IMG/VR virus record: IMGVR_UViG_3300034117_001582
Coordinates: 1 to 64,000 of that record
DNA from: a virus
Length of the DNA stretch: 64,000 nt
Direction: 5' to 3' (one strand)
Shown: in pieces, positions 1 through 64,000 of the stretch
Position numbering within the stretch: the stretch's first letter is position 1
How the letters are laid out: each line of letters starts with the position of its first letter
Notes under the pieces: model-generated
The model's input: only the letters and a program-made list of their open reading frames with translations
Told to the model about the DNA's origin: nothing
The model's database searches: none
Made by a program: the position numbers and the translations under genes

Positions 1-236
1 TTAGCCCGATGTCCGTTCAAAACAGCGGAAGTTATTTTATATTCATTATCAAGAATGAATGTTAGTTTTTCTTGGTTTGTTAATTCATATGGAACCACCT
101 CCATTCTAATAAACTCTCGGATCATATTTTTTATTTTATCAATTTGACCTGTTGGGTTTTTTTTTGAATTGTGGTCCATCACCGAAGTTTGATATATCGT
201 CCTACTTAAATTCATTATTTTATCATCAAATCCCAT
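1..236 (-). CDS. Hypothetical protein, 3' end outside the window
   Basis: A start codon at 236 opens a frame that runs without a stop off the left edge (78 codons visible). The product is not recognised. Its residues NPTGQIDKIKNMI resemble the opening of the next gene upstream (NPTGKKLEKIIF), so the two neighbours may be distant paralogues or share a short domain. It starts one base after the stop of that gene, suggesting co-transcription. Confidence 0.6.
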   Translation of the reverse strand, partial: MGFDDKIMNLSRTIYQTSVMDHNSKKNPTGQIDKIKNMIREFIRMEVVPYELTNQEKLTFILDNEYKITSAVLNGHRA

Positions 237-237
237 C

Positions 238-1188
238 TTAACTTATTTTTTCACCGATTCTAATTATACCTTCAACTCTTGCAATATTGTTTGAACAATC
301 ATCATGAGTTTCTTTTACACCATTTTGGATGATATCTTCAACACCATTAAGATTGTCGTAATCAACAGCACCCAAGTTCTTTACACCATTTTGGATAATG
401 TTATTAACCCTTTCATCACCATCTAACCAATCACCATCTTCGGTATGTTTAACACCATTTTGAACTATATTATCAACTCTACCATTACGTTTCCCACACA
501 TACTTTTGGTTTCTTTCACACCATTTTGAATGATATCTTCAAGTTCTATCAAATCATTCACACTCGTTTGGAAGGTATATTTAACCCCATTTTGAATAAT
601 GTCATCAACCCCAAGTTTAGTTCGCCGTAGTGTACTATAAGTTTCCTTCACTCCAGTTTTAATGGTGTCTTCAACTATTTCATTAATTGCAAAATGAGAA
701 GCCTTGGTGTCCTTCACCCCATTTTGAATGGTGTCTTCAACGCTGAGTAACTCCTTATATAATACACTAGAAATATCTTTCACCCCATTTTGAATGGTGT
801 CTTCAACGCTTTCCGATTCGGACAAATTATTATCCTGGGTGTGTTTCACCCCATTTTGAATGGTGTCTTCAACATATTGGTCTTGATCGAAAAATGGGTC
901 AAAAGCCTCTTCAACCTTTGGTATTCCCAAAAATCTTGACTCAAACCATTTTTGAATGAGGTCTTTATCTTCAACACAATCCAAACCAATTAACTCCATC
1001 TCATCTTTAAAGAAGTTATAGTTATACCATAGAGTTTGGTCCTTTGTAAATTCAATAACCCATTTATTCTCATTGGTAAAGATAGCCCATAGACTGCCAT
1101 TGTGATTATATCTATCAACCCCTTGACTTGCATCGTCAAACAATTTAAAGATAATTTTTTCTAATTTTTTTCCTGTTGGGTTTCTCAT
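238..1188 (-). CDS. Repeat protein with nine 22-residue units
   Basis: 316 residues. The first ~100 residues form a non-repetitive domain of unknown function. The rest is a head-to-tail array of nine full units plus a degenerate tenth. Each unit has a conserved block close to VEDTIQNGVK and about 12 variable residues; one unit has one extra residue. No signal peptide or membrane segment is visible. At DNA level the blocks of the three units coding-nearest the array start are almost identical while the segments between them are unrelated, so the array seems to have grown by duplication with rapid change or exchange of the variable halves. I do not know a family with this block. Binding or scaffold roles are possible but unproven. 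Confidence 0.85.
   Translation of the reverse strand: MRNPTGKKLEKIIFKLFDDASQGVDRYNHNGSLWAIFTNENKWVIEFTKDQTLWYNYNFFKDEMELIGLDCVEDKDLIQKWFESRFLGIPKVEEAFDPFFDQDQYVEDTIQNGVKHTQDNNLSESESVEDTIQNGVKDISSVLYKELLSVEDTIQNGVKDTKASHFAINEIVEDTIKTGVKETYSTLRRTKLGVDDIIQNGVKYTFQTSVNDLIELEDIIQNGVKETKSMCGKRNGRVDNIVQNGVKHTEDGDWLDGDERVNNIIQNGVKNLGAVDYDNLNGVEDIIQNGVKETHDDCSNNIARVEGIIRIGEKIS
313..873 (-). repeat. Coding tandem array, 66-bp period
   Basis: Conserved 30-bp blocks begin at about 313, 379, 445, 514, 580, 646, 712, 778 and 844, separated by 36-bp (once 39-bp) variable segments. All spacings are multiples of three and the array is inside an open reading frame, so this is a protein repeat even though its block and spacer sizes resemble a CRISPR array. 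Confidence 0.9.
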
Positions 1189-1204
1189 TCTACTGATGTT
1201 TGTT

Positions 1205-1417
1205 TTATTGTTCTTGTCGTTTAGGCGATTCGTTGTTTGGGATAAAGTTCACAGTTAATGTGACTATCTGTGTATCTTCTTGCTCAACCCATTCTACTGA
1301 GTCAACACTTACTAAATTAATACCCATTAGGTTTGGAAATACATCCAATGGAATTGGGCAGTAAGTATCATTCATTACCGCATCTTCAATTGTTACTTTT
1401 TTTGTTGTTGTTTTCAT
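1205..1417 (-). CDS. Small hypothetical protein
   Basis: 70 residues, mixed charge, no membrane segment and no recognised motif. It has its own host-type promoter just upstream (1449-1480) with a leader of about 25 nt, and lies 17 nt before the repeat protein gene, which may be read from the same transcript. Confidence 0.6.
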   Translation of the reverse strand: MKTTTKKVTIEDAVMNDTYCPIPLDVFPNLMGINLVSVDSVEWVEQEDTQIVTLTVNFIPNNESPKRQEQ

Positions 1418-1448
1418 TTTTATTTGTTTTTAATTTTTATTTATATAA

Positions 1449-1480
1449 CAAATATAAGATTCTTTTGAAGTTTAGACAAT
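1449..1480 (-). promoter_or_regulatory. Bacteroidota-type promoter
   Basis: Read on the minus strand: an ATTG box at 1477-1480, a 20-nt spacer, and the -7 box TATATTTG at 1449-1456. This matches the known Bacteroidota primary-sigma consensus TTTG-N19/20-TAnnTTTG except for one base in the upstream box. Confidence 0.6.
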
Positions 1481-1520
1481 CGGTGTTTATCCCTATTTTT
1501 TATTTTGTCCTTATTATATT

Positions 1521-1769
1521 TTACAACATATACATATCATCACACCATATTGGTGTTTTCTCACCAACATAACTACCTCTTACATTAAAATCAAAATATT
1601 CAATTGCGTCATTCATATCCATACCCCCTACTATTAATATTTCAACACAACGGGTTACAGAATAGATTAACCTCATCGTTCCGGTATCAATACCAATTAC
1701 CGCATCATCAAAACCATCGGCTTTAAGAATCTCTTCATCTTGGAAATATTCAACAATTCCTTCTAACAT
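1521..1769 (-). CDS. Conserved phage protein of unknown function
   Basis: 82 residues, acidic. The pattern DDAVIGI...EYFDFNVRGSYVGEKTP is one I associate with a small soluble protein found in many phages and some bacteria, with no assigned function. Twelve bases separate it from the HAD-like gene upstream, so the two are probably co-transcribed. Confidence 0.65.
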   Translation of the reverse strand: MLEGIVEYFQDEEILKADGFDDAVIGIDTGTMRLIYSVTRCVEILIVGGMDMNDAIEYFDFNVRGSYVGEKTPIWCDDMYML

Positions 1770-1780
1770 AATTTAAATTA

Positions 1781-2143
1781 TTATTCAAATATTTGAATCT
1801 TGGCATCCACTTCTTTAAGTTCAGTCCAATTGCCAAGATATGTGACCGCCCTTACTTTTCTATTATCAATCCAAACGTATTCTTGGTCGTCTTGGATTCT
1901 TGGTTTGTCCATCACCAATCCGTGATATTTAAACCCATATCTATTTAACCATTCTTCCGTAACCAACCGGTCTTTGGATTCTCTTGCAGTAAAAAATGTT
2001 ATAACATTTCCTTCGTCGTACCATTTGTTAATAACCTTTAACGCTTCAGGATAAACTTCAGCCGTTTGATATAAATGTGAGTCTTCATTTTTAATGTCCT
2101 CACAAATTGTCCCGTCAATATCAATTAAAAATACTCTACCCAT
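1781..2143 (-). CDS. HAD-superfamily phosphatase-like protein
   Basis: 120 residues. Motif I of the HAD superfamily is clear near the N-terminus (FLIDIDGTI, nucleophile Asp at ~8 and acid/base Asp at ~10), followed by the TFFTARES segment (motif II region) and a C-terminal WIDNR (motif IV region). The protein is short, like the small cap-less phage and bacterial HAD enzymes that dephosphorylate nucleotides or polynucleotide ends. The substrate cannot be read from the sequence; nucleotide salvage or nucleic-acid end repair are the most likely roles. Confidence 0.75.
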   Translation of the reverse strand: MGRVFLIDIDGTICEDIKNEDSHLYQTAEVYPEALKVINKWYDEGNVITFFTARESKDRLVTEEWLNRYGFKYHGLVMDKPRIQDDQEYVWIDNRKVRAVTYLGNWTELKEVDAKIQIFE

Positions 2144-2176
2144 TATTCTACACTTACCCTGTTTAAATTGTATTTT

Positions 2177-2425
2177 TTATAATTGTGGTTCAACATATTG
2201 TATTCTAGCAGAGAACTCTTTAACAATCATATCTTGTGATTTACTAAATCTTCCACTGGTTATTAAATCAAAAACGACTTCCATACCATCATTAATAAAT
2301 GGTTTAGTTTTATTTTTTTCATGCCATTTTTTACTGTCATCACACAAACCATAATGTATTACTTCATGTCCCTTATCATAACGAACAACCCATTCGTCAT
2401 TTAATTTAACTAATTGTCCTGTCAT
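2177..2425 (-). CDS. Small hypothetical protein
   Basis: 82 residues, soluble, no recognised family. Its start overlaps the stop of the upstream gene in an ATGA arrangement (2422-2425), a sign of translational coupling. Confidence 0.6.
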   Translation of the reverse strand: MTGQLVKLNDEWVVRYDKGHEVIHYGLCDDSKKWHEKNKTKPFINDGMEVVFDLITSGRFSKSQDMIVKEFSARIQYVEPQL

Positions 2426-2664
2426 TGTCCAACATTTTCATTTAATAACTCTTCTTGTTTATTTTTTAATTTAGACTCTAACGGACTAATTAAATTGTAA
2501 AAATGTTCTCTCCAATATTTTTCAATGCGTTTTGTTTTGAGTTGATTATCAAAATTACTAACTAACCTTTCAGCGGTTGTTGTTTGTTCATATGTCTCAC
2601 AAGAGTCAATTACTTTTTCAATCCATTTTGATACGTCCCCGTAGTGTTCACTTCTTTTTTCCAT
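2422..2664 (-). CDS. Small hypothetical protein
   Basis: 80 residues, highly charged and probably mostly helical (ends in KLKNKQEELLNENVGQ). Overlaps the next gene by four bases. No function recognised. Confidence 0.6.
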   Translation of the reverse strand: MEKRSEHYGDVSKWIEKVIDSCETYEQTTTAERLVSNFDNQLKTKRIEKYWREHFYNLISPLESKLKNKQEELLNENVGQ

Positions 2665-2687
2665 GTTTTTTTATTTATAGTTATATT

Positions 2688-3266
2688 TTAATCCCACCAA
2701 TGTCTTATCCTTTCTTTCAAGATTCTATGTAATAAATCGTGTGCCTTTTCTTCGTTATGTCTTGCCACCCAAAAACATAAATCTTTTTTATTGAGGTCAG
2801 GTTTTTCTTTCAACACTTTACGAACACTTGATTGGTATTTTTTTATGTATTCATCGTAATTTTCAGAAATTACATCTTGTTCCATTGTGTAGTATTCATC
2901 ATCCCCCTCAATTGGTTCAAATCTAAATTTTGATTCAGAGTAATCAAGATATTCAACACCATAAAAATCCTCATTAACTCTCTCAATCAAATTAAGGACT
3001 ATCGTCATATCACGATTATCACGGTTAATATCGGTATGTCTATTTGCGTTGATAAGTTCTTTTCTTTGGAACTCTATTTTCTTTTGTAAGACATTATAGA
3101 TGTGCCATTGATCCCAATCTCTGTCGTGATACATAGTTGGCATCCATCTGATAATGTTTTTTATACCGTCAATTAAATATCTTATTCTCCAATGTAGTTT
3201 ACCGTATAATGTATTTCTATCCCAAGCGGTATCTTTAGGTATAGGTAATTGTTTGTATGTTTTCAT
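2688..3266 (-). CDS. Hypothetical protein, 192 aa
   Basis: 192 residues, rich in Trp, Tyr and Arg. The pattern GKLHWRIRYLIDGIKNIIRWMPTM gives an amphipathic N-terminal segment; the C-terminus is basic (RIRHWWD). No family recognised. It overlaps the lipoprotein gene upstream by four bases (ATGA). Confidence 0.6.
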   Translation of the reverse strand: MKTYKQLPIPKDTAWDRNTLYGKLHWRIRYLIDGIKNIIRWMPTMYHDRDWDQWHIYNVLQKKIEFQRKELINANRHTDINRDNRDMTIVLNLIERVNEDFYGVEYLDYSESKFRFEPIEGDDEYYTMEQDVISENYDEYIKKYQSSVRKVLKEKPDLNKKDLCFWVARHNEEKAHDLLHRILKERIRHWWD

Positions 3267-3493
3267 TTTAAACTATCTATTGTGTATGGTGGATAAATTC
3301 TTACTTCACTCCCATCACTATTAAAGTAATACGCAGTGTCCCCATCAAACCCAAGTGTGTCGGTATACCATACAGCATCGTGCATTGGATTTGGACCAGA
3401 AGTCATCATATAAACTTTACCGGTGACTTTGTACTTGTATTGATTCCCAACACAAGAAGTTAATAATAAGCTAATCAATAATAATTTTTTCAT
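3263..3493 (-). CDS. Small lipoprotein
   Basis: 76 residues. The N-terminus is a lipoprotein signal (basic MKK, hydrophobic core, lipobox LLTSC with Cys at ~14), so the mature protein should be lipid-anchored. Small phage lipoproteins often act in superinfection exclusion or as outer spanins; nothing in the remaining 60 residues decides between these. Linked by four-base overlaps to both neighbours. Confidence 0.7.
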   Translation of the reverse strand: MKKLLLISLLLTSCVGNQYKYKVTGKVYMMTSGPNPMHDAVWYTDTLGFDGDTAYYFNSDGSEVRIYPPYTIDSLK

Positions 3494-3663
3494 TTTCCGT
3501 CGTTTTGTATTTCGTATAACATATCTTGCATCATTTTATTTTCCTGTTTTAACATCTCACAATTTTTGTGTTCTTTCAAAATTGAGTAGGACATTATAGA
3601 TCCTATTACGCACCCAATAATAATCCCTATTATTGCTGCAATTCTATTTTCATTCATTTTCAT
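3490..3663 (-). CDS. Small single-pass membrane protein, 57 aa
   Basis: 57 residues: a short polar start, a hydrophobic segment (AAIIGIIIGCVIGSIMSYSI) and a polar, probably coiled-coil tail. Both ends overlap neighbours by ATGA junctions, which supports it as a real gene. Together with the lipoprotein downstream it forms a membrane-protein plus lipoprotein pair, an arrangement seen in two-component spanins, but the chains are short. Confidence 0.65.
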   Translation of the reverse strand: MKMNENRIAAIIGIIIGCVIGSIMSYSILKEHKNCEMLKQENKMMQDMLYEIQNDGK

Positions 3664-3953
3664 AATATTTCTCTTTTTACCATTTCTTCTTTATAAAGAT
3701 TAAACATCTTATCTTTTTTATTGTATCGGTACCTATGAAAAAGATATAAACACCAACATATAACTTGAATCAAATACCAAAAAAAATTTACACCAAGAAT
3801 TTCCAACCAACCAAGTAAGTTATATATAAATAAAAATAAACCAATAATCAATTGTGCTGAATTTTCTCTACCCATATAATCTAAGGTACCAATTAACTTA
3901 ATACCCAATTCATCATCAGTTAAATCCTCTAAATTATTTTTCACTGGTCTCAC
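3660..3953 (-). CDS. Membrane protein, two TM segments
   Basis: 97 residues. A soluble N-terminal ~35 residues is followed by two long hydrophobic stretches rich in Leu, Ile, Phe and Trp, then a basic tail (YRYNKKDK). Probably an inner-membrane hairpin protein. No function recognised. Overlaps neighbours at both ends. Confidence 0.65.
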   Translation of the reverse strand: MRPVKNNLEDLTDDELGIKLIGTLDYMGRENSAQLIIGLFLFIYNLLGWLEILGVNFFWYLIQVICWCLYLFHRYRYNKKDKMFNLYKEEMVKREIL

Positions 3954-4365
3954 GCGTTATTTTATCCAAAATTGTATTTAATGTGTTTTGAATGTTTGAT
4001 TTAATTTCAGTTTCATATTCAATTCTTTCGTTTTCTACTTTGTCGTTAAACGATTTGATGATTCTTGAAGCATCATTGTTATTAAGGTGTATTACATAAT
4101 GATAAATGTGATTTGTAATTTCAAGTTTATTATAATCAATAATTATAAATAACCCTAAAGTCTTGTTAACAATATATCTTTTTTGTGAAAGTGGCGCGAT
4201 TGTAAATTTAGAACCTTCATGGTGTATTAATTTACGACAAATACCCATAGCCTTTTTTTCGTATCCATTATCTTCTGTATAGGTTTTAATCATATCATGA
4301 TTTCTAAACCAAATTTTTAATTTTACTCGCATACGTAGAAACATACGTCTGAATAATTTCTTCAT
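3934..4365 (-). CDS. Hypothetical basic protein, 143 aa
   Basis: 143 residues with a strongly basic start (KKLFRRMFLRMRVKLKIW) that could bind membrane or nucleic acid. The rest is soluble, with alternating charged helices. No family recognised. Overlaps the following membrane-protein gene by 20 bp. Confidence 0.55.
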   Translation of the reverse strand: MKKLFRRMFLRMRVKLKIWFRNHDMIKTYTEDNGYEKKAMGICRKLIHHEGSKFTIAPLSQKRYIVNKTLGLFIIIDYNKLEITNHIYHYVIHLNNNDASRIIKSFNDKVENERIEYETEIKSNIQNTLNTILDKITRETSEK

Positions 4366-4422
4366 AGTTTTATTTTTATATTTAATGTAAAAGTATGAAG
4401 TTTAAACTAATAAAACAAATGG

Positions 4423-5076
4423 TTATTTAAATTTTTTGATTTTTTCTTTTAACCTCATGTCGTTAGCATGTCCCATCCACATTTTTTTAACAATCGGCCA
4501 CTCATCGTCAGGATTATCAAATTTCATTTGGTTTTCTTTAAACCACTCCTCCATGGCATCGGATAAGGATATTTTTTTTGTTTTTGCCCTCTTAATGAGA
4601 CCTCTAACATAAGCAGGTATTTCTTCGTTAGATGTTAAGTATTTAAAGTTGTCCTCACCATCTTCTCGGTCATAACTATATATAATTGACATATCTTCAA
4701 AATTTTGTTGTTCAATATGTTCTAATTCATGTTCAATCGTTTCTTTAACCTCAGCAACCAAATCATTCATATGTTTAGGAAAATCTTTAGGTCTATAGGT
4801 TATTTCAATATCTAATGATTGCATATCACTACCAGCATCAATAGAGAATGGGTGATTAAAGTCATTATCTTTAATAAACGAACAACTCATATCAAAATTA
4901 GCATAGTCCTCACCTCTATCGAATTGTATCCCTTCCACAACAAAGTCTTCGTCTTTTTTAAATTGCACTATTACAAGTCTAGATAATTTTAAAGATATCT
5001 CATCAGACTTACGTTCATTAATTAGGTTATTTTTTAACCTATCTACAATTTTTTCTATAATTAAATTTTTTAACAT
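4423..5076 (-). CDS. HExxH metallopeptidase-like protein, tag-like N-terminus
   Basis: 217 residues from the start chosen at 5076; a longer frame to 5142 would run into the divergent gene and begins with an unrelated hydrophobic stretch. HELEH at residues 116-120 fits the zinc-binding HExxH motif, preceded by a helical EVKETIE, so a zincin-type fold is likely; a third ligand is not obvious. The start MLKNLIIEKIVDRLKNNLIN followed by E resembles the (L/I/V)-x-E tag seen on many proteins here. A TATTTAT box lies 4 nt before the ATG. A packaged or delivered protease is possible; activity is unproven. Confidence 0.6.
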   Translation of the reverse strand: MLKNLIIEKIVDRLKNNLINERKSDEISLKLSRLVIVQFKKDEDFVVEGIQFDRGEDYANFDMSCSFIKDNDFNHPFSIDAGSDMQSLDIEITYRPKDFPKHMNDLVAEVKETIEHELEHIEQQNFEDMSIIYSYDREDGEDNFKYLTSNEEIPAYVRGLIKRAKTKKISLSDAMEEWFKENQMKFDNPDDEWPIVKKMWMGHANDMRLKEKIKKFK

Positions 5077-5107
5077 AATAATAAATATCAATTTAAATAA
5101 AAGTAGT

Positions 5108-5115
5108 ATATTTGT
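5108..5115 (+). promoter_or_regulatory. -7 box TATATTTG for the CAP-domain gene
   Basis: A host-type -7 box lies 16 nt before the ATG at 5132. The upstream TTTG box is weak, so this is a tentative promoter. Confidence 0.4.
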
Positions 5116-5131
5116 AAGAAATAAAAACCCT

Positions 5132-5704
5132 ATGAAACACATTTTATCTTTATTATCATCTCTATTAGTATCAATTTGTTTATCACAACAATTAGATTAC
5201 ACATATTTTAATACTGAAAAAATGGATAAAGCAATGTTAAAAGAGTTTAACGAATATCGCAGTTCTTTAAATTTGGATACTTTGGCATATTCTGATGAAT
5301 TATTTAAAACCTTTTCAAAACCCAATTGTGTTGAAGTAACAAAGTCTTTATCTTTTTACCATCCAGATATTAGAAACACATGGTTCAATACCGATTTAAA
5401 ATTTCGTATCGCAAAAGAATCTTCAGTTAAAATTGGTGGTAAAATTATATCACATAGTGATGGTACTTACTGGATGGATACCTATGAAAACGCATTTAGA
5501 ACTACAAGAAGATTTAATACCTATGAAGAATTGGCAGAATATGCAATTTATACTTGGTCTATTTCAGATAAAGGTCACCGTGAAGTGCAAATGATGTCTT
5601 ATTTATCTATGGGATTACCAGGTATGTTTTCTTGTCACTCAGAATTAGGCACAAATGGTTATGTTTATATCTATATTAATTTTGTGAAATTACACAGAAT
5701 GTGA
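5132..5704 (+). CDS. Secreted CAP (SCP/PR-1)-domain protein
   Basis: 190 residues on the plus strand, against the direction of its neighbours. It has a classical signal peptide ending near SICLSQ. The mature part carries the marks of a CAP domain: LKEFNEYRSSLNLDTLAYSD, a conserved His (IISH), an ENAF segment, and WSISDKGHREVQMM, matching the Trp-Ser-x-x-His-Arg-x-x-Met signature. CAP proteins are extracellular, often lipid-binding or protease-like. A secreted host-like protein with its own promoter in a phage suggests a moron gene that changes the host surface or medium; that role is inference. Confidence 0.75.
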   Translation: MKHILSLLSSLLVSICLSQQLDYTYFNTEKMDKAMLKEFNEYRSSLNLDTLAYSDELFKTFSKPNCVEVTKSLSFYHPDIRNTWFNTDLKFRIAKESSVKIGGKIISHSDGTYWMDTYENAFRTTRRFNTYEELAEYAIYTWSISDKGHREVQMMSYLSMGLPGMFSCHSELGTNGYVYIYINFVKLHRM

Positions 5705-6316
5705 TTAACATTCAAGGTGTGTCATAAGAACACCACCCAATGAGGTGGCATGAACTTGAAGATGATTAATTGATTCCATATCCAATTTTTTCTTACGTTT
5801 TGTATACTCTAAACCTAAAGTACCAATGAACTTATCGTCAATTGTCTTAATGGCAAATAAATATCCGGATTTACAATTGGTGTCCTCAGCAATATACTTT
5901 AAACCAAATGTTGCAATTGAATCATCTTTATAATCAGGAATCTCAATAATATCATTAGTTAACAGTTCATTGATTGATTTTGAAAATAAATTAACAGGGA
6001 TGTTGTGAAAATTACTTTGTACAGATGACACCCCATGATTAACCGTTTCATACATGATTGAAAACTTAGCCATTGATTTACCTGTTGGGTAGAAATTCCC
6101 TCCGTTATGAAATTGTGTTATCCACACTCTATCAGCATCAAACTCATCTTTAATGTGTTCTATTTTTGCGGTAACCAATTCACTAACCCTAAGTGTTTCT
6201 TTAACCATATCAGGTTTAACTTTTCTCTTATCCAACAAATGTTTTAAATATAAAACCCCTATTGGGCCGATAACCCCCGATATAAATGCAATTATAATCC
6301 CCGAAACATTTTCCAT
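5705..6316 (-). CDS. Membrane-anchored GAF-like sensor protein
   Basis: 203 residues. One N-terminal TM helix (~5-25) is followed by a linker helix and a domain with DRVWITQFHNGGNFYPTGKS and GTLGLEYTKRKKKL, which resembles GAF/PAS-type sensor folds. A TATTTAT box lies 7 nt before the start. Its 3' end abuts the stop of the CAP gene (convergent). Ligand and output are unknown; no catalytic domain is attached. Confidence 0.55.
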   Translation of the reverse strand: MENVSGIIIAFISGVIGPIGVLYLKHLLDKRKVKPDMVKETLRVSELVTAKIEHIKDEFDADRVWITQFHNGGNFYPTGKSMAKFSIMYETVNHGVSSVQSNFHNIPVNLFSKSINELLTNDIIEIPDYKDDSIATFGLKYIAEDTNCKSGYLFAIKTIDDKFIGTLGLEYTKRKKKLDMESINHLQVHATSLGGVLMTHLEC

Positions 6317-6343
6317 ATTAGTAATAAATATAATTGATAATAA

Positions 6344-6371
6344 AAAAACCTACCAAAAAGGGTAGGTTTTT
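6344..6371 (-). terminator. Rho-independent terminator
   Basis: A stem of AAAACCTACC with GGTAGGTTTT and a short loop, followed on the minus strand by a T-run. It ends the holin-candidate transcript and could also work on the plus strand. Confidence 0.8.
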
Positions 6372-6387
6372 AGTAAAAATAATTTGG

Positions 6388-6561
6388 TTATTTTTCTTTT
6401 TTATTGATTATTGACCAAATAGCCCCTGTTAGTGTCATTGCACCACCAATAATTTCTGTAATTGCCGCTTCATCAACAAGTCCTTTCATCACAACGATAC
6501 CACCAACGAATGTCAATGCATGTCTGATAATACCCATAATTTGTTCTTTTGTTAACTTCAT
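6388..6561 (-). CDS. Putative holin, 57 aa
   Basis: 57 residues (MKLTKEQIMGIIRHALTFVG...). Two hydrophobic segments flank a short acidic turn (KGLVDEAA), and the tail is basic (NKKEK). This is the layout of small phage holins, and it lies beside the endolysin gene, though divergently oriented. A TATTTAT box is upstream. Holin function follows from size, topology and context only. Confidence 0.6.
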   Translation of the reverse strand: MKLTKEQIMGIIRHALTFVGGIVVMKGLVDEAAITEIIGGAMTLTGAIWSIINKKEK

Positions 6562-6650
6562 TTTTAAGTTTTTAAAAGTTTATTTATTAATAAATATATC
6601 CAAATATTGAAATCGCAACTTTTGATATATTTATTGTAAACCTATAAATT

Positions 6651-7487
6651 ATGTTATTAAAAAATGGATCAAAAGGAGATGATGTAAAAAAACTCCAAGA
6701 AAAACTAGGTGTCGAAGCAATTGGAACGTTCGGACCTAAAACAGAAGCAGCTGTTAAAGCATGGCAAAAAGCAAATGGATTAAAGGATGATGGTGTCGTT
6801 GGTGATACTACTTGGTCTAAATTATTTGGTGTGTCAGCACCTGTGGCAACAGTAGTTAAAGAAGATGTGGTTATTCCTTCAGGAGGACCATTAAACCTTG
6901 AGAAGTTAAAAGGACACATTCCTGACTCAGTTATTGCACAAATTCCTGAAACCGCTAAAAAATTCAATATCACAAATAACTTGAGATTGGCTCACTTCCT
7001 TTCACAATGTGGTCATGAATCAGGTGGTTTTAAGGCAGTTTCAGAGAATTTAAACTACTCTGCGGACGGTTTAAAGAAAATCTTTGGTAAATACTTCCCA
7101 GGGAACTTAAATGAGTCGTACGCTCGTCAACCTGAAAAGATTGCCGCTCGTGTTTACGCATCAAGAATGGGTAATGGTGATGAAACATCAAAAGAAGGAT
7201 TTAAATTCAGAGGTCGTGGTTATATCCAATTAACAGGAAAAGCAAACTACACAAACTTTACCAAATTTATTGGTGAGGATTGTATTGCAAATCCTGATTT
7301 GGTTGCAACAAAATATCCTTTGGCTTCTGCAGCATTCTTCTTTGACTCAAACAAGTTGTGGTCAATATGTGATAAAGGAGCTGATGATGCTACGGTAACA
7401 GCAGTAACAAAACGAGTAAATGGTGGTACCATTGGCTTACCTGACAGAATCAAACATTTTAAAGAATATTATAATTTATTAAAATAA
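6651..7487 (+). CDS. Endolysin: PG-binding domain plus GH19-type muramidase/chitinase
   Basis: 278 residues. Residues 1-60 are a peptidoglycan-binding domain (NGSKGDDVKKLQEKLG...GTFGPKTEAAVKAWQ...GDTTWSKL). After a linker, residues ~85-278 are a GH19-like lysozyme/chitinase domain with LAHFLSQCGHESGGF (catalytic Glu ~123), RGRGYIQLTG and a C-terminal TKRVNGG. It cleaves cell-wall glycan for lysis. No signal peptide, so it needs a holin. A TATTTAT box lies 28 nt before the ATG, consistent with late expression. One of few plus-strand genes. Confidence 0.92.
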   Translation: MLLKNGSKGDDVKKLQEKLGVEAIGTFGPKTEAAVKAWQKANGLKDDGVVGDTTWSKLFGVSAPVATVVKEDVVIPSGGPLNLEKLKGHIPDSVIAQIPETAKKFNITNNLRLAHFLSQCGHESGGFKAVSENLNYSADGLKKIFGKYFPGNLNESYARQPEKIAARVYASRMGNGDETSKEGFKFRGRGYIQLTGKANYTNFTKFIGEDCIANPDLVATKYPLASAAFFFDSNKLWSICDKGADDATVTAVTKRVNGGTIGLPDRIKHFKEYYNLLK

Positions 7488-7488
7488 A

Positions 7489-7581
7489 TTATTTCTTTTC
7501 TTTATATGTCATTGCCAAATAAATCACATAAAGGAACAAACAGGTTGGAAATAAAATTGATAACGTTTCAGCTAAGTTCAT
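7489..7581 (-). CDS. Very small membrane protein, 30 aa
   Basis: MNLAETLSILFPTCLFLYVI and ten more residues: one hydrophobic helix and a basic tail. Its end nearly touches the endolysin stop. It could assist lysis; too short for certainty. Confidence 0.4.
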   Translation of the reverse strand: MNLAETLSILFPTCLFLYVIYLAMTYKEKK

Positions 7582-7618
7582 AGTGGGGGTTTATTAATAT
7601 ATACGTAAAAAAACAAAC

Positions 7619-7657
7619 AAAGTGGGTGTTAGTCCATAGTAGATTACCATCCGCTTT
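7619..7657 (+). terminator. Long stem-loop after the endolysin
   Basis: A 16-bp stem with three G-T wobbles and one mismatch closes a 7-nt loop; the plus strand then reads TGTTTATTTT. Position and shape fit a terminator for the endolysin transcript, though the stem is unusually long for the phage. Confidence 0.55.
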
Positions 7658-7677
7658 GTTTATTTTAGCATTCATGG

Positions 7678-7751
7678 TGGTCCATCCTGGACTCGAACCA
7701 GGGACTTCAACATTATGAGTGTCGCACTCTAACCAACTGAGTTAAAAGACC
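7678..7751 (-). tRNA. tRNA-Met (CAT) or Ile2
   Basis: Cloverleaf folds with D-arm ACTC/GAGT, anticodon loop CTCATAA, and T-loop TTCGAGT; the acceptor has a T-T mismatch. Anticodon CAT could be elongator Met, or Ile if the first base is modified to lysidine. Confidence 0.85.
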
Positions 7752-7757
7752 AAAAAA

Positions 7758-7937
7758 TTAAAAAAAGTTTTTATAGAAATTTGTCCATCCATCAATTGCT
7801 GGACCCAACAAAACTATTGCTCCCATACAATATAAAATAGACACCCAATCAACATTAGTTTTAAAAAACTGATAGACACAAACTACACCCAATAGAGTAG
7901 TTAATATCCCAAAAATAGTATAAATGTGTTTTTTCAT
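7758..7937 (-). CDS. Small membrane protein, two TM segments
   Basis: 59 residues (MKKHIYTIFGILTTLLGVVC...). Two hydrophobic segments joined by a short polar turn. No function recognised. Located between the Met tRNA and a conserved phage gene on the same strand. Confidence 0.6.
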   Translation of the reverse strand: MKKHIYTIFGILTTLLGVVCVYQFFKTNVDWVSILYCMGAIVLLGPAIDGWTNFYKNFF

Positions 7938-7940
7938 ATA

Positions 7941-8216
7941 TTAATTTTTTAATATTTGTACTTGTTCCATAATGTCAGTAACCTCTTCAGGATTCAAGTA
8001 TCCAATCACATCATTTGTTACAGGTGTGTCGTAGGTTATATCACCATCTTTACCCAAAACGGCAATTTCAAATAAACCTTTCGTTCCGCCATATGAATGT
8101 GTGTGAGAAACAACAGATACCCCGTATCCATTTTCAAACACCATTCGACACTTCACACCAATTTGGAATGGTGCGTCTTCAATTTTTTCAAACTCTAAAT
8201 CTTCAAATTTTTTCAT
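7941..8216 (-). CDS. Conserved phage hypothetical protein
   Basis: 91 residues. The segment NGYGVSVVSHTHSYGG and the following FEIAVLGKDGDITYDTP are typical of a small protein seen in many large phages, with no assigned role. Ends four bases from the small membrane protein gene, suggesting one transcript. Confidence 0.65.
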   Translation of the reverse strand: MKKFEDLEFEKIEDAPFQIGVKCRMVFENGYGVSVVSHTHSYGGTKGLFEIAVLGKDGDITYDTPVTNDVIGYLNPEEVTDIMEQVQILKN

Positions 8217-8303
8217 AATACAAGTATATAGATAACATTTTAATTAATCAAATATAAAAAAATCCTCATTATTATTGTAGATAACCATTTAATTTATCCT
8301 GTA

Positions 8304-8801
8304 TCATATCTTATCTCCCTTTAGTAAATTCTCTTTCGCCCACAACGGTTGTAAATTGGTGTAGTGACACAACTTAATAACCTCATCTTCCATCTTACCT
8401 GATGATATTGGAATAATATGGTCTATGTGCCACTCTCCGTGATTATTCCACGTCATACCCTCTTTAAATAAAGATTCCATATGTGATTTAACCACTGACC
8501 AATCCGCACCTAATATTGTATGTGCTCTTGATTTCTTTGTGTATCCATTTCTACTTAAACCTTTCCTTACACACACTCTCATTATCTGAATGAATCCTGT
8601 CATTGGATCTTCCTTTTCTTTTCTTCTCTTTCTAGCGACTTCATATGATTTCCACCACAAATCAAACACAGGGTCATTTTGTCTTCTTAGTTTGTTTCTT
8701 TGGTATCTAATCTTATTCTCACAGGTCTTACATTGTTTCCTACTATCTCTATAGTTAGACTTAGACTTCGATACGTTACAGGTATTACATACTTTATCCA
8801 T
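8304..8801 (-). CDS. HNH endonuclease
   Basis: 165 residues. An N-terminal zinc ribbon (CNTC near residue 5 and CKTC near residue 24) precedes a basic helical region and an HNH core: HIDHIIPISSG with a following CHYTNLQPLWAKENLLKGD. This is the free-standing HNH type common in phages, often mobile. It sits at the edge of the tRNA array. A host-type promoter at 8806-8836 ends only 4 nt before the ATG. Confidence 0.85.
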   Translation of the reverse strand: MDKVCNTCNVSKSKSNYRDSRKQCKTCENKIRYQRNKLRRQNDPVFDLWWKSYEVARKRRKEKEDPMTGFIQIMRVCVRKGLSRNGYTKKSRAHTILGADWSVVKSHMESLFKEGMTWNNHGEWHIDHIIPISSGKMEDEVIKLCHYTNLQPLWAKENLLKGDKI

Positions 8802-8805
8802 ACCA

Positions 8806-8836
8806 CAAAGATAAACATAATTTTTATATAAACAAA
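8806..8836 (-). promoter_or_regulatory. Host-type promoter of the HNH gene
   Basis: Minus strand: TTTG at 8833-8836, 19-nt spacer, TATCTTTG at 8806-8813. The expected transcription start falls on or next to the start codon, implying a leaderless mRNA. Confidence 0.7.
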
Positions 8837-8869
8837 AAATCCACCACTATTATGTGAATCATATTTATG

Positions 8870-8966
8870 TAGTCAGGACAGGAATCGAACCTGTTATCCC
8901 CCATTTGGATGCCTACTCCACCATCGGTGTCTCGGACTTGGTGCGTTATCCAACACGCCCCTGACT
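8870..8966 (-). tRNA. Class II-like tRNA, anticodon not resolved
   Basis: The ends form a perfect 7-bp acceptor stem (AGTCAGG/CCTGACT), there is a D-arm (CGT...ACG) and a good T-arm (ACAGG-TTCGATT-CCTGT). The middle is 97-nt-class long; a stem CACCA/TGGTG closes a 15-nt loop instead of 7, and a second small stem (ATCC/GGAT) could be the variable arm. No standard anticodon arm fits, so this may be a degenerate tRNA or a tRNA mimic. Confidence 0.5.
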
Positions 8967-8974
8967 ATTTTTTT

Positions 8975-9050
8975 TGGCGGAGATTACGGGAGTCGAACCC
9001 GCTCCGAACGCCGTGACAGGGCGACATCTTAACCATTTGACCTAATCTCC
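8975..9050 (-). tRNA. tRNA-Asp (GTC), CCA encoded
   Basis: Acceptor GGAGATT/AATCTCC, anticodon stem GTCGCC/GGCG with loop CTGTCAC (anticodon GTC), T-arm GCGGG/CCCGT. The 3' CCA appears in the DNA, unlike most other tRNAs of the array. Confidence 0.9.
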
Positions 9051-9222
9051 AAATTTATCAGTCTTTCCTGATCGTCACCCCTAACCCACAGGTATGAACC
9101 CGTATCGTAGTAAAGCTTGGTTGGCTATTAACACACTCTCAAACATTCTACTTCCCGCGGTACGAAATTTGTATCTTACTTAGCCCACCGTCAGCGGTAT
9201 GGGTACTTGAGTTTATGTGTCG
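9051..9222 (-). ncRNA. Structured spacer between tRNA-Asp and tRNA-Glu
   Basis: No open frame of note. The 172 bases are richer in G and C than coding neighbours and contain hairpins, including ATCAG/CTGAT closing a GAAAGA loop (9060-9075) right before tRNA-Asp and an ACGGG/CCTGT stem with a TTCATA loop that looks like a T-arm. It may be a processed spacer RNA or a decayed tRNA region. No known family assigned. Confidence 0.4.
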
Positions 9223-9294
9223 TAGTCCCACCGGGAATCGAACCCGACTTTCCAGGATGAAAACCTGACGACCTAACCGATAGTCGATGGGACC
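9223..9294 (-). tRNA. tRNA-Glu (TTC)
   Basis: Acceptor GGTCCCA/TGGGACT, anticodon stem TCAGG/CCTGG with loop TTTTCAT (anticodon TTC), T-loop TTCGATT. The D-arm ACTATCGGTTAGGTC is Glu-like. Confidence 0.88.
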
Positions 9295-9300
9295 AAAAAT

Positions 9301-9363
9301 AAGGGTAGACACGGGTCTAGCTAGCCATCTTTCAGGAAAGGCCCTTACTAATATTCTACCCTT
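9301..9363 (-). other. tRNA-sized stem structure without T-loop
   Basis: A 9-bp outer stem (AAGGGTAGA/TCTACCCTT) encloses ~45 nt with an inner CTTTC-CT-GAAAG hairpin. The outer stem looks like an acceptor but no D-arm or TTCRA loop is present. A degenerate tRNA or processing element is possible. Confidence 0.4.
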
Positions 9364-9367
9364 TTAG

Positions 9368-9440
9368 TTGCGGGAACAGGGCTCGAACCTGTAATCTCGG
9401 CTTATGAGACCGAGCGGATGACCAATTTCCACATCCCGCG
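9368..9440 (-). tRNA. Initiator tRNA-fMet (CAT)
   Basis: Acceptor CGCGGGA/TCCCGCA shows the C1-A72 mismatch that marks bacterial initiator tRNA. Anticodon loop CTCATAA. The anticodon stem lacks the full run of three G-C pairs usual in initiators (it ends in a T-G pair). Confidence 0.85.
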
Positions 9441-9445
9441 ATATG

Positions 9446-9519
9446 TAGTTAATACTGGACTCGAACCAATGACCTATTCCGTATCAGGGAATCGCTCTAA
9501 CCAACTGAGCTAATTAACT
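9446..9519 (-). tRNA. tRNA-Ile (GAT)
   Basis: Acceptor AGTTAAT/ATTAACT, D-arm GCTC/GAGC, anticodon stem ATTCC/GGAAT with loop CTGATAC (anticodon GAT), T-loop TTCGAGT. Confidence 0.9.
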
Positions 9520-9594
9520 ATGTCCTCGTCTTTCCGAGATGTCAATAGGGATATTTTGTGTACAATTCAGGACTCTCATATACTTCCTTATTAG

Positions 9595-9667
9595 CACGCC
9601 CGGATGGATTCGAACCACCAACACTTGGTTTTGGAAACCAATGCTCTACCGTTGGAGCTACAGACGT
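9595..9667 (-). tRNA. tRNA-Trp (CCA)
   Basis: Acceptor ACGTCTG/CGGGCGT, D-arm GCTC/GAGC, anticodon stem TTGGT/ACCAA with loop TTCCAAA (anticodon CCA), T-loop TTCGAAT, discriminator G. Confidence 0.9.
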
Positions 9668-9678
9668 GTGTCTTATTT

Positions 9679-9753
9679 GGGTAACTAATGGGAATTGAAC
9701 CCATGGCACAAGGTACCACAAACCTTTGCTCTACCAACTGAGCTATAGTCACC
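9679..9753 (-). tRNA. tRNA-His (GTG) with G-1
   Basis: Acceptor GTGACTA/TAGTTAC with an extra 5' G opposite C73, the His identity feature. Anticodon stem AAGGT/ACCTT, loop TTGTGGT (anticodon GTG), T-loop TTCAATT. Confidence 0.9.
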
Positions 9754-9934
9754 ATTTATTTGTAGTTAAGTAGCTGACACACACTCTCGTTTCACCATCT
9801 TATGTCAACAGGTTAATGCACTTTACGAGTTTCCCGTTTCTTACCACCACAATATTTTAATTTCAATGAACTTCTTCTTTCTTCACGGGAGTAGGACACC
9901 AACCTCTCACTTCCTACCCCCGTTGTTTCTCTTA
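9754..9934 (-). ncRNA. Structured leader of the tRNA array
   Basis: No gene seen in these 181 bases. They lie between the array promoter and tRNA-His and would form the 5' end of the primary transcript. An 11-bp stem with one G-T wobble (9886-9922; arms CGGGAGTAGGA and TCCTACCCCCG on the plus strand) is the strongest element. A GAGAGTGTGTG segment near tRNA-His recurs as GAGAGTGTGTT in the 9051-9222 spacer. Confidence 0.5.
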
Positions 9935-9966
9935 CAAAGATATGTAATCACTTTTGATTTGCCAAA
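9935..9966 (-). promoter_or_regulatory. Host-type promoter of the tRNA array
   Basis: Minus strand: TTTG at 9963-9966, 20-nt spacer, TATCTTTG at 9935-9942. A perfect match to the Bacteroidota consensus; the spacer resembles that of the promoter at 19607-19638. Confidence 0.8.
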
Positions 9967-10001
9967 CAATTTGTAAAATATTTTTTATTTTTTTTTAAAA
10001 C

Positions 10002-10030
10002 AAAAAACCCCACTTTTTTGAAGAGGGGTT
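10002..10030 (-). terminator. Rho-independent terminator
   Basis: AACCCC/GGGGTT stem with an A-T rich loop, followed on the minus strand by a T-run. It ends the tagged protein gene that starts at 10478. Confidence 0.8.
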
Positions 10031-10070
10031 CTAAATGTTTTATTTGTGTTTTTTAATTACCTGATTGTGT

Positions 10071-10478
10071 TCATCTGTAATTATCATCACTTCCATCATC
10101 CATGTCCTCATCGTTCTCAAGACCACGCCATACACTATCATAATCAGGATTATCAGCAAAACCTAATGCTCCACTTTTACTACCTTCTAAATCTCTAATA
10201 TAATTCTTTAAAAGATTAATAACTTGGTCTATCCTTTCTGCTCTTTGTCTTGGACTTACTTTTTTACTCAAACTATGTTGACTTGATAAATATCCAAATT
10301 GTCCTGGTTCAGAAAAAAGATTACCTTCATCCTCTCTAAAGAATATATCATCTAATTTTCTTTCAAAATCTAATTCTTTGTCTTCTTTTTTATTTGATTT
10401 AAATCCATCACCTTCGTTGACAATTCTTCTAACTATACGAGTTAAATCTCTTTCTGTTAATCTCATCACTCTTTTCAT
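10071..10478 (-). CDS. Tagged protein, 135 aa (putative head-packaged protein)
   Basis: 135 residues, acidic after a basic N-terminal helix. The first residues, MKRVMRLTERDLTRIVRRIV then NE, are nearly the same as the start of the protein at 53276-53776 although the rest is unrelated. The short helix plus V-N-E resembles T4 capsid-targeting peptides cut by the prohead protease after (L/I)-x-E. The body (charged, with KNYIRDLEGSKSGALGF) has no known fold. A TATTTAT box is 19 nt upstream of the ATG. Confidence 0.7.
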   Translation of the reverse strand: MKRVMRLTERDLTRIVRRIVNEGDGFKSNKKEDKELDFERKLDDIFFREDEGNLFSEPGQFGYLSSQHSLSKKVSPRQRAERIDQVINLLKNYIRDLEGSKSGALGFADNPDYDSVWRGLENDEDMDDGSDDNYR

Positions 10479-10537
10479 ATTAATAGTTTTATATATAAAT
10501 ATGTCTATTCATGAAAAACGTAATCATTAATGTTTTT

Positions 10538-11035
10538 TTATTTTATTTCAAATGCACATCTCATGATTTTTTTGGTTTTAGTGGCATCTTCAGGGTTTCC
10601 AATTACAACACCATCTTTGATTGTAAACGCATGTCGGTTAACAAGAACAAAGAATGTGCCCTTTGGGTTTTGTTTAACAAATGTCCCCACAGTCATGTTT
10701 CTTTTCTTTGTCTCACCTTTGATTGTTACATCATACATTAATGATCTTAACATTTGGTCATTATGTCTTACCCCAACAGGACAAACCTTTTTACCATTAA
10801 CCTTAAACAAACTGTCACCCATTTTGACAAGTTTGGATACCGTTCCGTATGTACCATTTCTTGGTTTTCTTCCAAATTCATCGGCAACATACCTATGAGC
10901 ATAATCATAAGATACTTCAAATGAGGATGCAAATGCTCTAACAACACAATCATTTCTTTCGCCTTTGGCAGTTGCTGATTCCGCATATCCTTTGATTGCC
11001 GTTCCTGTTGCTTCGTATGGTAGTTTGTTTTTCAT
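10538..11035 (-). CDS. Cysteine-peptidase-like protein (putative)
   Basis: 165 residues from the start at 11035; an upstream in-frame Met exists but the promoter box sits between. RNDCVVRAFASSF gives a Cys in front of a helix, NRHAFTIKDGVV a His on a strand and GNPED a polar residue behind it, the order expected of a papain-like fold. Family assignment is tentative. A TATCTTTG box (11040-11047) ends 4 nt from the ATG, suggesting a leaderless early mRNA. Confidence 0.6.
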   Translation of the reverse strand: MKNKLPYEATGTAIKGYAESATAKGERNDCVVRAFASSFEVSYDYAHRYVADEFGRKPRNGTYGTVSKLVKMGDSLFKVNGKKVCPVGVRHNDQMLRSLMYDVTIKGETKKRNMTVGTFVKQNPKGTFFVLVNRHAFTIKDGVVIGNPEDATKTKKIMRCAFEIK

Positions 11036-11107
11036 ACTACAAAGATAATAAAAAAAATTGATATAAAAAAAAGGCATTGAAAAAAAATTCAACACCTTTT
11101 TAATAAT

Positions 11108-11178
11108 AAGTTGTGGCGGGACTCAAACCTGCGACACGTCCGAAATCGGATTGCTCTAACCAACTGAGCTACACAACT
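11108..11178 (-). tRNA. tRNA, shortened anticodon arm, isotype unresolved
   Basis: Acceptor AGTTGTG/CACAACT, D-arm GCTC/GAGC and a T-arm with loop TTTGAGT are clear. The region between D- and T-arms is about three nt too short: TCCG-ATTT-CGGA leaves only four loop bases, so no normal anticodon loop is possible. It may be defective or have lost bases. Confidence 0.6.
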
Positions 11179-11231
11179 TAATTTTTCGTTTTAAGGTCAC
11201 CCAAAAAACATCATCAATTAACCTAAATTAA

Positions 11232-11357
11232 TTATAGGACTTCTTTTTCAGAAAAGAAAGCGATTTTCTCTTCATATTCAAACATTTCTTTGATAAACTG
11301 AAAATAGTCCTCTGAATTAATAAATTCATAATGTTGTTGTTCAAAAACGTCTTCCAT
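11232..11357 (-). CDS. Small acidic protein, 41 aa
   Basis: 41 residues (MEDVFEQQHYEFINSEDYFQ...), acidic and aromatic, no known family. It lies between two tRNA genes on the same strand. Short phage proteins of this charge can act as inhibitors, but nothing here shows a target. Confidence 0.5.
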   Translation of the reverse strand: MEDVFEQQHYEFINSEDYFQFIKEMFEYEEKIAFFSEKEVL

Positions 11358-11374
11358 AATTTTAATTTTTTTAG

Positions 11375-11448
11375 TGATTCCGAAAGGATTCGAACCTTTA
11401 ACCCTCGCCTTAGAAGGGCGATGCTCTATCCAGTTGAGCTACGGAACC
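11375..11448 (-). tRNA. tRNA-Arg (TCT)
   Basis: Acceptor GGTTCCG/CGGAATC, anticodon stem TCGCC/GGCGA with loop CTTCTAA (anticodon TCT), T-loop TTCGAAT. TCT reads AGA, the favoured Arg codon of an AT-rich phage. Confidence 0.9.
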
Positions 11449-11454
11449 AAACGG

Positions 11455-11631
11455 CTAAACCCCTTTAACTTCGTATTTGTGACCTGAATCGGTATTGGCG
11501 TTAAAGATGTTAACCATCTCCTGTGCTTTATCTTTATTATCAAACTCCCACACCTCACCCTGACTATCCAACATAATCACAGGTAGGACTCTATTATTAG
11601 GTGTTTTTACATATTTTACAATCACAAACAT
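11455..11631 (-). CDS. Small hypothetical protein, 58 aa
   Basis: 58 residues (MFVIVKYVKTPNNRVLPVIM...), beta-strand-like start then a helix. No family recognised. A TATATTTG box at 11647-11654, 16 nt upstream of the start, may be its promoter, though no good upstream box is present. Confidence 0.55.
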   Translation of the reverse strand: MFVIVKYVKTPNNRVLPVIMLDSQGEVWEFDNKDKAQEMVNIFNANTDSGHKYEVKGV

Positions 11632-11673
11632 ATCCTTTTCTTTTTACAAATATATGGAACTTATTTCAAATAA

Positions 11674-11704
11674 AAAACCCCCCAATTAAAAAAAGGAGGG
11701 TTTT
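11674..11704 (-). terminator. Rho-independent terminator
   Basis: AAAACCCCCC/GGAGGGTTTT stem with an A-T rich loop, T-rich on the minus strand after the stem. It ends the operon of tagged genes upstream. Confidence 0.75.
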
Positions 11705-11721
11705 AAGTATTTTTATACTTG

Positions 11722-12288
11722 TTATAATCCTGATTTACTTTTTTCAACTGACTTATCACCTGTTGCTGTAGTCATTTTTAATTTATTTTTTTGAACATCT
11801 CCTTGTTGGTTATATTTTGTAACTTGTTTGTATTTTGTACCATCATCGTCAGTTCCTTTTTGAACTTGTCTTCCTGTATTACCTTTTGGGTTCAATAATA
11901 ATGAAACCGCTTTTTTAACTTCTTCGGCAGTATTATATCCTTGACCGTTATTTGTCGCATTAACATAGTGGTTAGAACCTTCAGGAAACATTTTTATTTT
12001 ACCATCAGTCATCCCACTGTGGTGTTGCACATAAAATTTACCACTAGGGTGTACCTTATATCCTTCAGGACATGTTGTTCCAGTTAATTGAAAATAATTT
12101 TCACTATCTCTTACACACATTGTTTTTTCTACTTTCATAATATACAAATCACCGGTATTTGCAGCAGCAACATCTTTGAATGGGCCTTCCACTTTGGTGT
12201 ATTGTTCATTCAATAGACCCTTTTTAAATCCTTCATGTAAATTAAGGATTCTTCTTTTCTCTTCTTCACTAATAATAAACTTTCTCAT
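11722..12288 (-). CDS. Tagged protein, 188 aa
   Basis: 188 residues from Met at 12288 (an alternative start is four codons upstream). The start MRKFIISEEEKRRILNLHEG, then FKKGLLNEQ, is the second form of the tag: E-E-K-x-x-I-L-x-x-H followed by L-N-E. The body contains GDLYIMKVEKTMCVRDSENY and a polar repetitive tail, probably extended beta. No known function. One base separates it from the gene upstream. Confidence 0.7.
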   Translation of the reverse strand: MRKFIISEEEKRRILNLHEGFKKGLLNEQYTKVEGPFKDVAAANTGDLYIMKVEKTMCVRDSENYFQLTGTTCPEGYKVHPSGKFYVQHHSGMTDGKIKMFPEGSNHYVNATNNGQGYNTAEEVKKAVSLLLNPKGNTGRQVQKGTDDDGTKYKQVTKYNQQGDVQKNKLKMTTATGDKSVEKSKSGL

Positions 12289-12289
12289 C

Positions 12290-12589
12290 TTACTGTCCAA
12301 TAATTAAATCGTTAGGGTCGAAACCATTTGGTCCTTTAACCCTATCTTCTAATTCGTCATACATATATGATTTAACCACAGATGTAACTGATTGTTCTGC
12401 CTGAGCAATTTTTGATTCCATCCAGTCATCAAGTTGTTCACCTTCCTCCATTAACTCCCACATTTTGTAACAAAGTGTTGCCATGGTAAACAATTGTTGT
12501 TTTGCCATGTAAGAACCTTCGTGGTGTTCTTCTTTGATTGTTCTAACAACTTGTTTAAATTGTTTTTCTGTTATAATGATTTTGCTCAT
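12290..12589 (-). CDS. Tagged protein, 99 aa
   Basis: 99 residues. Starts MSKIIITEKQFKQVVRTIKE, the first tag form with I-K-E as candidate cut site. The body is an acidic helical protein (KMWELMEEGEQLDDWMESKI), likely a helical bundle. Part of the tagged-gene run 11.7-17.3 kb. Confidence 0.65.
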   Translation of the reverse strand: MSKIIITEKQFKQVVRTIKEEHHEGSYMAKQQLFTMATLCYKMWELMEEGEQLDDWMESKIAQAEQSVTSVVKSYMYDELEDRVKGPNGFDPNDLIIGQ

Positions 12590-12601
12590 TTTTTTATAAT
12601 G

Positions 12602-13084
12602 TTATGCTGCCTTCACAGTTTCCAAAAATCCTTCATTTATTCCTTTTAGTTGTGCAATGGCTTCAGAGTATGCCTTCATCCCTTGATTTAACTTTTCCAA
12701 TCTATCCGTCATATCACCACCACCTCTTTTAGGTCCTAACTTATCTGCTCTTTTTTCTATTTTTTCTTTATTTGCTTCATCAAATAAAAATGATAAATCA
12801 CTTTCCATTTCAGTTAACTCATTTTGCATCGTTACCGCTCTATTTCTAACTCTGGTGTATGCCGCTTCAAGATTTGGGTTTAATCTATCCCCACCTGCAA
12901 ATACTGACCCAAGATTTTGACCAAAAGTTTTAAACCTACTAAAGAACCCAGCGGTATTTGCTTTTAATTTATCCCACCATCCTTCATTTAATGTTTCAAT
13001 TCTTTGTCGACTTTCCTGAATAAACCTTTTTTCTGTAAGTTTATTCAATTCTTGCATTTGTCTAATTTTTGTGTAACTTTTCAT
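12602..13084 (-). CDS. Tagged protein, 160 aa, coiled-coil rich
   Basis: 160 residues from Met at 13084. The N-terminus carries LNKLTEKRFIQESRQRIETL then NEGWWDKL; the L-N-E followed by G-W-W fits the tag's cut site. The rest is long charged helices (NELTEMESDLSFLFDEANKE), likely coiled coil. Similar N-termini occur on internal head proteins of T4-like phages; function unknown. Confidence 0.65.
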   Translation of the reverse strand: MKSYTKIRQMQELNKLTEKRFIQESRQRIETLNEGWWDKLKANTAGFFSRFKTFGQNLGSVFAGGDRLNPNLEAAYTRVRNRAVTMQNELTEMESDLSFLFDEANKEKIEKRADKLGPKRGGGDMTDRLEKLNQGMKAYSEAIAQLKGINEGFLETVKAA

Positions 13085-13109
13085 TTTTTTAATTTTATAT
13101 TTTATTTTA

Positions 13110-13478
13110 TTACCATGTTCTACATGCCCAATATCTTGGTTTCCATCTTGGTCCAGGATTATCACAATTGTGTCTTGCTCTAAACGATTTTCTTCTTTCA
13201 GGATTATTTTTTTTAATCCTCATTATTTTACCTTTGGCTGATTTTCCACCAAAACCAAAGTTTACTTTAACAACAGTACCTTTGTCGTTTTTAACGTACA
13301 CCTTGGACTTTTTAATATCTCCCTGCATAATCTTACCAAGTTGGACGTTTCTACCCTGATACTCAGCTTCGTTTAAAAAATTAACCTTTTCAACTGATCC
13401 ATATATATCCTCATATAAATATTTTTTTATAGAGAATTCTTCATTTAATACTTTTCTAATAATTGATTCTATAATCAT
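13110..13478 (-). CDS. Tagged basic protein with Cys/Trp C-terminus
   Basis: 123-residue class protein from Met at 13478, the start closest to a TATTTAT box (4 nt). It opens MIIESIIRKVLNEEF (L-N-E site). The C-terminus RARHNCDNPGPRWKPRYWAC is a conserved ending that I associate with small structural proteins of marine T4-like phages; the two Cys and Trp cluster suggest a metal or redox-stabilised knuckle. Highly basic, so it may contact DNA in the head. Confidence 0.65.
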   Translation of the reverse strand: MIIESIIRKVLNEEFSIKKYLYEDIYGSVEKVNFLNEAEYQGRNVQLGKIMQGDIKKSKVYVKNDKGTVVKVNFGFGGKSAKGKIMRIKKNNPERRKSFRARHNCDNPGPRWKPRYWACRTW

Positions 13479-13525
13479 ATTAATAAATATCATATAAAAT
13501 AAAATAGGCATTATTTAAATTAATA

Positions 13526-13557
13526 TTTGTGATATTAAAAAAAAAATATTAAGTTTG
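13526..13557 (+). promoter_or_regulatory. Host-type promoter of the DUF2927-like gene
   Basis: Plus strand: TTTG at 13526-13529, 20-nt spacer, TAAGTTTG at 13550-13557, and the ATG only 4 nt later. A perfect consensus promoter in front of a secreted protein gene. Confidence 0.8.
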
Positions 13558-13561
13558 TAGT

Positions 13562-14158
13562 ATGATGTATATGAAATCTTTGTTGGTATTATTATTTCCG
13601 TTTATTATGTTTTCACAAACAAATAGTGATGTGTATTCATATTATAAAGAAATCACTTCTGGGTCAGAACATGGTAGTTCAAGTGGTTCTTTCAAATTTT
13701 ATAACGATGTTTATATCTTTATTGAGGGCGATTATTCCGATTCGTTATATCTTGAACTATTAACAATAGTTTCAGAATTAAATGATTTAATTGACCCAAT
13801 ACAGTTTTATATTACTGATAAAAAAGACTCATCTAACATTCAAATTTATTGTGGTGATTCTAAAACCTATGCTAAAAAATACACATTTAGTAAATCAGAA
13901 ATTGTTAATGCTTGGGGCTTAACGTTTATGTTTACAAAAAACGACACTATTGAGTTGTCTTTGGTGTTTATCGACACTAAAAGAAATTTGGATGAAAACC
14001 AAAGAAAAGATATATTACGTGAGGAATTAACCCAATCGTTGGGGTTTGGTCAGGATTCTTACTTATATCCTAATAGTGTTTTTTATCAGGGGTGGACCGA
14101 AATACATCATTACGCAGATATTGATAAAGAAATAATAAAACTTCATTACAACAAATAA
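13562..14158 (+). CDS. Secreted DUF2927-like putative metalloprotease
   Basis: 198 residues on the plus strand. Signal peptide ends near FIMFSQ. The C-terminal half has REELTQSLGFGQDSYLYPNS, like the E-E-x-x-Q-x-L-G signature of DUF2927 proteins, a group thought to be secreted zinc-protease relatives, although the usual HExxH is not visible. Opposite orientation to the surrounding tagged genes and a consensus host promoter point to a moron gene expressed independently of the lytic programme. Assignment moderate. Confidence 0.6.
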   Translation: MMYMKSLLVLLFPFIMFSQTNSDVYSYYKEITSGSEHGSSSGSFKFYNDVYIFIEGDYSDSLYLELLTIVSELNDLIDPIQFYITDKKDSSNIQIYCGDSKTYAKKYTFSKSEIVNAWGLTFMFTKNDTIELSLVFIDTKRNLDENQRKDILREELTQSLGFGQDSYLYPNSVFYQGWTEIHHYADIDKEIIKLHYNK

Positions 14159-14183
14159 TCGTATAGTTATCTGACCTTATTAT

Positions 14184-14312
14184 TTATCCCTTACGGTTAC
14201 AATAAGGGATTTTAAAGTCTCCTACGTTCTGTTTACCACAACTTCCACCAGCACAAGAATCATTAATAAACTCTTACTTTAATACCTTTTTTATGATTTG
14301 ATTAATGTTCAT
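14184..14312 (-). pseudogene. Small tagged gene interrupted by one TAA
   Basis: From the ATG at 14312 the frame reads MNINQIIKKVLK, a TAA, then EFINDSCAGGSCGKQNVGDF and nine more residues to a TAA at 14184. The reading frame on both sides is the same, and the tag-like start with KVLK-x-EF matches KVLNEEF of a neighbour. PYCN near the end recurs in the protein at 37826-38392. A TATTTAT box sits 5 nt before the ATG. A single base change would restore a 42-residue tagged Cys-rich protein. Confidence 0.55.
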
Positions 14313-14315
14313 ATT

Positions 14316-15680
14316 TTATAAATATGGTTTAATAAATTTATCAAATCTAGTGTCAGGAGCATCAGGTTTACCGGCTTTCAATGCTAACTTGAAGAATTCG
14401 TCATTTGGATCGATTTGTTTACTTGGGAAGATACCTCTTGGATCATACTGTTTATCTACTTGTTGTTGTAAAACTTTTGTAATTTTACCATTTGTGTCCC
14501 AATATATTTTCCACCTAACAACAGGTCTAACGTATGGCTGACCATTTACGTTCATTTGATATTTAATCTCGTAACTAGACATGTGTGAGTCTGCCGATTT
14601 TTTATTTTCGTCTGCCACAAGTAGTGTCTGACTACACGAATCAAAGGTGTTTGGTCGTGCGCCAGCATTTAATGAGTTTTTACCGTTACAGAAATAAGCA
14701 CCGGTTAATACAAACCCATCTCTACCTAATTTTTTGAACTCATCAATATTATTTGGTATTTTACCTCCAATTGGATCTTTTGGTGTATTATCTGTTGAGC
14801 TACTTGTCTCTTCAACACCACAAATATCAATTTCAACTATAACTATTTGTCCGGGATTTGGGTATTTACCCGTATTACGTGTATCGTCAACCTTACCTCC
14901 AGTATCAACAACATAAGATAATACTTGAGGTTTTAATGTAGGACTTAATGCTATGCCCTTTGATGGTAAAGTTTTAACTAATTCAGCATAAAGACCGTTA
15001 GCCCTATCAACCGCTAATTGTTTGTTTTTAGCAAACTGATTAGGATCATAAGCAGGATTATCAGGATATTTTTGAAAATTATAATTATTATCCATTTCAG
15101 GTTTTACCGGTTTACCTCCGTATCTATTACTAGCCCCACCAGTTAATCTAATACCACTAACCACAGCCTTACCTTTAACATAACTCGCATTAGTTACTTC
15201 GTTAGTCTTTATCCCATTAATTAGATTTGCCATGAATTTTGTCATATTTGCAGGGTTTGATGTTACCCTTACAGGGAAAGACCCTATAACCGTAATTTTA
15301 GTACATTTAGCACCAAAACTAGAAGGTGTAACACCTTCCTTAGCAATTTGTGTTGATGCAGAAACCCCACTATCAACGTCAGGTCCTGAATCGTTACTTT
15401 TAGGCTTAGTATCGGCTAAGGTTCCACAACCAGGTGTTCTACCAAAAATTTTAGTACATATGGCTTCTCTACCTTTAGATGTTGTATGTTTTTTCCAATT
15501 TGGGTTCACCCCATCGGTTTTCATTGCATAAAAATATTCGTCACCTTCTTTTTTATATTGATATGGGTCCCCCTGACCACCTTGCTTAACTTCTTGTTCA
15601 TTTAATAACTTTTTATAGTTATTATGCATCTCAATTATTTGTTTTTTTTCTTTTTCATTCAGGATAAACATATTTTTCAT
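14316..15680 (-). CDS. Tagged protein, 454 aa
   Basis: 454 residues. The N-terminus (MKNMFILNEKEKKQIIEMHN, then NYKKLLNEQ) is the second tag form with L-N-E. A Gly/Asn/Pro-rich linker leads to a middle domain with KITVIGSFPVRVTSNPANM and IVIVEIDIC; the order of strands and the LAVDRANGLYAELVK helix recall OmpA-like domains but key residues are not convincing. Ends with a Trp/Asp-rich domain. Likely a virion or internal protein. TATTTAT lies 14 nt upstream. Confidence 0.65.
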   Translation of the reverse strand: MKNMFILNEKEKKQIIEMHNNYKKLLNEQEVKQGGQGDPYQYKKEGDEYFYAMKTDGVNPNWKKHTTSKGREAICTKIFGRTPGCGTLADTKPKSNDSGPDVDSGVSASTQIAKEGVTPSSFGAKCTKITVIGSFPVRVTSNPANMTKFMANLINGIKTNEVTNASYVKGKAVVSGIRLTGGASNRYGGKPVKPEMDNNYNFQKYPDNPAYDPNQFAKNKQLAVDRANGLYAELVKTLPSKGIALSPTLKPQVLSYVVDTGGKVDDTRNTGKYPNPGQIVIVEIDICGVEETSSSTDNTPKDPIGGKIPNNIDEFKKLGRDGFVLTGAYFCNGKNSLNAGARPNTFDSCSQTLLVADENKKSADSHMSSYEIKYQMNVNGQPYVRPVVRWKIYWDTNGKITKVLQQQVDKQYDPRGIFPSKQIDPNDEFFKLALKAGKPDAPDTRFDKFIKPYL

Positions 15681-15715
15681 AAACAGAATTTATAATAAAT
15701 ATCCTATAAAATAAA

Positions 15716-15742
15716 AAAGGTGGAATTTCTTCCACCTTATTA
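15716..15742 (-). terminator. Rho-independent terminator
   Basis: AAGGTGGAA/TTCCACCTT stem with a short loop, T-rich on the minus strand. The same GGTGGAA stem recurs at 17310-17336. Confidence 0.75.
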
Positions 15743-15754
15743 TTATTATTATTA

Positions 15755-17272
15755 TTACGCAACCCTTACTTTATTTCCGGGGTTTATTTTTAACCCATTG
15801 GCATAATTAAGTTGGTTTAATATTTCCATAGTTAAACCAGCACCTGCAAATTTTTGTAATATTTTTTGTAGAGTGTCTCCTTTAGCGATTGTATAATATA
15901 ATTTAGTAACTTTTCCAACAATTTGTTTTGTAATATTTTTATCTCCTACCGCAGCCACTTTTTTCCCTAAACTTACTAAATCAAAATGGCTACCTTTAGC
16001 CACTTTCATATTTTGAGTTAATGCTCCTGTACTGAAATATTTCTTCATTCCTTTCCCAATTTCTAAAAAAAAGTTTTCAACCGACTTAGTAAATTTTTGG
16101 AGTGGCTTCATTACTTTTCCAATTAATGGAATTTTAGTGGTAATCCATGTAAATGCTTGTCCTATTTTTGTAATTATTGTTCCTCCACCTGTTACAATTT
16201 TTTGTAACCATGGAACTACGGTTTTAGTAATTGCGGGAGTTGTTTTTGAGGCGCTTGCAATTCCTGGTATAAATGCTTGAATTGATTTAATTGTGGTTAA
16301 AGTGGTTTTAACTCCCTTGAATATTGCCGCCGCAGCCCCCGAACCTAATAATCCGACACAATCAGTTAATACATTATACCAATTCCAATTTCCTTTTGCG
16401 AATCCTTGATACCCAATGTCATAAACAGTTAGTAATCCCCAAGCTATCAAATTTACCAAATTACCAACACCCGTTAGAGCTAAAACTATTTGTATAGCTA
16501 TTCCGGCAACTCCATTTAAAAAATTTCTAAATGTTTCAACCCAATCTTCGAATGTCATTTTTTTTATTTTTTCCCAATTGTCGTAAACTTTTTTTGCGTC
16601 CATTCCTAATTTGATTGTATTTAATCCTGGAACCAAATACGCAAACTCACTATCCAAAAATTTAGTAATATAAGGTGTAACAGTTTGAACCACTTTTTTT
16701 CCGATCTCAATACCTTTATTTATTCCTGTTTTTACTGTTTGATATCCTTTTTGTAACCCAGTTTTTACTGTTTGCACTCCGGCCTTTGCTAGTGCAACAC
16801 CTTTATTTGCTACTGTTTTTACTGCATTAACACCTGAGTCGACTAAATTACCAACACCGTCCCAAAATCCTTGTTCATTTAATGAAATGTTAAAATTTCT
16901 TCTATTAAGGAATCCACATTCGTAAAGTACGCTACTTTTTAAAAAATCAAAAAAGTTATACAAAGTTCTAAATGAATGATTGGAACTTTCTAATAACATA
17001 TTATTTGTAAAATTATTATCAAATTGCTCATGTATGAAATTTGTTCTTGGGAATATATCTAAAACGTAATTATCCATCATCTCTTCAAGATATTCTTGTC
17101 TTTTAGATTCGTTCATTTTTTTCATGTTTTTAATGTGAAGACCTTTTTGGCTATTCAATTCATTAAATAAAGTTCCAAAAACTTTTTTAAAATTTGACAT
17201 TTCCATTTGTTGTTTTGTTTTTTGAGCAATTAAGTCAACTTGGTTTTCAGATAGTAAATATATGTTTTTCAT
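15755..17272 (-). CDS. Large tagged protein with hydrophobic core and C-terminal LysM
   Basis: 505 residues from Met at 17272. N-terminal helix MKNIYLLSENQVDLIAQKTK; a second possible cut site, NISLNEQGFWDG, follows about 125 residues in. The middle holds amphipathic TVKTG-type repeats and several long hydrophobic stretches (GIAIQIVLALTGVGNLVNLI). The last ~50 residues are a LysM domain (YYTIAKGDTLQKILQKF...LNYANGL...GNKVRVA) that would bind peptidoglycan. A packaged protein that inserts in the envelope during DNA entry is one reading; not proven. Confidence 0.7.
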   Translation of the reverse strand: MKNIYLLSENQVDLIAQKTKQQMEMSNFKKVFGTLFNELNSQKGLHIKNMKKMNESKRQEYLEEMMDNYVLDIFPRTNFIHEQFDNNFTNNMLLESSNHSFRTLYNFFDFLKSSVLYECGFLNRRNFNISLNEQGFWDGVGNLVDSGVNAVKTVANKGVALAKAGVQTVKTGLQKGYQTVKTGINKGIEIGKKVVQTVTPYITKFLDSEFAYLVPGLNTIKLGMDAKKVYDNWEKIKKMTFEDWVETFRNFLNGVAGIAIQIVLALTGVGNLVNLIAWGLLTVYDIGYQGFAKGNWNWYNVLTDCVGLLGSGAAAAIFKGVKTTLTTIKSIQAFIPGIASASKTTPAITKTVVPWLQKIVTGGGTIITKIGQAFTWITTKIPLIGKVMKPLQKFTKSVENFFLEIGKGMKKYFSTGALTQNMKVAKGSHFDLVSLGKKVAAVGDKNITKQIVGKVTKLYYTIAKGDTLQKILQKFAGAGLTMEILNQLNYANGLKINPGNKVRVA

Positions 17273-17309
17273 TTTCTTTTTAATTATAAATATATAAAGA
17301 AACAAAAAA

Positions 17310-17336
17310 AGGTGGAATCTCTTCCACCTTTTTTTG
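17310..17336 (-). terminator. Rho-independent terminator
   Basis: AAAGGTGGAA/TTCCACCTTT stem. On the minus strand a T-run follows, overlapping the start region of the tagged LysM gene's promoter; it probably ends the transcript of 17394-17660. Confidence 0.75.
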
Positions 17337-17393
17337 GGTCGACATTGAATGTCAACTGCCCCACCACTTCATTTTAAAGATTAAACAAAGAAA

Positions 17394-17660
17394 CTATCCC
17401 TCAAGTTTTGATTTTGCAATAACAACATCAGACATTGACATTTCTTTGGTGTTACCTAACACCAAACTTTCTTTTAACATTACATTTGGTACGTGAATTA
17501 AAAAGTCTTTACCGTTGTATGTCGTAAAGTCATTACCCAAAGCTAATGCTGTGTGAATCATTTTTAAAAAAATCTTGAATTGAGTTTCATCAACAAATGT
17601 TTCGTTGATTAACTCCCCATACTTTGGGTGAACAAGTAATATGTTTTTAATTGATGCCAT
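17394..17660 (-). CDS. Hypothetical protein, 88 aa
   Basis: 88 residues, soluble, predicted alpha/beta (NILLVHPKYGELINETFV, KDFLIHVP). No family recognised. It has a consensus host-type promoter (17677-17708) 16 nt upstream, so it is probably an early single-gene transcript. Confidence 0.6.
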   Translation of the reverse strand: MASIKNILLVHPKYGELINETFVDETQFKIFLKMIHTALALGNDFTTYNGKDFLIHVPNVMLKESLVLGNTKEMSMSDVVIAKSKLEG

Positions 17661-17676
17661 TTTCTTATTGTTTCTA

Positions 17677-17708
17677 CAAAGATAATAAATTTATTTTAAT
17701 TTTTCAAA
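17677..17708 (-). promoter_or_regulatory. Host-type promoter
   Basis: Minus strand: TTTG at 17705-17708, 20-nt spacer, TATCTTTG at 17677-17684. Confidence 0.75.
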
Positions 17709-17715
17709 CATTTTT

Positions 17716-18135
17716 TTAATGAACATACTTAATTTTTGAAATAATGGTATCGCTACTGTTTGTTAACCCAAAGTATTTTAAATCATCCATAACGTATTGT
17801 TTGATGTCGTATCGGTAATAATCATTTATTGATCTAACTCTACTAGATAAAATATGTTTAACATAATATTCGCTATGATTCATAAACTTGGTATTTTTAA
17901 TGTCAACTTCAACATCAACCTCATAAACAAATGAGTTCTCTCTTTCCAAATAATATCTGTTTCTATATTTTCTAACGGATGTGATTTTAATTGTAGACCC
18001 TGAAAGGATATCGTAACGATCATATCGATTATCATGTCGACCATCTACAGTTATGGCCATATTTTTGTTAATTTTTTTAATAGACAATATCTCTTTGTCT
18101 TTTATTGCTCTACCAATTTTATATCCGTTTTCCAT
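17716..18135 (-). CDS. Hypothetical protein, 139 aa
   Basis: 139 residues from Met at 18135, chosen because the promoter box ends 4 nt before it; the longer frame upstream would encode a hydrophobic stretch within the promoter. Rich in Tyr, Arg and Asp (RHDNRYDRYD), predicted beta-rich. No family recognised. Confidence 0.6.
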   Translation of the reverse strand: MENGYKIGRAIKDKEILSIKKINKNMAITVDGRHDNRYDRYDILSGSTIKITSVRKYRNRYYLERENSFVYEVDVEVDIKNTKFMNHSEYYVKHILSSRVRSINDYYRYDIKQYVMDDLKYFGLTNSSDTIISKIKYVH

Positions 18136-18139
18136 ACAA

Positions 18140-18170
18140 CAAAGATACGCAAAAAAATGAATTGCACAAA
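18140..18170 (-). promoter_or_regulatory. Host-type promoter
   Basis: Minus strand: TTTG at 18167-18170, 19-nt spacer, TATCTTTG at 18140-18147, 4 nt from the ATG. Confidence 0.7.
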
Positions 18171-18214
18171 AAAACCCACCAAAAAGTAGGTTTAATTTTA
18201 AAATAAATGTAAAA

Positions 18215-18400
18215 TTATTTTTTTGTTGTCTCAGAAACAACTTCAGTTGTTGTTAAAGTAGAGTCCGATACGTTTGTTACATCTTCACTTGAAACTTCAG
18301 TCGAAGCTTCAGTTGTTGCTCCATTTCCGTTTTCACCACAAGCAGTCATAAGAGTGATTGTCGTAAAAAGAACGATAGATAAGATAATTAATTTTTGCAT
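18215..18400 (-). CDS. Small Ser/Thr-rich lipoprotein
   Basis: 61 residues. Lipoprotein signal with lipobox LMTAC (Cys ~21) then a low-complexity Thr/Ser/Glu tail. Probably a surface-exposed lipid-anchored peptide; exclusion of competing phages is one known role for such proteins. It lies just downstream of the large structured RNA on the same strand, 28 nt after its terminator. Confidence 0.65.
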   Translation of the reverse strand: MQKLIILSIVLFTTITLMTACGENGNGATTEASTEVSSEDVTNVSDSTLTTTEVVSETTKK

Positions 18401-18428
18401 GCTTTCAATTGAATTTAAAGTTTATGTT

Positions 18429-18456
18429 AAAAAAAAACCTGAGATTACAGTTTTTG
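18429..18456 (-). terminator. Terminator of the large ncRNA
   Basis: Minus strand: AAAAACTG, loop TAATCT, CAG(G)TTTTT with one bulged base, and a run of nine T. It lies at the 3' end of the structured region. Confidence 0.65.
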
Positions 18457-19342
18457 TAAGTGTCTTTCGAGTCATTATTGTTTCTACTCTTATCCACAGG
18501 ATTTTGTCCCGTAACACTCATTACCGATTGGTTAGACCAATCACCCCTTGACGATACAACTACTCTCTTACTACTCCTGTCTCCCCAAGATTGCGTCCTG
18601 GTTCGGTCTTCGACGACCTAGAGATTTTTCATAAAAATACGGTCAAACTTGCGGTTATCACGTTCCACTGACAGCCAGTGAATAGGTGGGTAACTTCCGT
18701 TATATCGTGACGAACACTTTTGCTTTTTAGTTATAAGTTTTACCTTTTCTATAAAAGTTTTTGTGTTGTGGATTAATCAAAGTTGTGGTCCGTCTTAAGC
18801 TTCATTATCTTTTGAATAACAAAATACCAAACAACTTCGTGAAATGTCCCCATTTCAATATTTCAAGACTACTTCGAAACTAACCCCTTGGTAGAAGTCG
18901 GTTAAGGTTAATAACGGCACCACCCGTACATTAACATACCTTTCGGTTTTAAGTACCCTCTGATACTGGAACACGCAATAATGAAATTGGATAACCTCAT
19001 TTTTTGCAATATCCCTACGGGTTATTCCTATTGGTGTTCCCACCTCAAATTGACAACCCACATTGCCAATTCGTCTAATCAGTTTTCCTACAGCGTTGCC
19101 CTCGGTACTCAAGATTAAACGGTATCCCGCTTGTGTACTCAAGTTCGGTTACCCAAACCGCAAATCAGTTACACTTCCGACTCACTTTATCCTACTTTCA
19201 TAGTTTATTTTATGGACTATACACGGCCCAAGACCTTCATGTCAACTACTCTTAAAGAAAGGGGGGTTAATCTCTTACTTAATTCAAGTCGATCACTTCG
19301 ATCGGTTATAATTTCAAAGAACTTTTCGGACTTTTCCGATTT
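18429..19342 (-). ncRNA. Large structured non-coding RNA, ~0.9 kb
   Basis: No convincing gene occupies this stretch. Its base make-up differs from the coding neighbours (less A/T bias, many CC/GG runs) and it is packed with short perfect hairpins. On the minus strand: TGAAATG-GGGA-CATTTCA and ACC-GAAA-GGT (GNRA loops), GATTGGT-CTA-ACCAATC, CACTG-GCTGT-CAGTG inside TCACG/CGTGA, CGATC-GAAGT-GATCG, TCGGA-AAAG-TCCGA, CGGTT-TGGGT-AACCG, GGTC-GTCGAA-GACC, and AAGTTGT/ACAACTT closing a longer domain. A consensus promoter lies just upstream and a terminator ends it. The size and setting resemble the ornate phage RNAs GOLLD and ROOL, but I cannot confirm membership. Confidence 0.75.
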
Positions 19343-19348
19343 GTTTTA

Positions 19349-19380
19349 CAAAGTTAAGACATTTATTTTAATCTGTCAAG
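19349..19380 (-). promoter_or_regulatory. Host-type promoter of the large ncRNA
   Basis: Minus strand: CTTG at 19377-19380, 20-nt spacer, TAACTTTG at 19349-19356. Expected start near 19342. The spacer resembles those of the tRNA-array promoter and of 19607-19638. Confidence 0.7.
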
Positions 19381-19397
19381 TACCTTGTGAACTTTTT

Positions 19398-19541
19398 TTA
19401 ATTTTTTTCTACAAACACATCATCAGTTCCGTATTTGTTAGCCTGTGCAGTTGCAAATTCAGCACTTGGCGTATAATACTTTTTCCCGTCAGACCCATAG
19501 TAAGAAAATATTAAATTTTCAACAACTAATGTTTCACTCAT
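19398..19541 (-). CDS. Small protein, 47 aa
   Basis: 47 residues (MSETLVVENLIFSYYGSDGK...), soluble, with a YYGSDGKKYYTPSAEFATAQ core that looks like a small beta hairpin plus helix. Unrecognised. It has its own perfect promoter (19607-19638) and a hairpin in its leader, and ends right before the promoter of the large RNA. Confidence 0.6.
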   Translation of the reverse strand: MSETLVVENLIFSYYGSDGKKYYTPSAEFATAQANKYGTDDVFVEKN

Positions 19542-19580
19542 AAAAAGAGTTTTTTTTAAAGGTTAATATTTCAATTAATT

Positions 19581-19600
19581 AATTAGGACATTTCCTAATT
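19581..19600. promoter_or_regulatory. Perfect inverted repeat in the leader
   Basis: AATTAGGA-CATT-TCCTAATT, an 8-bp palindromic stem between promoter and start of the 47-residue gene. Could be an operator or an mRNA hairpin that controls translation. Confidence 0.5.
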
Positions 19601-19606
19601 GTTTTA

Positions 19607-19638
19607 CAAATCTAATACTATTATTTTGATTTGTCAAA
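19607..19638 (-). promoter_or_regulatory. Host-type promoter of the 47-aa gene
   Basis: Minus strand: TTTG at 19635-19638, 20-nt spacer, TAGATTTG at 19607-19614; a perfect consensus. Confidence 0.8.
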
Positions 19639-19747
19639 CAACCGGTAAAAAAATTTTGATTTTTTGAGGGTATATATAAATATACGTCTGTTAACCAAAA
19701 AAACACAAATTATTATTTTTTTTTAATTTTTTTAGGTATTTATTAGT

Positions 19748-20104
19748 ATGAATCTTTTCATTAATGATAATATGTTTAAATGTAAAGTTTGCGTTACACC
19801 AAACTCAATTACAGATGGGATGAAAAATAAAACATTCAACATGAATTTTAATGGTATGTTTTTCATTATGCCAAACAAATCTCAACAATCGTTTTGGATG
19901 TATGAATGTATAACACCATTAGATATTGTTATGATTGATGGTGATACTATTACAAAAATACATCATAATTGCTTACCTTGTGAGGTTGAGACCTCTTGTG
20001 AAGAATACTCTGGTTATGGTAATTACATATTAGAACTTCAAGGAGGTACCTGTCATGACTCTAATATCAAAGAGGGTGACCTTATTAGTACTACCCTTTA
20101 TTAA
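19748..20104 (+). CDS. DUF192 family protein
   Basis: 118 residues on the plus strand. It follows the DUF192 pattern: GMFFIMPN, then SFWMYECITPLDIVMIDGD, then LELQGGTCHDSNIKEGDLI. DUF192 proteins are small beta-barrel proteins of unknown biochemical role, found in bacteria, archaea and several large phages. TATTTAT lies 4 nt before the ATG. Its 3' end overlaps the tail of the DHH gene on the other strand. Confidence 0.8.
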   Translation: MNLFINDNMFKCKVCVTPNSITDGMKNKTFNMNFNGMFFIMPNKSQQSFWMYECITPLDIVMIDGDTITKIHHNCLPCEVETSCEEYSGYGNYILELQGGTCHDSNIKEGDLISTTLY

Positions 20105-21671
20105 TATAATCATTTAAAACTTTAACGAATTCTTGTTGTATCGCTTTGGTTAATTGAACATAAGATGTGATATTATCCGTAGCGACTACTTGAGTATTTG
20201 TCCCTTCTTTTTCTATTTGTCTCATTGCCGCAAGTATTTGTGGGTCAGATAGTCTTTTATATTTAGATAATTTTGATTTAATATCTTTTACAAAACTATT
20301 ATTACCTTTGTAATCACTAATAACCGTTAATCTATTATCGTCATACACAACCACCGCTTCTTTTTTATTTCTATGTAGATAACTAATACCTGAAATGTTT
20401 GTAATACATTTATGTCCACCTGAATTAGCATTAATAACATCCCAACCATTAACCGTAATTCTATCCAATAAGTCTTTTTGTTTGTCTGTTAAATTTCTAT
20501 AAAGTTTTTCAGAAATATTACCAATAATGGTTAATAGCTTATCATCGGCGTTTGCGTTAAATGATTCTCTACTTCCATATATGGCAATTAAATCTTTTAG
20601 TGTGAACCCAACTGACTCGTATTCGGCTTGTATTTCAGATAGTCTTTTAAGTGTTCCAAATGTAATCTTCATTCCTTTTAATTCACTTTCAAATTTACCC
20701 AATACTTCATTTTTCATTTCACCTAAATCAATACCCTTTAACGCCCTATCCTCTTTGAATGGGTTACAAGAAGCTTGTACTAATCCTAATGGCCAAGCAA
20801 TAACTATAAAGTCAGCATCGGGATTGTTTTTAAATGGTGTATATCTATCATAAGAACCTGGTTTAATCATAGACCCACCACCGTACTGTACAATAATACT
20901 ACCCACTCTTGTTACGTTTGGATTCTCTTTTTGTTTTTCAATATAATTTGCTTGGTTTTTAACCAAATCTTCAGTACTTGCATACCCTTTAGTTGATATT
21001 TGTTTTTTAATATTATTTAAAATACTTAAAAGTGATGGCTGAGCATTTAATACTATCTGTTCTAAAAACTCTGGTTTGTTTTTAAATGCCAATAATAATT
21101 TATTTGCAACCAATCCCATTAAAAACTTGTTTGATTTTAAACTACTATCCTTATCAAATTTAAGTAAGTAATTCATAACCATTTCAGGTGATATTTTGTT
21201 AACCGCAAAATTTGCAGAGTCTACCGTCGATATGATATTAATATCTTCTGTTGGAAATATGTCTTTTGGTGATACAATTTGTGATATTGTTTCTATGTTT
21301 GATCTTGAAGATTTAAAACTTGTGGCGGTTTCTGGTTCAACACCAGCTTGTGTATCGTGGTGGTCAGTATGAATAACAAACATGGGTTTACCGTGAGCAA
21401 AATCAACCAAAACCGGCATCACATCACCACTAGCATCAGGTTTCTTAACTGAAAATTCTTTATCTCCGTATTGGATAACCTCAGCATCAACCACTTTAAT
21501 CCCGTAGTTTTCTAAATAACTTTTCATTCCTATCGCAGTGGTAACACCATCTAAATCTTGATGAAAATAAATTTTAGCCTTTTTGTAACGTTTTGATAAT
21601 TCATTAATATTTCTAATCCCCGATTCGTTAAGCAATCGTTTGTACTGTGATTCCGTTATTACCATTTTCAT
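20091..21671 (-). CDS. Tagged DHH-family phosphoesterase
   Basis: 526 residues. The start MKMVITESQYKRLLNES is a typical tag (L-N-E|S). A DHH phosphoesterase domain follows: DLDG at 39-42, VLVDFAHG, and TDHHDTQAG with DHH at 103-105. Near residue 415 NSGGHK matches the DHHA1 GG-H motif. DHH/DHHA1 enzymes (RecJ, NrnA, GdpP families) cut single-stranded DNA, nano-RNA or cyclic dinucleotides with Mn2+. A tag that could send it into the head would allow delivery at infection; degradation of cyclic-nucleotide defence signals is an attractive but unproven idea. TATTTAT is 4 nt before the ATG. Confidence 0.8.
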   Translation of the reverse strand: MKMVITESQYKRLLNESGIRNINELSKRYKKAKIYFHQDLDGVTTAIGMKSYLENYGIKVVDAEVIQYGDKEFSVKKPDASGDVMPVLVDFAHGKPMFVIHTDHHDTQAGVEPETATSFKSSRSNIETISQIVSPKDIFPTEDINIISTVDSANFAVNKISPEMVMNYLLKFDKDSSLKSNKFLMGLVANKLLLAFKNKPEFLEQIVLNAQPSLLSILNNIKKQISTKGYASTEDLVKNQANYIEKQKENPNVTRVGSIIVQYGGGSMIKPGSYDRYTPFKNNPDADFIVIAWPLGLVQASCNPFKEDRALKGIDLGEMKNEVLGKFESELKGMKITFGTLKRLSEIQAEYESVGFTLKDLIAIYGSRESFNANADDKLLTIIGNISEKLYRNLTDKQKDLLDRITVNGWDVINANSGGHKCITNISGISYLHRNKKEAVVVYDDNRLTVISDYKGNNSFVKDIKSKLSKYKRLSDPQILAAMRQIEKEGTNTQVVATDNITSYVQLTKAIQQEFVKVLNDYINKG

Positions 21672-21695
21672 AATAATAAATACTCTATAAAGTAA

Positions 21696-21723
21696 AAAAT
21701 CCCATTTATGAAAATGGGATTTC
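21696..21723 (-). terminator. Terminator overlapping the methyltransferase stop
   Basis: AAATCCCATT/AATGGGATTT stem, T-run on the minus strand. It ends the operon that includes the methyltransferase. Confidence 0.75.
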
Positions 21724-22557
21724 TTGTATTTGACCTAACGTTTTAAAATATTCAACTCTTGTTTTGGCAATTTCTACATAATTTGGTGATAACTCAATGC
21801 CCAACCATCTACGACCCAATATCTCTGCAGCCACCAAACTTGTTCCTGATCCAGCAAATGGGTCTAATACTACATCGTTTTTGTAGGACAATATTTTAAT
21901 CGCCTTTGTTGGGATGTCCATTGAGAAGGTCGCCTTGGTGAGTGATTTAGTATCTGCAAAGTAATTCCACTGACCAAACACAAGTTCCATAAACTCTTTC
22001 TTATCTGTCTCTTCATATACAATTTTTTTCTTTAATGACCCATCTTCCTGTTCAATGTCAGTAGGTGTCCCTTTCCACTGAGGTTCTCCTTTAACCTTTT
22101 TAATGTGGTGTTTTTTGTATGCTAAGATTACACACTCCTTAGGATTATAAATGTATGGGCTTGATGGACTCATCCAAGAACCCCAAGCAGTTGTTTTACT
22201 TCGGTGTGGTGATTGTTCCTCAAGGTCGACAATCCCAAAGAACCCATAACCAATTTCTTTCATTATTTGCCACATCTCAGAAACAAAGAAAATTCTTCCA
22301 CCTTTCTTTTGACGATTAATCTCATAGGGTATGTTCAACGCAATTCTTCCATCGTCTTTTAATAATCTATATGCCTCACTTAACCAATTTTTGGCAAACT
22401 CAACATACTCGTTAAATTCAACATCATCCTCATGTACATCGTACGCAATTCCAACACCATAAGGTGGGGATGTTACAATTAAATCCACAGACCCTTCTGG
22501 TAATGTTTTCATTACCTCAACACAATCTCCGTTTATTATTTTTCCTGTTTCTATCAT
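21706..22557 (-). CDS. DNA methyltransferase (N6-A or N4-C), TSPPY type
   Basis: 283 residues. Catalytic motif IV TSPPYGVG near residue 31 and, at the C-terminal end, the AdoMet-binding motif I VLDPFAGSGTSLVAAEILGR. The order (IV before I) marks the beta class of amino-methyltransferases, common in phages and in type II and orphan systems. No nuclease gene is adjacent, so it probably protects phage DNA as an orphan. The five-base gap from the next upstream gene suggests a single operon. Confidence 0.9.
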   Translation of the reverse strand: MIETGKIINGDCVEVMKTLPEGSVDLIVTSPPYGVGIAYDVHEDDVEFNEYVEFAKNWLSEAYRLLKDDGRIALNIPYEINRQKKGGRIFFVSEMWQIMKEIGYGFFGIVDLEEQSPHRSKTTAWGSWMSPSSPYIYNPKECVILAYKKHHIKKVKGEPQWKGTPTDIEQEDGSLKKKIVYEETDKKEFMELVFGQWNYFADTKSLTKATFSMDIPTKAIKILSYKNDVVLDPFAGSGTSLVAAEILGRRWLGIELSPNYVEIAKTRVEYFKTLGQIQEIPFS

Positions 22558-22561
22558 ATTC

Positions 22562-22768
22562 TTATTTTATACTCTCTAAAAAATCCCATACTTCATTTGA
22601 AAACTCTTCATATAGGTCCCCATCCTCATCATCCGATAAGTCAACAATGTATTCATCCACACAAAAATCCACAATTATTTCGTGCACTTCACCAAGTGTT
22701 TGTTCCTCATTTTTTAACCCTTCATATTGATTTAGGATATGGTTTTTTTGTTCTTCTGTTAGTTTCAT
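22562..22768 (-). CDS. Small acidic protein with tag-like start
   Basis: 68 residues, very acidic (VDLSDDEDGDLYEEF). The start MKLTEEQKNHILNQYEGLKN resembles the second tag form (E-E-x-K-x-x-I-L) although a clear L-x-E site is less obvious. Acidic small phage proteins can mimic DNA; no direct evidence here. Confidence 0.6.
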   Translation of the reverse strand: MKLTEEQKNHILNQYEGLKNEEQTLGEVHEIIVDFCVDEYIVDLSDDEDGDLYEEFSNEVWDFLESIK

Positions 22769-22773
22769 TTTTT

Positions 22774-22917
22774 TTAATTTAAAATCAGTACCACTAATAC
22801 AATGACTACTACGATTATTGACATAATAACCGAATAACCAAAGACTTTATTGTTTCTTTCTACTTGTTCTCTAGTTCTACCTTGCCATTCGTTTGGATTC
22901 CAATCCATATTAGACAT
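22774..22917 (-). CDS. Small tail-anchored membrane protein, 47 aa
   Basis: 47 residues: a polar N-terminal half (MSNMDWNPNEWQGRTREQVE) and one C-terminal TM helix rich in Val and Ile. Overlaps the stop of the DUF3310 gene by 8 bp. Function unknown. Confidence 0.6.
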   Translation of the reverse strand: MSNMDWNPNEWQGRTREQVERNNKVFGYSVIMSIIVVVIVLVVLILN

Positions 22918-23188
22918 TTTTTTCTAAATTATCAATATGGTGTTGAAGATACCACATCGCTTTCTTAAGGTCCTCCAATTCTTTTTCTTTATTTTTCTTT
23001 CCTGCTCTTGAAATATACTTAACCGTATTACCCAAAGAAAATCCTAAGTCCCAAGCATCAATAACCTTGATTGCCTCGTATTCATTATTTTCTCCTCCGT
23101 AATGTTGTGGATGGTTTATTTGTTCTATTTTTGGTGGGGGACACTGACAAAGTCCGGCGCCACCACATATACATTCTTGTTCCATCAT
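22910..23188 (-). CDS. DUF3310 family protein
   Basis: 92 residues. After a Cys-rich start (CICGGAGLCQC) comes the DUF3310 pattern: NHPQHYGG, EAIKVIDAWDLGFSLGNTV, KYISRAGKKN, DLKKAMWYLQHHI. DUF3310 proteins are widespread in phages and were once annotated as nucleotide kinase-like; the role is unsettled. The N-terminal Cys cluster is unusual and may bind metal. Four-base overlap with glutamine synthetase. Confidence 0.85.
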   Translation of the reverse strand: MMEQECICGGAGLCQCPPPKIEQINHPQHYGGENNEYEAIKVIDAWDLGFSLGNTVKYISRAGKKNKEKELEDLKKAMWYLQHHIDNLEKNV

Positions 23189-24312
23189 TCTTCTCTATAT
23201 TCTTTTAACAATTCTTCATTTGACATTGTACCAAACTTCTGATTTAAACCTTCTGTTTTAACATTTTTAGTCATCATATGTTTAACCTCATAGATTTGTT
23301 CGGCAGTATCTAAAGATGTTACAATTTCTTTAATAATTTTATATGGATTGGCATTTGATCCAGGTCTTCTGTCCTCAACATATCCTTTCCATTCTTTTGC
23401 CGTGTCTTGTGGTACACGAATAGACGCTCCACGATCAGACACACCCCAACTGAACGTATCAATCGATTGTGTTTCAAAATCACCAGTAAGTCGTAAATCA
23501 TTATTAGAACCATACGCTTTAATGTGTTCTTGGTGTCTTGACCCAAATGAATTAAATATTGATAAAAAATATTCGTATCCTCCTTTATTTCTCATTCTAT
23601 CATTTGAAAAGTTGGTGTGAAGTCCTGAACCATTCCATTCACCATAAATTAATGGTTTTGGATGAAGCTCAATATGATAACCATATTTTTCAGAAATCTT
23701 ATAAAGGAAATATCTACTCATCCATAAGTCATCCCCACCTTTTAATTTACCTTTTGAAAATACTTGATATTCCCATTGACCTAACGCAACTTCAGCATTT
23801 GTTCCGGTAATGTCAATTTTATGGTCTAAACACACATTTAAATGTTCTTCAACAAAATCACGACCAACCGCATTATGACCAACACCACAATAATATTTTC
23901 CTTGTCCTTCAAGTAATCTTCTATCGTGACCTAAAACATTACCTCCAGTTTCGTTATATATGAAATATTCTTGTTCAAAACCAAACCATAAATCTTCTTG
24001 TTCTTTATTAAGGGGAGCCCTATGATTTGATTTATGTGGTATATTATCAGAATCCATTACCTCACAAAACACATAAAGAACACTTTTTTCTAATGGAAAA
24101 GAATTTGATTTATAGAGTCTAACAGGTTTTAATAAACAATCTGACTTACCTGTCTCTGCCTGATTAGTTGATGACCCATCAAAATTCCATATAGGAAAAT
24201 CTTCAATTTTTAAGGTCTTAATTGATTCGTATTCAACAATCTTAACTTTACTTCTAAGATTTGGCTCCGGTTTATATCCGTCGAGCCACACGTATTCTAA
24301 CACAACTTTCAT
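23185..24312 (-). CDS. glnA: Glutamine synthetase, type II (eukaryote-like) family
   Basis: 375 residues, full length for GSII. The N-terminal beta-grasp part contains VWLDGYKPEPNLRSKV and WNFDGSSTNQAETGKSD; the catalytic part has WFGFEQEYF (metal-binding Glu residues), GVGHNAVGRD, GTNAEVALGQWEYQV, GEWNGSGLHTNFS and RGASIRVP. All hallmark segments are intact, so it should make glutamine from glutamate, ammonia and ATP. A phage copy may raise glutamine supply for nucleotide synthesis or redirect nitrogen metabolism. It is embedded in a phage operon with coupled neighbours. Confidence 0.93.
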   Translation of the reverse strand: MKVVLEYVWLDGYKPEPNLRSKVKIVEYESIKTLKIEDFPIWNFDGSSTNQAETGKSDCLLKPVRLYKSNSFPLEKSVLYVFCEVMDSDNIPHKSNHRAPLNKEQEDLWFGFEQEYFIYNETGGNVLGHDRRLLEGQGKYYCGVGHNAVGRDFVEEHLNVCLDHKIDITGTNAEVALGQWEYQVFSKGKLKGGDDLWMSRYFLYKISEKYGYHIELHPKPLIYGEWNGSGLHTNFSNDRMRNKGGYEYFLSIFNSFGSRHQEHIKAYGSNNDLRLTGDFETQSIDTFSWGVSDRGASIRVPQDTAKEWKGYVEDRRPGSNANPYKIIKEIVTSLDTAEQIYEVKHMMTKNVKTEGLNQKFGTMSNEELLKEYREE

Positions 24313-24491
24313 TCGTTTTCTATTATATATTGGATTATTTGTTCTTTTGATTTTCCTTGATTGAATAAACGATAAACGTCTCTTGAGAATTCGTCCTTGG
24401 TAAGGACAGCGTCAGCATCAAGGTATTCCATGATTCTGTCTAAGTTTTTAAGTATATTTTCTTTACAAAGAAACCTTTTGTTGAATCCCAT
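24309..24491 (-). CDS. Small hypothetical protein, 60 aa
   Basis: 60 residues, helical, charged, with a basic N-terminus. Overlaps glutamine synthetase by four bases (ATGA), so translation is probably coupled. No family recognised. Confidence 0.55.
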   Translation of the reverse strand: MGFNKRFLCKENILKNLDRIMEYLDADAVLTKDEFSRDVYRLFNQGKSKEQIIQYIIENE

Positions 24492-24612
24492 TTTTTGCGT
24501 CTTTAATTTTTTTCACTCCATTAATGAACTCTCTAACTTTTTTACCCAATTCTGCATCGTTTGGATGTTCTTTCATTAACTCTTTAATAACTTGATATAC
24601 GTCTAATTCCAT
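24463..24612 (-). CDS. Small helical protein, 49 aa
   Basis: 49 residues (MELDVYQVIKELMKEHPNDA...), predicted helical. Overlaps the next gene by 29 bp in another frame. Supported by an uninterrupted frame filling the gap before the next gene; no function known. Confidence 0.5.
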   Translation of the reverse strand: MELDVYQVIKELMKEHPNDAELGKKVREFINGVKKIKDAKNGIQQKVSL

Positions 24613-24631
24613 AATATTTAAATTTAAACGA

Positions 24632-25381
24632 TTAATCTCTTTTTGTCAAATTTTTGTTCTTAATTAATTTAGATTGTATCATATAATTCATCACCTTTCT
24701 TTTTGAAATTGGTAATAATGTTTCTTTAAATGGAAATTGTTCTGTATGATGAACTTTAAATACTATTAAATTTTTATGAATTTTAGGGTCATTTATATTT
24801 TTTATTAATGGTCTTTTAACTTCTAATAACTTTTCTTCAAAATTATCTTCTTCACACTCACACACTTTTTTAATAACGCATTTTGTTTCTATCACCCCTT
24901 TTTTAATTGGTTTAATCATAAACTCATAAAGATGTGTTAATCCATTATGTTTAATAAAAAATAAACCTTCTTTCGGTTCTATATTTTTTGGATTTTGTAT
25001 CGGTTCTATAGAAATGGAGTCGTTAGCAACGTCCCATAACGCTTTTGCTTGATTAAAGAAGTCTTTGATTCTATCGTTTGAATATAAACACACTTTATAA
25101 ATTTCAAGTATTTCTTCTTTTGTGAATAACGGTAGACTATTTGCCAATAAATCAGAAATCAATATCTCATCATCAGGATCTTTAAGCAACCTAGTAAGTG
25201 TTAAGTACTGACCCTTTTCTGTAATAAGGTTAAGACTAGCAAGGTGTAATGAAATTTGTTGAAAATTAGGATATAACTTCAAATTTTGAAGTTGTTTATC
25301 CATTTTTTGTAGAAAATCTAATAGGACGTATTGTTTGTGTTCAAAATCAATAGGTTCCTGAAATACCCAATCTGTGTTCAT
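24632..25381 (-). CDS. Hypothetical protein, 249 aa
   Basis: 249 residues, soluble, mixed helices and strands. It holds CECEEDNFEEKLLEVKRPLI in its second half and ends in a basic tail. No family recognised. Preceded and followed by short gaps on the same strand. Confidence 0.55.
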   Translation of the reverse strand: MNTDWVFQEPIDFEHKQYVLLDFLQKMDKQLQNLKLYPNFQQISLHLASLNLITEKGQYLTLTRLLKDPDDEILISDLLANSLPLFTKEEILEIYKVCLYSNDRIKDFFNQAKALWDVANDSISIEPIQNPKNIEPKEGLFFIKHNGLTHLYEFMIKPIKKGVIETKCVIKKVCECEEDNFEEKLLEVKRPLIKNINDPKIHKNLIVFKVHHTEQFPFKETLLPISKRKVMNYMIQSKLIKNKNLTKRD

Positions 25382-25431
25382 TAAAACTTTTAATTAAAAA
25401 TAGGATATATTATATAACAGTAAATAAAATA

Positions 25432-26640
25432 TTAATTATGTCTCATTACGTGATACCATTTATCATTCACCTTAATCTCATTATCGGCACCATCATACCC
25501 ATTAAGAATTTCTCCGTAATCACTGTCTCGTAATATGTCTTCACAAACTCCATCAATATCAACAAATTCTAAAAGATATTTAGAATCAAATCCCATATCT
25601 TCTAAATAACTTGGGAAATCTCTAGAATTTTCTTCAACAAAATTATCTATCACCTCTTCAATTGTGTCCTCATCATAATCCCCTTCAGGGTCTTCTTTAA
25701 TTTCTTCAATAATATCTTCTATACTTGTTATTTCCTCTTCAATTTCTTCAGTTTCTTCATCAGTTAATTCTTCATTTTCCAATTTATAATTTAACCTTTC
25801 TATTTTTTGAGTATAAATTACAACGTACTTTTCTTGTTGTTGTGAAAGTTCTTTTTCTATCCCATAAGCATCTGGGTCATTTCTTACGGCGTCTTCATGA
25901 ATATCATATAACCAACTTCTGACTTGCACCATATCTAAATTATTCTCCCAAACACTTGTTCCAAAGGCTTCATAACCTAAATCTTCAATATCAGATTTAA
26001 TTTTTTCATAAGCCGCTGATTCAATATCATCATCAGAATATACAACCCATTCACTTTCAAACAACGAATCACCTAACCATTCAAACATATGACTATTTCC
26101 ATATCCTCCGTATTTTGTTTTATATATGAAATACTTGTCTTCTTTTACCTCTTCCCCATCTTCATTATCGTATGTTCCAATCTCCCTATTTTGGGATAAA
26201 TGGTTATATAACGCTTCGGTTTCATATGAAATATCATCACCATTATTTATGTCCCATTCTTTATTTTCTCTATATTCTTGGAGTTCATTTAATTTTTCTT
26301 TTAGTATTTTTTTTCTTTCGATTTGATACATCGTACTAGCCCAATAGTTTAATCTACCCTTAACTTTATTTTTATCAAAATATGTTATATTTGTGTATCC
26401 AATATCTAAATCCCCGTCAACATAATCAATACTATCAATGTTTGATACCGTTTTATTACTACTCAAGTCTAATTTACCGGTAATTTTAATTTTCTTACCT
26501 CTATAATCAGGTAACCGTTTAATTAATGCTCCGTCACCATTAACGTATTTTAATAAATCGATATAATCTTCAGGTGCGATATCAACCCACTCTTCTGACT
26601 GTTCTAATACCATATTTTTAATAATATTTTTTATTGACAT
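25432..26640 (-). CDS. Tagged acidic repeat-like protein, 402 aa
   Basis: 402 residues from Met at 26640, chosen because a TATTTAT box lies 5 nt upstream. It starts MSIKNIIKNMVLEQSEEW (V-L-E site). A short domain with regularly spaced ITGKLDLSSN and VDGDLDIGYTNITYF suggests a few LRR/beta-solenoid turns. The rest is strongly acidic with a coiled-coil-like stretch of Glu (ETEEIEEEITSIEDIIEEI). Probably in the packaged set; function unknown. Confidence 0.65.
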   Translation of the reverse strand: MSIKNIIKNMVLEQSEEWVDIAPEDYIDLLKYVNGDGALIKRLPDYRGKKIKITGKLDLSSNKTVSNIDSIDYVDGDLDIGYTNITYFDKNKVKGRLNYWASTMYQIERKKILKEKLNELQEYRENKEWDINNGDDISYETEALYNHLSQNREIGTYDNEDGEEVKEDKYFIYKTKYGGYGNSHMFEWLGDSLFESEWVVYSDDDIESAAYEKIKSDIEDLGYEAFGTSVWENNLDMVQVRSWLYDIHEDAVRNDPDAYGIEKELSQQQEKYVVIYTQKIERLNYKLENEELTDEETEEIEEEITSIEDIIEEIKEDPEGDYDEDTIEEVIDNFVEENSRDFPSYLEDMGFDSKYLLEFVDIDGVCEDILRDSDYGEILNGYDGADNEIKVNDKWYHVMRHN

Positions 26641-26727
26641 ATAATATAAATACTTTCCATTTACAAATGATACTTTTATAGTTATCAAATATTTATATAA
26701 CAAATAAACTTATTAAAATTTTTAATC

Positions 26728-26862
26728 ATGGGATGCGGATGTAAAAAAGGTCAAGAAACAACACAACCACAACAACCAGCTCAAACACAACAACAACAAA
26801 ATAATGAGACGGTAAAACAAGCGGTTACAAAAATTGTAGAGAAATATTACAAGAAGAAATAA
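26728..26862 (+). CDS. Small Gln-rich protein with CGC start
   Basis: 44 residues on the plus strand: MGCGCKKGQETTQPQQPAQT, then a Gln-rich linker and a basic helix. The MGCGCKK start is seen on small proteins of other large phages. The Cys pair could bind metal or carry a lipid. TATTTAT lies in the leader. Confidence 0.55.
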   Translation: MGCGCKKGQETTQPQQPAQTQQQQNNETVKQAVTKIVEKYYKKK

Positions 26863-26936
26863 TAATTTTGTTTAAGTGTTTAACTTAAAATATATTTTCA
26901 ATAGTATTAATAAAAATAAACACTAATAAAAACAAA

Positions 26937-27818
26937 ATGAATTATATTGAATTCTATAATTTTTTAGATGGTAAGAATCTATGTAACATATTTGCAAACC
27001 TGATCGTAAAAGAAATTAACAATAAACTTCCTGACGCTAAAACTGATATTTCGGTAATTAACGTCAGGAATTTTTTTATTGTAAAAGGTACAACAACATA
27101 TAACGAAGTAATAAACTTAGCCGAGTTATTTCAAAATTACTTAAAAAAATATGATACGGAACTATCTAATAAAGTAAGAGTTATTGATTCTATACTATAT
27201 AACAAAGTGGTCGACCAAGAACCATTAAACCTTAAAGAGGTTTTTATTAAATCACAAGAAAAAAAATACCAATCCCTACAACAAAAATTAAATAAGTACA
27301 CCGAAGAAAAAGTGTATTTTAATTTTAAATTACAAGAAAGAACTAATCACGTTTATTATGATTGTTCATCAGAACAACTTTCAACCGTCATTACTATTTT
27401 AGAAGAACAATTCCCTGAATACGTTTTAGTAAAATCTGATTTTTCACAAGAAATTTATATATCAGATAAAGTATACGGATTATCAAATAATAACAGACTA
27501 TACCATTTCCTATTGTGGTCAATTAAAAATCACATATTTGAACTTGGAATTAGTAAAAAATTAGATGTGTCCTTATATTCTGACGTTAATATTAATGAAA
27601 TGAATAATTTAACCGTTAATTTTGTTTTACATAATGATAATCATATTGTTAAAACAGAATGGTTAGAGTCGTTAGTTTTAGATGTGTTCCCATTTGATGT
27701 TGAGTCACTAAACACTAAATTTGGAGATATAGAAGATTTAGAAGAACTTATAATGGGTACCGATGAATCATACCCATTTAAACAATTAAGTTACTTAAAC
27801 GACTTTATTTTACTTTAA
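26937..27818 (+). CDS. Hypothetical protein, 293 aa
   Basis: 293 residues on the plus strand, soluble, with regular alternation of strands and helices. No signal peptide. Not recognised. Its 3' end overlaps the glutaredoxin stop by 9 bp (convergent). Confidence 0.6.
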   Translation: MNYIEFYNFLDGKNLCNIFANLIVKEINNKLPDAKTDISVINVRNFFIVKGTTTYNEVINLAELFQNYLKKYDTELSNKVRVIDSILYNKVVDQEPLNLKEVFIKSQEKKYQSLQQKLNKYTEEKVYFNFKLQERTNHVYYDCSSEQLSTVITILEEQFPEYVLVKSDFSQEIYISDKVYGLSNNNRLYHFLLWSIKNHIFELGISKKLDVSLYSDVNINEMNNLTVNFVLHNDNHIVKTEWLESLVLDVFPFDVESLNTKFGDIEDLEELIMGTDESYPFKQLSYLNDFILL

Positions 27819-28097
27819 AAGGTAGTCTTTAACTAACTCCACCCCTTCAAATATGTCTTGGTAGTCTCTATCAGGTGCAAGTAATTTAACATTATGAGCA
27901 TTATCACTGTCATCTAAAGTTAATAACATTAATGCTGGAACATATTCATTTTCAACAACTTTCACAAACTCATCATACTCCTCTTCGTATTCTTGAATAT
28001 CTCTTTCAATGAATGTTATTTTATTTTTTTTAAGTTCTTCTTTGATATGTACACAATGTGGACAACCTTTCATTGTGTAGACTACTGCAATTTTCAT
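27810..28097 (-). CDS. Glutaredoxin-like protein
   Basis: 95 residues. Thioredoxin-fold start VVYTMKGCPHCVHIKEEL with the CPHC redox site at 12-15, then RDIQEYEEE and VPALMLL (cis-Pro region). It could reduce phage ribonucleotide reductase or other host thiol proteins. The acidic insert EEEYDEF is longer than in short glutaredoxins. Coupled by four bases to the gene upstream. Confidence 0.8.
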   Translation of the reverse strand: MKIAVVYTMKGCPHCVHIKEELKKNKITFIERDIQEYEEEYDEFVKVVENEYVPALMLLTLDDSDNAHNVKLLAPDRDYQDIFEGVELVKDYLLK

Positions 28098-28438
28098 ATT
28101 TTATCGATTGTGAAAAATTTATTTAGACCCATTAACAACAAGCTAATTTGATTTAAGTCGGTTGTTAAGATAAATACTTTATATGTTGAATCATTTTCTA
28201 TTTTTTTAAAATATATTAATACGTCGTAATTACCCCACCATATATTACCTTCTATATAATTAAATTCACTATGGTCATAAACCGTGAATGACCAAATTAC
28301 TTTATTCTTATTAGTTAAAATATTTAAACCATCTTTTGTGATGTTTCTTGTTCTAATAATATTAGGATATGTTTCAGTTTTAAACTTGTTTTTAAACGTT
28401 TCAAAAACATGGTCAGGGATTAATTTTTCATTTTCCAT
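28094..28438 (-). CDS. Hypothetical protein, 114 aa
   Basis: 114 residues, soluble, beta-rich with aromatic residues (EGNIWWGNYDVLIYFKKI). No family recognised. TATTTAT is within the leader. Coupled to glutaredoxin. Confidence 0.55.
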   Translation of the reverse strand: MENEKLIPDHVFETFKNKFKTETYPNIIRTRNITKDGLNILTNKNKVIWSFTVYDHSEFNYIEGNIWWGNYDVLIYFKKIENDSTYKVFILTTDLNQISLLLMGLNKFFTIDKI

Positions 28439-28459
28439 AAGATAATGATATAAATATAA

Positions 28460-30238
28460 TTACGGTAGTAAATCTTCAAAGTCTAAATTAGGTTCTACCG
28501 GTATACCCATAGGTCTGTAGTCATTCCAATTAGGTAATTCATCTTGCCAATAAGATAACTCAGGAGTATATGTATCCCAATGTGGTACCATAGAAATTAT
28601 TTTTGACCCATTAACCTCGGTCTCGTTATCAAATGTTGCCCGTTGTTCAATCTCTTTACCACTACGATATTTTTTAATCATCTTTGGTAGTTTTAAAGTT
28701 CCCGACTTATACATCAAATTGATATTTGCCAATTGTATTTTAGCAACATGTGAAAACTCAACTGATGGTGTTTCATTAAACTTTGCTCTTTCTTGGACAT
28801 TCAATATCTCATTTTTTCTATATTGGTATTCCACAGTAATTCTTTCATCGCTATCTGTTGATTCTTTACGGATTGAGAATATCAAACAATCTGGTCTTTC
28901 TGAATAACTACGAACACAATTTCGTTGGTGTTGTGATTCTTTTTCATAATCCATAGTTTTACGAAGAAGTACCGGGTAATATGTTTCTCCTTCGTGTTCG
29001 ATAGGTGTTTCTAAACTATCTACATCACCATAGAATCGTTCAACCTCACCTTTTCTATATGATTGTAAAAGACGACTAAACTCTTCGTGTTCTAAATTAA
29101 AACTACTGATGTTTGTGAACTTGAATTTTACATCTTCACCAAGATTTAATAAATCCCTTTTCATATCTAAATGGTCAAGTAATATTGACCACTTATTATG
29201 TCCGTAAAAGTATTTTATCAAGTCTAAAATTCTATCTTTTTCTTTTGAAGTTAAAGGTGTTGACATTCTATTATGTTGGTATTGATTATATTGATCATAA
29301 AAACATTCAAAAAATCTTCCCATTTTATTATCCTCTATTGGTATGCCGATTTCGTCGTTGCTATAATACTCGTAAAAGTATTTATTTTCAATTTTATTAA
29401 ATCTATCAATACCCAAAAGGTTGTAAGTCATATTCAATTTATCAAAGTCAACCCAATCCATTTCATTAAAAATCTGTTTAACTTTGGATCCTTTGAGTTT
29501 TAGTTTATCCATCGCGGTATCAACTAAGTTCATATCAAACTTCTTCAATTCTTTTTTAGAAAAGAATGTGCCTGTGAATTTTCTCCAATTGTTTGGGATT
29601 TTAATACCATTAACCAAATAGTAAGTTAAACTATAAAAAGACCTCATGCAATCCCACTGAAAGTTTTGTGGGTTTTCAATTCCCATTCTATCCCAAATCT
29701 TTTCTAAGAAAAAATAAAGATACTGGTCTACTTTAACACTTTCATCAATTATAAGATTTCTTAAAAAACTTTCAATTGCAAAATATGTTGGGTTTACCTT
29801 CATACTGCCCCCAATAACTTTCTTTTTTTTAGTGGAGAATGTTCCTGAATAAAACATTTTCTTTTTGAAATTGAAGGTAAGGTAGTTTGTGGACTTTCTT
29901 TCTGAGAAGTACTTGGACCCTACACCTCTACTTTTTCGGTGAGTCTGAAATTTTATTGATATCTTATCATCGCCTTCTTCTATAAATAATCTTTGTCTAT
30001 TAAAATTAACTGTAGCACATGGATTTCCAAAATTTTTAACAAAATCTTCTTCTGTAAAACATTGGGTATCAGAAAAAAATCTGTCCCCATTTTTGGTAAC
30101 ATATAAGTTTAGTAAATTTTTATATCCAAGACTATTTGTGTCTTTTTGAGATATGTTGCAAAAATTATGATATAGTTCAGTCCTATAACTTTTTTTCTCA
30201 ACTAACTTATGAAATGTTTTACCTTCTACTTCTAACAT
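28460..30238 (-). CDS. PcfJ-like protein, 592 aa
   Basis: 592 residues from Met at 30238. The C-terminal third has HQRNCVRSYSER and an IFSIRK...ITVEYQYRK strand pattern, similar to the PcfJ-like domain found on plasmids and in phages (unknown activity). The N-terminal part is basic with alternating strands. A host-type -7 box lies 4 nt before the ATG and abuts a terminator, so the gene has its own early transcript. Confidence 0.6.
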   Translation of the reverse strand: MLEVEGKTFHKLVEKKSYRTELYHNFCNISQKDTNSLGYKNLLNLYVTKNGDRFFSDTQCFTEEDFVKNFGNPCATVNFNRQRLFIEEGDDKISIKFQTHRKSRGVGSKYFSERKSTNYLTFNFKKKMFYSGTFSTKKKKVIGGSMKVNPTYFAIESFLRNLIIDESVKVDQYLYFFLEKIWDRMGIENPQNFQWDCMRSFYSLTYYLVNGIKIPNNWRKFTGTFFSKKELKKFDMNLVDTAMDKLKLKGSKVKQIFNEMDWVDFDKLNMTYNLLGIDRFNKIENKYFYEYYSNDEIGIPIEDNKMGRFFECFYDQYNQYQHNRMSTPLTSKEKDRILDLIKYFYGHNKWSILLDHLDMKRDLLNLGEDVKFKFTNISSFNLEHEEFSRLLQSYRKGEVERFYGDVDSLETPIEHEGETYYPVLLRKTMDYEKESQHQRNCVRSYSERPDCLIFSIRKESTDSDERITVEYQYRKNEILNVQERAKFNETPSVEFSHVAKIQLANINLMYKSGTLKLPKMIKKYRSGKEIEQRATFDNETEVNGSKIISMVPHWDTYTPELSYWQDELPNWNDYRPMGIPVEPNLDFEDLLP

Positions 30239-30242
30239 AAAA

Positions 30243-30280
30243 CAAAGATACAAAAAACCCCCGACTTATTCAACCGGGGG
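30243..30280 (-). promoter_or_regulatory. Fused terminator and promoter
   Basis: CCCCCG/CGGGGG hairpin (30258-30280) ends the gene at 30293-30580; its T-run runs straight into the -7 box TATCTTTG (30243-30250). The upstream GTTG box (30271-30274) lies inside the hairpin, 20 nt away. Confidence 0.65.
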
Positions 30281-30292
30281 ATAGATATTTTT

Positions 30293-30580
30293 TTAATTCA
30301 TAATGATTTTACCCATGTGGTGTTCCATAAACGGTATGACCACATCTGTAATTTGTTTTTTGTTTTTGTTGGTGTTCATTCCAACTAACAAATCAACCAT
30401 TTGTTTTCGTGTTGGTACAATTTCCTTTTCATCTAATAAGTTTTTTTCTGCGATACTTTTAATCTCAGAATAAAAGTCTTCAGGATTAATTTCACCAATT
30501 AAAATTTTTAACTGGTCCGGATTTTTTTTAAAGAATCCAACAAAATTGTTCATGTAAATTTCAATATCAACGTTTCCCAT
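30293..30580 (-). CDS. Hypothetical protein, 95 aa
   Basis: 95 residues, helical, soluble (MGNVDIEIYMNNFVGFFKKN...). Not recognised. Followed by a strong terminator. Confidence 0.55.
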   Translation of the reverse strand: MGNVDIEIYMNNFVGFFKKNPDQLKILIGEINPEDFYSEIKSIAEKNLLDEKEIVPTRKQMVDLLVGMNTNKNKKQITDVVIPFMEHHMGKIIMN

Positions 30581-30622
30581 AACTTATAATTTAAAAAAAC
30601 AAATATAATAAACTTTAACCAA

Positions 30623-31990
30623 TTAAACAAATAAATGTACTTCATCCGTGTCTACTCTTGCTTGTAAACTTACTGGAATAGCGTTTTGATTACTTCCCTT
30701 AATGTTAACAACTGAAAGTCTTGGCATACTACCAATACATTCCGGTAGTCTTTGTAAATTAGGGTTTTCAGGTAACGACAAGAATTGTAATTTTTGTAAG
30801 TTACAAATAGTGTCAGGTATGGAAGCGACACAACCAACCAAGTGGATTGCTGTTAATTCTCTAAAATTACCTATGGATGCCGGAATATTTAAATCTAATT
30901 TTGATCCTGACTTAGCAATAAACTCAAGTCTTTGGATTGTTTCTGGTAAAGTTTCAAAGAATTCATCGAATCCGTAAAGTGCAATAAATTTAGATGAAGA
31001 ATCTCCAGGGTAGTTAACCGTCACCTTTTTACCTTCATTCGCAGTTAAACCTTTCATGAATTGTGGTTTGAAATATTCTTTCATCCCTTCTTCATTAGTA
31101 TTTAAGAAATCAACCAAATCAATTTGTCTATCCGATGGATCCATATACTGATTTGATGGGAAGTGGAATTGGTAACGAAGTGCCGGAAGTCCAGAAACAT
31201 CACCATATTCTTTATCTCCTGTATGTTTTTGACCTTTGTTTGGAATAACAACATATAATGGTCCGTCTTTAATATAACGGTCAAACCAAGTTAAACCAGG
31301 TGATGATGTACACCATCTAGTTTCACCTTTACCCGGCTCTTGATATGAACCACCATAAAAACATGCAGCATCCTTACCCAATTGGCCTTTGTCCTCAATC
31401 TTAACGATAGTCCAATCTTGTCCACGATAAACAACATCACCACCTGGATGTTGGTATGTTTTTGATGCTTCTTTTTTCTCGTCTTTAGTTGCTTTAGTTT
31501 TATCTAAACTGAAGTCTTTAACTTGGTCGTATAAAGTTGCTGGTGTTAATTTATTGATGTCTCTTGCCTCTTGTGGTAAACGATTCTTAAATCTTTCAAA
31601 TTTTTGTAAATCACCAGTAACTTTATATAAATCCTCCAAGAACAAATCTTGGAATTGCTTTAAAGCTGATTTATATTGACCTGATTTTGGATCAGAAACC
31701 TTTAATGGGTGGTCAGCAGGTAAAGACGGCATTGTAAAGTTTTTCAATATCCATTGAGCATATTTACCAATCTTAACATTTTCCATGTCTTCAGGTCTAA
31801 GTTCATCAATATCTTTTCCTTCAGGGAATCTTGATGTAGGGTCAGCAGCAATTATAGCCACTAACGTTTCGAAAGGTAACAACCCTTTTGAACCCTTTTC
31901 TTTTGGTTTTACAAATTTGTCGAATAAAACTTGAAATCTTGAACTCTCAATAATTAAGTCTTTAAGTATGCTGGTAAATCGAATAGCCAT
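30623..31990 (-). CDS. Tagged leucine-rich-repeat protein, 455 aa
   Basis: 455 residues. N-terminus MAIRFTSILKDLIIESSRFQ carries an I-I-E site. The middle domain has WTIVKIEDKGQLGKDAACFY and ETRWCTSSPGLTWFDRY then GPLYVVIPN, a pattern seen in several large-phage proteins. The last ~120 residues are LRRs: LDLNIPASIGNFRELTAIHL, IPDTICNLQKLQFLSLP, LPECIGSMPRLSVVNI. LRRs bind proteins, so an effector or adaptor role is possible if it is delivered with DNA. TATTTAT is upstream. Confidence 0.75.
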   Translation of the reverse strand: MAIRFTSILKDLIIESSRFQVLFDKFVKPKEKGSKGLLPFETLVAIIAADPTSRFPEGKDIDELRPEDMENVKIGKYAQWILKNFTMPSLPADHPLKVSDPKSGQYKSALKQFQDLFLEDLYKVTGDLQKFERFKNRLPQEARDINKLTPATLYDQVKDFSLDKTKATKDEKKEASKTYQHPGGDVVYRGQDWTIVKIEDKGQLGKDAACFYGGSYQEPGKGETRWCTSSPGLTWFDRYIKDGPLYVVIPNKGQKHTGDKEYGDVSGLPALRYQFHFPSNQYMDPSDRQIDLVDFLNTNEEGMKEYFKPQFMKGLTANEGKKVTVNYPGDSSSKFIALYGFDEFFETLPETIQRLEFIAKSGSKLDLNIPASIGNFRELTAIHLVGCVASIPDTICNLQKLQFLSLPENPNLQRLPECIGSMPRLSVVNIKGSNQNAIPVSLQARVDTDEVHLFV

Positions 31991-32040
31991 TGTCGTATAT
32001 TTTATTATATAAATATTACAAAGTTAAGAAAAACAATAAA

Positions 32041-32880
32041 TTAGTAGTTCATTATTAATAGTTCTTCACCCATATTTTGTTTTGTTCCTTTTTTTGCTGC
32101 CGCCGCTTTAGCAAACTCTTTCTTTTCCCAACGATATTGTTCTTCAGGGAACCATTCATGTAATAACTCAAAATCGTAGTAAGATAAACTAAACTTACCT
32201 TTAATATTGTGTAGAACGTTTGCAAGTCTTTCATGGTCTTCTCTGTCGAAGTCATGGTTATTGTAATAGTTTTCCGTTTTCCAATATGGTGGGTCCAAAT
32301 AAATATATGTTGTTGGTGAGTCATACTTTGCAATCACATCTGCAAAGTCCATATTCTCAACCTCAGTTATTTTCAAGAAATGTTCAACCCATTCAGGTTT
32401 AGACAACTTGTCTCTAAATGTAAGGTACTTTGATTTGTATTTACCTTTTAAGTCAATGAATGAACTGGTTTCAGGTTTACTACCACTAAATACTTGTGTT
32501 AACACATAAGCATACTTTGCAGCCACATCATAATTGCCAGGTTCTACGCTGAAATTTTCAGCAAATATTTCAGCCTGAAACCTTACAAACTGTTCTTTAT
32601 ATATAGATGGCGTGATATCCTCACCAAATTGTTGACATGGTATAGCATTAATCGATTCCAATAGTCTTTCAGGATTCTTGACACATTGAAATAAATTATA
32701 GTTAAGTGGGTTGAAGTCGTTATAGACAACTTTCTTAAGATTTGCGAATAGTTTTAAGTCCATGTTAAAGAAACACCAAAACATACCTCCAAATGTTTCT
32801 ACGTATGTTTCCATATCCTCAGGATAGAAAGGGACTATCCACTTTCCAATTTTACTCTTACCTCCAATGTATGATAGCAT
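32041..32880 (-). CDS. DNA adenine methylase, D12 class (Dam-like)
   Basis: 279 residues. N-terminal motif I YIGGKSKIGKWIV, the VVYNDFNPLNYNLFQ segment, and motif IV TYIYLDPPYW mark a D12-class N6-adenine methyltransferase such as Dam or DpnM. The spacing is complete. It probably marks phage DNA against host restriction. Not adjacent to a nuclease. Confidence 0.9.
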   Translation of the reverse strand: MLSYIGGKSKIGKWIVPFYPEDMETYVETFGGMFWCFFNMDLKLFANLKKVVYNDFNPLNYNLFQCVKNPERLLESINAIPCQQFGEDITPSIYKEQFVRFQAEIFAENFSVEPGNYDVAAKYAYVLTQVFSGSKPETSSFIDLKGKYKSKYLTFRDKLSKPEWVEHFLKITEVENMDFADVIAKYDSPTTYIYLDPPYWKTENYYNNHDFDREDHERLANVLHNIKGKFSLSYYDFELLHEWFPEEQYRWEKKEFAKAAAAKKGTKQNMGEELLIMNY

Positions 32881-32955
32881 ATTTTTTTATTTAAAGTTAA
32901 TTGTTTTTTGTTTATATGTCAAACTTTTGTATTTATTATTATAAAAAATATAACA

Positions 32956-33117
32956 ATGGAAAAAAAAGAAGCAACACAAGTAACAGGATGTAAACAATGT
33001 CAAAAAGGTTTAAGTACCACACAAAAAGGTTTAGTTGTGCTATCTATGTATATTTTAGGTACATCGGTCTTTGGGACTATTGAATTAATCAAATATTTAG
33101 TTGAATTCCTTAAGTAA
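32956..33117 (+). CDS. Small membrane protein, 53 aa
   Basis: 53 residues on the plus strand from ATG at 32956. A polar start with CKQCQ is followed by one hydrophobic helix ([19 protein letters not shown]). The CxxC may bind metal. TATTTAT lies in its leader. Its 3' end overlaps the DnaJ stop by 21 bp (convergent). Confidence 0.6.
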
Positions 33118-34092
33118 TTCTTCTAATTTTTGTTGAACCTCATCGGGTAACTCATATTCATTTGTTACCGCAACTTTTATGTAGAAATCACCACTACCGT
33201 CGTTTGCTCTATACCCCTTCTTAAGTAATCTTAATGGTTTTTCAGTGTTCAAATTTCTTGGTATATTAATCATTAAATCACCATCAGGATGAGGTACTAA
33301 AATTTGTTTTTTAGTTAACACATCTATTGCTGTTATTTTTTTATAATATATTAAATCCATCCCAATTTTTTCAAAGTCATCAACTTTATTCACCTCAACC
33401 TTTAAAATTAAATCCCCCCTTAGTCTTACACCAGGATTATAATCCCCCTTCCCTGCAACACGCATAAAGTTACCATTGTCCACATTTTTAGGAATACTAA
33501 CCACCAAATTTTCTGTTTTTTTAATTTTACCGTGACCACCACAAGAAATGCAAGGTTTAGATATGATTGTACCATTACCCATACAAGTAGGACAATTGGT
33601 TTGGTAAACTTGTTGGAACATTCCTGTCCCTACCTTTTGCATAATAAATCCCTGACCATTACAATTATTACAAACACTTCTTTCACCACCACTACTGTCA
33701 CATGGTTTACAATGGTCAAAATACTCATATTTAATATCTTTTTTAATACCACCATACGACTCAATAGGGGTTATTGATACCGTCATAATCTTATCGGGAG
33801 CCATTGGTTTGTGTTGTTGTCTTTGTCCTCCCATCATCTGTTCAAACACCGAACTGAAATCAAAAGAATCTCCACCCATACCCGCAAATGGGTTATTTTT
33901 TTTATTATCGTAGTCCCTTCTTTTATTTTCATCACCTATACCTTCATAGGCCTCAGCAACTTCTTTAAATTTTTCTTCTCCGTTTGGGTTTACATCGGGA
34001 TGGTATTGCTTACTTAATTGTCTATAGGCCTTTTTAATTTCGTCCTGAGTGGCGGTTTCAGAAACACCCAATATATTATAATAATTTTTCAT
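33097..34092 (-). CDS. dnaJ: DnaJ-like co-chaperone
   Basis: 331 residues. J domain at 1-65 with HPD at 31-33, a short Gly/Phe linker ([13 protein letters not shown]), four CxxCxxG zinc-finger repeats ([32 protein letters not shown]) and the C-terminal substrate domain with [12 protein letters not shown]. It is a full type I DnaJ, slightly short. Phages use DnaK/DnaJ in head assembly and replication; a phage copy may redirect host DnaK. Confidence 0.93.
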
Positions 34093-34732
34093 GAAGGATA
34101 ACTACTTAATTGTTTTATTTAAAAATAAGAAAAGAAAAAAAATTATCAAACGTTACTCAACAGAAAAAAACGCCACTGATAGTTTTAATCGTCTAATTAA
34201 AGAAAATAATATCTTATTCGATAAGGTAATTGAAAATGCGACACCAGTCAATTATGAAATTGGTTTATTATCTAAGGACTCTAGTTTTCAAAAAAGTTTA
34301 TTCATAACTGACGATATGGGTAGAAATAACCCCGTAAATTTAGAAGACCCTGAATATGTGTTTTTAGATATTAAATCATATAGACTAGAGGAGACTATTT
34401 TTGATTGGCAAACAAAATTAAAAATAACTTTAGAACAATTAATTAAGAAATATTGTAAATCTAAAGACTTGAAAAATATTTTTACATTACATAATAAACT
34501 ATGTATTCAAATTAATGAAGACGTTTCAACCTTTTCATTAAAAAATAAAGAGGAATCTGATAGACTCCTCGATGCTTTACAAAATGCATTTTTAGAATTA
34601 AACCGAGCAGATGCCATTTTTGTTCGTGACGTGTCAAATGCTCAAAGAAAATGGTTATACCAAATTTTAGAAGATAAAGGATTTGATAAAAAAAGACTTT
34701 ATAGGTTAAAAACTACTTTTTCGAAAAGGTAA
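34091..34732 (+). CDS. Hypothetical protein, 213 aa
   Basis: 213 residues on the plus strand. Very basic start ([14 protein letters not shown]), then helical. Not recognised. Its ATG overlaps the ATG of dnaJ on the other strand (CATG at 34090-34093), so there is no intergenic space. Ends overlapping the minus-strand gene at 34713. Confidence 0.6.
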
Positions 34733-34934
34733 AATCAACATTACCTATTGATACAACACATTTGGTGTCATTTGATTGGTAGTTTAATGTCCTCATTAAA
34801 CTTTGGTATTTGGTTTCATCTAACGTAACATTCACTTGAATGTCTCCGTCATTTATAAATGTGTTTTCTAATATTTCTACCGCCTCGGCTAGTTTGGTTA
34901 ACTGATCCCTAAAGTTCTCAATATCCTTTGCCAT
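34713..34934 (-). CDS. Small hypothetical protein, 73 aa
   Basis: 73 residues; helical start, beta-rich end ([16 protein letters not shown]). Overlaps both neighbours. Not recognised. Confidence 0.5.
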   Translation of the reverse strand: MAKDIENFRDQLTKLAEAVEILENTFINDGDIQVNVTLDETKYQSLMRTLNYQSNDTKCVVSIGNVDFTFSKK

Positions 34935-35110
34935 ATGGTATATTTTTTATCAACAAATTCTGTATTTTTTATTTCGTTCCGGTCAAAAGATTTAAGTTCT
35001 GACGATAGTTTGTTTTTAAACTTCTCGTTTTCCAACTGATCCCTTTTTCTTTCTTCATCAAGCTGACTTAGCCCCTTCAGTAACTCCGGCGTTATTTTCC
35101 TCTGGTTCAT
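34898..35110 (-). CDS. Small charged protein, 70 aa
   Basis: 70 residues, strongly charged and probably coiled coil (QLDEERKRDQLENEKFKNKL). Overlaps the genes on each side in other frames by 37 and 53 bp; a compact but plausible chain. Confidence 0.45.
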   Translation of the reverse strand: MNQRKITPELLKGLSQLDEERKRDQLENEKFKNKLSSELKSFDRNEIKNTEFVDKKYTIWQRILRTLGIS

Positions 35111-35492
35111 TTTGTAACAAATTAGTTAGTTCTTCAACATCAAATTTTAATCCTTTTAAGTTCTCCAAGTTTTTTGTTTCAAAAATACTTTTTAACTCTT
35201 GCACTTTCAACTTAAATAGTTTTTCTTTTTCTTCTCTTTCAACATTTGTTTTAATTATCTTATCAACTGACGTTTCAATAGCATCAATTAGATTAAGTTT
35301 ATTCTCACAAACAAAAGACGTAACTATTTTATCGTCTTTATCGTTGTTTTGTAATATTTCAACACCTTCAGGTAGTTTTTTTAACATAACCCATGTGGTT
35401 GGAAATAACATATCAAAAGTGATGTAGTTTTTCAATACCCTTACAGAGTTTAAATACTTAGATGTTTTGGATACAAATTGACTATAAATCAT
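35058..35492 (-). CDS. Hypothetical protein, 144 aa
   Basis: 144 residues, helical and charged, with an acidic tail (LLQNEPEENNAGV). Not recognised. Four-base overlap with the membrane-protein gene upstream. Confidence 0.55.
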   Translation of the reverse strand: MIYSQFVSKTSKYLNSVRVLKNYITFDMLFPTTWVMLKKLPEGVEILQNNDKDDKIVTSFVCENKLNLIDAIETSVDKIIKTNVEREEKEKLFKLKVQELKSIFETKNLENLKGLKFDVEELTNLLQNEPEENNAGVTEGAKSA

Positions 35493-35686
35493 ATTATTTG
35501 GTAAATTAAAAATGTTATTATATATGTTATGAATAATCCGTAAACGACTAACTCCATAGTTGTAATCTCAAAGGGTTTTGGTGGGTTTGATAAAAGTGAT
35601 TTAAAAAACCCACCGATTAACCTAATAGTTGCCAATATTGAGAATACAAAAATAAAGGTACTATAAAATCCAATCAGATTAAGCAT
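35489..35686 (-). CDS. Membrane protein, two TM segments, 65 aa
   Basis: 65 residues: hydrophobic helix, a loop with KSLLSNPPKP, and a second hydrophobic helix. Topology is holin-like, but no lysis gene is adjacent. Confidence 0.6.
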   Translation of the reverse strand: MLNLIGFYSTFIFVFSILATIRLIGGFFKSLLSNPPKPFEITTMELVVYGLFITYIITFLIYQII

Positions 35687-35861
35687 CTTTATCTGACTTT
35701 GTGTGTGTTAAAATCTCACCTCTTAGTTTTTGTACCGCCGCTTTTAATTCTTGTGAAAGTTTTCTCGCTCTAGTTCCTGCAGATTTATTTCCACTATAAA
35801 ATTTTGTAGTGTCTACTGATAATGCTTCAACTAAGTTTTTAATTTCTTCTAATGTTTCCAT
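35679..35861 (-). CDS. Histone-like basic protein, 60 aa
   Basis: 60 residues: ETLEEIKNLVEALSVDTTKF then SAGTRARKLSQELKAAVQKL, the pattern of small bacterial histone H1-like (Hc1) proteins, which begin with a helix and have a K/R-rich end. It may bind DNA. Assigned from pattern only. Confidence 0.55.
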   Translation of the reverse strand: METLEEIKNLVEALSVDTTKFYSGNKSAGTRARKLSQELKAAVQKLRGEILTHTKSDKDA

Positions 35862-35929
35862 TTTTGTTTTTTTTAATGTAATTTATTTTATTTTAAAATT
35901 ATATTGTTTATCGGATATGTAAACAATTA

Positions 35930-36421
35930 TTATATTATTTTTAATGATCTTTCAAGTACTTTATATATGTCAGTAAACATCTCAATATCCGATTTTGTTT
36001 TATTAAACCCTCTATCAAATATTTGTTTAAAGAAGTTATTTATTTGGTCTTTAACTTTTTGGTCTGGTTGGTTATAAAATACCTCAAAAAAGAATGACTC
36101 AAAAAATTCAGAATCATCATTATTAAATTTAAAATCTATGGATTCTTTATTGAAGTTTTTAATGGTTTTATCCCAACACCATTTAAAGTGTTCTTTTTTT
36201 TGATTTGTGGTCATTCCCACTTTGGTTTCCTTATTATCATTAAAATCATCACCTAAATAAGTGTCTTTTAATAAATTTAAAAATGAAAAACAAAAATCCC
36301 TGAAAAGTTCTGTGAGTTCTGGAGTTATGTTATTAGCAAGATACCAAGCATTAATATCTTCTTTATCCATTGGTTTGGCTAACCAATCAAAAAAACGACC
36401 CATATTACTATTAGTTTCCAT
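35930..36421 (-). CDS. Hypothetical protein, 163 aa
   Basis: 163 residues, aromatic and acidic (NNDDSEFFESFFFEVFY), soluble. Starts METNSNMGRFFDWLAKPMDK. Not recognised. Confidence 0.55.
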   Translation of the reverse strand: METNSNMGRFFDWLAKPMDKEDINAWYLANNITPELTELFRDFCFSFLNLLKDTYLGDDFNDNKETKVGMTTNQKKEHFKWCWDKTIKNFNKESIDFKFNNDDSEFFESFFFEVFYNQPDQKVKDQINNFFKQIFDRGFNKTKSDIEMFTDIYKVLERSLKII

Positions 36422-36463
36422 GTACTAATGATAATATGGGTCCTTAATAAAATGAAGGTTTAA

Positions 36464-37804
36464 TTATTGTGTTTTTCGGTTATACCCTATTAAATTTTTA
36501 ATTTTTCCCATTTCTGAAATAACTTTTTTGTCTTCAGTAGATTCTTCAACCGCGTTTAAAACACTTTGTGCGGTTTTCTTACCTTTCATTGAGCCTTTCT
36601 TAGTTACGTCACCAGCAACCTCAATAGTGTCTTGTGGGTATCTCTTATATGACGCATTCATTTGTTCTTGACCATATAAGTTGTCATCATAATTCTTTTT
36701 GAATTTTTCACCAACTTTACTTGGTACAACATTACCTAATGGTTTACCTTCTTCATCAAATTCAGCATTTCCTGTGGTTCTATGACCCTTCAAATATTTT
36801 TCAATTTTCTTATCATCAGGCTTAATCTCATCATAAACAAGATTAGTCATACCAGGATATGAAAACGCATCGATATATTCATCAACCGCTTCTGATGGTG
36901 TATATTTTTTAAGTGATTCTTTTCTTTTATCCAAGTCATAATTTCCTTCAGGAAAGCTTGTTGGGTCCATTTCATAATCACCTTTAGAACCATCCTTTAG
37001 ATATTCTTTCATTTTTTTAGCAACACTTTTAATATAATTGTCATTTTCTTTTTTAGATTGACCTAAAGTAGATTTAAGTATATTTTGAGCACTTGGTGCT
37101 TTACCTTTTTTCTTTTCTTCTTTAACTATGTTTTCAATAATATCTATAATTTCAGATTCTGTAAAATAAACTTTAGATTCTTTTCTTAACATTTTAAAAT
37201 CTTCTCTATCAATTCTATTATTTTTGTTTCTATCAATTCTACTTTGATTTCCGTAAAGTTTTTCGTCTAATTCAAATTCCTCAGAATCTCCTTTTCTTAA
37301 CATTTTAAAATCTTCTCTATCAATTCTATTATTTTTGTTTCTATCAATTCTACTTTGATTTCCGTAAAGTTTTTCGTCTAATTCAATTTCATAAGTGTCT
37401 CCACATTCCTCACATACATCTTCGTCTATTTCTTCATCACCCATATCGGTATAACTATCAGATGCGTCATCATATCCTTCAGGTCCTCTATATGCAGGAC
37501 CATTTTCGCCTCTATAGTCATCACCTCTAAGAAGGTTTTCAATATCTTCAATAGACATTTTGTTTGGTAATCTTTTTTTACCTAATCTTGGGTGTCCGTC
37601 ATCCATACCGCCAAGTTCTTGAATGTTACCTTCGTACGTATTTCCACATTCTTCACACATTTCACCTTCGTTCATTTCTGAACCACATGATTCACACATT
37701 TTGGAACCTTCGTTTTCAAATAACCGGTTTTTAATATTTGAGATTCTACCTGAAAACTCTTCAGATACCACTCTATTTACGATTTTCATAATTTCTCTAT
37801 TCAT
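36464..37804 (-). CDS. Tagged protein with zinc ribbon and EF-hand-like duplication
   Basis: 446 residues. Start MNREIMKIVNRVVSEEFSGR (V-S-E site). Then a Cys cluster CESCGSEMNEGEMCEECGNT, later CEECGDT, typical of zinc ribbons. Two copies of YGNQSRIDRNKNNRIDREDF follow; D-x-N-x-N-x-x-I-D-x-x-D looks like a calcium-binding EF-hand or dockerin loop. The C-terminal half is Lys-rich and helical. TATTTAT is 5 nt before the ATG. Probably a packaged protein; function unknown. Confidence 0.7.
   Translation of the reverse strand: MNREIMKIVNRVVSEEFSGRISNIKNRLFENEGSKMCESCGSEMNEGEMCEECGNTYEGNIQELGGMDDGHPRLGKKRLPNKMSIEDIENLLRGDDYRGENGPAYRGPEGYDDASDSYTDMGDEEIDEDVCEECGDTYEIELDEKLYGNQSRIDRNKNNRIDREDFKMLRKGDSEEFELDEKLYGNQSRIDRNKNNRIDREDFKMLRKESKVYFTESEIIDIIENIVKEEKKKGKAPSAQNILKSTLGQSKKENDNYIKSVAKKMKEYLKDGSKGDYEMDPTSFPEGNYDLDKRKESLKKYTPSEAVDEYIDAFSYPGMTNLVYDEIKPDDKKIEKYLKGHRTTGNAEFDEEGKPLGNVVPSKVGEKFKKNYDDNLYGQEQMNASYKRYPQDTIEVAGDVTKKGSMKGKKTAQSVLNAVEESTEDKKVISEMGKIKNLIGYNRKTQ
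37181..37386. repeat. Perfect 95-bp direct repeat inside the tagged gene
   Basis: Copies at 37181-37275 and 37292-37386 are identical over 95 bp with a 16-bp spacer (period 111 bp, 37 codons). They encode the EF-hand-like unit and must be a recent duplication. Confidence 0.9.
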
Positions 37805-37825
37805 AACTAATAAATATCTTTAAGT

Positions 37826-38392
37826 TTATAAATCACCACCAAAGGATAATAATATAATATTTTTTATTTCATTTTCACTCAATCCGGTTCTTAATGATAC
37901 ATTTTTTATTGCTTCATTAAGTTTAGCGGTTTTAGATATATTCAATGCCTTTATATCCCCCTGATTACAATATGGGAAAGTTTTACATTCTTTTTTCACT
38001 GATACAAATCCACCTCCCGGTATTTGTGTTTGTTTCCATGAACGCCCCTTACCTTTTAAAGTATTACCTTTCATGTTAACATCTTGAAACCCAGGAACAT
38101 CATACGCACCAACAGAACCTGACCCGGTGGCTTCAGTTGCTTCTATTTTTTTAGGACAAACACATTTAGATTTTACTCTATCGCAACTATCACAATATTC
38201 TTCTTCCCTAACCTCTTTAACTTTTGGTCTTTTGTATTCATTTCTAGCCACGTCATCTTTAGCAAACATACTAAATGCTGGTCCACTATAACCACCAGCA
38301 GAGGACGCCCCTGTCGCTTCTTTTGGTTCTTCTTTTTTCTTTTTTAACGCTTCGGTAATTAAAGAATGGATATACTCTTTGTTTGTTATCAT
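37826..38392 (-). CDS. Tagged Cys-containing protein, 188 aa
   Basis: 188 residues from Met at 38392 (ATGA overlap with the gene upstream). Start MITNKEYIHSLITEALKKKK gives I-T-E|A. YCDSCDRVKSKCVCPKK is a zinc-knuckle-like cluster and KTFPYCNQGDIKALNISK recalls the end of the small pseudogene at 14184-14312. Ala/Gly/Ser-rich linkers (EATGASSAGGYSGPAF) occur twice. Probably packaged; function unknown. Confidence 0.65.
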   Translation of the reverse strand: MITNKEYIHSLITEALKKKKEEPKEATGASSAGGYSGPAFSMFAKDDVARNEYKRPKVKEVREEEYCDSCDRVKSKCVCPKKIEATEATGSGSVGAYDVPGFQDVNMKGNTLKGKGRSWKQTQIPGGGFVSVKKECKTFPYCNQGDIKALNISKTAKLNEAIKNVSLRTGLSENEIKNIILLSFGGDL

Positions 38393-38637
38393 TTCACATT
38401 TTTTAATGCTGTCTGCCATTGGTTCTTTTTAGACCACAAATGGTAATAGAACTCCGTCATGATCTTAACGACAATATCATTTATGTCACCCCTTAAGGTT
38501 CCGTTTTTAATTTCTTTTTTTAACATATCAACAATAGATTTTTCGTACTGTTTAACCGTACTAGCTTTAAGGAAATCTTTAATCTCCTGTCTAACAATAG
38601 TTTCTACTTGTTTTTTATCTTGTTGCGAAAGTGCCAT
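38389..38637 (-). CDS. Small helical protein, 82 aa
   Basis: 82 residues, helical and basic, VETIVRQEIKDFLKASTVKQ near the start. I recall similar small proteins near virion genes of marine T4-like phages but cannot name one. Couples to both neighbours. Confidence 0.55.
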   Translation of the reverse strand: MALSQQDKKQVETIVRQEIKDFLKASTVKQYEKSIVDMLKKEIKNGTLRGDINDIVVKIMTEFYYHLWSKKNQWQTALKNVK

Positions 38638-39047
38638 TATTTTAGTACGGAAAATACGGTTAATGTGGTTAACAATACTCCACCTATAATTTGTATAAAT
38701 GTGTTTTTTGTTTTTAATTTTTTAACTTCTTTTCTTAAATCTTGATTTTGTGTTTCTACAATACCAAACTTTTCTTTTTCTTTTTCAATTTGTAATTCGT
38801 AGTTTTTTTCTTTTTGTTCCATAGTGGTAATTATAATACCTTGAACGTCAACTTTCTTTTGTGTTTGAAACAATTCAGTTATTGTTAACTTATGGGCCGC
38901 AGTTAAAGAATCCAAACGATTTAAATCTAACGCCATTTGTTTTGCCACCTTGTAAGGAATACAAATAGTCGTCGTATCTACGTTTCCTTTTTGTGAAAAT
39001 GCCATTACCGGTAAAACCAACAATAACATAAGTAATAATTTTTTCAT
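38637..39047 (-). CDS. Signal peptide, coiled coil and C-terminal TM: spanin-like
   Basis: 136 residues from Met at 39047. Signal peptide ends near VMAFSQ; a long coiled coil (KNYELQIEKEKEKFGIVETQ) follows, then one TM helix at the end. The layout recalls periplasm-spanning proteins. With the adjacent inner-membrane coiled-coil protein it may form a spanin-like pair that fuses envelope membranes at lysis. Confidence 0.55.
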   Translation of the reverse strand: MKKLLLMLLLVLPVMAFSQKGNVDTTTICIPYKVAKQMALDLNRLDSLTAAHKLTITELFQTQKKVDVQGIIITTMEQKEKNYELQIEKEKEKFGIVETQNQDLRKEVKKLKTKNTFIQIIGGVLLTTLTVFSVLK

Positions 39048-39048
39048 T

Positions 39049-39399
39049 TTAGTATTTGTATCTATCATGGAATAGTTTATCAATTTCAGATGGTTTCATC
39101 TCCGTAATCTTCTCCCCTTGTTCTTTATAATATTCTTTTACAACTATTTTTTGGTTTTTAACTTTTGCAATTGTTGAATCAATCTGTGATAATTCATTTT
39201 TATATCCTTCAATTTGTTTGTCCAATTTTTTTTGATTTTCAATAATTAAATTGATGTCTTTGTCCAATTGTTCCAATTTATATTTATCCAATTCAGACAT
39301 TTCAGGTTTTGGTGTTGCCAAATAAACAATTAAGTATAACACACTAATAGTTAGTATTGCACCAACAACGTATTTCCAATATTTTTTAATAAGTTCCAT
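39049..39399 (-). CDS. Inner-membrane coiled-coil protein: i-spanin-like
   Basis: 116 residues: one N-terminal TM helix, then a long coiled coil (KLEQLDKDINLIIENQKKLD). Ends in a basic tail. Layout fits an inner-membrane spanin subunit. It lies between the previous gene and the amidase group. Confidence 0.55.
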   Translation of the reverse strand: MELIKKYWKYVVGAILTISVLYLIVYLATPKPEMSELDKYKLEQLDKDINLIIENQKKLDKQIEGYKNELSQIDSTIAKVKNQKIVVKEYYKEQGEKITEMKPSEIDKLFHDRYKY

Positions 39400-39965
39400 T
39401 ATGCTTCAGTTTCTGTTTTAGTTGGTGTTTTCTTTCTTGTTGATATTACTTTAGCCCATTTAGATTTAAATTTTTCATAAAAAGATGTTAGTTTATCAAC
39501 TAATTCCGTTAATTTATCATCCAATTTAATCATATCCCCATTAATATATACACCATTGTTTTCACCAATAGAATAGAAAAACTCCAAATCAAAGTCGATT
39601 ACTTTACCACTCCATTGTACCTCATTTGGGTACATGTTTAATACACCAAAATCAGACAAGTCAGACACTTCAGAAACAAACTCATCCATAGTTTCTTGGA
39701 ACGCAGTTTTTTCTTCTGTTGTTAATTCTATATCTCTTTTTTCTTTACCATGTAAAGTCAAAAGCCCACCTGAAATACGATAAGTTTTACTTTTATCTTT
39801 TTTTACATTTTCAGTGTCAACATTTTTTTCTGCCTCCTCATATTCAACATCATTATCTTCAATGTTATTTTCAATACTTTTGGCTAAGTTGGTTGCTTCA
39901 GGTTGTTCCATTAAAACCCTTGCTCGCTTAAGGAGTGTTTTAAATTGGTCATTTTCATTAATCAT
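39399..39965 (-). CDS. Tagged acidic protein, 188 aa
   Basis: 188 residues. Start MINENDQFKTLLKRARVLME then Q (L-M-E|Q). The body holds TYRISGGLLTLHGKEKRDIE and a beta-rich middle, then a basic helical tail (KKTPTKTE). Not recognised beyond the tag. Confidence 0.65.
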   Translation of the reverse strand: MINENDQFKTLLKRARVLMEQPEATNLAKSIENNIEDNDVEYEEAEKNVDTENVKKDKSKTYRISGGLLTLHGKEKRDIELTTEEKTAFQETMDEFVSEVSDLSDFGVLNMYPNEVQWSGKVIDFDLEFFYSIGENNGVYINGDMIKLDDKLTELVDKLTSFYEKFKSKWAKVISTRKKTPTKTETEA

Positions 39966-40554
39966 CTTTCAGTAGTTCTTTTAATAGTTTAAAATCAAAT
40001 GCTGGGTTTACGTCTTTATAATAAGAATCATAATTACTTCTTGTGACAATACCTTTGAAGTTCTCAACACCATCTTGTCTTACGTTATGTCCCAAACATT
40101 CTGTTGGGATTTTGAACTCATTACAAAGTTCTTTTATTAACGTAGTAAGACTTTCAATCTGTTTATCTTCATATTTGTCCCAAAAAAAATATCCTCTCCA
40201 TTTTTTTTCGTAAACCTTTTTTCTATAAATATCACCTATCCAGTTACTATACGAAGTATCTAGTGTATTTTTTTTTAACCAACCAAAATTCTCTAAACAA
40301 ATTATTATAGATTTTTTATCGTATTCATCATTTTCCATGTAATTTGAATACATTTTGGGGTCTATTATGTTATAAACTTCACCAGTTTTACTAATAACAT
40401 AATGTGGTAGATAGGGATTATTATTATTATATCTATATCTTAATGATTGGATATAGTTTTTACAATCTCTTTTAGTGTCAGAAAGAATTATCTGAGTTTT
40501 TTTATTATTTTTACCTACAGGTTTAAATTCTGTTAATTCGTAAAGATTTTCCAT
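39958..40554 (-). CDS. N-acetylmuramoyl-L-alanine amidase (Amidase_2/PGRP-like)
   Basis: 198 residues from Met at 40554 (a longer frame to 40605 lies inside the upstream gene). PHYVISKTGEVYNIIDP, IIICLENFGWL, LIKELCNEFKIPTECLGH and NPAFDF match amidase-2 enzymes; zinc ligands would be the His of PHYV and GH plus a distal residue (Asp of KDVNPAF). It would cut stem peptides from glycan strands. Either a second lysin or a virion-borne enzyme. Confidence 0.75.
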   Translation of the reverse strand: MENLYELTEFKPVGKNNKKTQIILSDTKRDCKNYIQSLRYRYNNNNPYLPHYVISKTGEVYNIIDPKMYSNYMENDEYDKKSIIICLENFGWLKKNTLDTSYSNWIGDIYRKKVYEKKWRGYFFWDKYEDKQIESLTTLIKELCNEFKIPTECLGHNVRQDGVENFKGIVTRSNYDSYYKDVNPAFDFKLLKELLKDD

Positions 40555-41782
40555 TTGCGGATCGATTAAGATATGATAATTTTTTAGGTTGTCTTTCTTC
40601 AACAACTTGTTGTGTTTGTTCTACCTCTTTTTCTTCCGTTTCTATTTCTGTATTTTTTTCTTCTTTTATCTCGTAATACTCTCTTTCAAAAAATTCATGG
40701 TCTTCTCTATCATCTTTAACTTGTAAATCCAACAACTCTTCTAATTTTTTTAATTCATCTTCAGTTGGTGATATTGGTTCTTCATGTATTTTATCCCATA
40801 TTGGATAATTACCTTCTAACACTTTTTCTAACTTTTCTAAGTCTTCCTCTGTTGGTGTGTATTTTTCTTTTTGGATTTCTTCTAATTCTATTCTACCCGC
40901 TTCTTTACTTAACTCATCAATATCAACTTGGGGGGTATCATGTATGGTATCATGTATGGTATCTTGTACGGTATTATCTTCTTTTCTACGTTTTTTAAAT
41001 GCTTGATTAGTTGCAATAACTAATGTAATTGCAAGGGGGTCAAACACAAATATTAAAAGTAAAATGAAAAGGTTCGCAACTTTTTTAACATCCCAACCTG
41101 AAATCTCACTAATATATTTAATAGAACCTAATTCGCTTTCTTCAAGTTCTGCAGATTCCATATTGAGTATATCAATATCCAATTTAGTGATACTATCGTT
41201 CATAGCATCAATACGAGTGGACACCTTATCTCTATTTTCTGTGGTAAGTTTTAATTGGTCCTCAAATGATTTACGGTTAGCATTATTTGCCTTTGTAATA
41301 AGTTGTCCCGTTTTTCTATCAACAGTTTGGGTTGTAGTATTATTAGATAACCCATCACGTAATTTTGAGATGTCTTTATCTAATACCTCTTTTTCTTTTT
41401 GGAGTTCTACTTTAATTTCGTCAAAACGACCCTTTTTAACCTCAACGTTTTTGATTCTTTTGTTGTTGATTTCAAGTTTTGCAATATTACCCTGAAACCC
41501 CGTACTTAATAATCCATAGATACCAAGTGAGGTAATAAGTGATAAGGTAATAAGAGCAATTGTAAGGTATATTTTTAATACACCATAGGTCTCTTTCCAT
41601 TTATCGTGTAAGTACGTTGCAATTGCAATCTTTGATATCTCCAAAAAGCTACCCATAATAATAACAGGTAAAGCAACGCCAACAAATACCACAGATAATC
41701 CAACAACACTATAATAAGCGGCAGTACCCGATAACCCAAGAGCACAAAATAATAAAAACCAAGGTAAAAATTTTTCTTTCAT
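40523..41782 (-). CDS. Multi-pass membrane protein with coiled coil, 419 aa
   Basis: 419 residues. Three or four TM helices in the first ~120 residues, a long coiled coil (~125-230), one more TM helix (LFILLLIFVFDPLAITLVI) and a charged cytosolic tail containing an HDTIHDT repeat. Not recognised. TATTTAT lies in the leader. The layout suggests an envelope-spanning or membrane-organising protein. Confidence 0.65.
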   Translation of the reverse strand: MKEKFLPWFLLFCALGLSGTAAYYSVVGLSVVFVGVALPVIIMGSFLEISKIAIATYLHDKWKETYGVLKIYLTIALITLSLITSLGIYGLLSTGFQGNIAKLEINNKRIKNVEVKKGRFDEIKVELQKEKEVLDKDISKLRDGLSNNTTTQTVDRKTGQLITKANNANRKSFEDQLKLTTENRDKVSTRIDAMNDSITKLDIDILNMESAELEESELGSIKYISEISGWDVKKVANLFILLLIFVFDPLAITLVIATNQAFKKRRKEDNTVQDTIHDTIHDTPQVDIDELSKEAGRIELEEIQKEKYTPTEEDLEKLEKVLEGNYPIWDKIHEEPISPTEDELKKLEELLDLQVKDDREDHEFFEREYYEIKEEKNTEIETEEKEVEQTQQVVEERQPKKLSYLNRSANGKSLRINRI

Positions 41783-41821
41783 ATTAATAAACTATAATAG
41801 ATAAATATAAAAGATAAAGAA

Positions 41822-41956
41822 AAAATAAAACCCCCACCGGCGCCGATGAGGGAGTGTAGTTTCATCTTACCATATAGATAAGATTGGGGAGTTTCACCCT
41901 GGTGACTTCAGGCACCTTCTGCCGAGTTGTAAGGGTAATCTCGGTTCAACCCTTTT
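41822..41956 (-). ncRNA. Structured 3' UTR and terminator after the sigma gene
   Basis: Right after the sigma-factor stop the minus strand folds into AAGGGT/ACCCTT, GGTG-CCTGAAGT-CACC and ATCTTA/TAAGAT stems, then a strong GC terminator (CCCTCATCG-GCGC-CGGTGGGGG, two wobbles) and a T-rich run. About 135 bases with more structure than a plain terminator needs; a small processed RNA or regulatory element is possible. Confidence 0.55.
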
Positions 41957-41957
41957 T

Positions 41958-42773
41958 TTACATGTATTCAAATAAATCTGAACATTCGTTTCTTAATTTA
42001 CGAAGTGCTTTTTCTTTGATTTGACGAACACGTTCCTTAGTTAAAGAAAAGTCAGACCCAATATCTTCTAATGTACGTGGTGTTCCTGTGATACCGTAAT
42101 AATCCTCAACAATCGCACGTTCTCTGTCATCAAGAACAGACATAATACCCATCATCTTTTCTTTTAGTATGTCCTGTGTTGAAAATACTTCGTCAGGTGA
42201 GTCCACATTTTCATTTTTGATAATATCAATTAAAGTATCACCATCCTCATTGATGTGCATATCCAAGTCAATCATTCTTGGTAGGTTTGCAAACTTATCC
42301 GACAAATCTTTATTTGTTTTTTCGTTTTCACGTTTTTCTTTTTGCATATCCTGAACAACATTAACCGGAAGTCGGATAGTGCGTGAATTATCGTTTAGTG
42401 ATTGTAGAATTGATTGTTTAATCCACCATACCGCATATGAAATGAATCGGTTTTTCTTTGTCCAATCAAAGTTTTTAATCGCCTTCATTAATCCAAAGTT
42501 CCCTTCAGCAATTAAATCAGATAAATCAACACCTTGATTTTGATATTGTTTTGCCACTGTGATAACAAAACGTAAGTTACCCTCAAGCATTTCTTTTTGA
42601 ATTGCATCTTTTTCACGTTGTGAACAATCTTCCGAAGCGATTCTTTCGCCTAAGGCCCGTTCTCTCTCGGGTGTCATAACTTTTAATTTTCTAATGTCCT
42701 TTAAATAAAATTGGATTTCATCCTGATTTAAAGGGTTAGTTGATTTAATCTCTCCCATTTTGTCTTTTTCCAT
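41958..42773 (-). CDS. RpoD-like primary-type sigma factor
   Basis: 271 residues. Region 1.2 (DEIQFYLKDIRKLKVMTPER), region 2 (GNLRFVITVAKQYQNQGVDL, DLIAEGNFGLMKAI, NRFISYAVWWIKQSILQSL), region 3 (a divergent segment) and region 4 with the helix-turn-helix TLEDIGSDFSLTKERVRQIK. It has the form of group 1/2 sigma factors of Bacteroidota without region 1.1. It probably binds host core RNA polymerase and directs it to phage promoters; whether it reads TAnnTTTG or TATTTAT is unknown. Overlaps the upstream gene by 29 bp. Confidence 0.93.
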   Translation of the reverse strand: MEKDKMGEIKSTNPLNQDEIQFYLKDIRKLKVMTPERERALGERIASEDCSQREKDAIQKEMLEGNLRFVITVAKQYQNQGVDLSDLIAEGNFGLMKAIKNFDWTKKNRFISYAVWWIKQSILQSLNDNSRTIRLPVNVVQDMQKEKRENEKTNKDLSDKFANLPRMIDLDMHINEDGDTLIDIIKNENVDSPDEVFSTQDILKEKMMGIMSVLDDRERAIVEDYYGITGTPRTLEDIGSDFSLTKERVRQIKEKALRKLRNECSDLFEYM

Positions 42774-43341
42774 AGTTGTCTAAAATTTGTTTCTCTTCTG
42801 TTGTTAATGACTCAATTCCTTTCTCTGTTATTTTATCTAAAATTTCATCCGTTGTTGGTTTTAGTGCCGGTGGAACATTGAACCTAATTGGAAAATTAAA
42901 AATATCTTCCGACAAAGGTACCATAAAATCCATCATACCACTAATTTTATTTCTTTTTTCTTCACTTAATTTTTCTGTGTCTACTTCTTTGTTCTTATTT
43001 TCTACTTTTACTCCGTCAATATTTAAAAAATCTTTCTTCAATTTTCTATCCATTTTGATGTCTACGTTTTCAGTTGCTTCTATCAAAAAGTATTGTTCAA
43101 CTAAATCCTCTAAACACATATCAACATATTCTTTCAGGTCTTCAAATGTTTCTTTCGTTCTAAAGTGTAAAGTCATACCAAATTCACCATAATTGAATTT
43201 TAAAAATTTGGATGATATAACCGTAACTAACTGATACGAAATGTCTTCAATAAAGTTTTCTATTTCAGTGAAATCACCAAAAATAAATAACATATATCTT
43301 TTATCTTGTGATTCCATATTTTCTTTCTTTTTTCTTTTCAT
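42745..43341 (-). CDS. Hypothetical protein, 198 aa, linked to the sigma gene
   Basis: 198 residues. The N-terminal half (YMLFIFGDFTEIENFIEDIS) is alpha/beta; the C-terminal TTDEILDKITEKGIESLTTE is like a short motif at the end of some Bacteroidota membrane proteins. It overlaps the sigma gene, so a regulatory partner such as an anti-sigma is possible but not shown. Confidence 0.55.
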   Translation of the reverse strand: MKRKKKENMESQDKRYMLFIFGDFTEIENFIEDISYQLVTVISSKFLKFNYGEFGMTLHFRTKETFEDLKEYVDMCLEDLVEQYFLIEATENVDIKMDRKLKKDFLNIDGVKVENKNKEVDTEKLSEEKRNKISGMMDFMVPLSEDIFNFPIRFNVPPALKPTTDEILDKITEKGIESLTTEEKQILDNYGKRQNGRD

Positions 43342-43378
43342 AAATATTTCTTTAATGTGTTTTACAATATATTATAAT

Positions 43379-43906
43379 TTAAATGCATATGTGCTCAATT
43401 GGGAATTCATTGAAGTAATATTTAAACCCCTCTTTATTTAAGTATTTTTTTACGGTGTCGTATTTTTCTTTTAGAAACCAATCACTAAGTAAGTAAAAAT
43501 AATCAATATCATACCCCAAATCTTCACATAATGTTGTCAAAAGAAAGCGTTTAAAATGAGCTGTCTCAATTTTTTCGTCAGCCGATCCAGGTCCCTTTTG
43601 AAATTTGTCATCTCCAAAATAAATTGTATTTGTTTGGTAATTTACAAAAACAATATCCGGTAATAATTGTTTTGAGATTCTATCTTTCCAATTAATACCC
43701 TTTGGTTTTAAAAATTTTTTATAAAACGAATGTTTTGGACAATATAACCCAATTAAAACTCCGTTTTTAAAAACTTCATTATTTTTGTTTACCACCACAC
43801 CATCAACATTTTCAAGTGCGGTTAATAAATTCATTTTTTCTTCAAATGCTAAACCATTTTTGTTTGTGTTTGCACCTCCTCCGTGTATATTTCTTTTTCT
43901 TCCCAT
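43379..43906 (-). CDS. Putative type II restriction endonuclease (PD-D/ExK)
   Basis: 175 residues. LLPDIVFVNYQTNTIYFGDD followed by KFQKGPGSADEKIETA fits a PD-(D/E)xK nuclease core, where PD, DDK and the GS-x-DEK segment are typical of several type II restriction enzymes. Directly upstream on the same strand is a DNA methyltransferase, 25 bp away. A host-type promoter for this gene (43914-43944) is partly inside the methyltransferase 3' end, separating expression of the two. Confidence 0.6.
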   Translation of the reverse strand: MGRKRNIHGGGANTNKNGLAFEEKMNLLTALENVDGVVVNKNNEVFKNGVLIGLYCPKHSFYKKFLKPKGINWKDRISKQLLPDIVFVNYQTNTIYFGDDKFQKGPGSADEKIETAHFKRFLLTTLCEDLGYDIDYFYLLSDWFLKEKYDTVKKYLNKEGFKYYFNEFPIEHICI

Positions 43907-43913
43907 AATGCTA

Positions 43914-43944
43914 CAAAGATAATGAACATAATTAACTTTCCAAA
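43914..43944 (-). promoter_or_regulatory. Host-type promoter of the nuclease gene
   Basis: Minus strand: TTTG at 43941-43944, 19-nt spacer, TATCTTTG at 43914-43921, 7 nt before the ATG. Lies over the methyltransferase stop. Confidence 0.75.
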
Positions 43945-44741
43945 GAATCTAATGTAATTTTTATTCTTTCGTTACATATATCAACATATTCTTGTGAAAT
44001 TTCACTACCAATGTAGTCTCTATTCATTAAAATGCACATTTTAGCAACAGTACCTGACCCGATAAATGGGTCATAAATTAAATCACCTTTATTAGTCCAT
44101 GTATTAATATGGTCTCTAACCAACTCTTCAGGAAAAATTGCTGGATGTTTGTGAGCTATCTTATCTTTAGATGCAAATCCACCACCATTAACGTACCTCC
44201 AAATATTATTTCTTGGACTAAAATTAGGAACAGGTTTAATGTCACCAACCTCAACTAATTGTTCATTTTCACCAATACGTTTGGTGTTTTTACCCCAATT
44301 TGTATGACCAGCCCATTTATTTGGTTTATCACATATTAGGTTAGATGTTTTGGGTTTACCCTTTGAGAATACAAACATATACTCAAATATTTGAGTATAT
44401 CTATTACTTTTAGCGCTGGCAGGGTATGAACTTGAATTTTTTTCATAAATCATAGTATCATGTAATAAAAATCCTGCATCCATAAATTTTAACGCTTGTC
44501 TAAAACTTGTTCCTGATTCAGAACCTTTAATTACTTGGTCATTAACCACCCAAACTACCACACCACCTTTCTTAGTGGTTCGGTATAGTTCGGGAGCTAA
44601 CGTATCTATATCAAATGAAAATCCATTATATTTTCTAATGTCATCATAGGGTGGAGATGTTATCACCATATCATAGTAATCATCAGACATCTTAGACAAA
44701 GTCTCTAAGTTATCTTCTAAATAAATTTGATTTTTTTCCAT
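43932..44741 (-). CDS. DNA methyltransferase (N4-C or N6-A), TSPPY type
   Basis: 269 residues. Catalytic TSPPYDDIRKY near residue 30, target-recognition region in the middle, and IYDPFIGSGTVAKMCILMNR near the end (motif I). Beta-class layout as in type II enzymes. It pairs with the neighbouring PD-(D/E)xK protein, suggesting a restriction-modification unit carried by the phage. Confidence 0.88.
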   Translation of the reverse strand: MEKNQIYLEDNLETLSKMSDDYYDMVITSPPYDDIRKYNGFSFDIDTLAPELYRTTKKGGVVVWVVNDQVIKGSESGTSFRQALKFMDAGFLLHDTMIYEKNSSSYPASAKSNRYTQIFEYMFVFSKGKPKTSNLICDKPNKWAGHTNWGKNTKRIGENEQLVEVGDIKPVPNFSPRNNIWRYVNGGGFASKDKIAHKHPAIFPEELVRDHINTWTNKGDLIYDPFIGSGTVAKMCILMNRDYIGSEISQEYVDICNERIKITLDSLES

Positions 44742-44776
44742 ATCTAAGTATAGGTGATAATCACTAACTAATCAAT

Positions 44777-45310
44777 TTATAAATATTCTTTGTTTTCTTC
44801 ATACCACATTTCTTTAATTTTTGTTACAGAAACTTTAACATTTGTTTTGTTACAAATTAATTCTGTTATACCAACGGACTCTAATTTTTTGTCCCAATAA
44901 AGACATGATTCAATAGTATCATAAGTAAACTTCCATTCGTGTTTGAATACTTTACTATTATTCAAAACTTTTTCAATTGGTAGTAAGACATTTAACGCCT
45001 TTAACGTTTTTTTAAAGTCCTCAACAGAATTCCATTTTTTGTGTAGTTTTTTCTTGTATATGTACAAAACAATGTTTGAAATACCAATTAAATGGTCCTC
45101 AGTTTCATTCTTCATATTTTCAATATGGTAAGGAAGTTGTATTTTAACATCCTTAACATTATTGTCAAAGATAATGGGATTTCTTAACATCGTAGCACAC
45201 GTCTCCAATATTTCAGTATCGTTTTCAAAATCTTCAGACAATGTATCCATAACGGACATTAGTCTTTTAACACATTGATATCTTTTTTCCCATTCTTGTT
45301 TAGTTCTCAT
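44777..45310 (-). CDS. Hypothetical protein, 177 aa
   Basis: 177 residues, helical, soluble. Not recognised. A TATATTTG box (45316-45323) ends 5 nt before its ATG, so probably an early transcript; the upstream box is weak. Confidence 0.55.
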   Translation of the reverse strand: MRTKQEWEKRYQCVKRLMSVMDTLSEDFENDTEILETCATMLRNPIIFDNNVKDVKIQLPYHIENMKNETEDHLIGISNIVLYIYKKKLHKKWNSVEDFKKTLKALNVLLPIEKVLNNSKVFKHEWKFTYDTIESCLYWDKKLESVGITELICNKTNVKVSVTKIKEMWYEENKEYL

Positions 45311-45334
45311 ATTAACAAATATAAGAATAAAACA

Positions 45335-47683
45335 TCAATTGGTTACCAATTTACTTAAAACTTTTGAAATATTATTTTCTTTGGTAATCTTAACCGTAGA
45401 ATCCGCCCATTGCGAAACTAAGGTCGAGTGAGTTATAACGAAGATTTTTTCAAAATAGTCTTTAATCTTAACAAAAAATTCATAAACCATATCCAAGTTG
45501 TCATTACTAATTTTTCCAAACACCTCATCAAAAATAATCACGTTTGGTTTTGACAAACTACATATCTTACTTAGTACCGATCTCAACGCCAAAGACGCTA
45601 TTGTCTTCTCGTACCCCGAACCTGAAACCATTAACTTTTCAACACCCGAACTATTATCAACCATTATAAATTCAACCTCATTCTTATCGTTAATTCTGAT
45701 TTCCAATTTGAAATAACAAGAGTCCTCCATTAATCTTTGAAGTTCGGAGTTGATTAATGGCATCATCGTTTTCATAATGATTTTTGATACCCCATTCTTT
45801 CCGTAAGCCTCCAAATAGATTTTATAAATCTTTTCTTTTTCTTCCTCTTCTTTGATTTTAACAATCAATTTTTTATTATTTGAAATCTTCTCTTCTTTAG
45901 ATTTGATTTCATATTCATTGGTGGTTATAGCATTGTTTTTAGTTCTTTTCATACCATCCAATTCGTCTAATCTTAAATCAGCCTTAATTAACATTGAGTC
46001 AATTTGTTGGTTCTGTTTAATCTTATCTTGTATTTCTTCGTATCGTTTTAACTTATCTTTTAACACCCCCATCTTTAAATCACAAGATTCAATTGATAGT
46101 TCGTATTTTTCTTTAATGAGTTTGTTTTTTTCATACTCATCAAACTCTTTTTTAAGTTGTACAAATGCTTGTTCTTTGCCTGTTAAAACCTGCATTAACC
46201 TTTCTTTTTGGTCTTTATGCGTAATATAACCATCAAGTTCGGCAATCTTTGCATTTGTAATTGAAGCATTCATTAACTCAATTCCACAGTGTTCACATTT
46301 AATTCCGCCCTCAACAGAAGATTTTAACTTATTGATTGATGTAATTTCAGTATCGATTCTTACAACATCTTTATAAACAACATTATACTCTTCTTTAATT
46401 TTATCGTGTTCCTCTTCTTTGTAAAACTCCGAAGGTTCAACGACTTTTAGTTCATTCATTTTTGTTACAAATCCAGACTTATTATAGTCAATACCTTTAA
46501 TTTCTTCTTCAGTATTTTCGGGATTAAGTATCGAAATTTCTTGGTCAATGTCAGAGTGTTTTTTCTTCAATATGTCATCACGATATTCTTTTCCTTTTGA
46601 TATCTTTTCATCAATCTCAACAAGTTCTTTTTTAATGTCGTCAATCTGTGTGGTTAACTCACCAATTTTAGTATTTAAATCCTCGTTATCGGTTTTTAGT
46701 TGTTCAGATGAATATACATTAGACATCTTTGACTTTGAAAACTCAGAATACACTTCTTTTGCTGTTTCTTCTTTTGTTTTTAAAAACTCCAATCCCATAA
46801 ATCTTGAAAGTACCTGACCTCTAGCGGTTGGTTTTGCATCCAATAATTCTTCAAGGTTTGTTGCCGTTGTAAGAATGGTCATCAGGAAGTCTTCTTTGGT
46901 ACCAATAGACGTTTTAATGAACGCTTCGGTCTCTCTTCGTTGTTCTCCTTGAAAATTCTGTAAACTACCGTCAGATAGCTTCTTAAAGAAGTCTAACTCC
47001 GTTTTAACATTCCAATCGCCCTTTTTAGATGACTTACGTTCAATAGTTCTAATAATAATATAATCTTCACCATCAATTGTAACCTCACCCTTAACCGTAA
47101 CTTTATCCTTGTCGGTAAATCTGTTGAATATCTCTTCAGCCTTTGTTGTCTTTGTCGTTTCATTAAAAAATAAGAACATCAACAAATCGACAGACAATAC
47201 CGTTTTACCACCAAAGTTTGGTGGGTTTGACTCGATAACCACAATACCATTTAGACTATCAAAATCTAATCTTTGGTTTTCTCCATATGATAAGAAATTG
47301 GAAAATTCTATATTTCGAATATACCACTTTTTAAATTGTGTGGATTCTTCTTGTTTTTCGAGCATTTTATTTTCAACCATTCGATTGATTAATAAAATAT
47401 TTTCGTGATAGTTCCCATAACCTTTTGATTCTAAAAACTTTTTAAGAAGTTCCAACTGGTAGTTTGCGTCCGAAATGTTAACAGAAACATCAATACTTTG
47501 CATTGTGTCTTTCTCAACATTTTTAACTTTTGTTAAGACATTCACATTAGTGGTATTATACTTTTTTTGAAAGTAATGTTTAACACTTTTGAGTTTATCT
47601 TGTGTAAAGTTTTCCGGCAAATCTTCCCAAACAACTTGAATAGTTGGGTTTTCAAACTTAGAAAAATCCAATCCTTTAATCAT
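45335..47683 (-). CDS. Rad50/SbcC-like (T4 gp46-like) recombination ATPase
   Basis: 782 residues from Met at 47683 (the longer frame enters the gene upstream). ATP-binding segment VVIESNPPNFGGKTVLS is a degenerate Walker A. Long coiled-coil arms surround a zinc hook (KCEHCG). The C-terminal half has MVSGSGYEKTIASLALRSVL (signature region) and Walker B NVIIFDEVFGKI. With the Mre11-like protein at 49018-49797 it should form the SbcCD/gp46-47 nuclease that processes DNA ends for recombination-dependent replication. Confidence 0.92.
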   Translation of the reverse strand: MIKGLDFSKFENPTIQVVWEDLPENFTQDKLKSVKHYFQKKYNTTNVNVLTKVKNVEKDTMQSIDVSVNISDANYQLELLKKFLESKGYGNYHENILLINRMVENKMLEKQEESTQFKKWYIRNIEFSNFLSYGENQRLDFDSLNGIVVIESNPPNFGGKTVLSVDLLMFLFFNETTKTTKAEEIFNRFTDKDKVTVKGEVTIDGEDYIIIRTIERKSSKKGDWNVKTELDFFKKLSDGSLQNFQGEQRRETEAFIKTSIGTKEDFLMTILTTATNLEELLDAKPTARGQVLSRFMGLEFLKTKEETAKEVYSEFSKSKMSNVYSSEQLKTDNEDLNTKIGELTTQIDDIKKELVEIDEKISKGKEYRDDILKKKHSDIDQEISILNPENTEEEIKGIDYNKSGFVTKMNELKVVEPSEFYKEEEHDKIKEEYNVVYKDVVRIDTEITSINKLKSSVEGGIKCEHCGIELMNASITNAKIAELDGYITHKDQKERLMQVLTGKEQAFVQLKKEFDEYEKNKLIKEKYELSIESCDLKMGVLKDKLKRYEEIQDKIKQNQQIDSMLIKADLRLDELDGMKRTKNNAITTNEYEIKSKEEKISNNKKLIVKIKEEEEKEKIYKIYLEAYGKNGVSKIIMKTMMPLINSELQRLMEDSCYFKLEIRINDKNEVEFIMVDNSSGVEKLMVSGSGYEKTIASLALRSVLSKICSLSKPNVIIFDEVFGKISNDNLDMVYEFFVKIKDYFEKIFVITHSTLVSQWADSTVKITKENNISKVLSKLVTN

Positions 47684-47702
47684 AATTTTGTAATTAAATG
47701 GT

Positions 47703-47993
47703 TTACTCTCCTTGAACAGATTCGTTTGATTCTGTGGTATCTTCTGATACTTCATTTGATGCCGTTTCTTCAGTTTCTGACGTTAATTCACCTAACATTT
47801 TGCCCATACCTAACATTTCACTAATACCTGACATTTCAGACATACCAGACATGGATGCAAATTGTTCTTTCATTTTAGTCATTTGTTCTTCAAATGCCGC
47901 CTCCCATTCTTTTTTCATTTTTTTTTCAACGTGTTTACGTTCTTGGTTTCTTTTCAAAACTTTTGCTCTGTGAGCTTTTGCTGCTTTTCCCAT
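47703..47993 (-). CDS. Small protein with basic start and Met/Gly-rich middle
   Basis: 96 residues. Highly basic N-terminus (GKAAKAHRAKVLKRNQERKH), a Met/Gly/Ser-rich middle (MSGMSEMSGISEMLGMGKML) and an acidic Ser/Thr/Glu tail. Possibly RNA- or DNA-binding. No family recognised. Confidence 0.55.
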   Translation of the reverse strand: MGKAAKAHRAKVLKRNQERKHVEKKMKKEWEAAFEEQMTKMKEQFASMSGMSEMSGISEMLGMGKMLGELTSETEETASNEVSEDTTESNESVQGE

Positions 47994-48009
47994 TTTATGT
48001 TATTAGTTA

Positions 48010-48369
48010 TTATTTATTACTCGGTCTATTTTCTTCAAACCATTCGATAATTGCGTTGATTGCCCATACAAATCCAGCACCCAACATACCATCAAAGAAT
48101 ACCGCTAAAATTTTGTTAAGTCCAATAATTTCTACGTTTGGTGAAAAATAAGCCAAAGATAAAAAGAACCCAACCCATGTTGATGTACATAACATACATT
48201 TAATTAAATCAGACACAAAAGAAAACACAGGAGTTAATATTTTCAATCCATTACCTGGTTGTGCGTTTTTATGTATCCAATTTCTCAATCCGTTAAAGAT
48301 TGAGCCATAAACTAAAATTGTCGTCATTCCATAGGCTACGACTGCCCAAATTAATAAATTCATAATCAT
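48010..48369 (-). CDS. Membrane protein, 119 aa
   Basis: 119 residues with three hydrophobic segments; CMLCTSTWVGFFLSLAYF in the middle and GFVWAINAIIEWFEENRP at the end. This resembles a family of small phage inner-membrane proteins of unknown role (WVGF...). Four-base overlap with the gene upstream. Confidence 0.6.
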   Translation of the reverse strand: MIMNLLIWAVVAYGMTTILVYGSIFNGLRNWIHKNAQPGNGLKILTPVFSFVSDLIKCMLCTSTWVGFFLSLAYFSPNVEIIGLNKILAVFFDGMLGAGFVWAINAIIEWFEENRPSNK

Positions 48370-49046
48370 CTGTATAAATCATTGTTTAGGTTAGAACTAC
48401 CATGAAAACGAGCTCTTGTAAAGTCACTTTCTATTGGTTTTTCTAACATTTGTTTATTTAATTCTTCATTTTTCTTTTTCAAATCTCTAACCTGACCAGT
48501 TAGATTTTGAACGGTTTGTTGAAGCATTTTAACCTTATTATCGTCTGAATTAATGTCTAAATTACGTCTAAGTTCGTCTAACTCATTATCCTTTTTAGAC
48601 ATTTCATTTTGGAAAAAACTTTCCATTTCTGTCGTTTTAGTGGAAAATTCTTGTCTAATTTTGTCAATTTCAGTGGTCTTAATCGAAACTTCTTCGTTTA
48701 AGTGTTCTATTTTTGACAACAATTCAGTCTCACCATTTTTGTCACTAATGTATTCTATTTTTGTGACAATTTTTTCAACTTCCTTAATAACCTCAACAGG
48801 TACTTCCACTAGTATTTCTCGGATTACCTCAATTTCCACCCGTTTTTCTTCAATCCCACCCGTTTTTAAGTCTTTTTCACCTTCATTAAGTGTTTTTCCC
48901 AAAAGACCATACTTCTTTATGTTAAACCCTTCTTGAAAAATGTTTTTAATAAAACTATCAATATCATCAATATTATTAAGTTTACAAAAACTCTCGACAC
49001 CGCCGAGAGTTTCTTTATTAAAGATTTTTGAGTAATTCAGTTCCAT
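48366..49046 (-). CDS. Coiled-coil protein, 226 aa
   Basis: 226 residues from Met at 49046, which lies inside the 3' end of the gene upstream. A repetitive IREILVEVPVEVIKEVEKIV segment and two long coiled coils make it an elongated protein. Located between the two subunits of the SbcCD-like nuclease; perhaps functionally linked. Confidence 0.6.
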   Translation of the reverse strand: MELNYSKIFNKETLGGVESFCKLNNIDDIDSFIKNIFQEGFNIKKYGLLGKTLNEGEKDLKTGGIEEKRVEIEVIREILVEVPVEVIKEVEKIVTKIEYISDKNGETELLSKIEHLNEEVSIKTTEIDKIRQEFSTKTTEMESFFQNEMSKKDNELDELRRNLDINSDDNKVKMLQQTVQNLTGQVRDLKKKNEELNKQMLEKPIESDFTRARFHGSSNLNNDLYR

Positions 49047-49797
49047 TTTCAATATCTTCAAAAGAATTTATAGTGAATTTTAAAAAAGGTTTTGGGTTGT
49101 GTACATCAACATAAGAATAATCTTTAGTTTCAACATTATAAATCCCATATCCGTGTCTTCCAATACTTTCACCAATGTTGTTTTGGATTGTGGACCCAAT
49201 CATATACCCTTTACCGTCCTTAATTTGAAACTCGGATCGTTTATGAATATCACCACATAATACGGTTTCTAACCCATCAAACTTTTCAATCTCGTAAGCC
49301 TCTTCACCAAACTCAAAACCAAGATCTGTTTTTAACCCCGAAATAGGTCCATGAAATAATCCAATACGTCTACCATTTGCTTCAGTGATTTCTGGTGGTA
49401 TATTTCCTTGATATTGTGAATACACACACCAACTAACATTATCATCTTCATACACACCTCTATCTCTATAATACACAATGTTTGGGTTATTCAAAGAATT
49501 GATAATTGGTGTAAGTGCGTCCAATCTTTCAGTATTGTTTACCAAAAAATCGTGGTTACCAGGTATAATGATTGTTTTAGCAATTGATGAACATTCAGTT
49601 AAAATCCAAGCAACAAATTCAATAAGTTCAGGTGTCATTTGGTTTTTAGAATGAACTAAATCACCCGTAAAAATTATACGGTCAGGAGACAATTCTTTCC
49701 ATTGCTCAATTGCCGTTTCTAATATTGAACGGTATAAATCATGGTCTTTATATAATCTGATATGTAAATCAGAAAAGTGTACTAAAGTTTTAATCAT
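49018..49797 (-). CDS. Mre11/SbcD-like (T4 gp47-like) nuclease
   Basis: 259 residues. Metallophosphatase motifs: SDLHIRLY (I), DRIIFTGDLVHSK (II), IIIPGNHDFL (III), GLFHGPI (IV) and LCGDIHKRSEF (V). Partner of the SbcC-like ATPase. Ends the recombination cassette with typical T4-like gene order. Confidence 0.93.
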   Translation of the reverse strand: MIKTLVHFSDLHIRLYKDHDLYRSILETAIEQWKELSPDRIIFTGDLVHSKNQMTPELIEFVAWILTECSSIAKTIIIPGNHDFLVNNTERLDALTPIINSLNNPNIVYYRDRGVYEDDNVSWCVYSQYQGNIPPEITEANGRRIGLFHGPISGLKTDLGFEFGEEAYEIEKFDGLETVLCGDIHKRSEFQIKDGKGYMIGSTIQNNIGESIGRHGYGIYNVETKDYSYVDVHNPKPFLKFTINSFEDIENGTELLKNL

Positions 49798-49806
49798 TTT
49801 TTATTT

Positions 49807-50181
49807 CTATTTTATTGTTTTGACTGCTCTAGCGTTAATATGTCCTTCTTTTAAGGTTATTGCTATAAGTTTGTGTGTAAAAACTTGCATCCAAGCATAA
49901 TCAGAATTATGGTCGGTAGAACTCCAATAATTAGTATTAACAAAATTACCTATCAGGTCCTTATTTTCATACATTTTGTCTAATTCGTCTTTAGTTGGTA
50001 ATCTCCAACCTTTACCTAATTCTTTACACTCTCTTTTAGCATTATACCACGTTACCTCTGTTGGTAAATCATATTGTGCGATTTCTATACTATCAAGCTT
50101 ATATGTTGTTCCTATTATCTGAGATACAGATGTGAATGTAATAAATAATAAAAGGATGGTTAACATTATGCTTGATTTCAT
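49807..50181 (-). CDS. Secreted DUF1566-like protein
   Basis: 124 residues. Signal peptide ends near TSVSQ. WYNAKRECKELGKGWRLPTK, YWSSTDH and ARAVKT follow the DUF1566/Lcl C-terminal pattern (related to the C-type lectin-like/FGE group), common in secreted Bacteroidota proteins. A role in binding cell-surface material is possible. Confidence 0.7.
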   Translation of the reverse strand: MKSSIMLTILLLFITFTSVSQIIGTTYKLDSIEIAQYDLPTEVTWYNAKRECKELGKGWRLPTKDELDKMYENKDLIGNFVNTNYWSSTDHNSDYAWMQVFTHKLIAITLKEGHINARAVKTIK

Positions 50182-50184
50182 TAT

Positions 50185-50442
50185 TTAATTGTTTGGTTTA
50201 ACCGTTATTGTATATTTTCTAGTATAACTTGAATCCTCGTTTTTTACTAACACACCTAATACAGGTATAAATTCATTTGGATCTAACATAATTGGTGTAA
50301 TAACAACATTTAAGTTAGAGTTTTCTAACGCAAGTTTAATTTGTTTTGTTATTTCCATCTCATTAAAATCTGTATTCGTTAATGGTGCCTTATACCCATA
50401 TTCTTTCTCTTGTCTTAATTCGTTAAGTGTTCTTTTTTTCAT
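50185..50442 (-). CDS. Small hypothetical protein, 85 aa
   Basis: 85 residues, soluble, beta-rich end (YTRKYTITVKPNN). Not recognised. Four-nt gap to the DUF1566-like gene. Confidence 0.55.
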   Translation of the reverse strand: MKKRTLNELRQEKEYGYKAPLTNTDFNEMEITKQIKLALENSNLNVVITPIMLDPNEFIPVLGVLVKNEDSSYTRKYTITVKPNN

Positions 50443-50472
50443 TTTTAATTATTTGTTTGTTTAATTTATTTG

Positions 50473-50712
50473 TTATTCAATACCGTCTTCTAATTCTTTC
50501 TCTGCAAGCACACTACCTAAAAACTGTGTTTCATTTTCTAAGAAAATTATATAATTGTTTAATAGATTAATAGAATCTTTTTTATTTTTAATTTGGGTTT
50601 CAAGAGAGTCCGTTTGTCTTTTTAATAATTGCAAGTAATTGTCGCAATTAGAATTTGTTTTACATGAAACCATAATAAATAACAAACATATAACAGTTAA
50701 TAAGTTTTTCAT
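50473..50712 (-). CDS. Small lipoprotein with coiled coil
   Basis: 79 residues. Lipobox FIMVSC (Cys ~17), then a coiled-coil (LQLLKRQTDSLETQIKNKKD). A lipid-anchored coiled coil of this size could be an outer spanin; no matching inner subunit is directly adjacent. Confidence 0.6.
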   Translation of the reverse strand: MKNLLTVICLLFIMVSCKTNSNCDNYLQLLKRQTDSLETQIKNKKDSINLLNNYIIFLENETQFLGSVLAEKELEDGIE

Positions 50713-50715
50713 AAT

Positions 50716-50952
50716 TTAATCGTTTAATTGTGTCTTATCTCCGCAATACACTTCAAATGGTGGTTGATACGGATCTATTTTTGGAAAAGGATTAATTGGT
50801 GTTGGTATTCTATAAGGTTCGGCAATTCCAAATTTTGGTTCATCATTTACTTCACCCATTTTTTCAACTATTGGCGTGATGTCAATATGTTTATTTTCAA
50901 GTTTACCATATAGGTAACCTTCCAACCAAATGTAAAATTCTTTGTGTGTCAT
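50716..50952 (-). CDS. Small hypothetical protein, 78 aa
   Basis: 78 residues; Pro-rich middle (YRIPTPINPFPKIDPYQPPF), start MTHKEFYIWLEGYLYGKLEN. Not recognised. Confidence 0.55.
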   Translation of the reverse strand: MTHKEFYIWLEGYLYGKLENKHIDITPIVEKMGEVNDEPKFGIAEPYRIPTPINPFPKIDPYQPPFEVYCGDKTQLND

Positions 50953-51095
50953 ACTAATTCTCTATTATATAGGTTTACCAATATAAGTCTAGCGAATCTA
51001 AATTCTCTAACTCTATTTAAATTTAATCCGTAAGCCAAAGCAACACTTCTAAGATGAGGGTACGCTTCAGATAATGTCATTTTTCCAATTTCCAT
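50949..51095 (-). CDS. Small protein, 48 aa
   Basis: 48 residues (MEIGKMTLSEAYPHLRSVAL...). An ALAYGLNLNRVREF segment looks like a helix-turn-helix. ATGA overlap with the gene after it. Could be a small DNA-binding protein. Confidence 0.5.
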   Translation of the reverse strand: MEIGKMTLSEAYPHLRSVALAYGLNLNRVREFRFARLILVNLYNRELV

Positions 51096-51096
51096 T

Positions 51097-51309
51097 TTAA
51101 TCAAATAATTGAAAATCTTCGTTCACATGATTACAACTATTACACATATAAGTTGGGAATGGTACAATCGTGTCTTCGTGACTTCCTGTTAATAATTTAG
51201 GTACTTTCTTTAAAAGTACCACTTCTTTAAAAAATTTAGACCCACAATCACCACAAGTGATAGTTTCTTGTTGTCTTAAATCAATTTTTGGTTTGATGAT
51301 ATCATCCAT
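51097..51309 (-). CDS. Small zinc-ribbon protein, 70 aa
   Basis: 70 residues with TCGDCGSKFF and YMCNSCNHVNEDF, a four-Cys zinc ribbon. Probably nucleic-acid or protein binding. Similar to small zinc-finger proteins in phages. Confidence 0.7.
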   Translation of the reverse strand: MDDIIKPKIDLRQQETITCGDCGSKFFKEVVLLKKVPKLLTGSHEDTIVPFPTYMCNSCNHVNEDFQLFD

Positions 51310-51310
51310 A

Positions 51311-51397
51311 TTATTTTATTTGGTAGTTTATTTTTACTTCTCCTATTTGTTTGTCTAAGGTGGTGGTATAGTACCACACATATTCTATTGTGTTCAT
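51311..51397 (-). CDS. Very small protein, 28 aa
   Basis: 28 residues (MNTIEYVWYYTTTLDKQIGE...). Fills the space between two genes on the same strand; no other support. Confidence 0.35.
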   Translation of the reverse strand: MNTIEYVWYYTTTLDKQIGEVKINYQIK

Positions 51398-51414
51398 AAT
51401 ATAATTGTTTTAGT

Positions 51415-52272
51415 TTATTTAGTCAAATATTTTTTAATATCCATTTTGATAATTCCATCAAATACTTCTTTTGGTATTCTATATTCCACAAATTCCATTT
51501 CATCCGTTAAGTGAACGATAACCCCCCCAAAGAATTTAATATCACTGTATTTTGTCCCTTCCAACATCTTTAATAATAGTTTGGCATAGAACGGTAATTG
51601 AGTATTATAGTGACCAAGAGCATTGTTTGGTAACTTTTCAAATGGTTTTTTCATCGGTTTTGTAAAGGTATTTGTTTCCATGTTTTTTGGTTTGTTTGTT
51701 TTCCAGTCTGTTACAACAAAACCAAAACCGGTTTTTTCTTTATTTAACATTAACCAAAATTTATCGGGTTGGCCAGTGTATCCCAATTCAGGATGACCCA
51801 AAACCATCTCAGTATCAAGTAATACCGCACCCCTTTCTTTCATTAACTTTAAGAACTTTTTACCGGCTTTAATCATTCTATCCCCCTTCATAGTCATTTC
51901 AAGGTCACACTCATAAACAGGTTGTCTTACCTCTTTTTCTATATCAAACATAGATAGAGTTTCAGTTTCCAATTCAAAGTGGACTCTACTTCCCATGTTT
52001 GTTGATGTGGTCCCAGCTCTTGCCCATTCATCCATAAGTTGTTGTGCCTCATACGGGTCACCTTTTGCCTTTTTATACGCAATTTCTTCCGTTGGGAACT
52101 CATCGTAAAATAATTTCATTAGTTTAGATACGGATGGAAAATCTGACCTCACGTTTCCGTCCAAATCTTTCATCGTATATTTGTGGGCCTCTTCCTCAAA
52201 TGTTAATTCAAGTTCTTTTTGTTTTTCCGTGATTAATTCACGAAGTTCTTTTGCAATAATTTTTAAATCCAT
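51415..52272 (-). CDS. RecB/Cas4-like PD-(D/E)XK exonuclease
   Basis: 285 residues. Helical N-terminal part; LDTEMVLGHPELGYTGQPDK gives the GxxD element, VVTDWKTNK the (D/E)xK element, and LPFYAKLL the QxxxY-like motif region (here NTQLPFY). Such enzymes process DNA ends in recombination. One base overlap with primase. Confidence 0.8.
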   Translation of the reverse strand: MDLKIIAKELRELITEKQKELELTFEEEAHKYTMKDLDGNVRSDFPSVSKLMKLFYDEFPTEEIAYKKAKGDPYEAQQLMDEWARAGTTSTNMGSRVHFELETETLSMFDIEKEVRQPVYECDLEMTMKGDRMIKAGKKFLKLMKERGAVLLDTEMVLGHPELGYTGQPDKFWLMLNKEKTGFGFVVTDWKTNKPKNMETNTFTKPMKKPFEKLPNNALGHYNTQLPFYAKLLLKMLEGTKYSDIKFFGGVIVHLTDEMEFVEYRIPKEVFDGIIKMDIKKYLTK

Positions 52273-53189
52273 TATTTAATTTCCTCATAATATTTTTCTA
52301 TGTCTCCTCTGAGATCACAGACATCTTTATCTTTTGGTAGTTTTACCAATTTCACTCTGTTGTAAAGAACACCCCCATTTAATTTTTCAAATAACTTTTT
52401 GGCATCAAAATAAGCGTCACCATCCAAACATACTATGATATTCTTTTTTGCTTTTGTGTATAATTTTTCCCAAAGGTTCTCGTTAATATATTTTCCAAGT
52501 AAACATATTGAGTTATCCAAAAAGAAACTATCGAACACACCTTCAACAAGATATATGTCTTTTTTCCAATCAATTAAACTCTCGTTGAAAATTAAAAAGT
52601 CTTTTGCTGCTTCAGGGTTTTTATATTTTAATCTACTTCTTGGGTTCCAAGACCTTGATACAAAAAAGTTTAGTTCACCCTTTTTATTATATGATGGCAC
52701 AATAATTCTTCCAGCATATTCACCTTCAATACATAATCCTATATTGTACTTATTAATGATTTCATCTGTGATACCTCTATTTTTTAAGTAGTTGTACGCT
52801 TCTTTTCTTGGGATGTGTAGCGGATGGATTTCTTCAAACTTTTTATACTCCTTTGGTAGTTCCATCGGTTTATAAACTTTTTCTTTCTTTTCAAACTCAT
52901 CAGGTCTGATTAGTTTATAAACTTTTTTATCTTTTTTGTTTCCATATTTATCTATTAGTTTTCCTAAATGTCCGTATGTGCCATGCGTTTCAGCACATGC
53001 CCAACATTTATATACATGTTGATGGAAATTGATTTCAAGGTTACCCTTTCCATCAGTTTTATCTAACGCTTTAATATCGTATGAACATACCGGACAGTCA
53101 ACAGACATTTGACCGCTGGATTCATTAACGTTTTTTGGTTCACCAAACATCGTTAACAATAAATCAACCAATAGGGATTCTTCTTTCAT
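52272..53189 (-). CDS. DnaG-type DNA primase
   Basis: 305 residues. Zinc ribbon CPVCSYD...KCWACAE (residues ~32-65), then RGITDEIINKYNIGL and a TOPRIM domain with YLVEGVFDSFFL (Glu) and IIVCLDGDAYFDAKKLFEKL (DxD). Short compared with bacterial DnaG (no helicase-binding domain). It synthesises RNA primers for replication; a linked helicase is not in the window. Confidence 0.9.
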   Translation of the reverse strand: MKEESLLVDLLLTMFGEPKNVNESSGQMSVDCPVCSYDIKALDKTDGKGNLEINFHQHVYKCWACAETHGTYGHLGKLIDKYGNKKDKKVYKLIRPDEFEKKEKVYKPMELPKEYKKFEEIHPLHIPRKEAYNYLKNRGITDEIINKYNIGLCIEGEYAGRIIVPSYNKKGELNFFVSRSWNPRSRLKYKNPEAAKDFLIFNESLIDWKKDIYLVEGVFDSFFLDNSICLLGKYINENLWEKLYTKAKKNIIVCLDGDAYFDAKKLFEKLNGGVLYNRVKLVKLPKDKDVCDLRGDIEKYYEEIK

Positions 53190-53231
53190 ACCTAAAAGAT
53201 ACGAATTTTAAAGGGAATGTCAATTAACAAA

Positions 53232-53256
53232 AAACCCACCTTTATGGGGTGGGTTT
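53232..53256 (-). terminator. Rho-independent terminator
   Basis: AAACCCACC/GGTGGGTTT stem, T-run on the minus strand. It ends the gene at 53276-53776. Confidence 0.8.
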
Positions 53257-53275
53257 AAAATATTATATTATTTTA

Positions 53276-53776
53276 TTATCTATTTCCGTCAAAGAAAAAC
53301 ATTTTTTGACGACAAACTAATTGATATTTTTGTTTTTTTCCGTCAGTCATTACCATTATTCTTTGTTCATAATCTACAACACCATTTTGGTCCATATTTT
53401 CTGTTGAAGTACCACCCTTTACTAATTTTTGTTTTGCTGTAATCTCAAAAGTTTCACCAGGTTCTACGGTAAAAGGCCCTCGCTCAACAATTGTCATGTT
53501 GTCATTCATAGGCATAATTTTCGTTATAGTAAGTGGTGCAGTTCCAGCATTTCTAAGACCCCTGAATTTAAATTCAATTGTTTGTCCAAATTCAACTTCA
53601 CCATCTCGGTTACGCACAACCATTGTTCCTACTAAAGGCCCCTTACGCATTTCAGCCTGCTGAGCTCCCTGTGTTGAAGGATTTGGCATACCTATAGGTC
53701 CTTCACCTTCTTCATTAATAACTCGTCTAACGATACGTGCTAAATCTGACTCAGTTAATCTTACTATTCTTTTCAT
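53276..53776 (-). CDS. Tagged DUF1573-like Ig-fold protein
   Basis: 166 residues. N-terminus MKRIVRLTESDLARIVRRVI then NEEGEG is almost identical to that of the protein at 10071-10478. After a linker, an Ig-like domain follows: IEFKFRGLRNAGTAPLTITK and PFTVEPGETFEITA, typical of DUF1573/ASPM-SPD-2-Hydin relatives common in Bacteroidota. TATTTAT is upstream. Candidate packaged or virion protein. Confidence 0.75.
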   Translation of the reverse strand: MKRIVRLTESDLARIVRRVINEEGEGPIGMPNPSTQGAQQAEMRKGPLVGTMVVRNRDGEVEFGQTIEFKFRGLRNAGTAPLTITKIMPMNDNMTIVERGPFTVEPGETFEITAKQKLVKGGTSTENMDQNGVVDYEQRIMVMTDGKKQKYQLVCRQKMFFFDGNR

Positions 53777-53851
53777 ATTAAAATGTATTTTTTTCTTTAT
53801 TTATTATATAAATACCAACCTACCTTAAAAAAATCAAAAAAAAAAAAAGAA

Positions 53852-54457
53852 TTACCAAATTTTTTGTTCTTTCATATAACCAAGAACACAAGTATATGAA
53901 TCAGCCATATCAAAACATTCTTTTTTCAAAGTATTATTTCTTGTATATAACCAATTAATTTGTGGTTCTTTATCTGAAACTTTTTTCCACACAATTTCTT
54001 TTTTATCAATAGTTTTAGGTAACCCACCAAATAACACATATTTATCCTTATCGTTTTTTTGAACCAATTCTGGCCAAGCATATTTTCTTGAGTTGTATGT
54101 TGATATAAAGTTTGGTACTATTCCCAAAATATCATAAATTGATTTTGTAATCATTGAGTTGTATCTTAATAATACTCCAACTGTCCAAATATTGTTTGAG
54201 TTCAAAAGTGGTTCTTCAATAACAACATTTGTAATACCCAAATTAACGTATCCTCTTAGTTTTTCCTCAAATGATACCACCTTTAATAATAACTCTTCAA
54301 TTTTATCTTCAGGTTTTGGTTTAATTACCGGTGAAAAGTGTGTTAATTCCAATAATTGTTGTGATTGAATATCAAATAGACTCCACCCAATTGTTTTGGT
54401 GGATATATCTAATCCAAGAACTTTTGGTGAGTTCTTTAAATCTGTTTTTTCTGACAT
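53852..54457 (-). CDS. RuvC-like Holliday-junction resolvase
   Basis: 201 residues. RNase H-fold motifs: VLGLDISTKTIGWSLF (catalytic Asp ~17), TNVVIEEPLL (Glu), and a C-terminal KKECFDMADSYTCVLGY (His/Asp region). Similar to phage RuvC-like nucleases that cut branched DNA before packaging. Assigned from motif order. Confidence 0.8.
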   Translation of the reverse strand: MSEKTDLKNSPKVLGLDISTKTIGWSLFDIQSQQLLELTHFSPVIKPKPEDKIEELLLKVVSFEEKLRGYVNLGITNVVIEEPLLNSNNIWTVGVLLRYNSMITKSIYDILGIVPNFISTYNSRKYAWPELVQKNDKDKYVLFGGLPKTIDKKEIVWKKVSDKEPQINWLYTRNNTLKKECFDMADSYTCVLGYMKEQKIW

Positions 54458-54465
54458 AAGGTAAC

Positions 54466-56673
54466 TTAAAAATCTAGTTTAATCGGATACTGTTGAATCC
54501 CTTGTCTTTTTTCGGGGGATTGTATCTTAGATATAACCATAAGTTCTTTATCTGCGTTGTAAAGTCCAACTTCGGTAACGTAAGGATTACCACCATTCCA
54601 AGTTGGATTTGAAGAATCAAAGAATTGTGTTTGACCCAAGTTACATAAAAAGTTCATAACATATATGGTTGCTTGAATGTCTGTTCGAATATTACCAAAG
54701 AAGAAGTATTCCCCACCAAAGTTAAATGTCAGGCCAGTTTGTCCTACCGCAGGTAAATTAATATAGTTATCTAACCTATATGGGGATGCCGAGTTATACA
54801 TACTATTAGTCAACTGAATTGTTGTTCCTGTCATACCAGATTGTGTAAGATATCCGCCAACAGTTGTTGCCGATAATTGTGGCATAACATTAATTTCTTT
54901 CCATGCCGTTGCAGTTGGTCTTGTTGTTCCGCTTGAGACTTTTTGAGCAATTAACTTAAATTCATTTGCGGTAAATCCACTTGGTGTTGTAAAAGTTGAT
55001 TGTAAAAAAGGAAACTCATTACCAAATCTAATTAAGATGTCTGATGCTCCAGGTAATAAACTTTGGTCATTACCCGTAATAGTTGAGTAGTAATTACAAT
55101 GTAACGAATTAGTGAAAGCGGAGTTACTAAAAATGTAAGTTAAAAATAGCGTTTCACTACTACCCGTTAATAACCCAACAGTACTACCTAACGTACCTGC
55201 AAATGTATTTGGTGTCACAAGACCTAATTTAGGTGCCGGTAATGTCCAATTTCTATTTGATTTGTAGTTTAATGATGCAACTATTTCATCATCATCAAAG
55301 ATAATCATTTTATAATCAGGAAACACTTTACCAATTCGATTAGGTTGTCCACTAGTGTTAGCATGTGTATCCCATAAATGATAGTATCTTAAACCAGGAG
55401 CATTAAAATCAATATCTTTTTTGGATTCGATATAATGTGGTTCAAATAAATTTAACGACGTAAACCCTGATGGATCAACAAAGAACTCTTCACCTATAGT
55501 TGCATTTGGGTTTTTATGCCACATTAACCAAGGAATAGAAAGTTTAAAGTTTCTTGCTTGTCCGGTATTTCCAGGGTTATTCGTGTCGAAGTCTTCCATT
55601 GCAAATTTCTCACCGTAGAAATTATCTATAGATTGATTAGTATAATGAACAATCGCAATAGCCTTTTGGTCTACAGGTGGTACCGTAATTTTTTCTTCAA
55701 AAGAGTTATAATAATAAACAGAATCTGTATCATATTGACCTGAATTTGTTTTATACCCAAAATATTCTTTAGACCCTGTATAACCTGTCGATTTAAATAA
55801 ATTATAGTCTTGATTAGTTAAACTAAAAAGACCAGCCGGTGATTCAGTCCAAGGAATATTCATATTCCAAGCAAAAACATCTCTTTGTGCTACATCACAA
55901 TTTGTTTCAAAATTAATAACATCGTTAGCCCAAAATGGTGCCGGTGTAAAGGTATCATATAAATCAGTCATACCACTTGGGTAAAATAAAACTGAAGATG
56001 ACCCTGTAAACCCAAGTGTACCAAAATTAGGTAATTGTCTATCCACTTGAATTGTTACAGTACTTGCCGTTGAGGTATTACCCGTAATACCAATAACAGC
56101 ATATGTAAACATGGGTCCTGCTCCCGATATTGGTGATATTGAACCATTAGTAAATAATGTTAAAAACATGCCAGAAGTGACGGTGCCTGATACAGATGGA
56201 TTTACTGATGTTGCAGATATAGTTAAAACAGTACCTGAAGTTATACCACTATTTTGAGCAATAAAGTTAGGGTTGATTGTATACGCCGAAGACGTGAATG
56301 CACTATACGTTACAGGTGAACCGGTAGAGCCACTAAAGAATCCTCTTGGCGCTGCACTATTATAAACACTATCAATATATGAATTATCAAAAGGAACTCC
56401 GTAAGTACTTCCAGATGTTGAATCTAAAAATAATGGGTATTTAACTTCCATTCTATTTTTTTGTGGTACTGGTGCCAAATTTTGTGTGTTGTATTGTGGC
56501 ATTAGTACATTATATTGTACAGGATCAATACCATTTATACAATCATAACAAACTTCACTATCACCCACTTGGAAGTAAGCTATATCAAATTTACCTTGTG
56601 ATATTTTCTTTCTTGCCGCATCGGTCATTAATGTGTTTATTAATGCTGCCGTATTTTTAATTATGTAAGACAT
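54466..56673 (-). CDS. Virion structural protein, 735 aa
   Basis: 735 residues, rich in Gly, Ser, Thr and aromatic residues, with no signal peptide, typical of a tail or baseplate protein. The opening MSYIIKNTAALINTLMTDAA followed by RKKISQGKFDIAYFQVGDSE is a form I associate with large baseplate-proximal proteins of marine T4-like phages. It begins the structural cluster. TATTTAT lies 5 nt before the ATG. Confidence 0.65.
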   Translation of the reverse strand: MSYIIKNTAALINTLMTDAARKKISQGKFDIAYFQVGDSEVCYDCINGIDPVQYNVLMPQYNTQNLAPVPQKNRMEVKYPLFLDSTSGSTYGVPFDNSYIDSVYNSAAPRGFFSGSTGSPVTYSAFTSSAYTINPNFIAQNSGITSGTVLTISATSVNPSVSGTVTSGMFLTLFTNGSISPISGAGPMFTYAVIGITGNTSTASTVTIQVDRQLPNFGTLGFTGSSSVLFYPSGMTDLYDTFTPAPFWANDVINFETNCDVAQRDVFAWNMNIPWTESPAGLFSLTNQDYNLFKSTGYTGSKEYFGYKTNSGQYDTDSVYYYNSFEEKITVPPVDQKAIAIVHYTNQSIDNFYGEKFAMEDFDTNNPGNTGQARNFKLSIPWLMWHKNPNATIGEEFFVDPSGFTSLNLFEPHYIESKKDIDFNAPGLRYYHLWDTHANTSGQPNRIGKVFPDYKMIIFDDDEIVASLNYKSNRNWTLPAPKLGLVTPNTFAGTLGSTVGLLTGSSETLFLTYIFSNSAFTNSLHCNYYSTITGNDQSLLPGASDILIRFGNEFPFLQSTFTTPSGFTANEFKLIAQKVSSGTTRPTATAWKEINVMPQLSATTVGGYLTQSGMTGTTIQLTNSMYNSASPYRLDNYINLPAVGQTGLTFNFGGEYFFFGNIRTDIQATIYVMNFLCNLGQTQFFDSSNPTWNGGNPYVTEVGLYNADKELMVISKIQSPEKRQGIQQYPIKLDF

Positions 56674-56705
56674 ATTGTATAAATATTATTTTTTATATTT
56701 TCTTA

Positions 56706-58295
56706 TTACCCATTTAAACATATTACACCAATTTTTTGAGTTGTAACCTGTTGTGGACTAACATTTGGGTTTATACTTCTACAAGTATTAGGTGTAATCG
56801 ATATATTTTGTATACTAACAACATCTTTTAAATAACCTCTCAATTCACAATTGTTTTGTTGTGAACATGGTGTGTTTATATAATGTACAATTGTTCCTGA
56901 AGCAAAACCTACAGTAGATAATTGTACAGAATACGTTTTAGTGTATGCGCTTGTTATGACATCACCACCATCACAAGATGGTCTTATTACTGAAGTTGTT
57001 GTGGTTGGGCTTGTCGATATCAATGATACGGTGGCACCTACATTCGTAGCGGTTGTTATCGTGTTAGTTATTGTTGGACTTATGTTTGACGTATATCCCG
57101 TAGATAAAACATTAAATAATAAACTCATATTAACTACCGTACCCGCAGGTAATGGTGTTGGAGATACCGTAACAGACCAAGTTGTTGTTCTTGACGACGA
57201 ATTGCTACTATTAATTATTTGACCCGGAGTTAAAACTAAATTAACCGTATAATTTTGAAATATTTGTTGTGCGGTTAATGTAAAAGATTGATTGCTCACA
57301 GTATTAACCGAATCTTTGACGTATGCGGTATATGCTCCTGAACCTAAATTAAGAAATACATTTGATGGTTGATAATTTACGCCATCAAGAGAATAAGTAT
57401 ATGGCGCAATGCCTCCTGTTGCGGTTATCGAAACAGAACCATTTGTAAATGTTGAACAAGAAGGGTTTGTTGGTTGTAGTGCGATTGTTATTGGTGGTGT
57501 TTGACAAACTCCACTTGAAACTATTAATGATGACCCATACGCCATTGCCCCCACTAAAGTCCAACTACCTGTTGGTGGTATTTGTGGTGTGATGTTATAT
57601 GGTGCTCCTCCTGATGTCCAACCACTTATTGTCCATCTTGTGGTACCACTATTATAATACATAACGTAACTTGGAGTTACACTTGTCCAAGATGGGTAAT
57701 TATTTATTGTGTTACCAGATGCAAAATTAATTTGTGTAACATTGGTACCTTGTGTTAATTCAAAACACAAATCATTAGGATATGTCGGTGTTGGTGTTGG
57801 TATTGGTAAACATTGTGTACACCCCGTGTAATTTGCTGAAGACACCGCATAACTACCAATATAAGTTTGACCCGTATATAAAGTAGTGCCACTACTAGTC
57901 CAACAACCAACTTGTGTTGTTAAGTCATATACCGTACCAGCAGAAAAAGGATTAACTAAATCAGCTAAGTAATAGACATAAGTCCCACTATATGAACAAT
58001 TTGAAAATTGTTCTAAATAAAAACTATCATATTCAACTACACATGTTGTTGTAGCACTAAAATCACCATAATAATCAACAATTGTTGCGGTATAACTTCC
58101 AGGTCTTAAATTTGTGAGTAAGTTACCTTGTCCACCATTATCCCATGTAATATTATATGGTGGAGTTCCACCTGTAACGTATAAACTAACAACACCATTT
58201 GATGATTGTGGTGTTGACGAATTTATGCTTGTACAATCTACACCTAACGGTAAGAGTGTTATTATATTACAACTATTTCCACTTAAAAGTCCCAT
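56706..58295 (-). CDS. Tail protein with SprB-like repeats
   Basis: 529 residues. SprB-type repeats: GVVSLYVTGGTPPYNITWDN and SVSITATGGIAPYTYSLDG, as in flavobacterial gliding adhesins. A PIPTPTPTYP linker precedes a Cys-containing domain (DLCFELTQGTNVTQINFASG) whose pattern recurs in the protein at 60282-61907. Probably a tail-fibre or appendage protein that touches the host surface. A terminal Cys-rich part follows. Confidence 0.7.
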   Translation of the reverse strand: MGLLSGNSCNIITLLPLGVDCTSINSSTPQSSNGVVSLYVTGGTPPYNITWDNGGQGNLLTNLRPGSYTATIVDYYGDFSATTTCVVEYDSFYLEQFSNCSYSGTYVYYLADLVNPFSAGTVYDLTTQVGCWTSSGTTLYTGQTYIGSYAVSSANYTGCTQCLPIPTPTPTYPNDLCFELTQGTNVTQINFASGNTINNYPSWTSVTPSYVMYYNSGTTRWTISGWTSGGAPYNITPQIPPTGSWTLVGAMAYGSSLIVSSGVCQTPPITIALQPTNPSCSTFTNGSVSITATGGIAPYTYSLDGVNYQPSNVFLNLGSGAYTAYVKDSVNTVSNQSFTLTAQQIFQNYTVNLVLTPGQIINSSNSSSRTTTWSVTVSPTPLPAGTVVNMSLLFNVLSTGYTSNISPTITNTITTATNVGATVSLISTSPTTTTSVIRPSCDGGDVITSAYTKTYSVQLSTVGFASGTIVHYINTPCSQQNNCELRGYLKDVVSIQNISITPNTCRSINPNVSPQQVTTQKIGVICLNG

Positions 58296-58296
58296 A

Positions 58297-59967
58297 TTAC
58301 CAAGTTACTCCACTTAATCTTTTCCATCCAATATTATCTCTATAATAAAAATAGTCATTATCCCAAGTTACAGACCCAACCTCACCAACAGTATTATCAG
58401 TTGTCCCTGACGGTGTGTATGTGGTTGTTGGGTATATTACTAAGTTTGGTACATATGCCGTATTTAAACCGGTTCCTGTAATCCCCGTACCACCCAATAT
58501 AACAGAGTAATTAGATAATATTATAGACTCTTCACTTGAAACAATAGCTGAGTTAAATCCACTAACCGTATTTCCAGACCCACCAATAATCGTTGAATTA
58601 ATTAAATGATCAGAAGGGAAAATTGGAGTTATTATATTACTTTCTCCTCCAAATATACCACCATTATCTGTAGTTCCACTATCCACAATATTTAATTGAC
58701 CACCAATCGTAACGGTTCTATCACCTCTAGATTCTGTTTGATATCCTTGTGAGAATGACTGAGCACCTATGGCTGTCGTACCATACCCTATTGCAAAGGC
58801 ATTAACACCTTTTGTTATTGTACCTTCACCACCAACAAAAGAACCTACCCCGTACGCAATAGTATTAAGTCCTGTTGAAAATGAGTGTAATCCATATGAT
58901 GCGGTTCCTTTACCAGATGCGAATGAGTTATTACCAATAGCTGAAGTACTAACACCAAGGGATAACGTGTAGTTACCTATTGCGTTGGTGAGTGACCCTT
59001 TAGAGTTAGCTCCATATCCACCCATAACCATATTCCCTCCCCATAAACTTGGAGAGCTTGTATTACCAACTAATACAAATCCAGTACCTGCCGTAGTAAG
59101 CGAAGTATCTGTTAAATAAACAATAGTTTGGAGAGTACCAATACTATATGTTGCTGCAGACACCACATAAACATTTTGAATAAATCCATTATAATTAGTA
59201 TCATCAATTAGCATATACTGTCCAGCAGTAAAGGCTGAAAAGACATTTCCATACTCACTACTTAAATAAACAACACCTGATGTTAACCCTGTAGCTAAAT
59301 ATGCCAAATTTGTTCCCGTTTTAGTTGCTATCCCTTCAGAGTGAGAATAACTTCCAAAACTTGTTGTTCCTGAACCTTCACTATGAGAAGTTGTTCCGGA
59401 CGCTATAGTGTATAACCCTTCTGCGTGAGTGTATCGTTCTAAGGCTTGGACATTACCACCAAACGCAAAACTTAAAATTGATTGAGCGTCAGACCCTGTT
59501 GATTGGACCCTGTTGTGTACAGTTATTTCGTCTGTACAAGCATGTATGTTATTTGTATAAAAACTTGTGATACAATTTCCTGAACCTCCTGTAAACGGTG
59601 TTGTTGTCCCCGTTACAGTAAACGTACCCCCCGTTGTGTTAGTAAAAGTCATTGTGCCACCCGTAGAATTAGATGTTCCCCCTGTTACAAATATTTCCGT
59701 AGGGATTGTTGTCCCCGTAGTAAAACCACTCACATTAAATGTACCTCCAGTTGTGTTTCTAAATGTTGCAGTTCCTGTAATGTTACTATAGGTACCTCCC
59801 GTTACAAATACATCAGGAGAACCACCAAAAAGTGGAACTAATTGTGATAATCTTGCCTTGTATGATGACCCTTGAGCACTTTGTGATGTGTCACCAGTTA
59901 TTACAATATGTATGAAGTCGTTTAATGTTGCCCCAGTGGCTAAAGTCCTCGATGTTAATTTACTCAT
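58297..59967 (-). CDS. Tail fibre with YadA-like head repeats
   Basis: 556 residues. After a start common to phage virion proteins, beta-rich repeats with FVTGGT occur twice. The central part holds YadA-head-like repeats every ~14 residues (HAEGLYTIASGTTSHSEGSG, SFASGKGTASYGLHSFSTGL), which form a trimeric left-handed beta-roll. The C-terminus (YYRDNIGWKRLSGVTW) is fibre-tip like. Likely receptor-binding or stalk. Confidence 0.75.
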   Translation of the reverse strand: MSKLTSRTLATGATLNDFIHIVITGDTSQSAQGSSYKARLSQLVPLFGGSPDVFVTGGTYSNITGTATFRNTTGGTFNVSGFTTGTTIPTEIFVTGGTSNSTGGTMTFTNTTGGTFTVTGTTTPFTGGSGNCITSFYTNNIHACTDEITVHNRVQSTGSDAQSILSFAFGGNVQALERYTHAEGLYTIASGTTSHSEGSGTTSFGSYSHSEGIATKTGTNLAYLATGLTSGVVYLSSEYGNVFSAFTAGQYMLIDDTNYNGFIQNVYVVSAATYSIGTLQTIVYLTDTSLTTAGTGFVLVGNTSSPSLWGGNMVMGGYGANSKGSLTNAIGNYTLSLGVSTSAIGNNSFASGKGTASYGLHSFSTGLNTIAYGVGSFVGGEGTITKGVNAFAIGYGTTAIGAQSFSQGYQTESRGDRTVTIGGQLNIVDSGTTDNGGIFGGESNIITPIFPSDHLINSTIIGGSGNTVSGFNSAIVSSEESIILSNYSVILGGTGITGTGLNTAYVPNLVIYPTTTYTPSGTTDNTVGEVGSVTWDNDYFYYRDNIGWKRLSGVTW

Positions 59968-59992
59968 TTCTTTATTTTATATATATCAAAGT

Positions 59993-60280
59993 TTATTGAA
60001 AATCGTATTGATCTCCGTCCATAAATTCAAAACATTCCCCGTCTTGGAATTGTTTATAGTCACAATCCTTAAAACAATACTCACATCCATTACTATCTAT
60101 AATTTTTACAACATAGGTTAGATAGGTTTCAAACACCGCAGGTAATATAAAACTATATGGTATTGTACTTGTTGTTGCTATGTATTGGCAAGTTCCAGCA
60201 GTCCCACATTCGTCACAAACCCAAATATCATATGGACTTGTTCCCCCTGTTATTGTATTTAAAGTTATTTGTACTGACAT
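59993..60280 (-). CDS. Small Cys-rich structural protein, 95 aa
   Basis: 95 residues, VQITLNTITGGTSPYDIWVC then a CDECGT cluster and CEYCFKDCDY. The ITGGTSPYDIW core resembles a single SprB-like repeat. Possibly a tail-fibre accessory; lies between two fibre genes with 1-25 bp gaps. Confidence 0.6.
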   Translation of the reverse strand: MSVQITLNTITGGTSPYDIWVCDECGTAGTCQYIATTSTIPYSFILPAVFETYLTYVVKIIDSNGCEYCFKDCDYKQFQDGECFEFMDGDQYDFQ

Positions 60281-60281
60281 C

Positions 60282-61907
60282 TTAATTACAATTACCGTTT
60301 AATCTACAAGAACTCGTAATGAATCCTTTATCATTTACACTATATATGAAATTACCTTGTTGTACGTAATCAACAGTCAATATAGTCGTTAATCCACTAT
60401 CTTGGAATAAACAATCACCTTCTGATAATGATGTAACTAAATTGGTCGTGTAGAATTCTATTGGTTTACCAAAGTCTGTTAATTGGCAAATAGGACAGTT
60501 AATCGAATACCCTCCTTTACCTGACCATGGCGTGTATGTTAATGGTGTTGTTATCACAGTTAAACAATCTAAACAATTTGTGTATGTCGTGGCAGTTGTT
60601 GCCGTAAACGTATCTTGTGTTGAGGTTATGAATCCACCAGGAGCTACATAATTAACATAATTACCTACATATTCATAACAATTAGCGGTATATCCTGTAG
60701 TTGTGCCTGTAATAGGTTTTAATATATCACCAGCAACAATATTTGTTGGAGGATATGCCGCTTGTACTATCATAGTATTAGAAGTACAAGAAGTAAACAC
60801 GAATACTGTTCCAACGGCATATGTTGGTGCCGGTGTTGGAGTAGGCGTAGGTGTCGGAGTTGGTGTCGGAGTTGGCGTCGGAGTTGGTGTTGGTGTAACA
60901 CAAAGTACCGAACAACTTCCAGTATATGCTGATACAATATACGTAACAATCGCGTTTGGACTACCTCCATTAACATCTTGTGTATATGTAGCACAAGCAA
61001 GTTCATTATTTATCAATCCGTAAATTGTTGTACCTGTTGTTGTTACGGTTGTTGCCGTAGAACCCGTTAATAACAATGCTCCACTAACATAATATTTAGC
61101 TCCCGTATTACAATCAACCAATTCTTTAACCGTAGCACACACAAAGTTTCCACTATCAACCACAAACGTAACCGTATCTGCCGATGGTGTTACCGTAGGA
61201 GTAGGTGTAGGTGTAGGGGTTGGTGTTGGTGTAGGCGTTGGTGTAATATCTGTTAAGGTTATATTCACTGTAAACCCACTACAAATATTTGCAGTCGGAG
61301 TTGGTGTTGGAGTCGGAGTTGGTGTTGGAGTAGGGGTTGGTGTAGGAGTTGGTGTAGGGATATCGCATTCCAATAACACATCAAAATCTAATGATGAACA
61401 AGGGTCTGCCGGTGGTGTCGGCGTGATACACGAACCACTATACATTATAGTTTCATCTAAATCGGGACATATTGACGATGTTGGGTTAGACCCAAAGAAA
61501 TAACAAGTTCCACCTAATGTGTCACTTAAACACCAATTAATATTATTAAAATAAATATAACCAAAAGATGATGACCCACCAGTCCAATATGGGTAACTAT
61601 TATACCCACCCTCTATCGTATAATCACCACTATATCCACTATATATACTATTTTGAATATTTAAACATAAAACATCTGAACAACAATCTAAACATCGCGG
61701 GTTGGTACAGTCTGTAACGACCGTAGAACCACTACCTTCAAAAGTTATTGATGTTCCGGTAACTCCAGAAACAATCGTATAACATCCATTAGGCATATCT
61801 GTCTGACCAGTAATGCTGTGAACAGTACCAACAGTGCTAGTACCAAAAAAACTTGTAGCACTATACACAAGGTTATAACAACAACTACTAAAAATTACAT
61901 TTGCCAT
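60282..61907 (-). CDS. Tail protein with Pro-Thr repeat stalks
   Basis: 541 residues. Three tracts of alternating Pro and Thr separate Cys-rich domains (e.g. [18 protein letters not shown]). The Cys-containing domain following [18 protein letters not shown] parallels one in the protein at 56706-58295. The Pro-Thr tracts are extended linkers like those of secreted enzymes and adhesins. Probably a host-contact protein; the ending CRLNGNCN is Cys-rich. Confidence 0.7.
60830..60897. repeat. Pro-Thr codon repeat tract 1
   Basis: Near-regular GTTGGTGTCGGA-type 12-bp repetition encoding alternating Pro and Thr on the minus strand; prone to slippage. Confidence 0.85.
61188..61247. repeat. Pro-Thr codon repeat tract 2
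   Basis: Second tract of the same kind (GTAGGTGTAGGTGTA...), in frame on the minus strand. Confidence 0.85.
61292..61361. repeat. Pro-Thr codon repeat tract 3
   Basis: Third tract (GTTGGTGTTGGAGTC...), in frame on the minus strand. Confidence 0.85.
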
Positions 61908-61952
61908 TTAGAATTTAACTTTATTATATAAATAATCAAAAGTTTATTTTAT

Positions 61953-62750
61953 TTAGAAAACCAACTCAATTTCATTAGGTTGATAGTTATAAAAGTGCTT
62001 ATATGCGTGAATAAATGCAACATTTGGTTGTTCTTCCATAGGTATCGACCATCCTGTCTTGTCCCACCAATTACCAATGTCTTTTGAGTCATATTGTGCC
62101 CAATCTTCCCAAAACCCACTTGTATACCCAAAAAATTGAAATAAAAATGAAAGTGTCGCATCGCACCACTCAATTGGTCTTGAATCTAACTTATAAATTT
62201 CCTCCCAAGGCACCTCATCCAATCTATTATAAATTTCTATAAATTTTTCTCTATTAAATATTGTTCCACCACATGCACCATAACTTTGTAAAGAACCCGA
62301 AAGACTCCAACTATGTCTTGAGTCGTCAATAACTCCAAACTTATTTTTTAAATATTCATAAAGTTCTGTGGTATATAACGGACCATTCGCACCTGAGATA
62401 TCAAACTTTGGTGGCCTTGTAATTTCAAATCTACACCACACATCATCTTCATAATGAATAATCCAATCAACATCTTTAAGTGTTGTTGTACAGGCATCAT
62501 AAATTCTTTTTAACCAATCAAGTTGTCCGTTCTCTTTAACAAACACTCTTCCTGAATGTGGATTGTTAATCCCTTGTTGTTCTATCCAAGTATATTCACA
62601 ATTAAATTTTTTTGCAACGGGTTCCAATAATGTTGACCCATCCTCATATAACGCAACGGGAATATTGGGATACACCTTTCTTAATTGTTCTAAGGCCTTA
62701 TAACACGCAACTAATTTGTGTCCTGATTGATAAAATGCTCCTATTTTCAT
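61953..62750 (-). CDS. Glycosyltransferase-like protein
   Basis: 265 residues from Met at 62750 (ATGA overlap). FYQSGHKLVACYKALEQLRK, VALYEDGSTLLE and DWIIHYEDDVWCRFEITRPP fit a GT-A fold with a DDV metal site; GACGGTIFNREKFIEI is the acceptor region. It may modify phage or host surface glycans. Next to tail-fibre genes. Confidence 0.7.
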   Translation of the reverse strand: MKIGAFYQSGHKLVACYKALEQLRKVYPNIPVALYEDGSTLLEPVAKKFNCEYTWIEQQGINNPHSGRVFVKENGQLDWLKRIYDACTTTLKDVDWIIHYEDDVWCRFEITRPPKFDISGANGPLYTTELYEYLKNKFGVIDDSRHSWSLSGSLQSYGACGGTIFNREKFIEIYNRLDEVPWEEIYKLDSRPIEWCDATLSFLFQFFGYTSGFWEDWAQYDSKDIGNWWDKTGWSIPMEEQPNVAFIHAYKHFYNYQPNEIELVF

Positions 62751-63943
62751 AATATTGTATCTATTCTTTGTCCCCATTCACCATTTTTATGATTAACCCA
62801 ATAAACCCATTTATGTGGTTTTTCATATGATTCTATGGTTATGTGTAATTTATCTTGATGTAACATCAAGTCTTGTCTATGAAGTACAACCCCGTCTTTA
62901 TCTTCTATTCCAATATAAATAAAATTAAAATCTTCAGGTTTTGGTATTTCTAAATTATATTCAAACTTTTCTTTTTGTTTTAAATGCCAATCAGATAAAT
63001 CATTAATAGGCGGGTCGATTCCTCTTATCGTGTCCTCGTGTAACCGTCTGTCTTTAAAGTTAATGCCGGCATATATTTCATAATCTCTATGTGTTCTAAC
63101 ATTACCTAAACCATATATCTCAAGGTCAATATTATTATCCTCTTCTTGCAACATATGTCTTAACCTTCTTTTGGATTCGTTATCCATTTCCCACCATTGT
63201 TTTTCAACAACACCTTTGTTTTTGTTTTCATCATTAAAGTCTGTCCAATGTTTTGTCCTACCTTCTCTTGTATATTCATGCCAAACAACAGTCTTATGTG
63301 GGTGGAATAAATCATATCCTAATGTAAATGAACGAATGGATAAACTAATTTCATCACCAGCAAAATAGATATTCGGATCGTACTTATATTCTTCACAATG
63401 CTTTCCTATTGTAAAAAAGAAGTGTCCACTAACAAATCTTGCAGGTATTGGTTTATCTAAGGTTTCCCAACCTGAAATAGAGTGAGGCCTAAAAAGTATT
63501 GTTCCTCCTGGTGTAAAATTTGACGCAACCATCTTATATGGTTCAGTGTTTAACAACTCATTTGTACTTGGTCTGTACATACCAGCATATGACGTGATGA
63601 TTGGTTTTTCAGAACCGGTTTGTTTCATCATTTCAATTAATTCAACATCCCAATCTTGTAAAAATCTGTGGTGTGAGTCTAATTGTAATGTGTATTCTTC
63701 ATTATCCCATAATTTTTGAATCTCACTACGAGCCCAACAAAGACCTTTACTTAATGACCAATGATAATCTAAAATTTTAAATCTTGGGTCATTTACAAAT
63801 TCTTCCATTGATTCAGTTTCGTCATGTTGCCAACAAATTCCAAATGTTAAATTTTCGGGGTGTTTTGCATTATTAATGCAATCTCTAATAGTCGGTAAAA
63901 GTTCGGGGTCTCGATAAGACGCTATTTGAACAAATATTTTCAT
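62747..63943 (-). CDS. GlcNAc-type glycosyltransferase (PF11397-like)
   Basis: 398 residues. IFVQIASYRDPELLPTIRDC and FGICWQHDETE are the hallmark opening of this family; LQLDSHHRFLQDWD supplies the metal site. Members add N-acetylglucosamine to proteins (Skp1) or glycans. Coupled to the next glycosyltransferase by four bases. Perhaps modifies fibres or host polysaccharide. Confidence 0.75.
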   Translation of the reverse strand: MKIFVQIASYRDPELLPTIRDCINNAKHPENLTFGICWQHDETESMEEFVNDPRFKILDYHWSLSKGLCWARSEIQKLWDNEEYTLQLDSHHRFLQDWDVELIEMMKQTGSEKPIITSYAGMYRPSTNELLNTEPYKMVASNFTPGGTILFRPHSISGWETLDKPIPARFVSGHFFFTIGKHCEEYKYDPNIYFAGDEISLSIRSFTLGYDLFHPHKTVVWHEYTREGRTKHWTDFNDENKNKGVVEKQWWEMDNESKRRLRHMLQEEDNNIDLEIYGLGNVRTHRDYEIYAGINFKDRRLHEDTIRGIDPPINDLSDWHLKQKEKFEYNLEIPKPEDFNFIYIGIEDKDGVVLHRQDLMLHQDKLHITIESYEKPHKWVYWVNHKNGEWGQRIDTIL

Positions 63944-64000
63944 AAAGGGTTTTCTTTATGATAAGTTTTAACGATAAAAAAACAATAGTAAATCTAACAA

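Follow-up and report, generated by a model that had tools for sequence, protein, structure and literature searches.

Judged by its covariance-model match and its homologues, the 0.9-kb stretch at 18429-19342 (minus strand) of the analyzed window is a GOLLD RNA, a member of a known RNA kind and no new class. It is a two-domain RNA of ~0.9 kb in which both domains are conserved and covary and which ends in a conserved 3' hairpin. The window is the whole stretch of DNA that was analyzed, i.e. the first 64 kb of a 291,867-base virus record. Our overall reading, to which we assign a probability of about three in four, is that this is the GOLLD gene of a large virus, that its RNA would form a shell and that it would be expressed by way of boxA-type host antitermination.

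Identity and extent of the RNA

Using cmscan, minus-strand positions 18839-18436 matched GOLLD (Rfam RF02032) with 285.9 bits (E 1.2e-80). The match spanned model positions 1-416 of 416 and lay 136 bits above the curated Rfam cut-off of 150 bits. A single copy of GOLLD was found in the whole contig (~292 kb). ROOL had no Rfam match, neither at the gathering threshold nor at E up to 1, and no other Rfam family was found on the element even at E up to 1. A preliminary description, made from the letters of the window, had proposed a GOLLD- or ROOL-like or a new large phage RNA, with coordinates that proved essentially exact, and had suggested the search with Rfam covariance models. It was right in kind; the new class falls away since the RNA is GOLLD itself, and the accession given there for GOLLD (RF01998) has to be replaced by RF02032. 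The distinct base composition noticed before was seen as well, with 38.9% GC in 18429-19342 compared to 31.7% in the whole window.

The Rfam model describes the 3' half of the RNA only, here the 3' domain at 18436-18839 (minus strand), and ends at 18839. A 5' part of 503 nt (18840-19342, minus strand) is located outside the model and consists of a variable leader (about 19342-19236) and a conserved 5' domain (about 19235-18840); in relatives this part is conserved upstream of the 3' domain. A motif search of IMG/VR based on the Rfam consensus identified at least 119 stretches. Among the matches listed, the 5' half of the window RNA was also matched in 109 of 120 extracted regions, and ten of the eleven regions lacking it were truncated. 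A separate scan with a motif of the 5' half yielded 74 stretches. Considering all 177 loci, those with one half only stop at or near the contig end (within about 250 nt), with the three exceptions of the divergent locus L085 and two Streptococcus prophages; the set was picked with GOLLD motifs and is no census. Because the one-half loci end at contig ends, 18840-19342 represents, as far as sequence comparison goes, the 5' domain that GOLLD has in this phage group. Thus, a domain unmodelled by Rfam is well conserved across a large group of phages.

Among named phage records, blast with the full RNA gave four partial matches only, all of them GOLLD by Rfam. These were two uncultured phages of 635-642 kb and two Streptococcus prophages. 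A second 3'-domain pattern had no match in viral contigs, and the first had none in the genome collection, hence no sequence-based identification of the host was obtained. From the type of promoter and leader described below, the host is probably a Bacteroidota bacterium.

Two other explanations of the element were considered and rejected. The fact that the 5' half is not part of the Rfam model might speak for another kind of large ornate RNA (ROOL or a new class) with no more than a resemblance to GOLLD. However, the full-length match far above the cut-off, the lack of any other family and the joint occurrence of this 5' half and the GOLLD 3' half in other viruses leave such an RNA with next to no probability. 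We give just as little weight to a protein-coding or decayed coding region, for which two TTG-start ORFs of 95 and 127 aa overlapping parts of the element could be cited. Among the homologous RNAs, the mean length of the longest frame without a stop was 87 codons, compared to 81 in shuffled sequences, and no frame was conserved across the element, in line with the earlier remark that no good gene is present; the Rfam match and the covariation argue against coding as well.

Covariation, long-range pairings and the 3' end

The alignment used comprised 55 non-redundant homologues with a mean identity to the window of 74%. The short hairpins predicted earlier are real: the consensus contained 226 pairs, of which 137 were changed on both sides. 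The 5' domain accounted for 121 pairs (96.5% canonical, 77 changed on both sides) and the 3' domain for 105 pairs (95.7% canonical, 60 changed on both sides). One GAAA loop was kept in all 55 sequences and another in 48 of them. Covariation, which had been named as a check, was assessed against our own null model, a simulation on the tree without pairing and not R-scape, with E < 0.05 among the proposed pairs. Significant covariation was found for 38 of the 121 pairs in the 5' domain and 41 of the 105 pairs in the 3' domain. At P < 0.01 the numbers rose to 65 and 56, respectively, where about one each was expected. A smaller and underpowered run with 48 sequences gave 11 significant pairs, all within the structure.

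Strong signals beyond the nested fold, all compensatory, were present at alignment columns 513-514/584-585, 542-547/711-716 and 442-446/523-527; a window coordinate is 19236 minus the column number, and all positions are on the minus strand. The first signal pairs 18723-18722 with 18652-18651, the latter located in a hairpin loop CGCAA. It was 100% canonical, and one of its pairs changed from G-C in 28 sequences to C-G in 27. The other two were 98-100% canonical and correspond to a non-nested helix between 18694-18689 and 18525-18520 and a second one between 18794-18790 and 18713-18709. In the solved GOLLD structure, a kissing contact of L20 with J13/15 forms bridge B7, and the self-kissing loop L21a, which switches between GC and CG, forms bridge B8 (PMC12286853). 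The pairs 18722-18723/18651-18652 would fit B7, and the loop at 18614-18610 would fit B8, both being matched by position and pattern only. This loop reads GUCGA in the window and CGCAA in most relatives (44 CGCAA, 10 GUCGA including the window, 1 UGCAA among the 55 sequences). Conserved parts of the 3' domain are separated by a linker at 18724-18762 (minus strand) that varies in length and sequence and in which no tRNA was found.

The RNA ends with a hairpin followed by 9 U at 18456-18429 (minus strand), a probable intrinsic terminator. The hairpin belongs to the GOLLD model. Its loop was still recognisable in 109 of 122 relatives, and in 72 of these 109 the hairpin was followed by at least 5 U in a row. 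Hairpin and U run are present where a terminator had been proposed. However, the stem is rich in A/U, and no terminator was called here by the scan, which makes this the weakest part of the preliminary description. Just downstream, a 61-aa ORF (18215-18400, minus strand) has a start resembling that of a small lipoprotein (LMTACGENG) and a weak match to DUF4969 below the cut-off.

Promoter, leader and boxA-like motif

A Bacteroidota-type promoter had been predicted upstream of the element, and an exact TTGACA-N17-TAACTTTG was found at 19379-19349 (minus strand). Two copies of this pattern were found in the 292-kb record and none in the reversed control. It is followed by a small hairpin, TCGGA-AAAG-TCCGA (19326-19339, minus strand), and then by the motif GTTCTTTGAAA (19312-19322, minus strand), an order that was the same in relatives. 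Among 63 relatives' leaders with enough upstream sequence, 61 carried the promoter pattern, and in 60 both the promoter and the motif TTCNTTGA preceded the start of the conserved 5' domain. Of 127 segments between promoter and motif, 116 contained a perfect hairpin, and compensatory variants of it were seen.

The motif was compared with the leaders of 111 16S genes that were fetched by a Bacteroidota-type 16S pattern, the motifs being learned blind from the commonest words of these leaders. The promoter motif was present in 107 of the 111 and the next best one, aAAGTTC[A/T]TTGAcA, in 106. When the latter was searched on both strands of the 64-kb window, two sites shared the highest score of 18.6 bits, one at 19312 in the leader of GOLLD and one at 9861 in that of the tRNA array; the next site reached 13.8 bits.

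The tRNA array forms a separate unit. Nine tRNAs are located at 7.7-11.4 kb of the virus record, 7-11 kb away from GOLLD, as the distance of ~7 kb given earlier implied. A tRNA at 11108-11178 (minus strand) was called by Rfam (43.3 bits) and not by ARAGORN. The leader of the array (9752-9965, minus strand) is built like that of GOLLD, with its own promoter (9965-9935), a hairpin and GTTCATTGAAA at 9861-9871 (minus strand). A tmRNA (95 bits) outside the window, at 169430-169849 (plus strand) of the record, has GTTCTTTGATA just before it, in a stretch starting at 169416. In total, GTTCWTTGAWW had six sites in the 292-kb record: the GOLLD leader, the tRNA-array leader, the site before the tmRNA, and three on the strand opposite to open frames.

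Within 1.73 Mb of viral loci, GTTCWTTGA was found at 265 sites, 145 of which were located in GOLLD leaders; shuffled words gave means of 17 and 0.13, respectively. The other sites include 28 ahead of tRNAs and 32 with a tmRNA-like 5' end downstream. A tmRNA was confirmed by Rfam in eight loci, and many phage tmRNAs found by Rfam were missed by ARAGORN. Of 353 promoter-like sites ahead of a stable RNA, 164 were followed by the motif, compared to 31 of 494 such sites elsewhere. The exact motif was present at only 10 of the 102 first tRNAs in the loci, and in 22 of the 76 related loci with tRNAs, a tRNA lies no more than 26 nt from GOLLD. All nine phage tmRNAs carried the motif in contrast to 3 of 21 Bacteroidota ssrA genes, so it does not simply reflect a host habit for tmRNA. 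Nor is it a property of all GOLLDs, since it was absent from the two Streptococcus prophage GOLLDs. In a single case, the divergent GOLLD of L085 (5582-6405, minus strand), the leader carries TTTGTTCTTTAACAGTTT, which resembles a proteobacterial boxA; this RNA has a tRNA within its span and adjoins about 25 tRNAs and a tmRNA.

The boxA in rRNA leaders of E. coli is a binding site for NusB and NusE and counteracts termination (PMC4807359; PMC10250234). The arrangement of a promoter, the GTTCWTTGA motif and an untranslated RNA is shared with Bacteroidota 16S leaders; here, however, the motif stands ahead of phage GOLLD, tRNA and tmRNA instead of rRNA. By this analogy we read the leader motif as a putative boxA antitermination signal of phage stable RNAs. 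A less favoured explanation, to which we give a minor share of the probability, accepts the GOLLD RNA and takes the motif as a signal for the processing or the start region of stable RNAs or as a relic of leaders that were borrowed from rRNA operons. It draws on the tmRNA leaders, in which no more than 17-33 nt separate the motif from the mature 5' end, a place that would suit a processing signal as well. However, the distance to the mature RNA is large in the GOLLD and 16S leaders, and the placement of the motif below the promoter and before an untranslated RNA is that of the rRNA-leader boxA (PMC10250234). What seems to be new is an rRNA-type boxA-like signal at the start of GOLLD that is also found at the tRNA and tmRNA genes of this phage, together with the conserved 47-aa gene upstream of GOLLD described below. 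A literature search of partial coverage found no paper linking boxA to GOLLD, and the paper on the RNA cage mentions neither boxA nor antitermination (PMC12286853).

According to the antitermination reading, transcription by host RNA polymerase would begin at TTGACA/TAACTTTG, and the leader with its hairpin and then GTTCTTTGAAA would recruit a Nus-type antitermination complex of the host, as rRNA leaders do. This could carry the polymerase across roughly 900 nt of structured RNA that is not translated. The tRNA array and the tmRNA of the phage would use the same signal. If this is true, the phage marks its own stable RNAs for rRNA-style transcription by the host.

Predicted shell formation and the upstream 47-aa gene

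GOLLD env-38 is a 14-mer cage that self-assembles into a hollow shell without protein and with the variable linkers inside; ROOL is another cage-forming large phage RNA (PMC12286853). The window RNA shares with env-38 the full 3'-domain model, a two-domain layout, a variable linker, the conserved 3' hairpin and a phage setting with tRNAs; the 5' domains were compared by layout. By position and pattern, some of its pairings would fit B7 and B8. Unlike env-38, the window has its tRNAs in the separate unit described above and not in the linker, and its RNA has a boxA-like leader and a linked 47-aa protein gene. With ROOL it has in common that it is a large phage RNA, but not a match to the Rfam model.

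By analogy to the solved structure, copies of this GOLLD may build a hollow shell of 14 parts on their own, with no protein involved and with the variable linkers enclosed. With low confidence, we consider it most likely that such a shell would serve the translation of the phage, in that RNA or ribosome-related cargo is held or shielded by it. The link to translation is plausible, as a lead only, because of a ribosome pull-down with GOLLD cited in PMC12286853 and the leader common to GOLLD, tRNA and tmRNA. The shell structure of GOLLD has been solved, and two testable handles are added here. The boxA-like leader would tie GOLLD synthesis to the host rRNA machinery and group it with phage tRNA and tmRNA, and the other handle is a conserved protein gene travelling with GOLLD.

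This 47-aa gene is located directly upstream of GOLLD (19398-19541, minus strand) and is itself preceded by a second promoter of the type seen at GOLLD, TTGACA-N17-TAGATTTG (19607-19637, minus strand). In a profile search it was found upstream of 111 of the 140 GOLLDs with at least 450 nt of upstream sequence. Searching with the 47-aa protein alone identified 18 loci, and all 17 with downstream room lead into GOLLD. Its family was the commonest neighbour, present in 49 of 63 well-covered loci, while the next families reached 24. With a pN/pS of 0.20 (18 sequences, pairs unweighted) the ORF looks coding and under purifying selection. No match was found in Pfam at E up to 1, PHROG gave one weak match only (E 0.14), and no relative was found among PDB sequences (best E 0.11). 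The predicted fold is strand-strand-helix-strand at moderate confidence (pLDDT 75), and the model had no significant fold match. It is a candidate GOLLD-associated protein. A further proposal, tentative and rather doubtful at present, is that in this group of phages GOLLD forms the core of a small cassette which combines this dedicated upstream protein, perhaps a partner of the RNA shell, with boxA/Nus-mode host transcription as for tRNAs and tmRNA.

Further upstream, a 526-aa protein (20091-21671, minus strand) showed a weak match to the DHH family below the Pfam cut-off; its family was found near GOLLD in 24 of 63 relatives.
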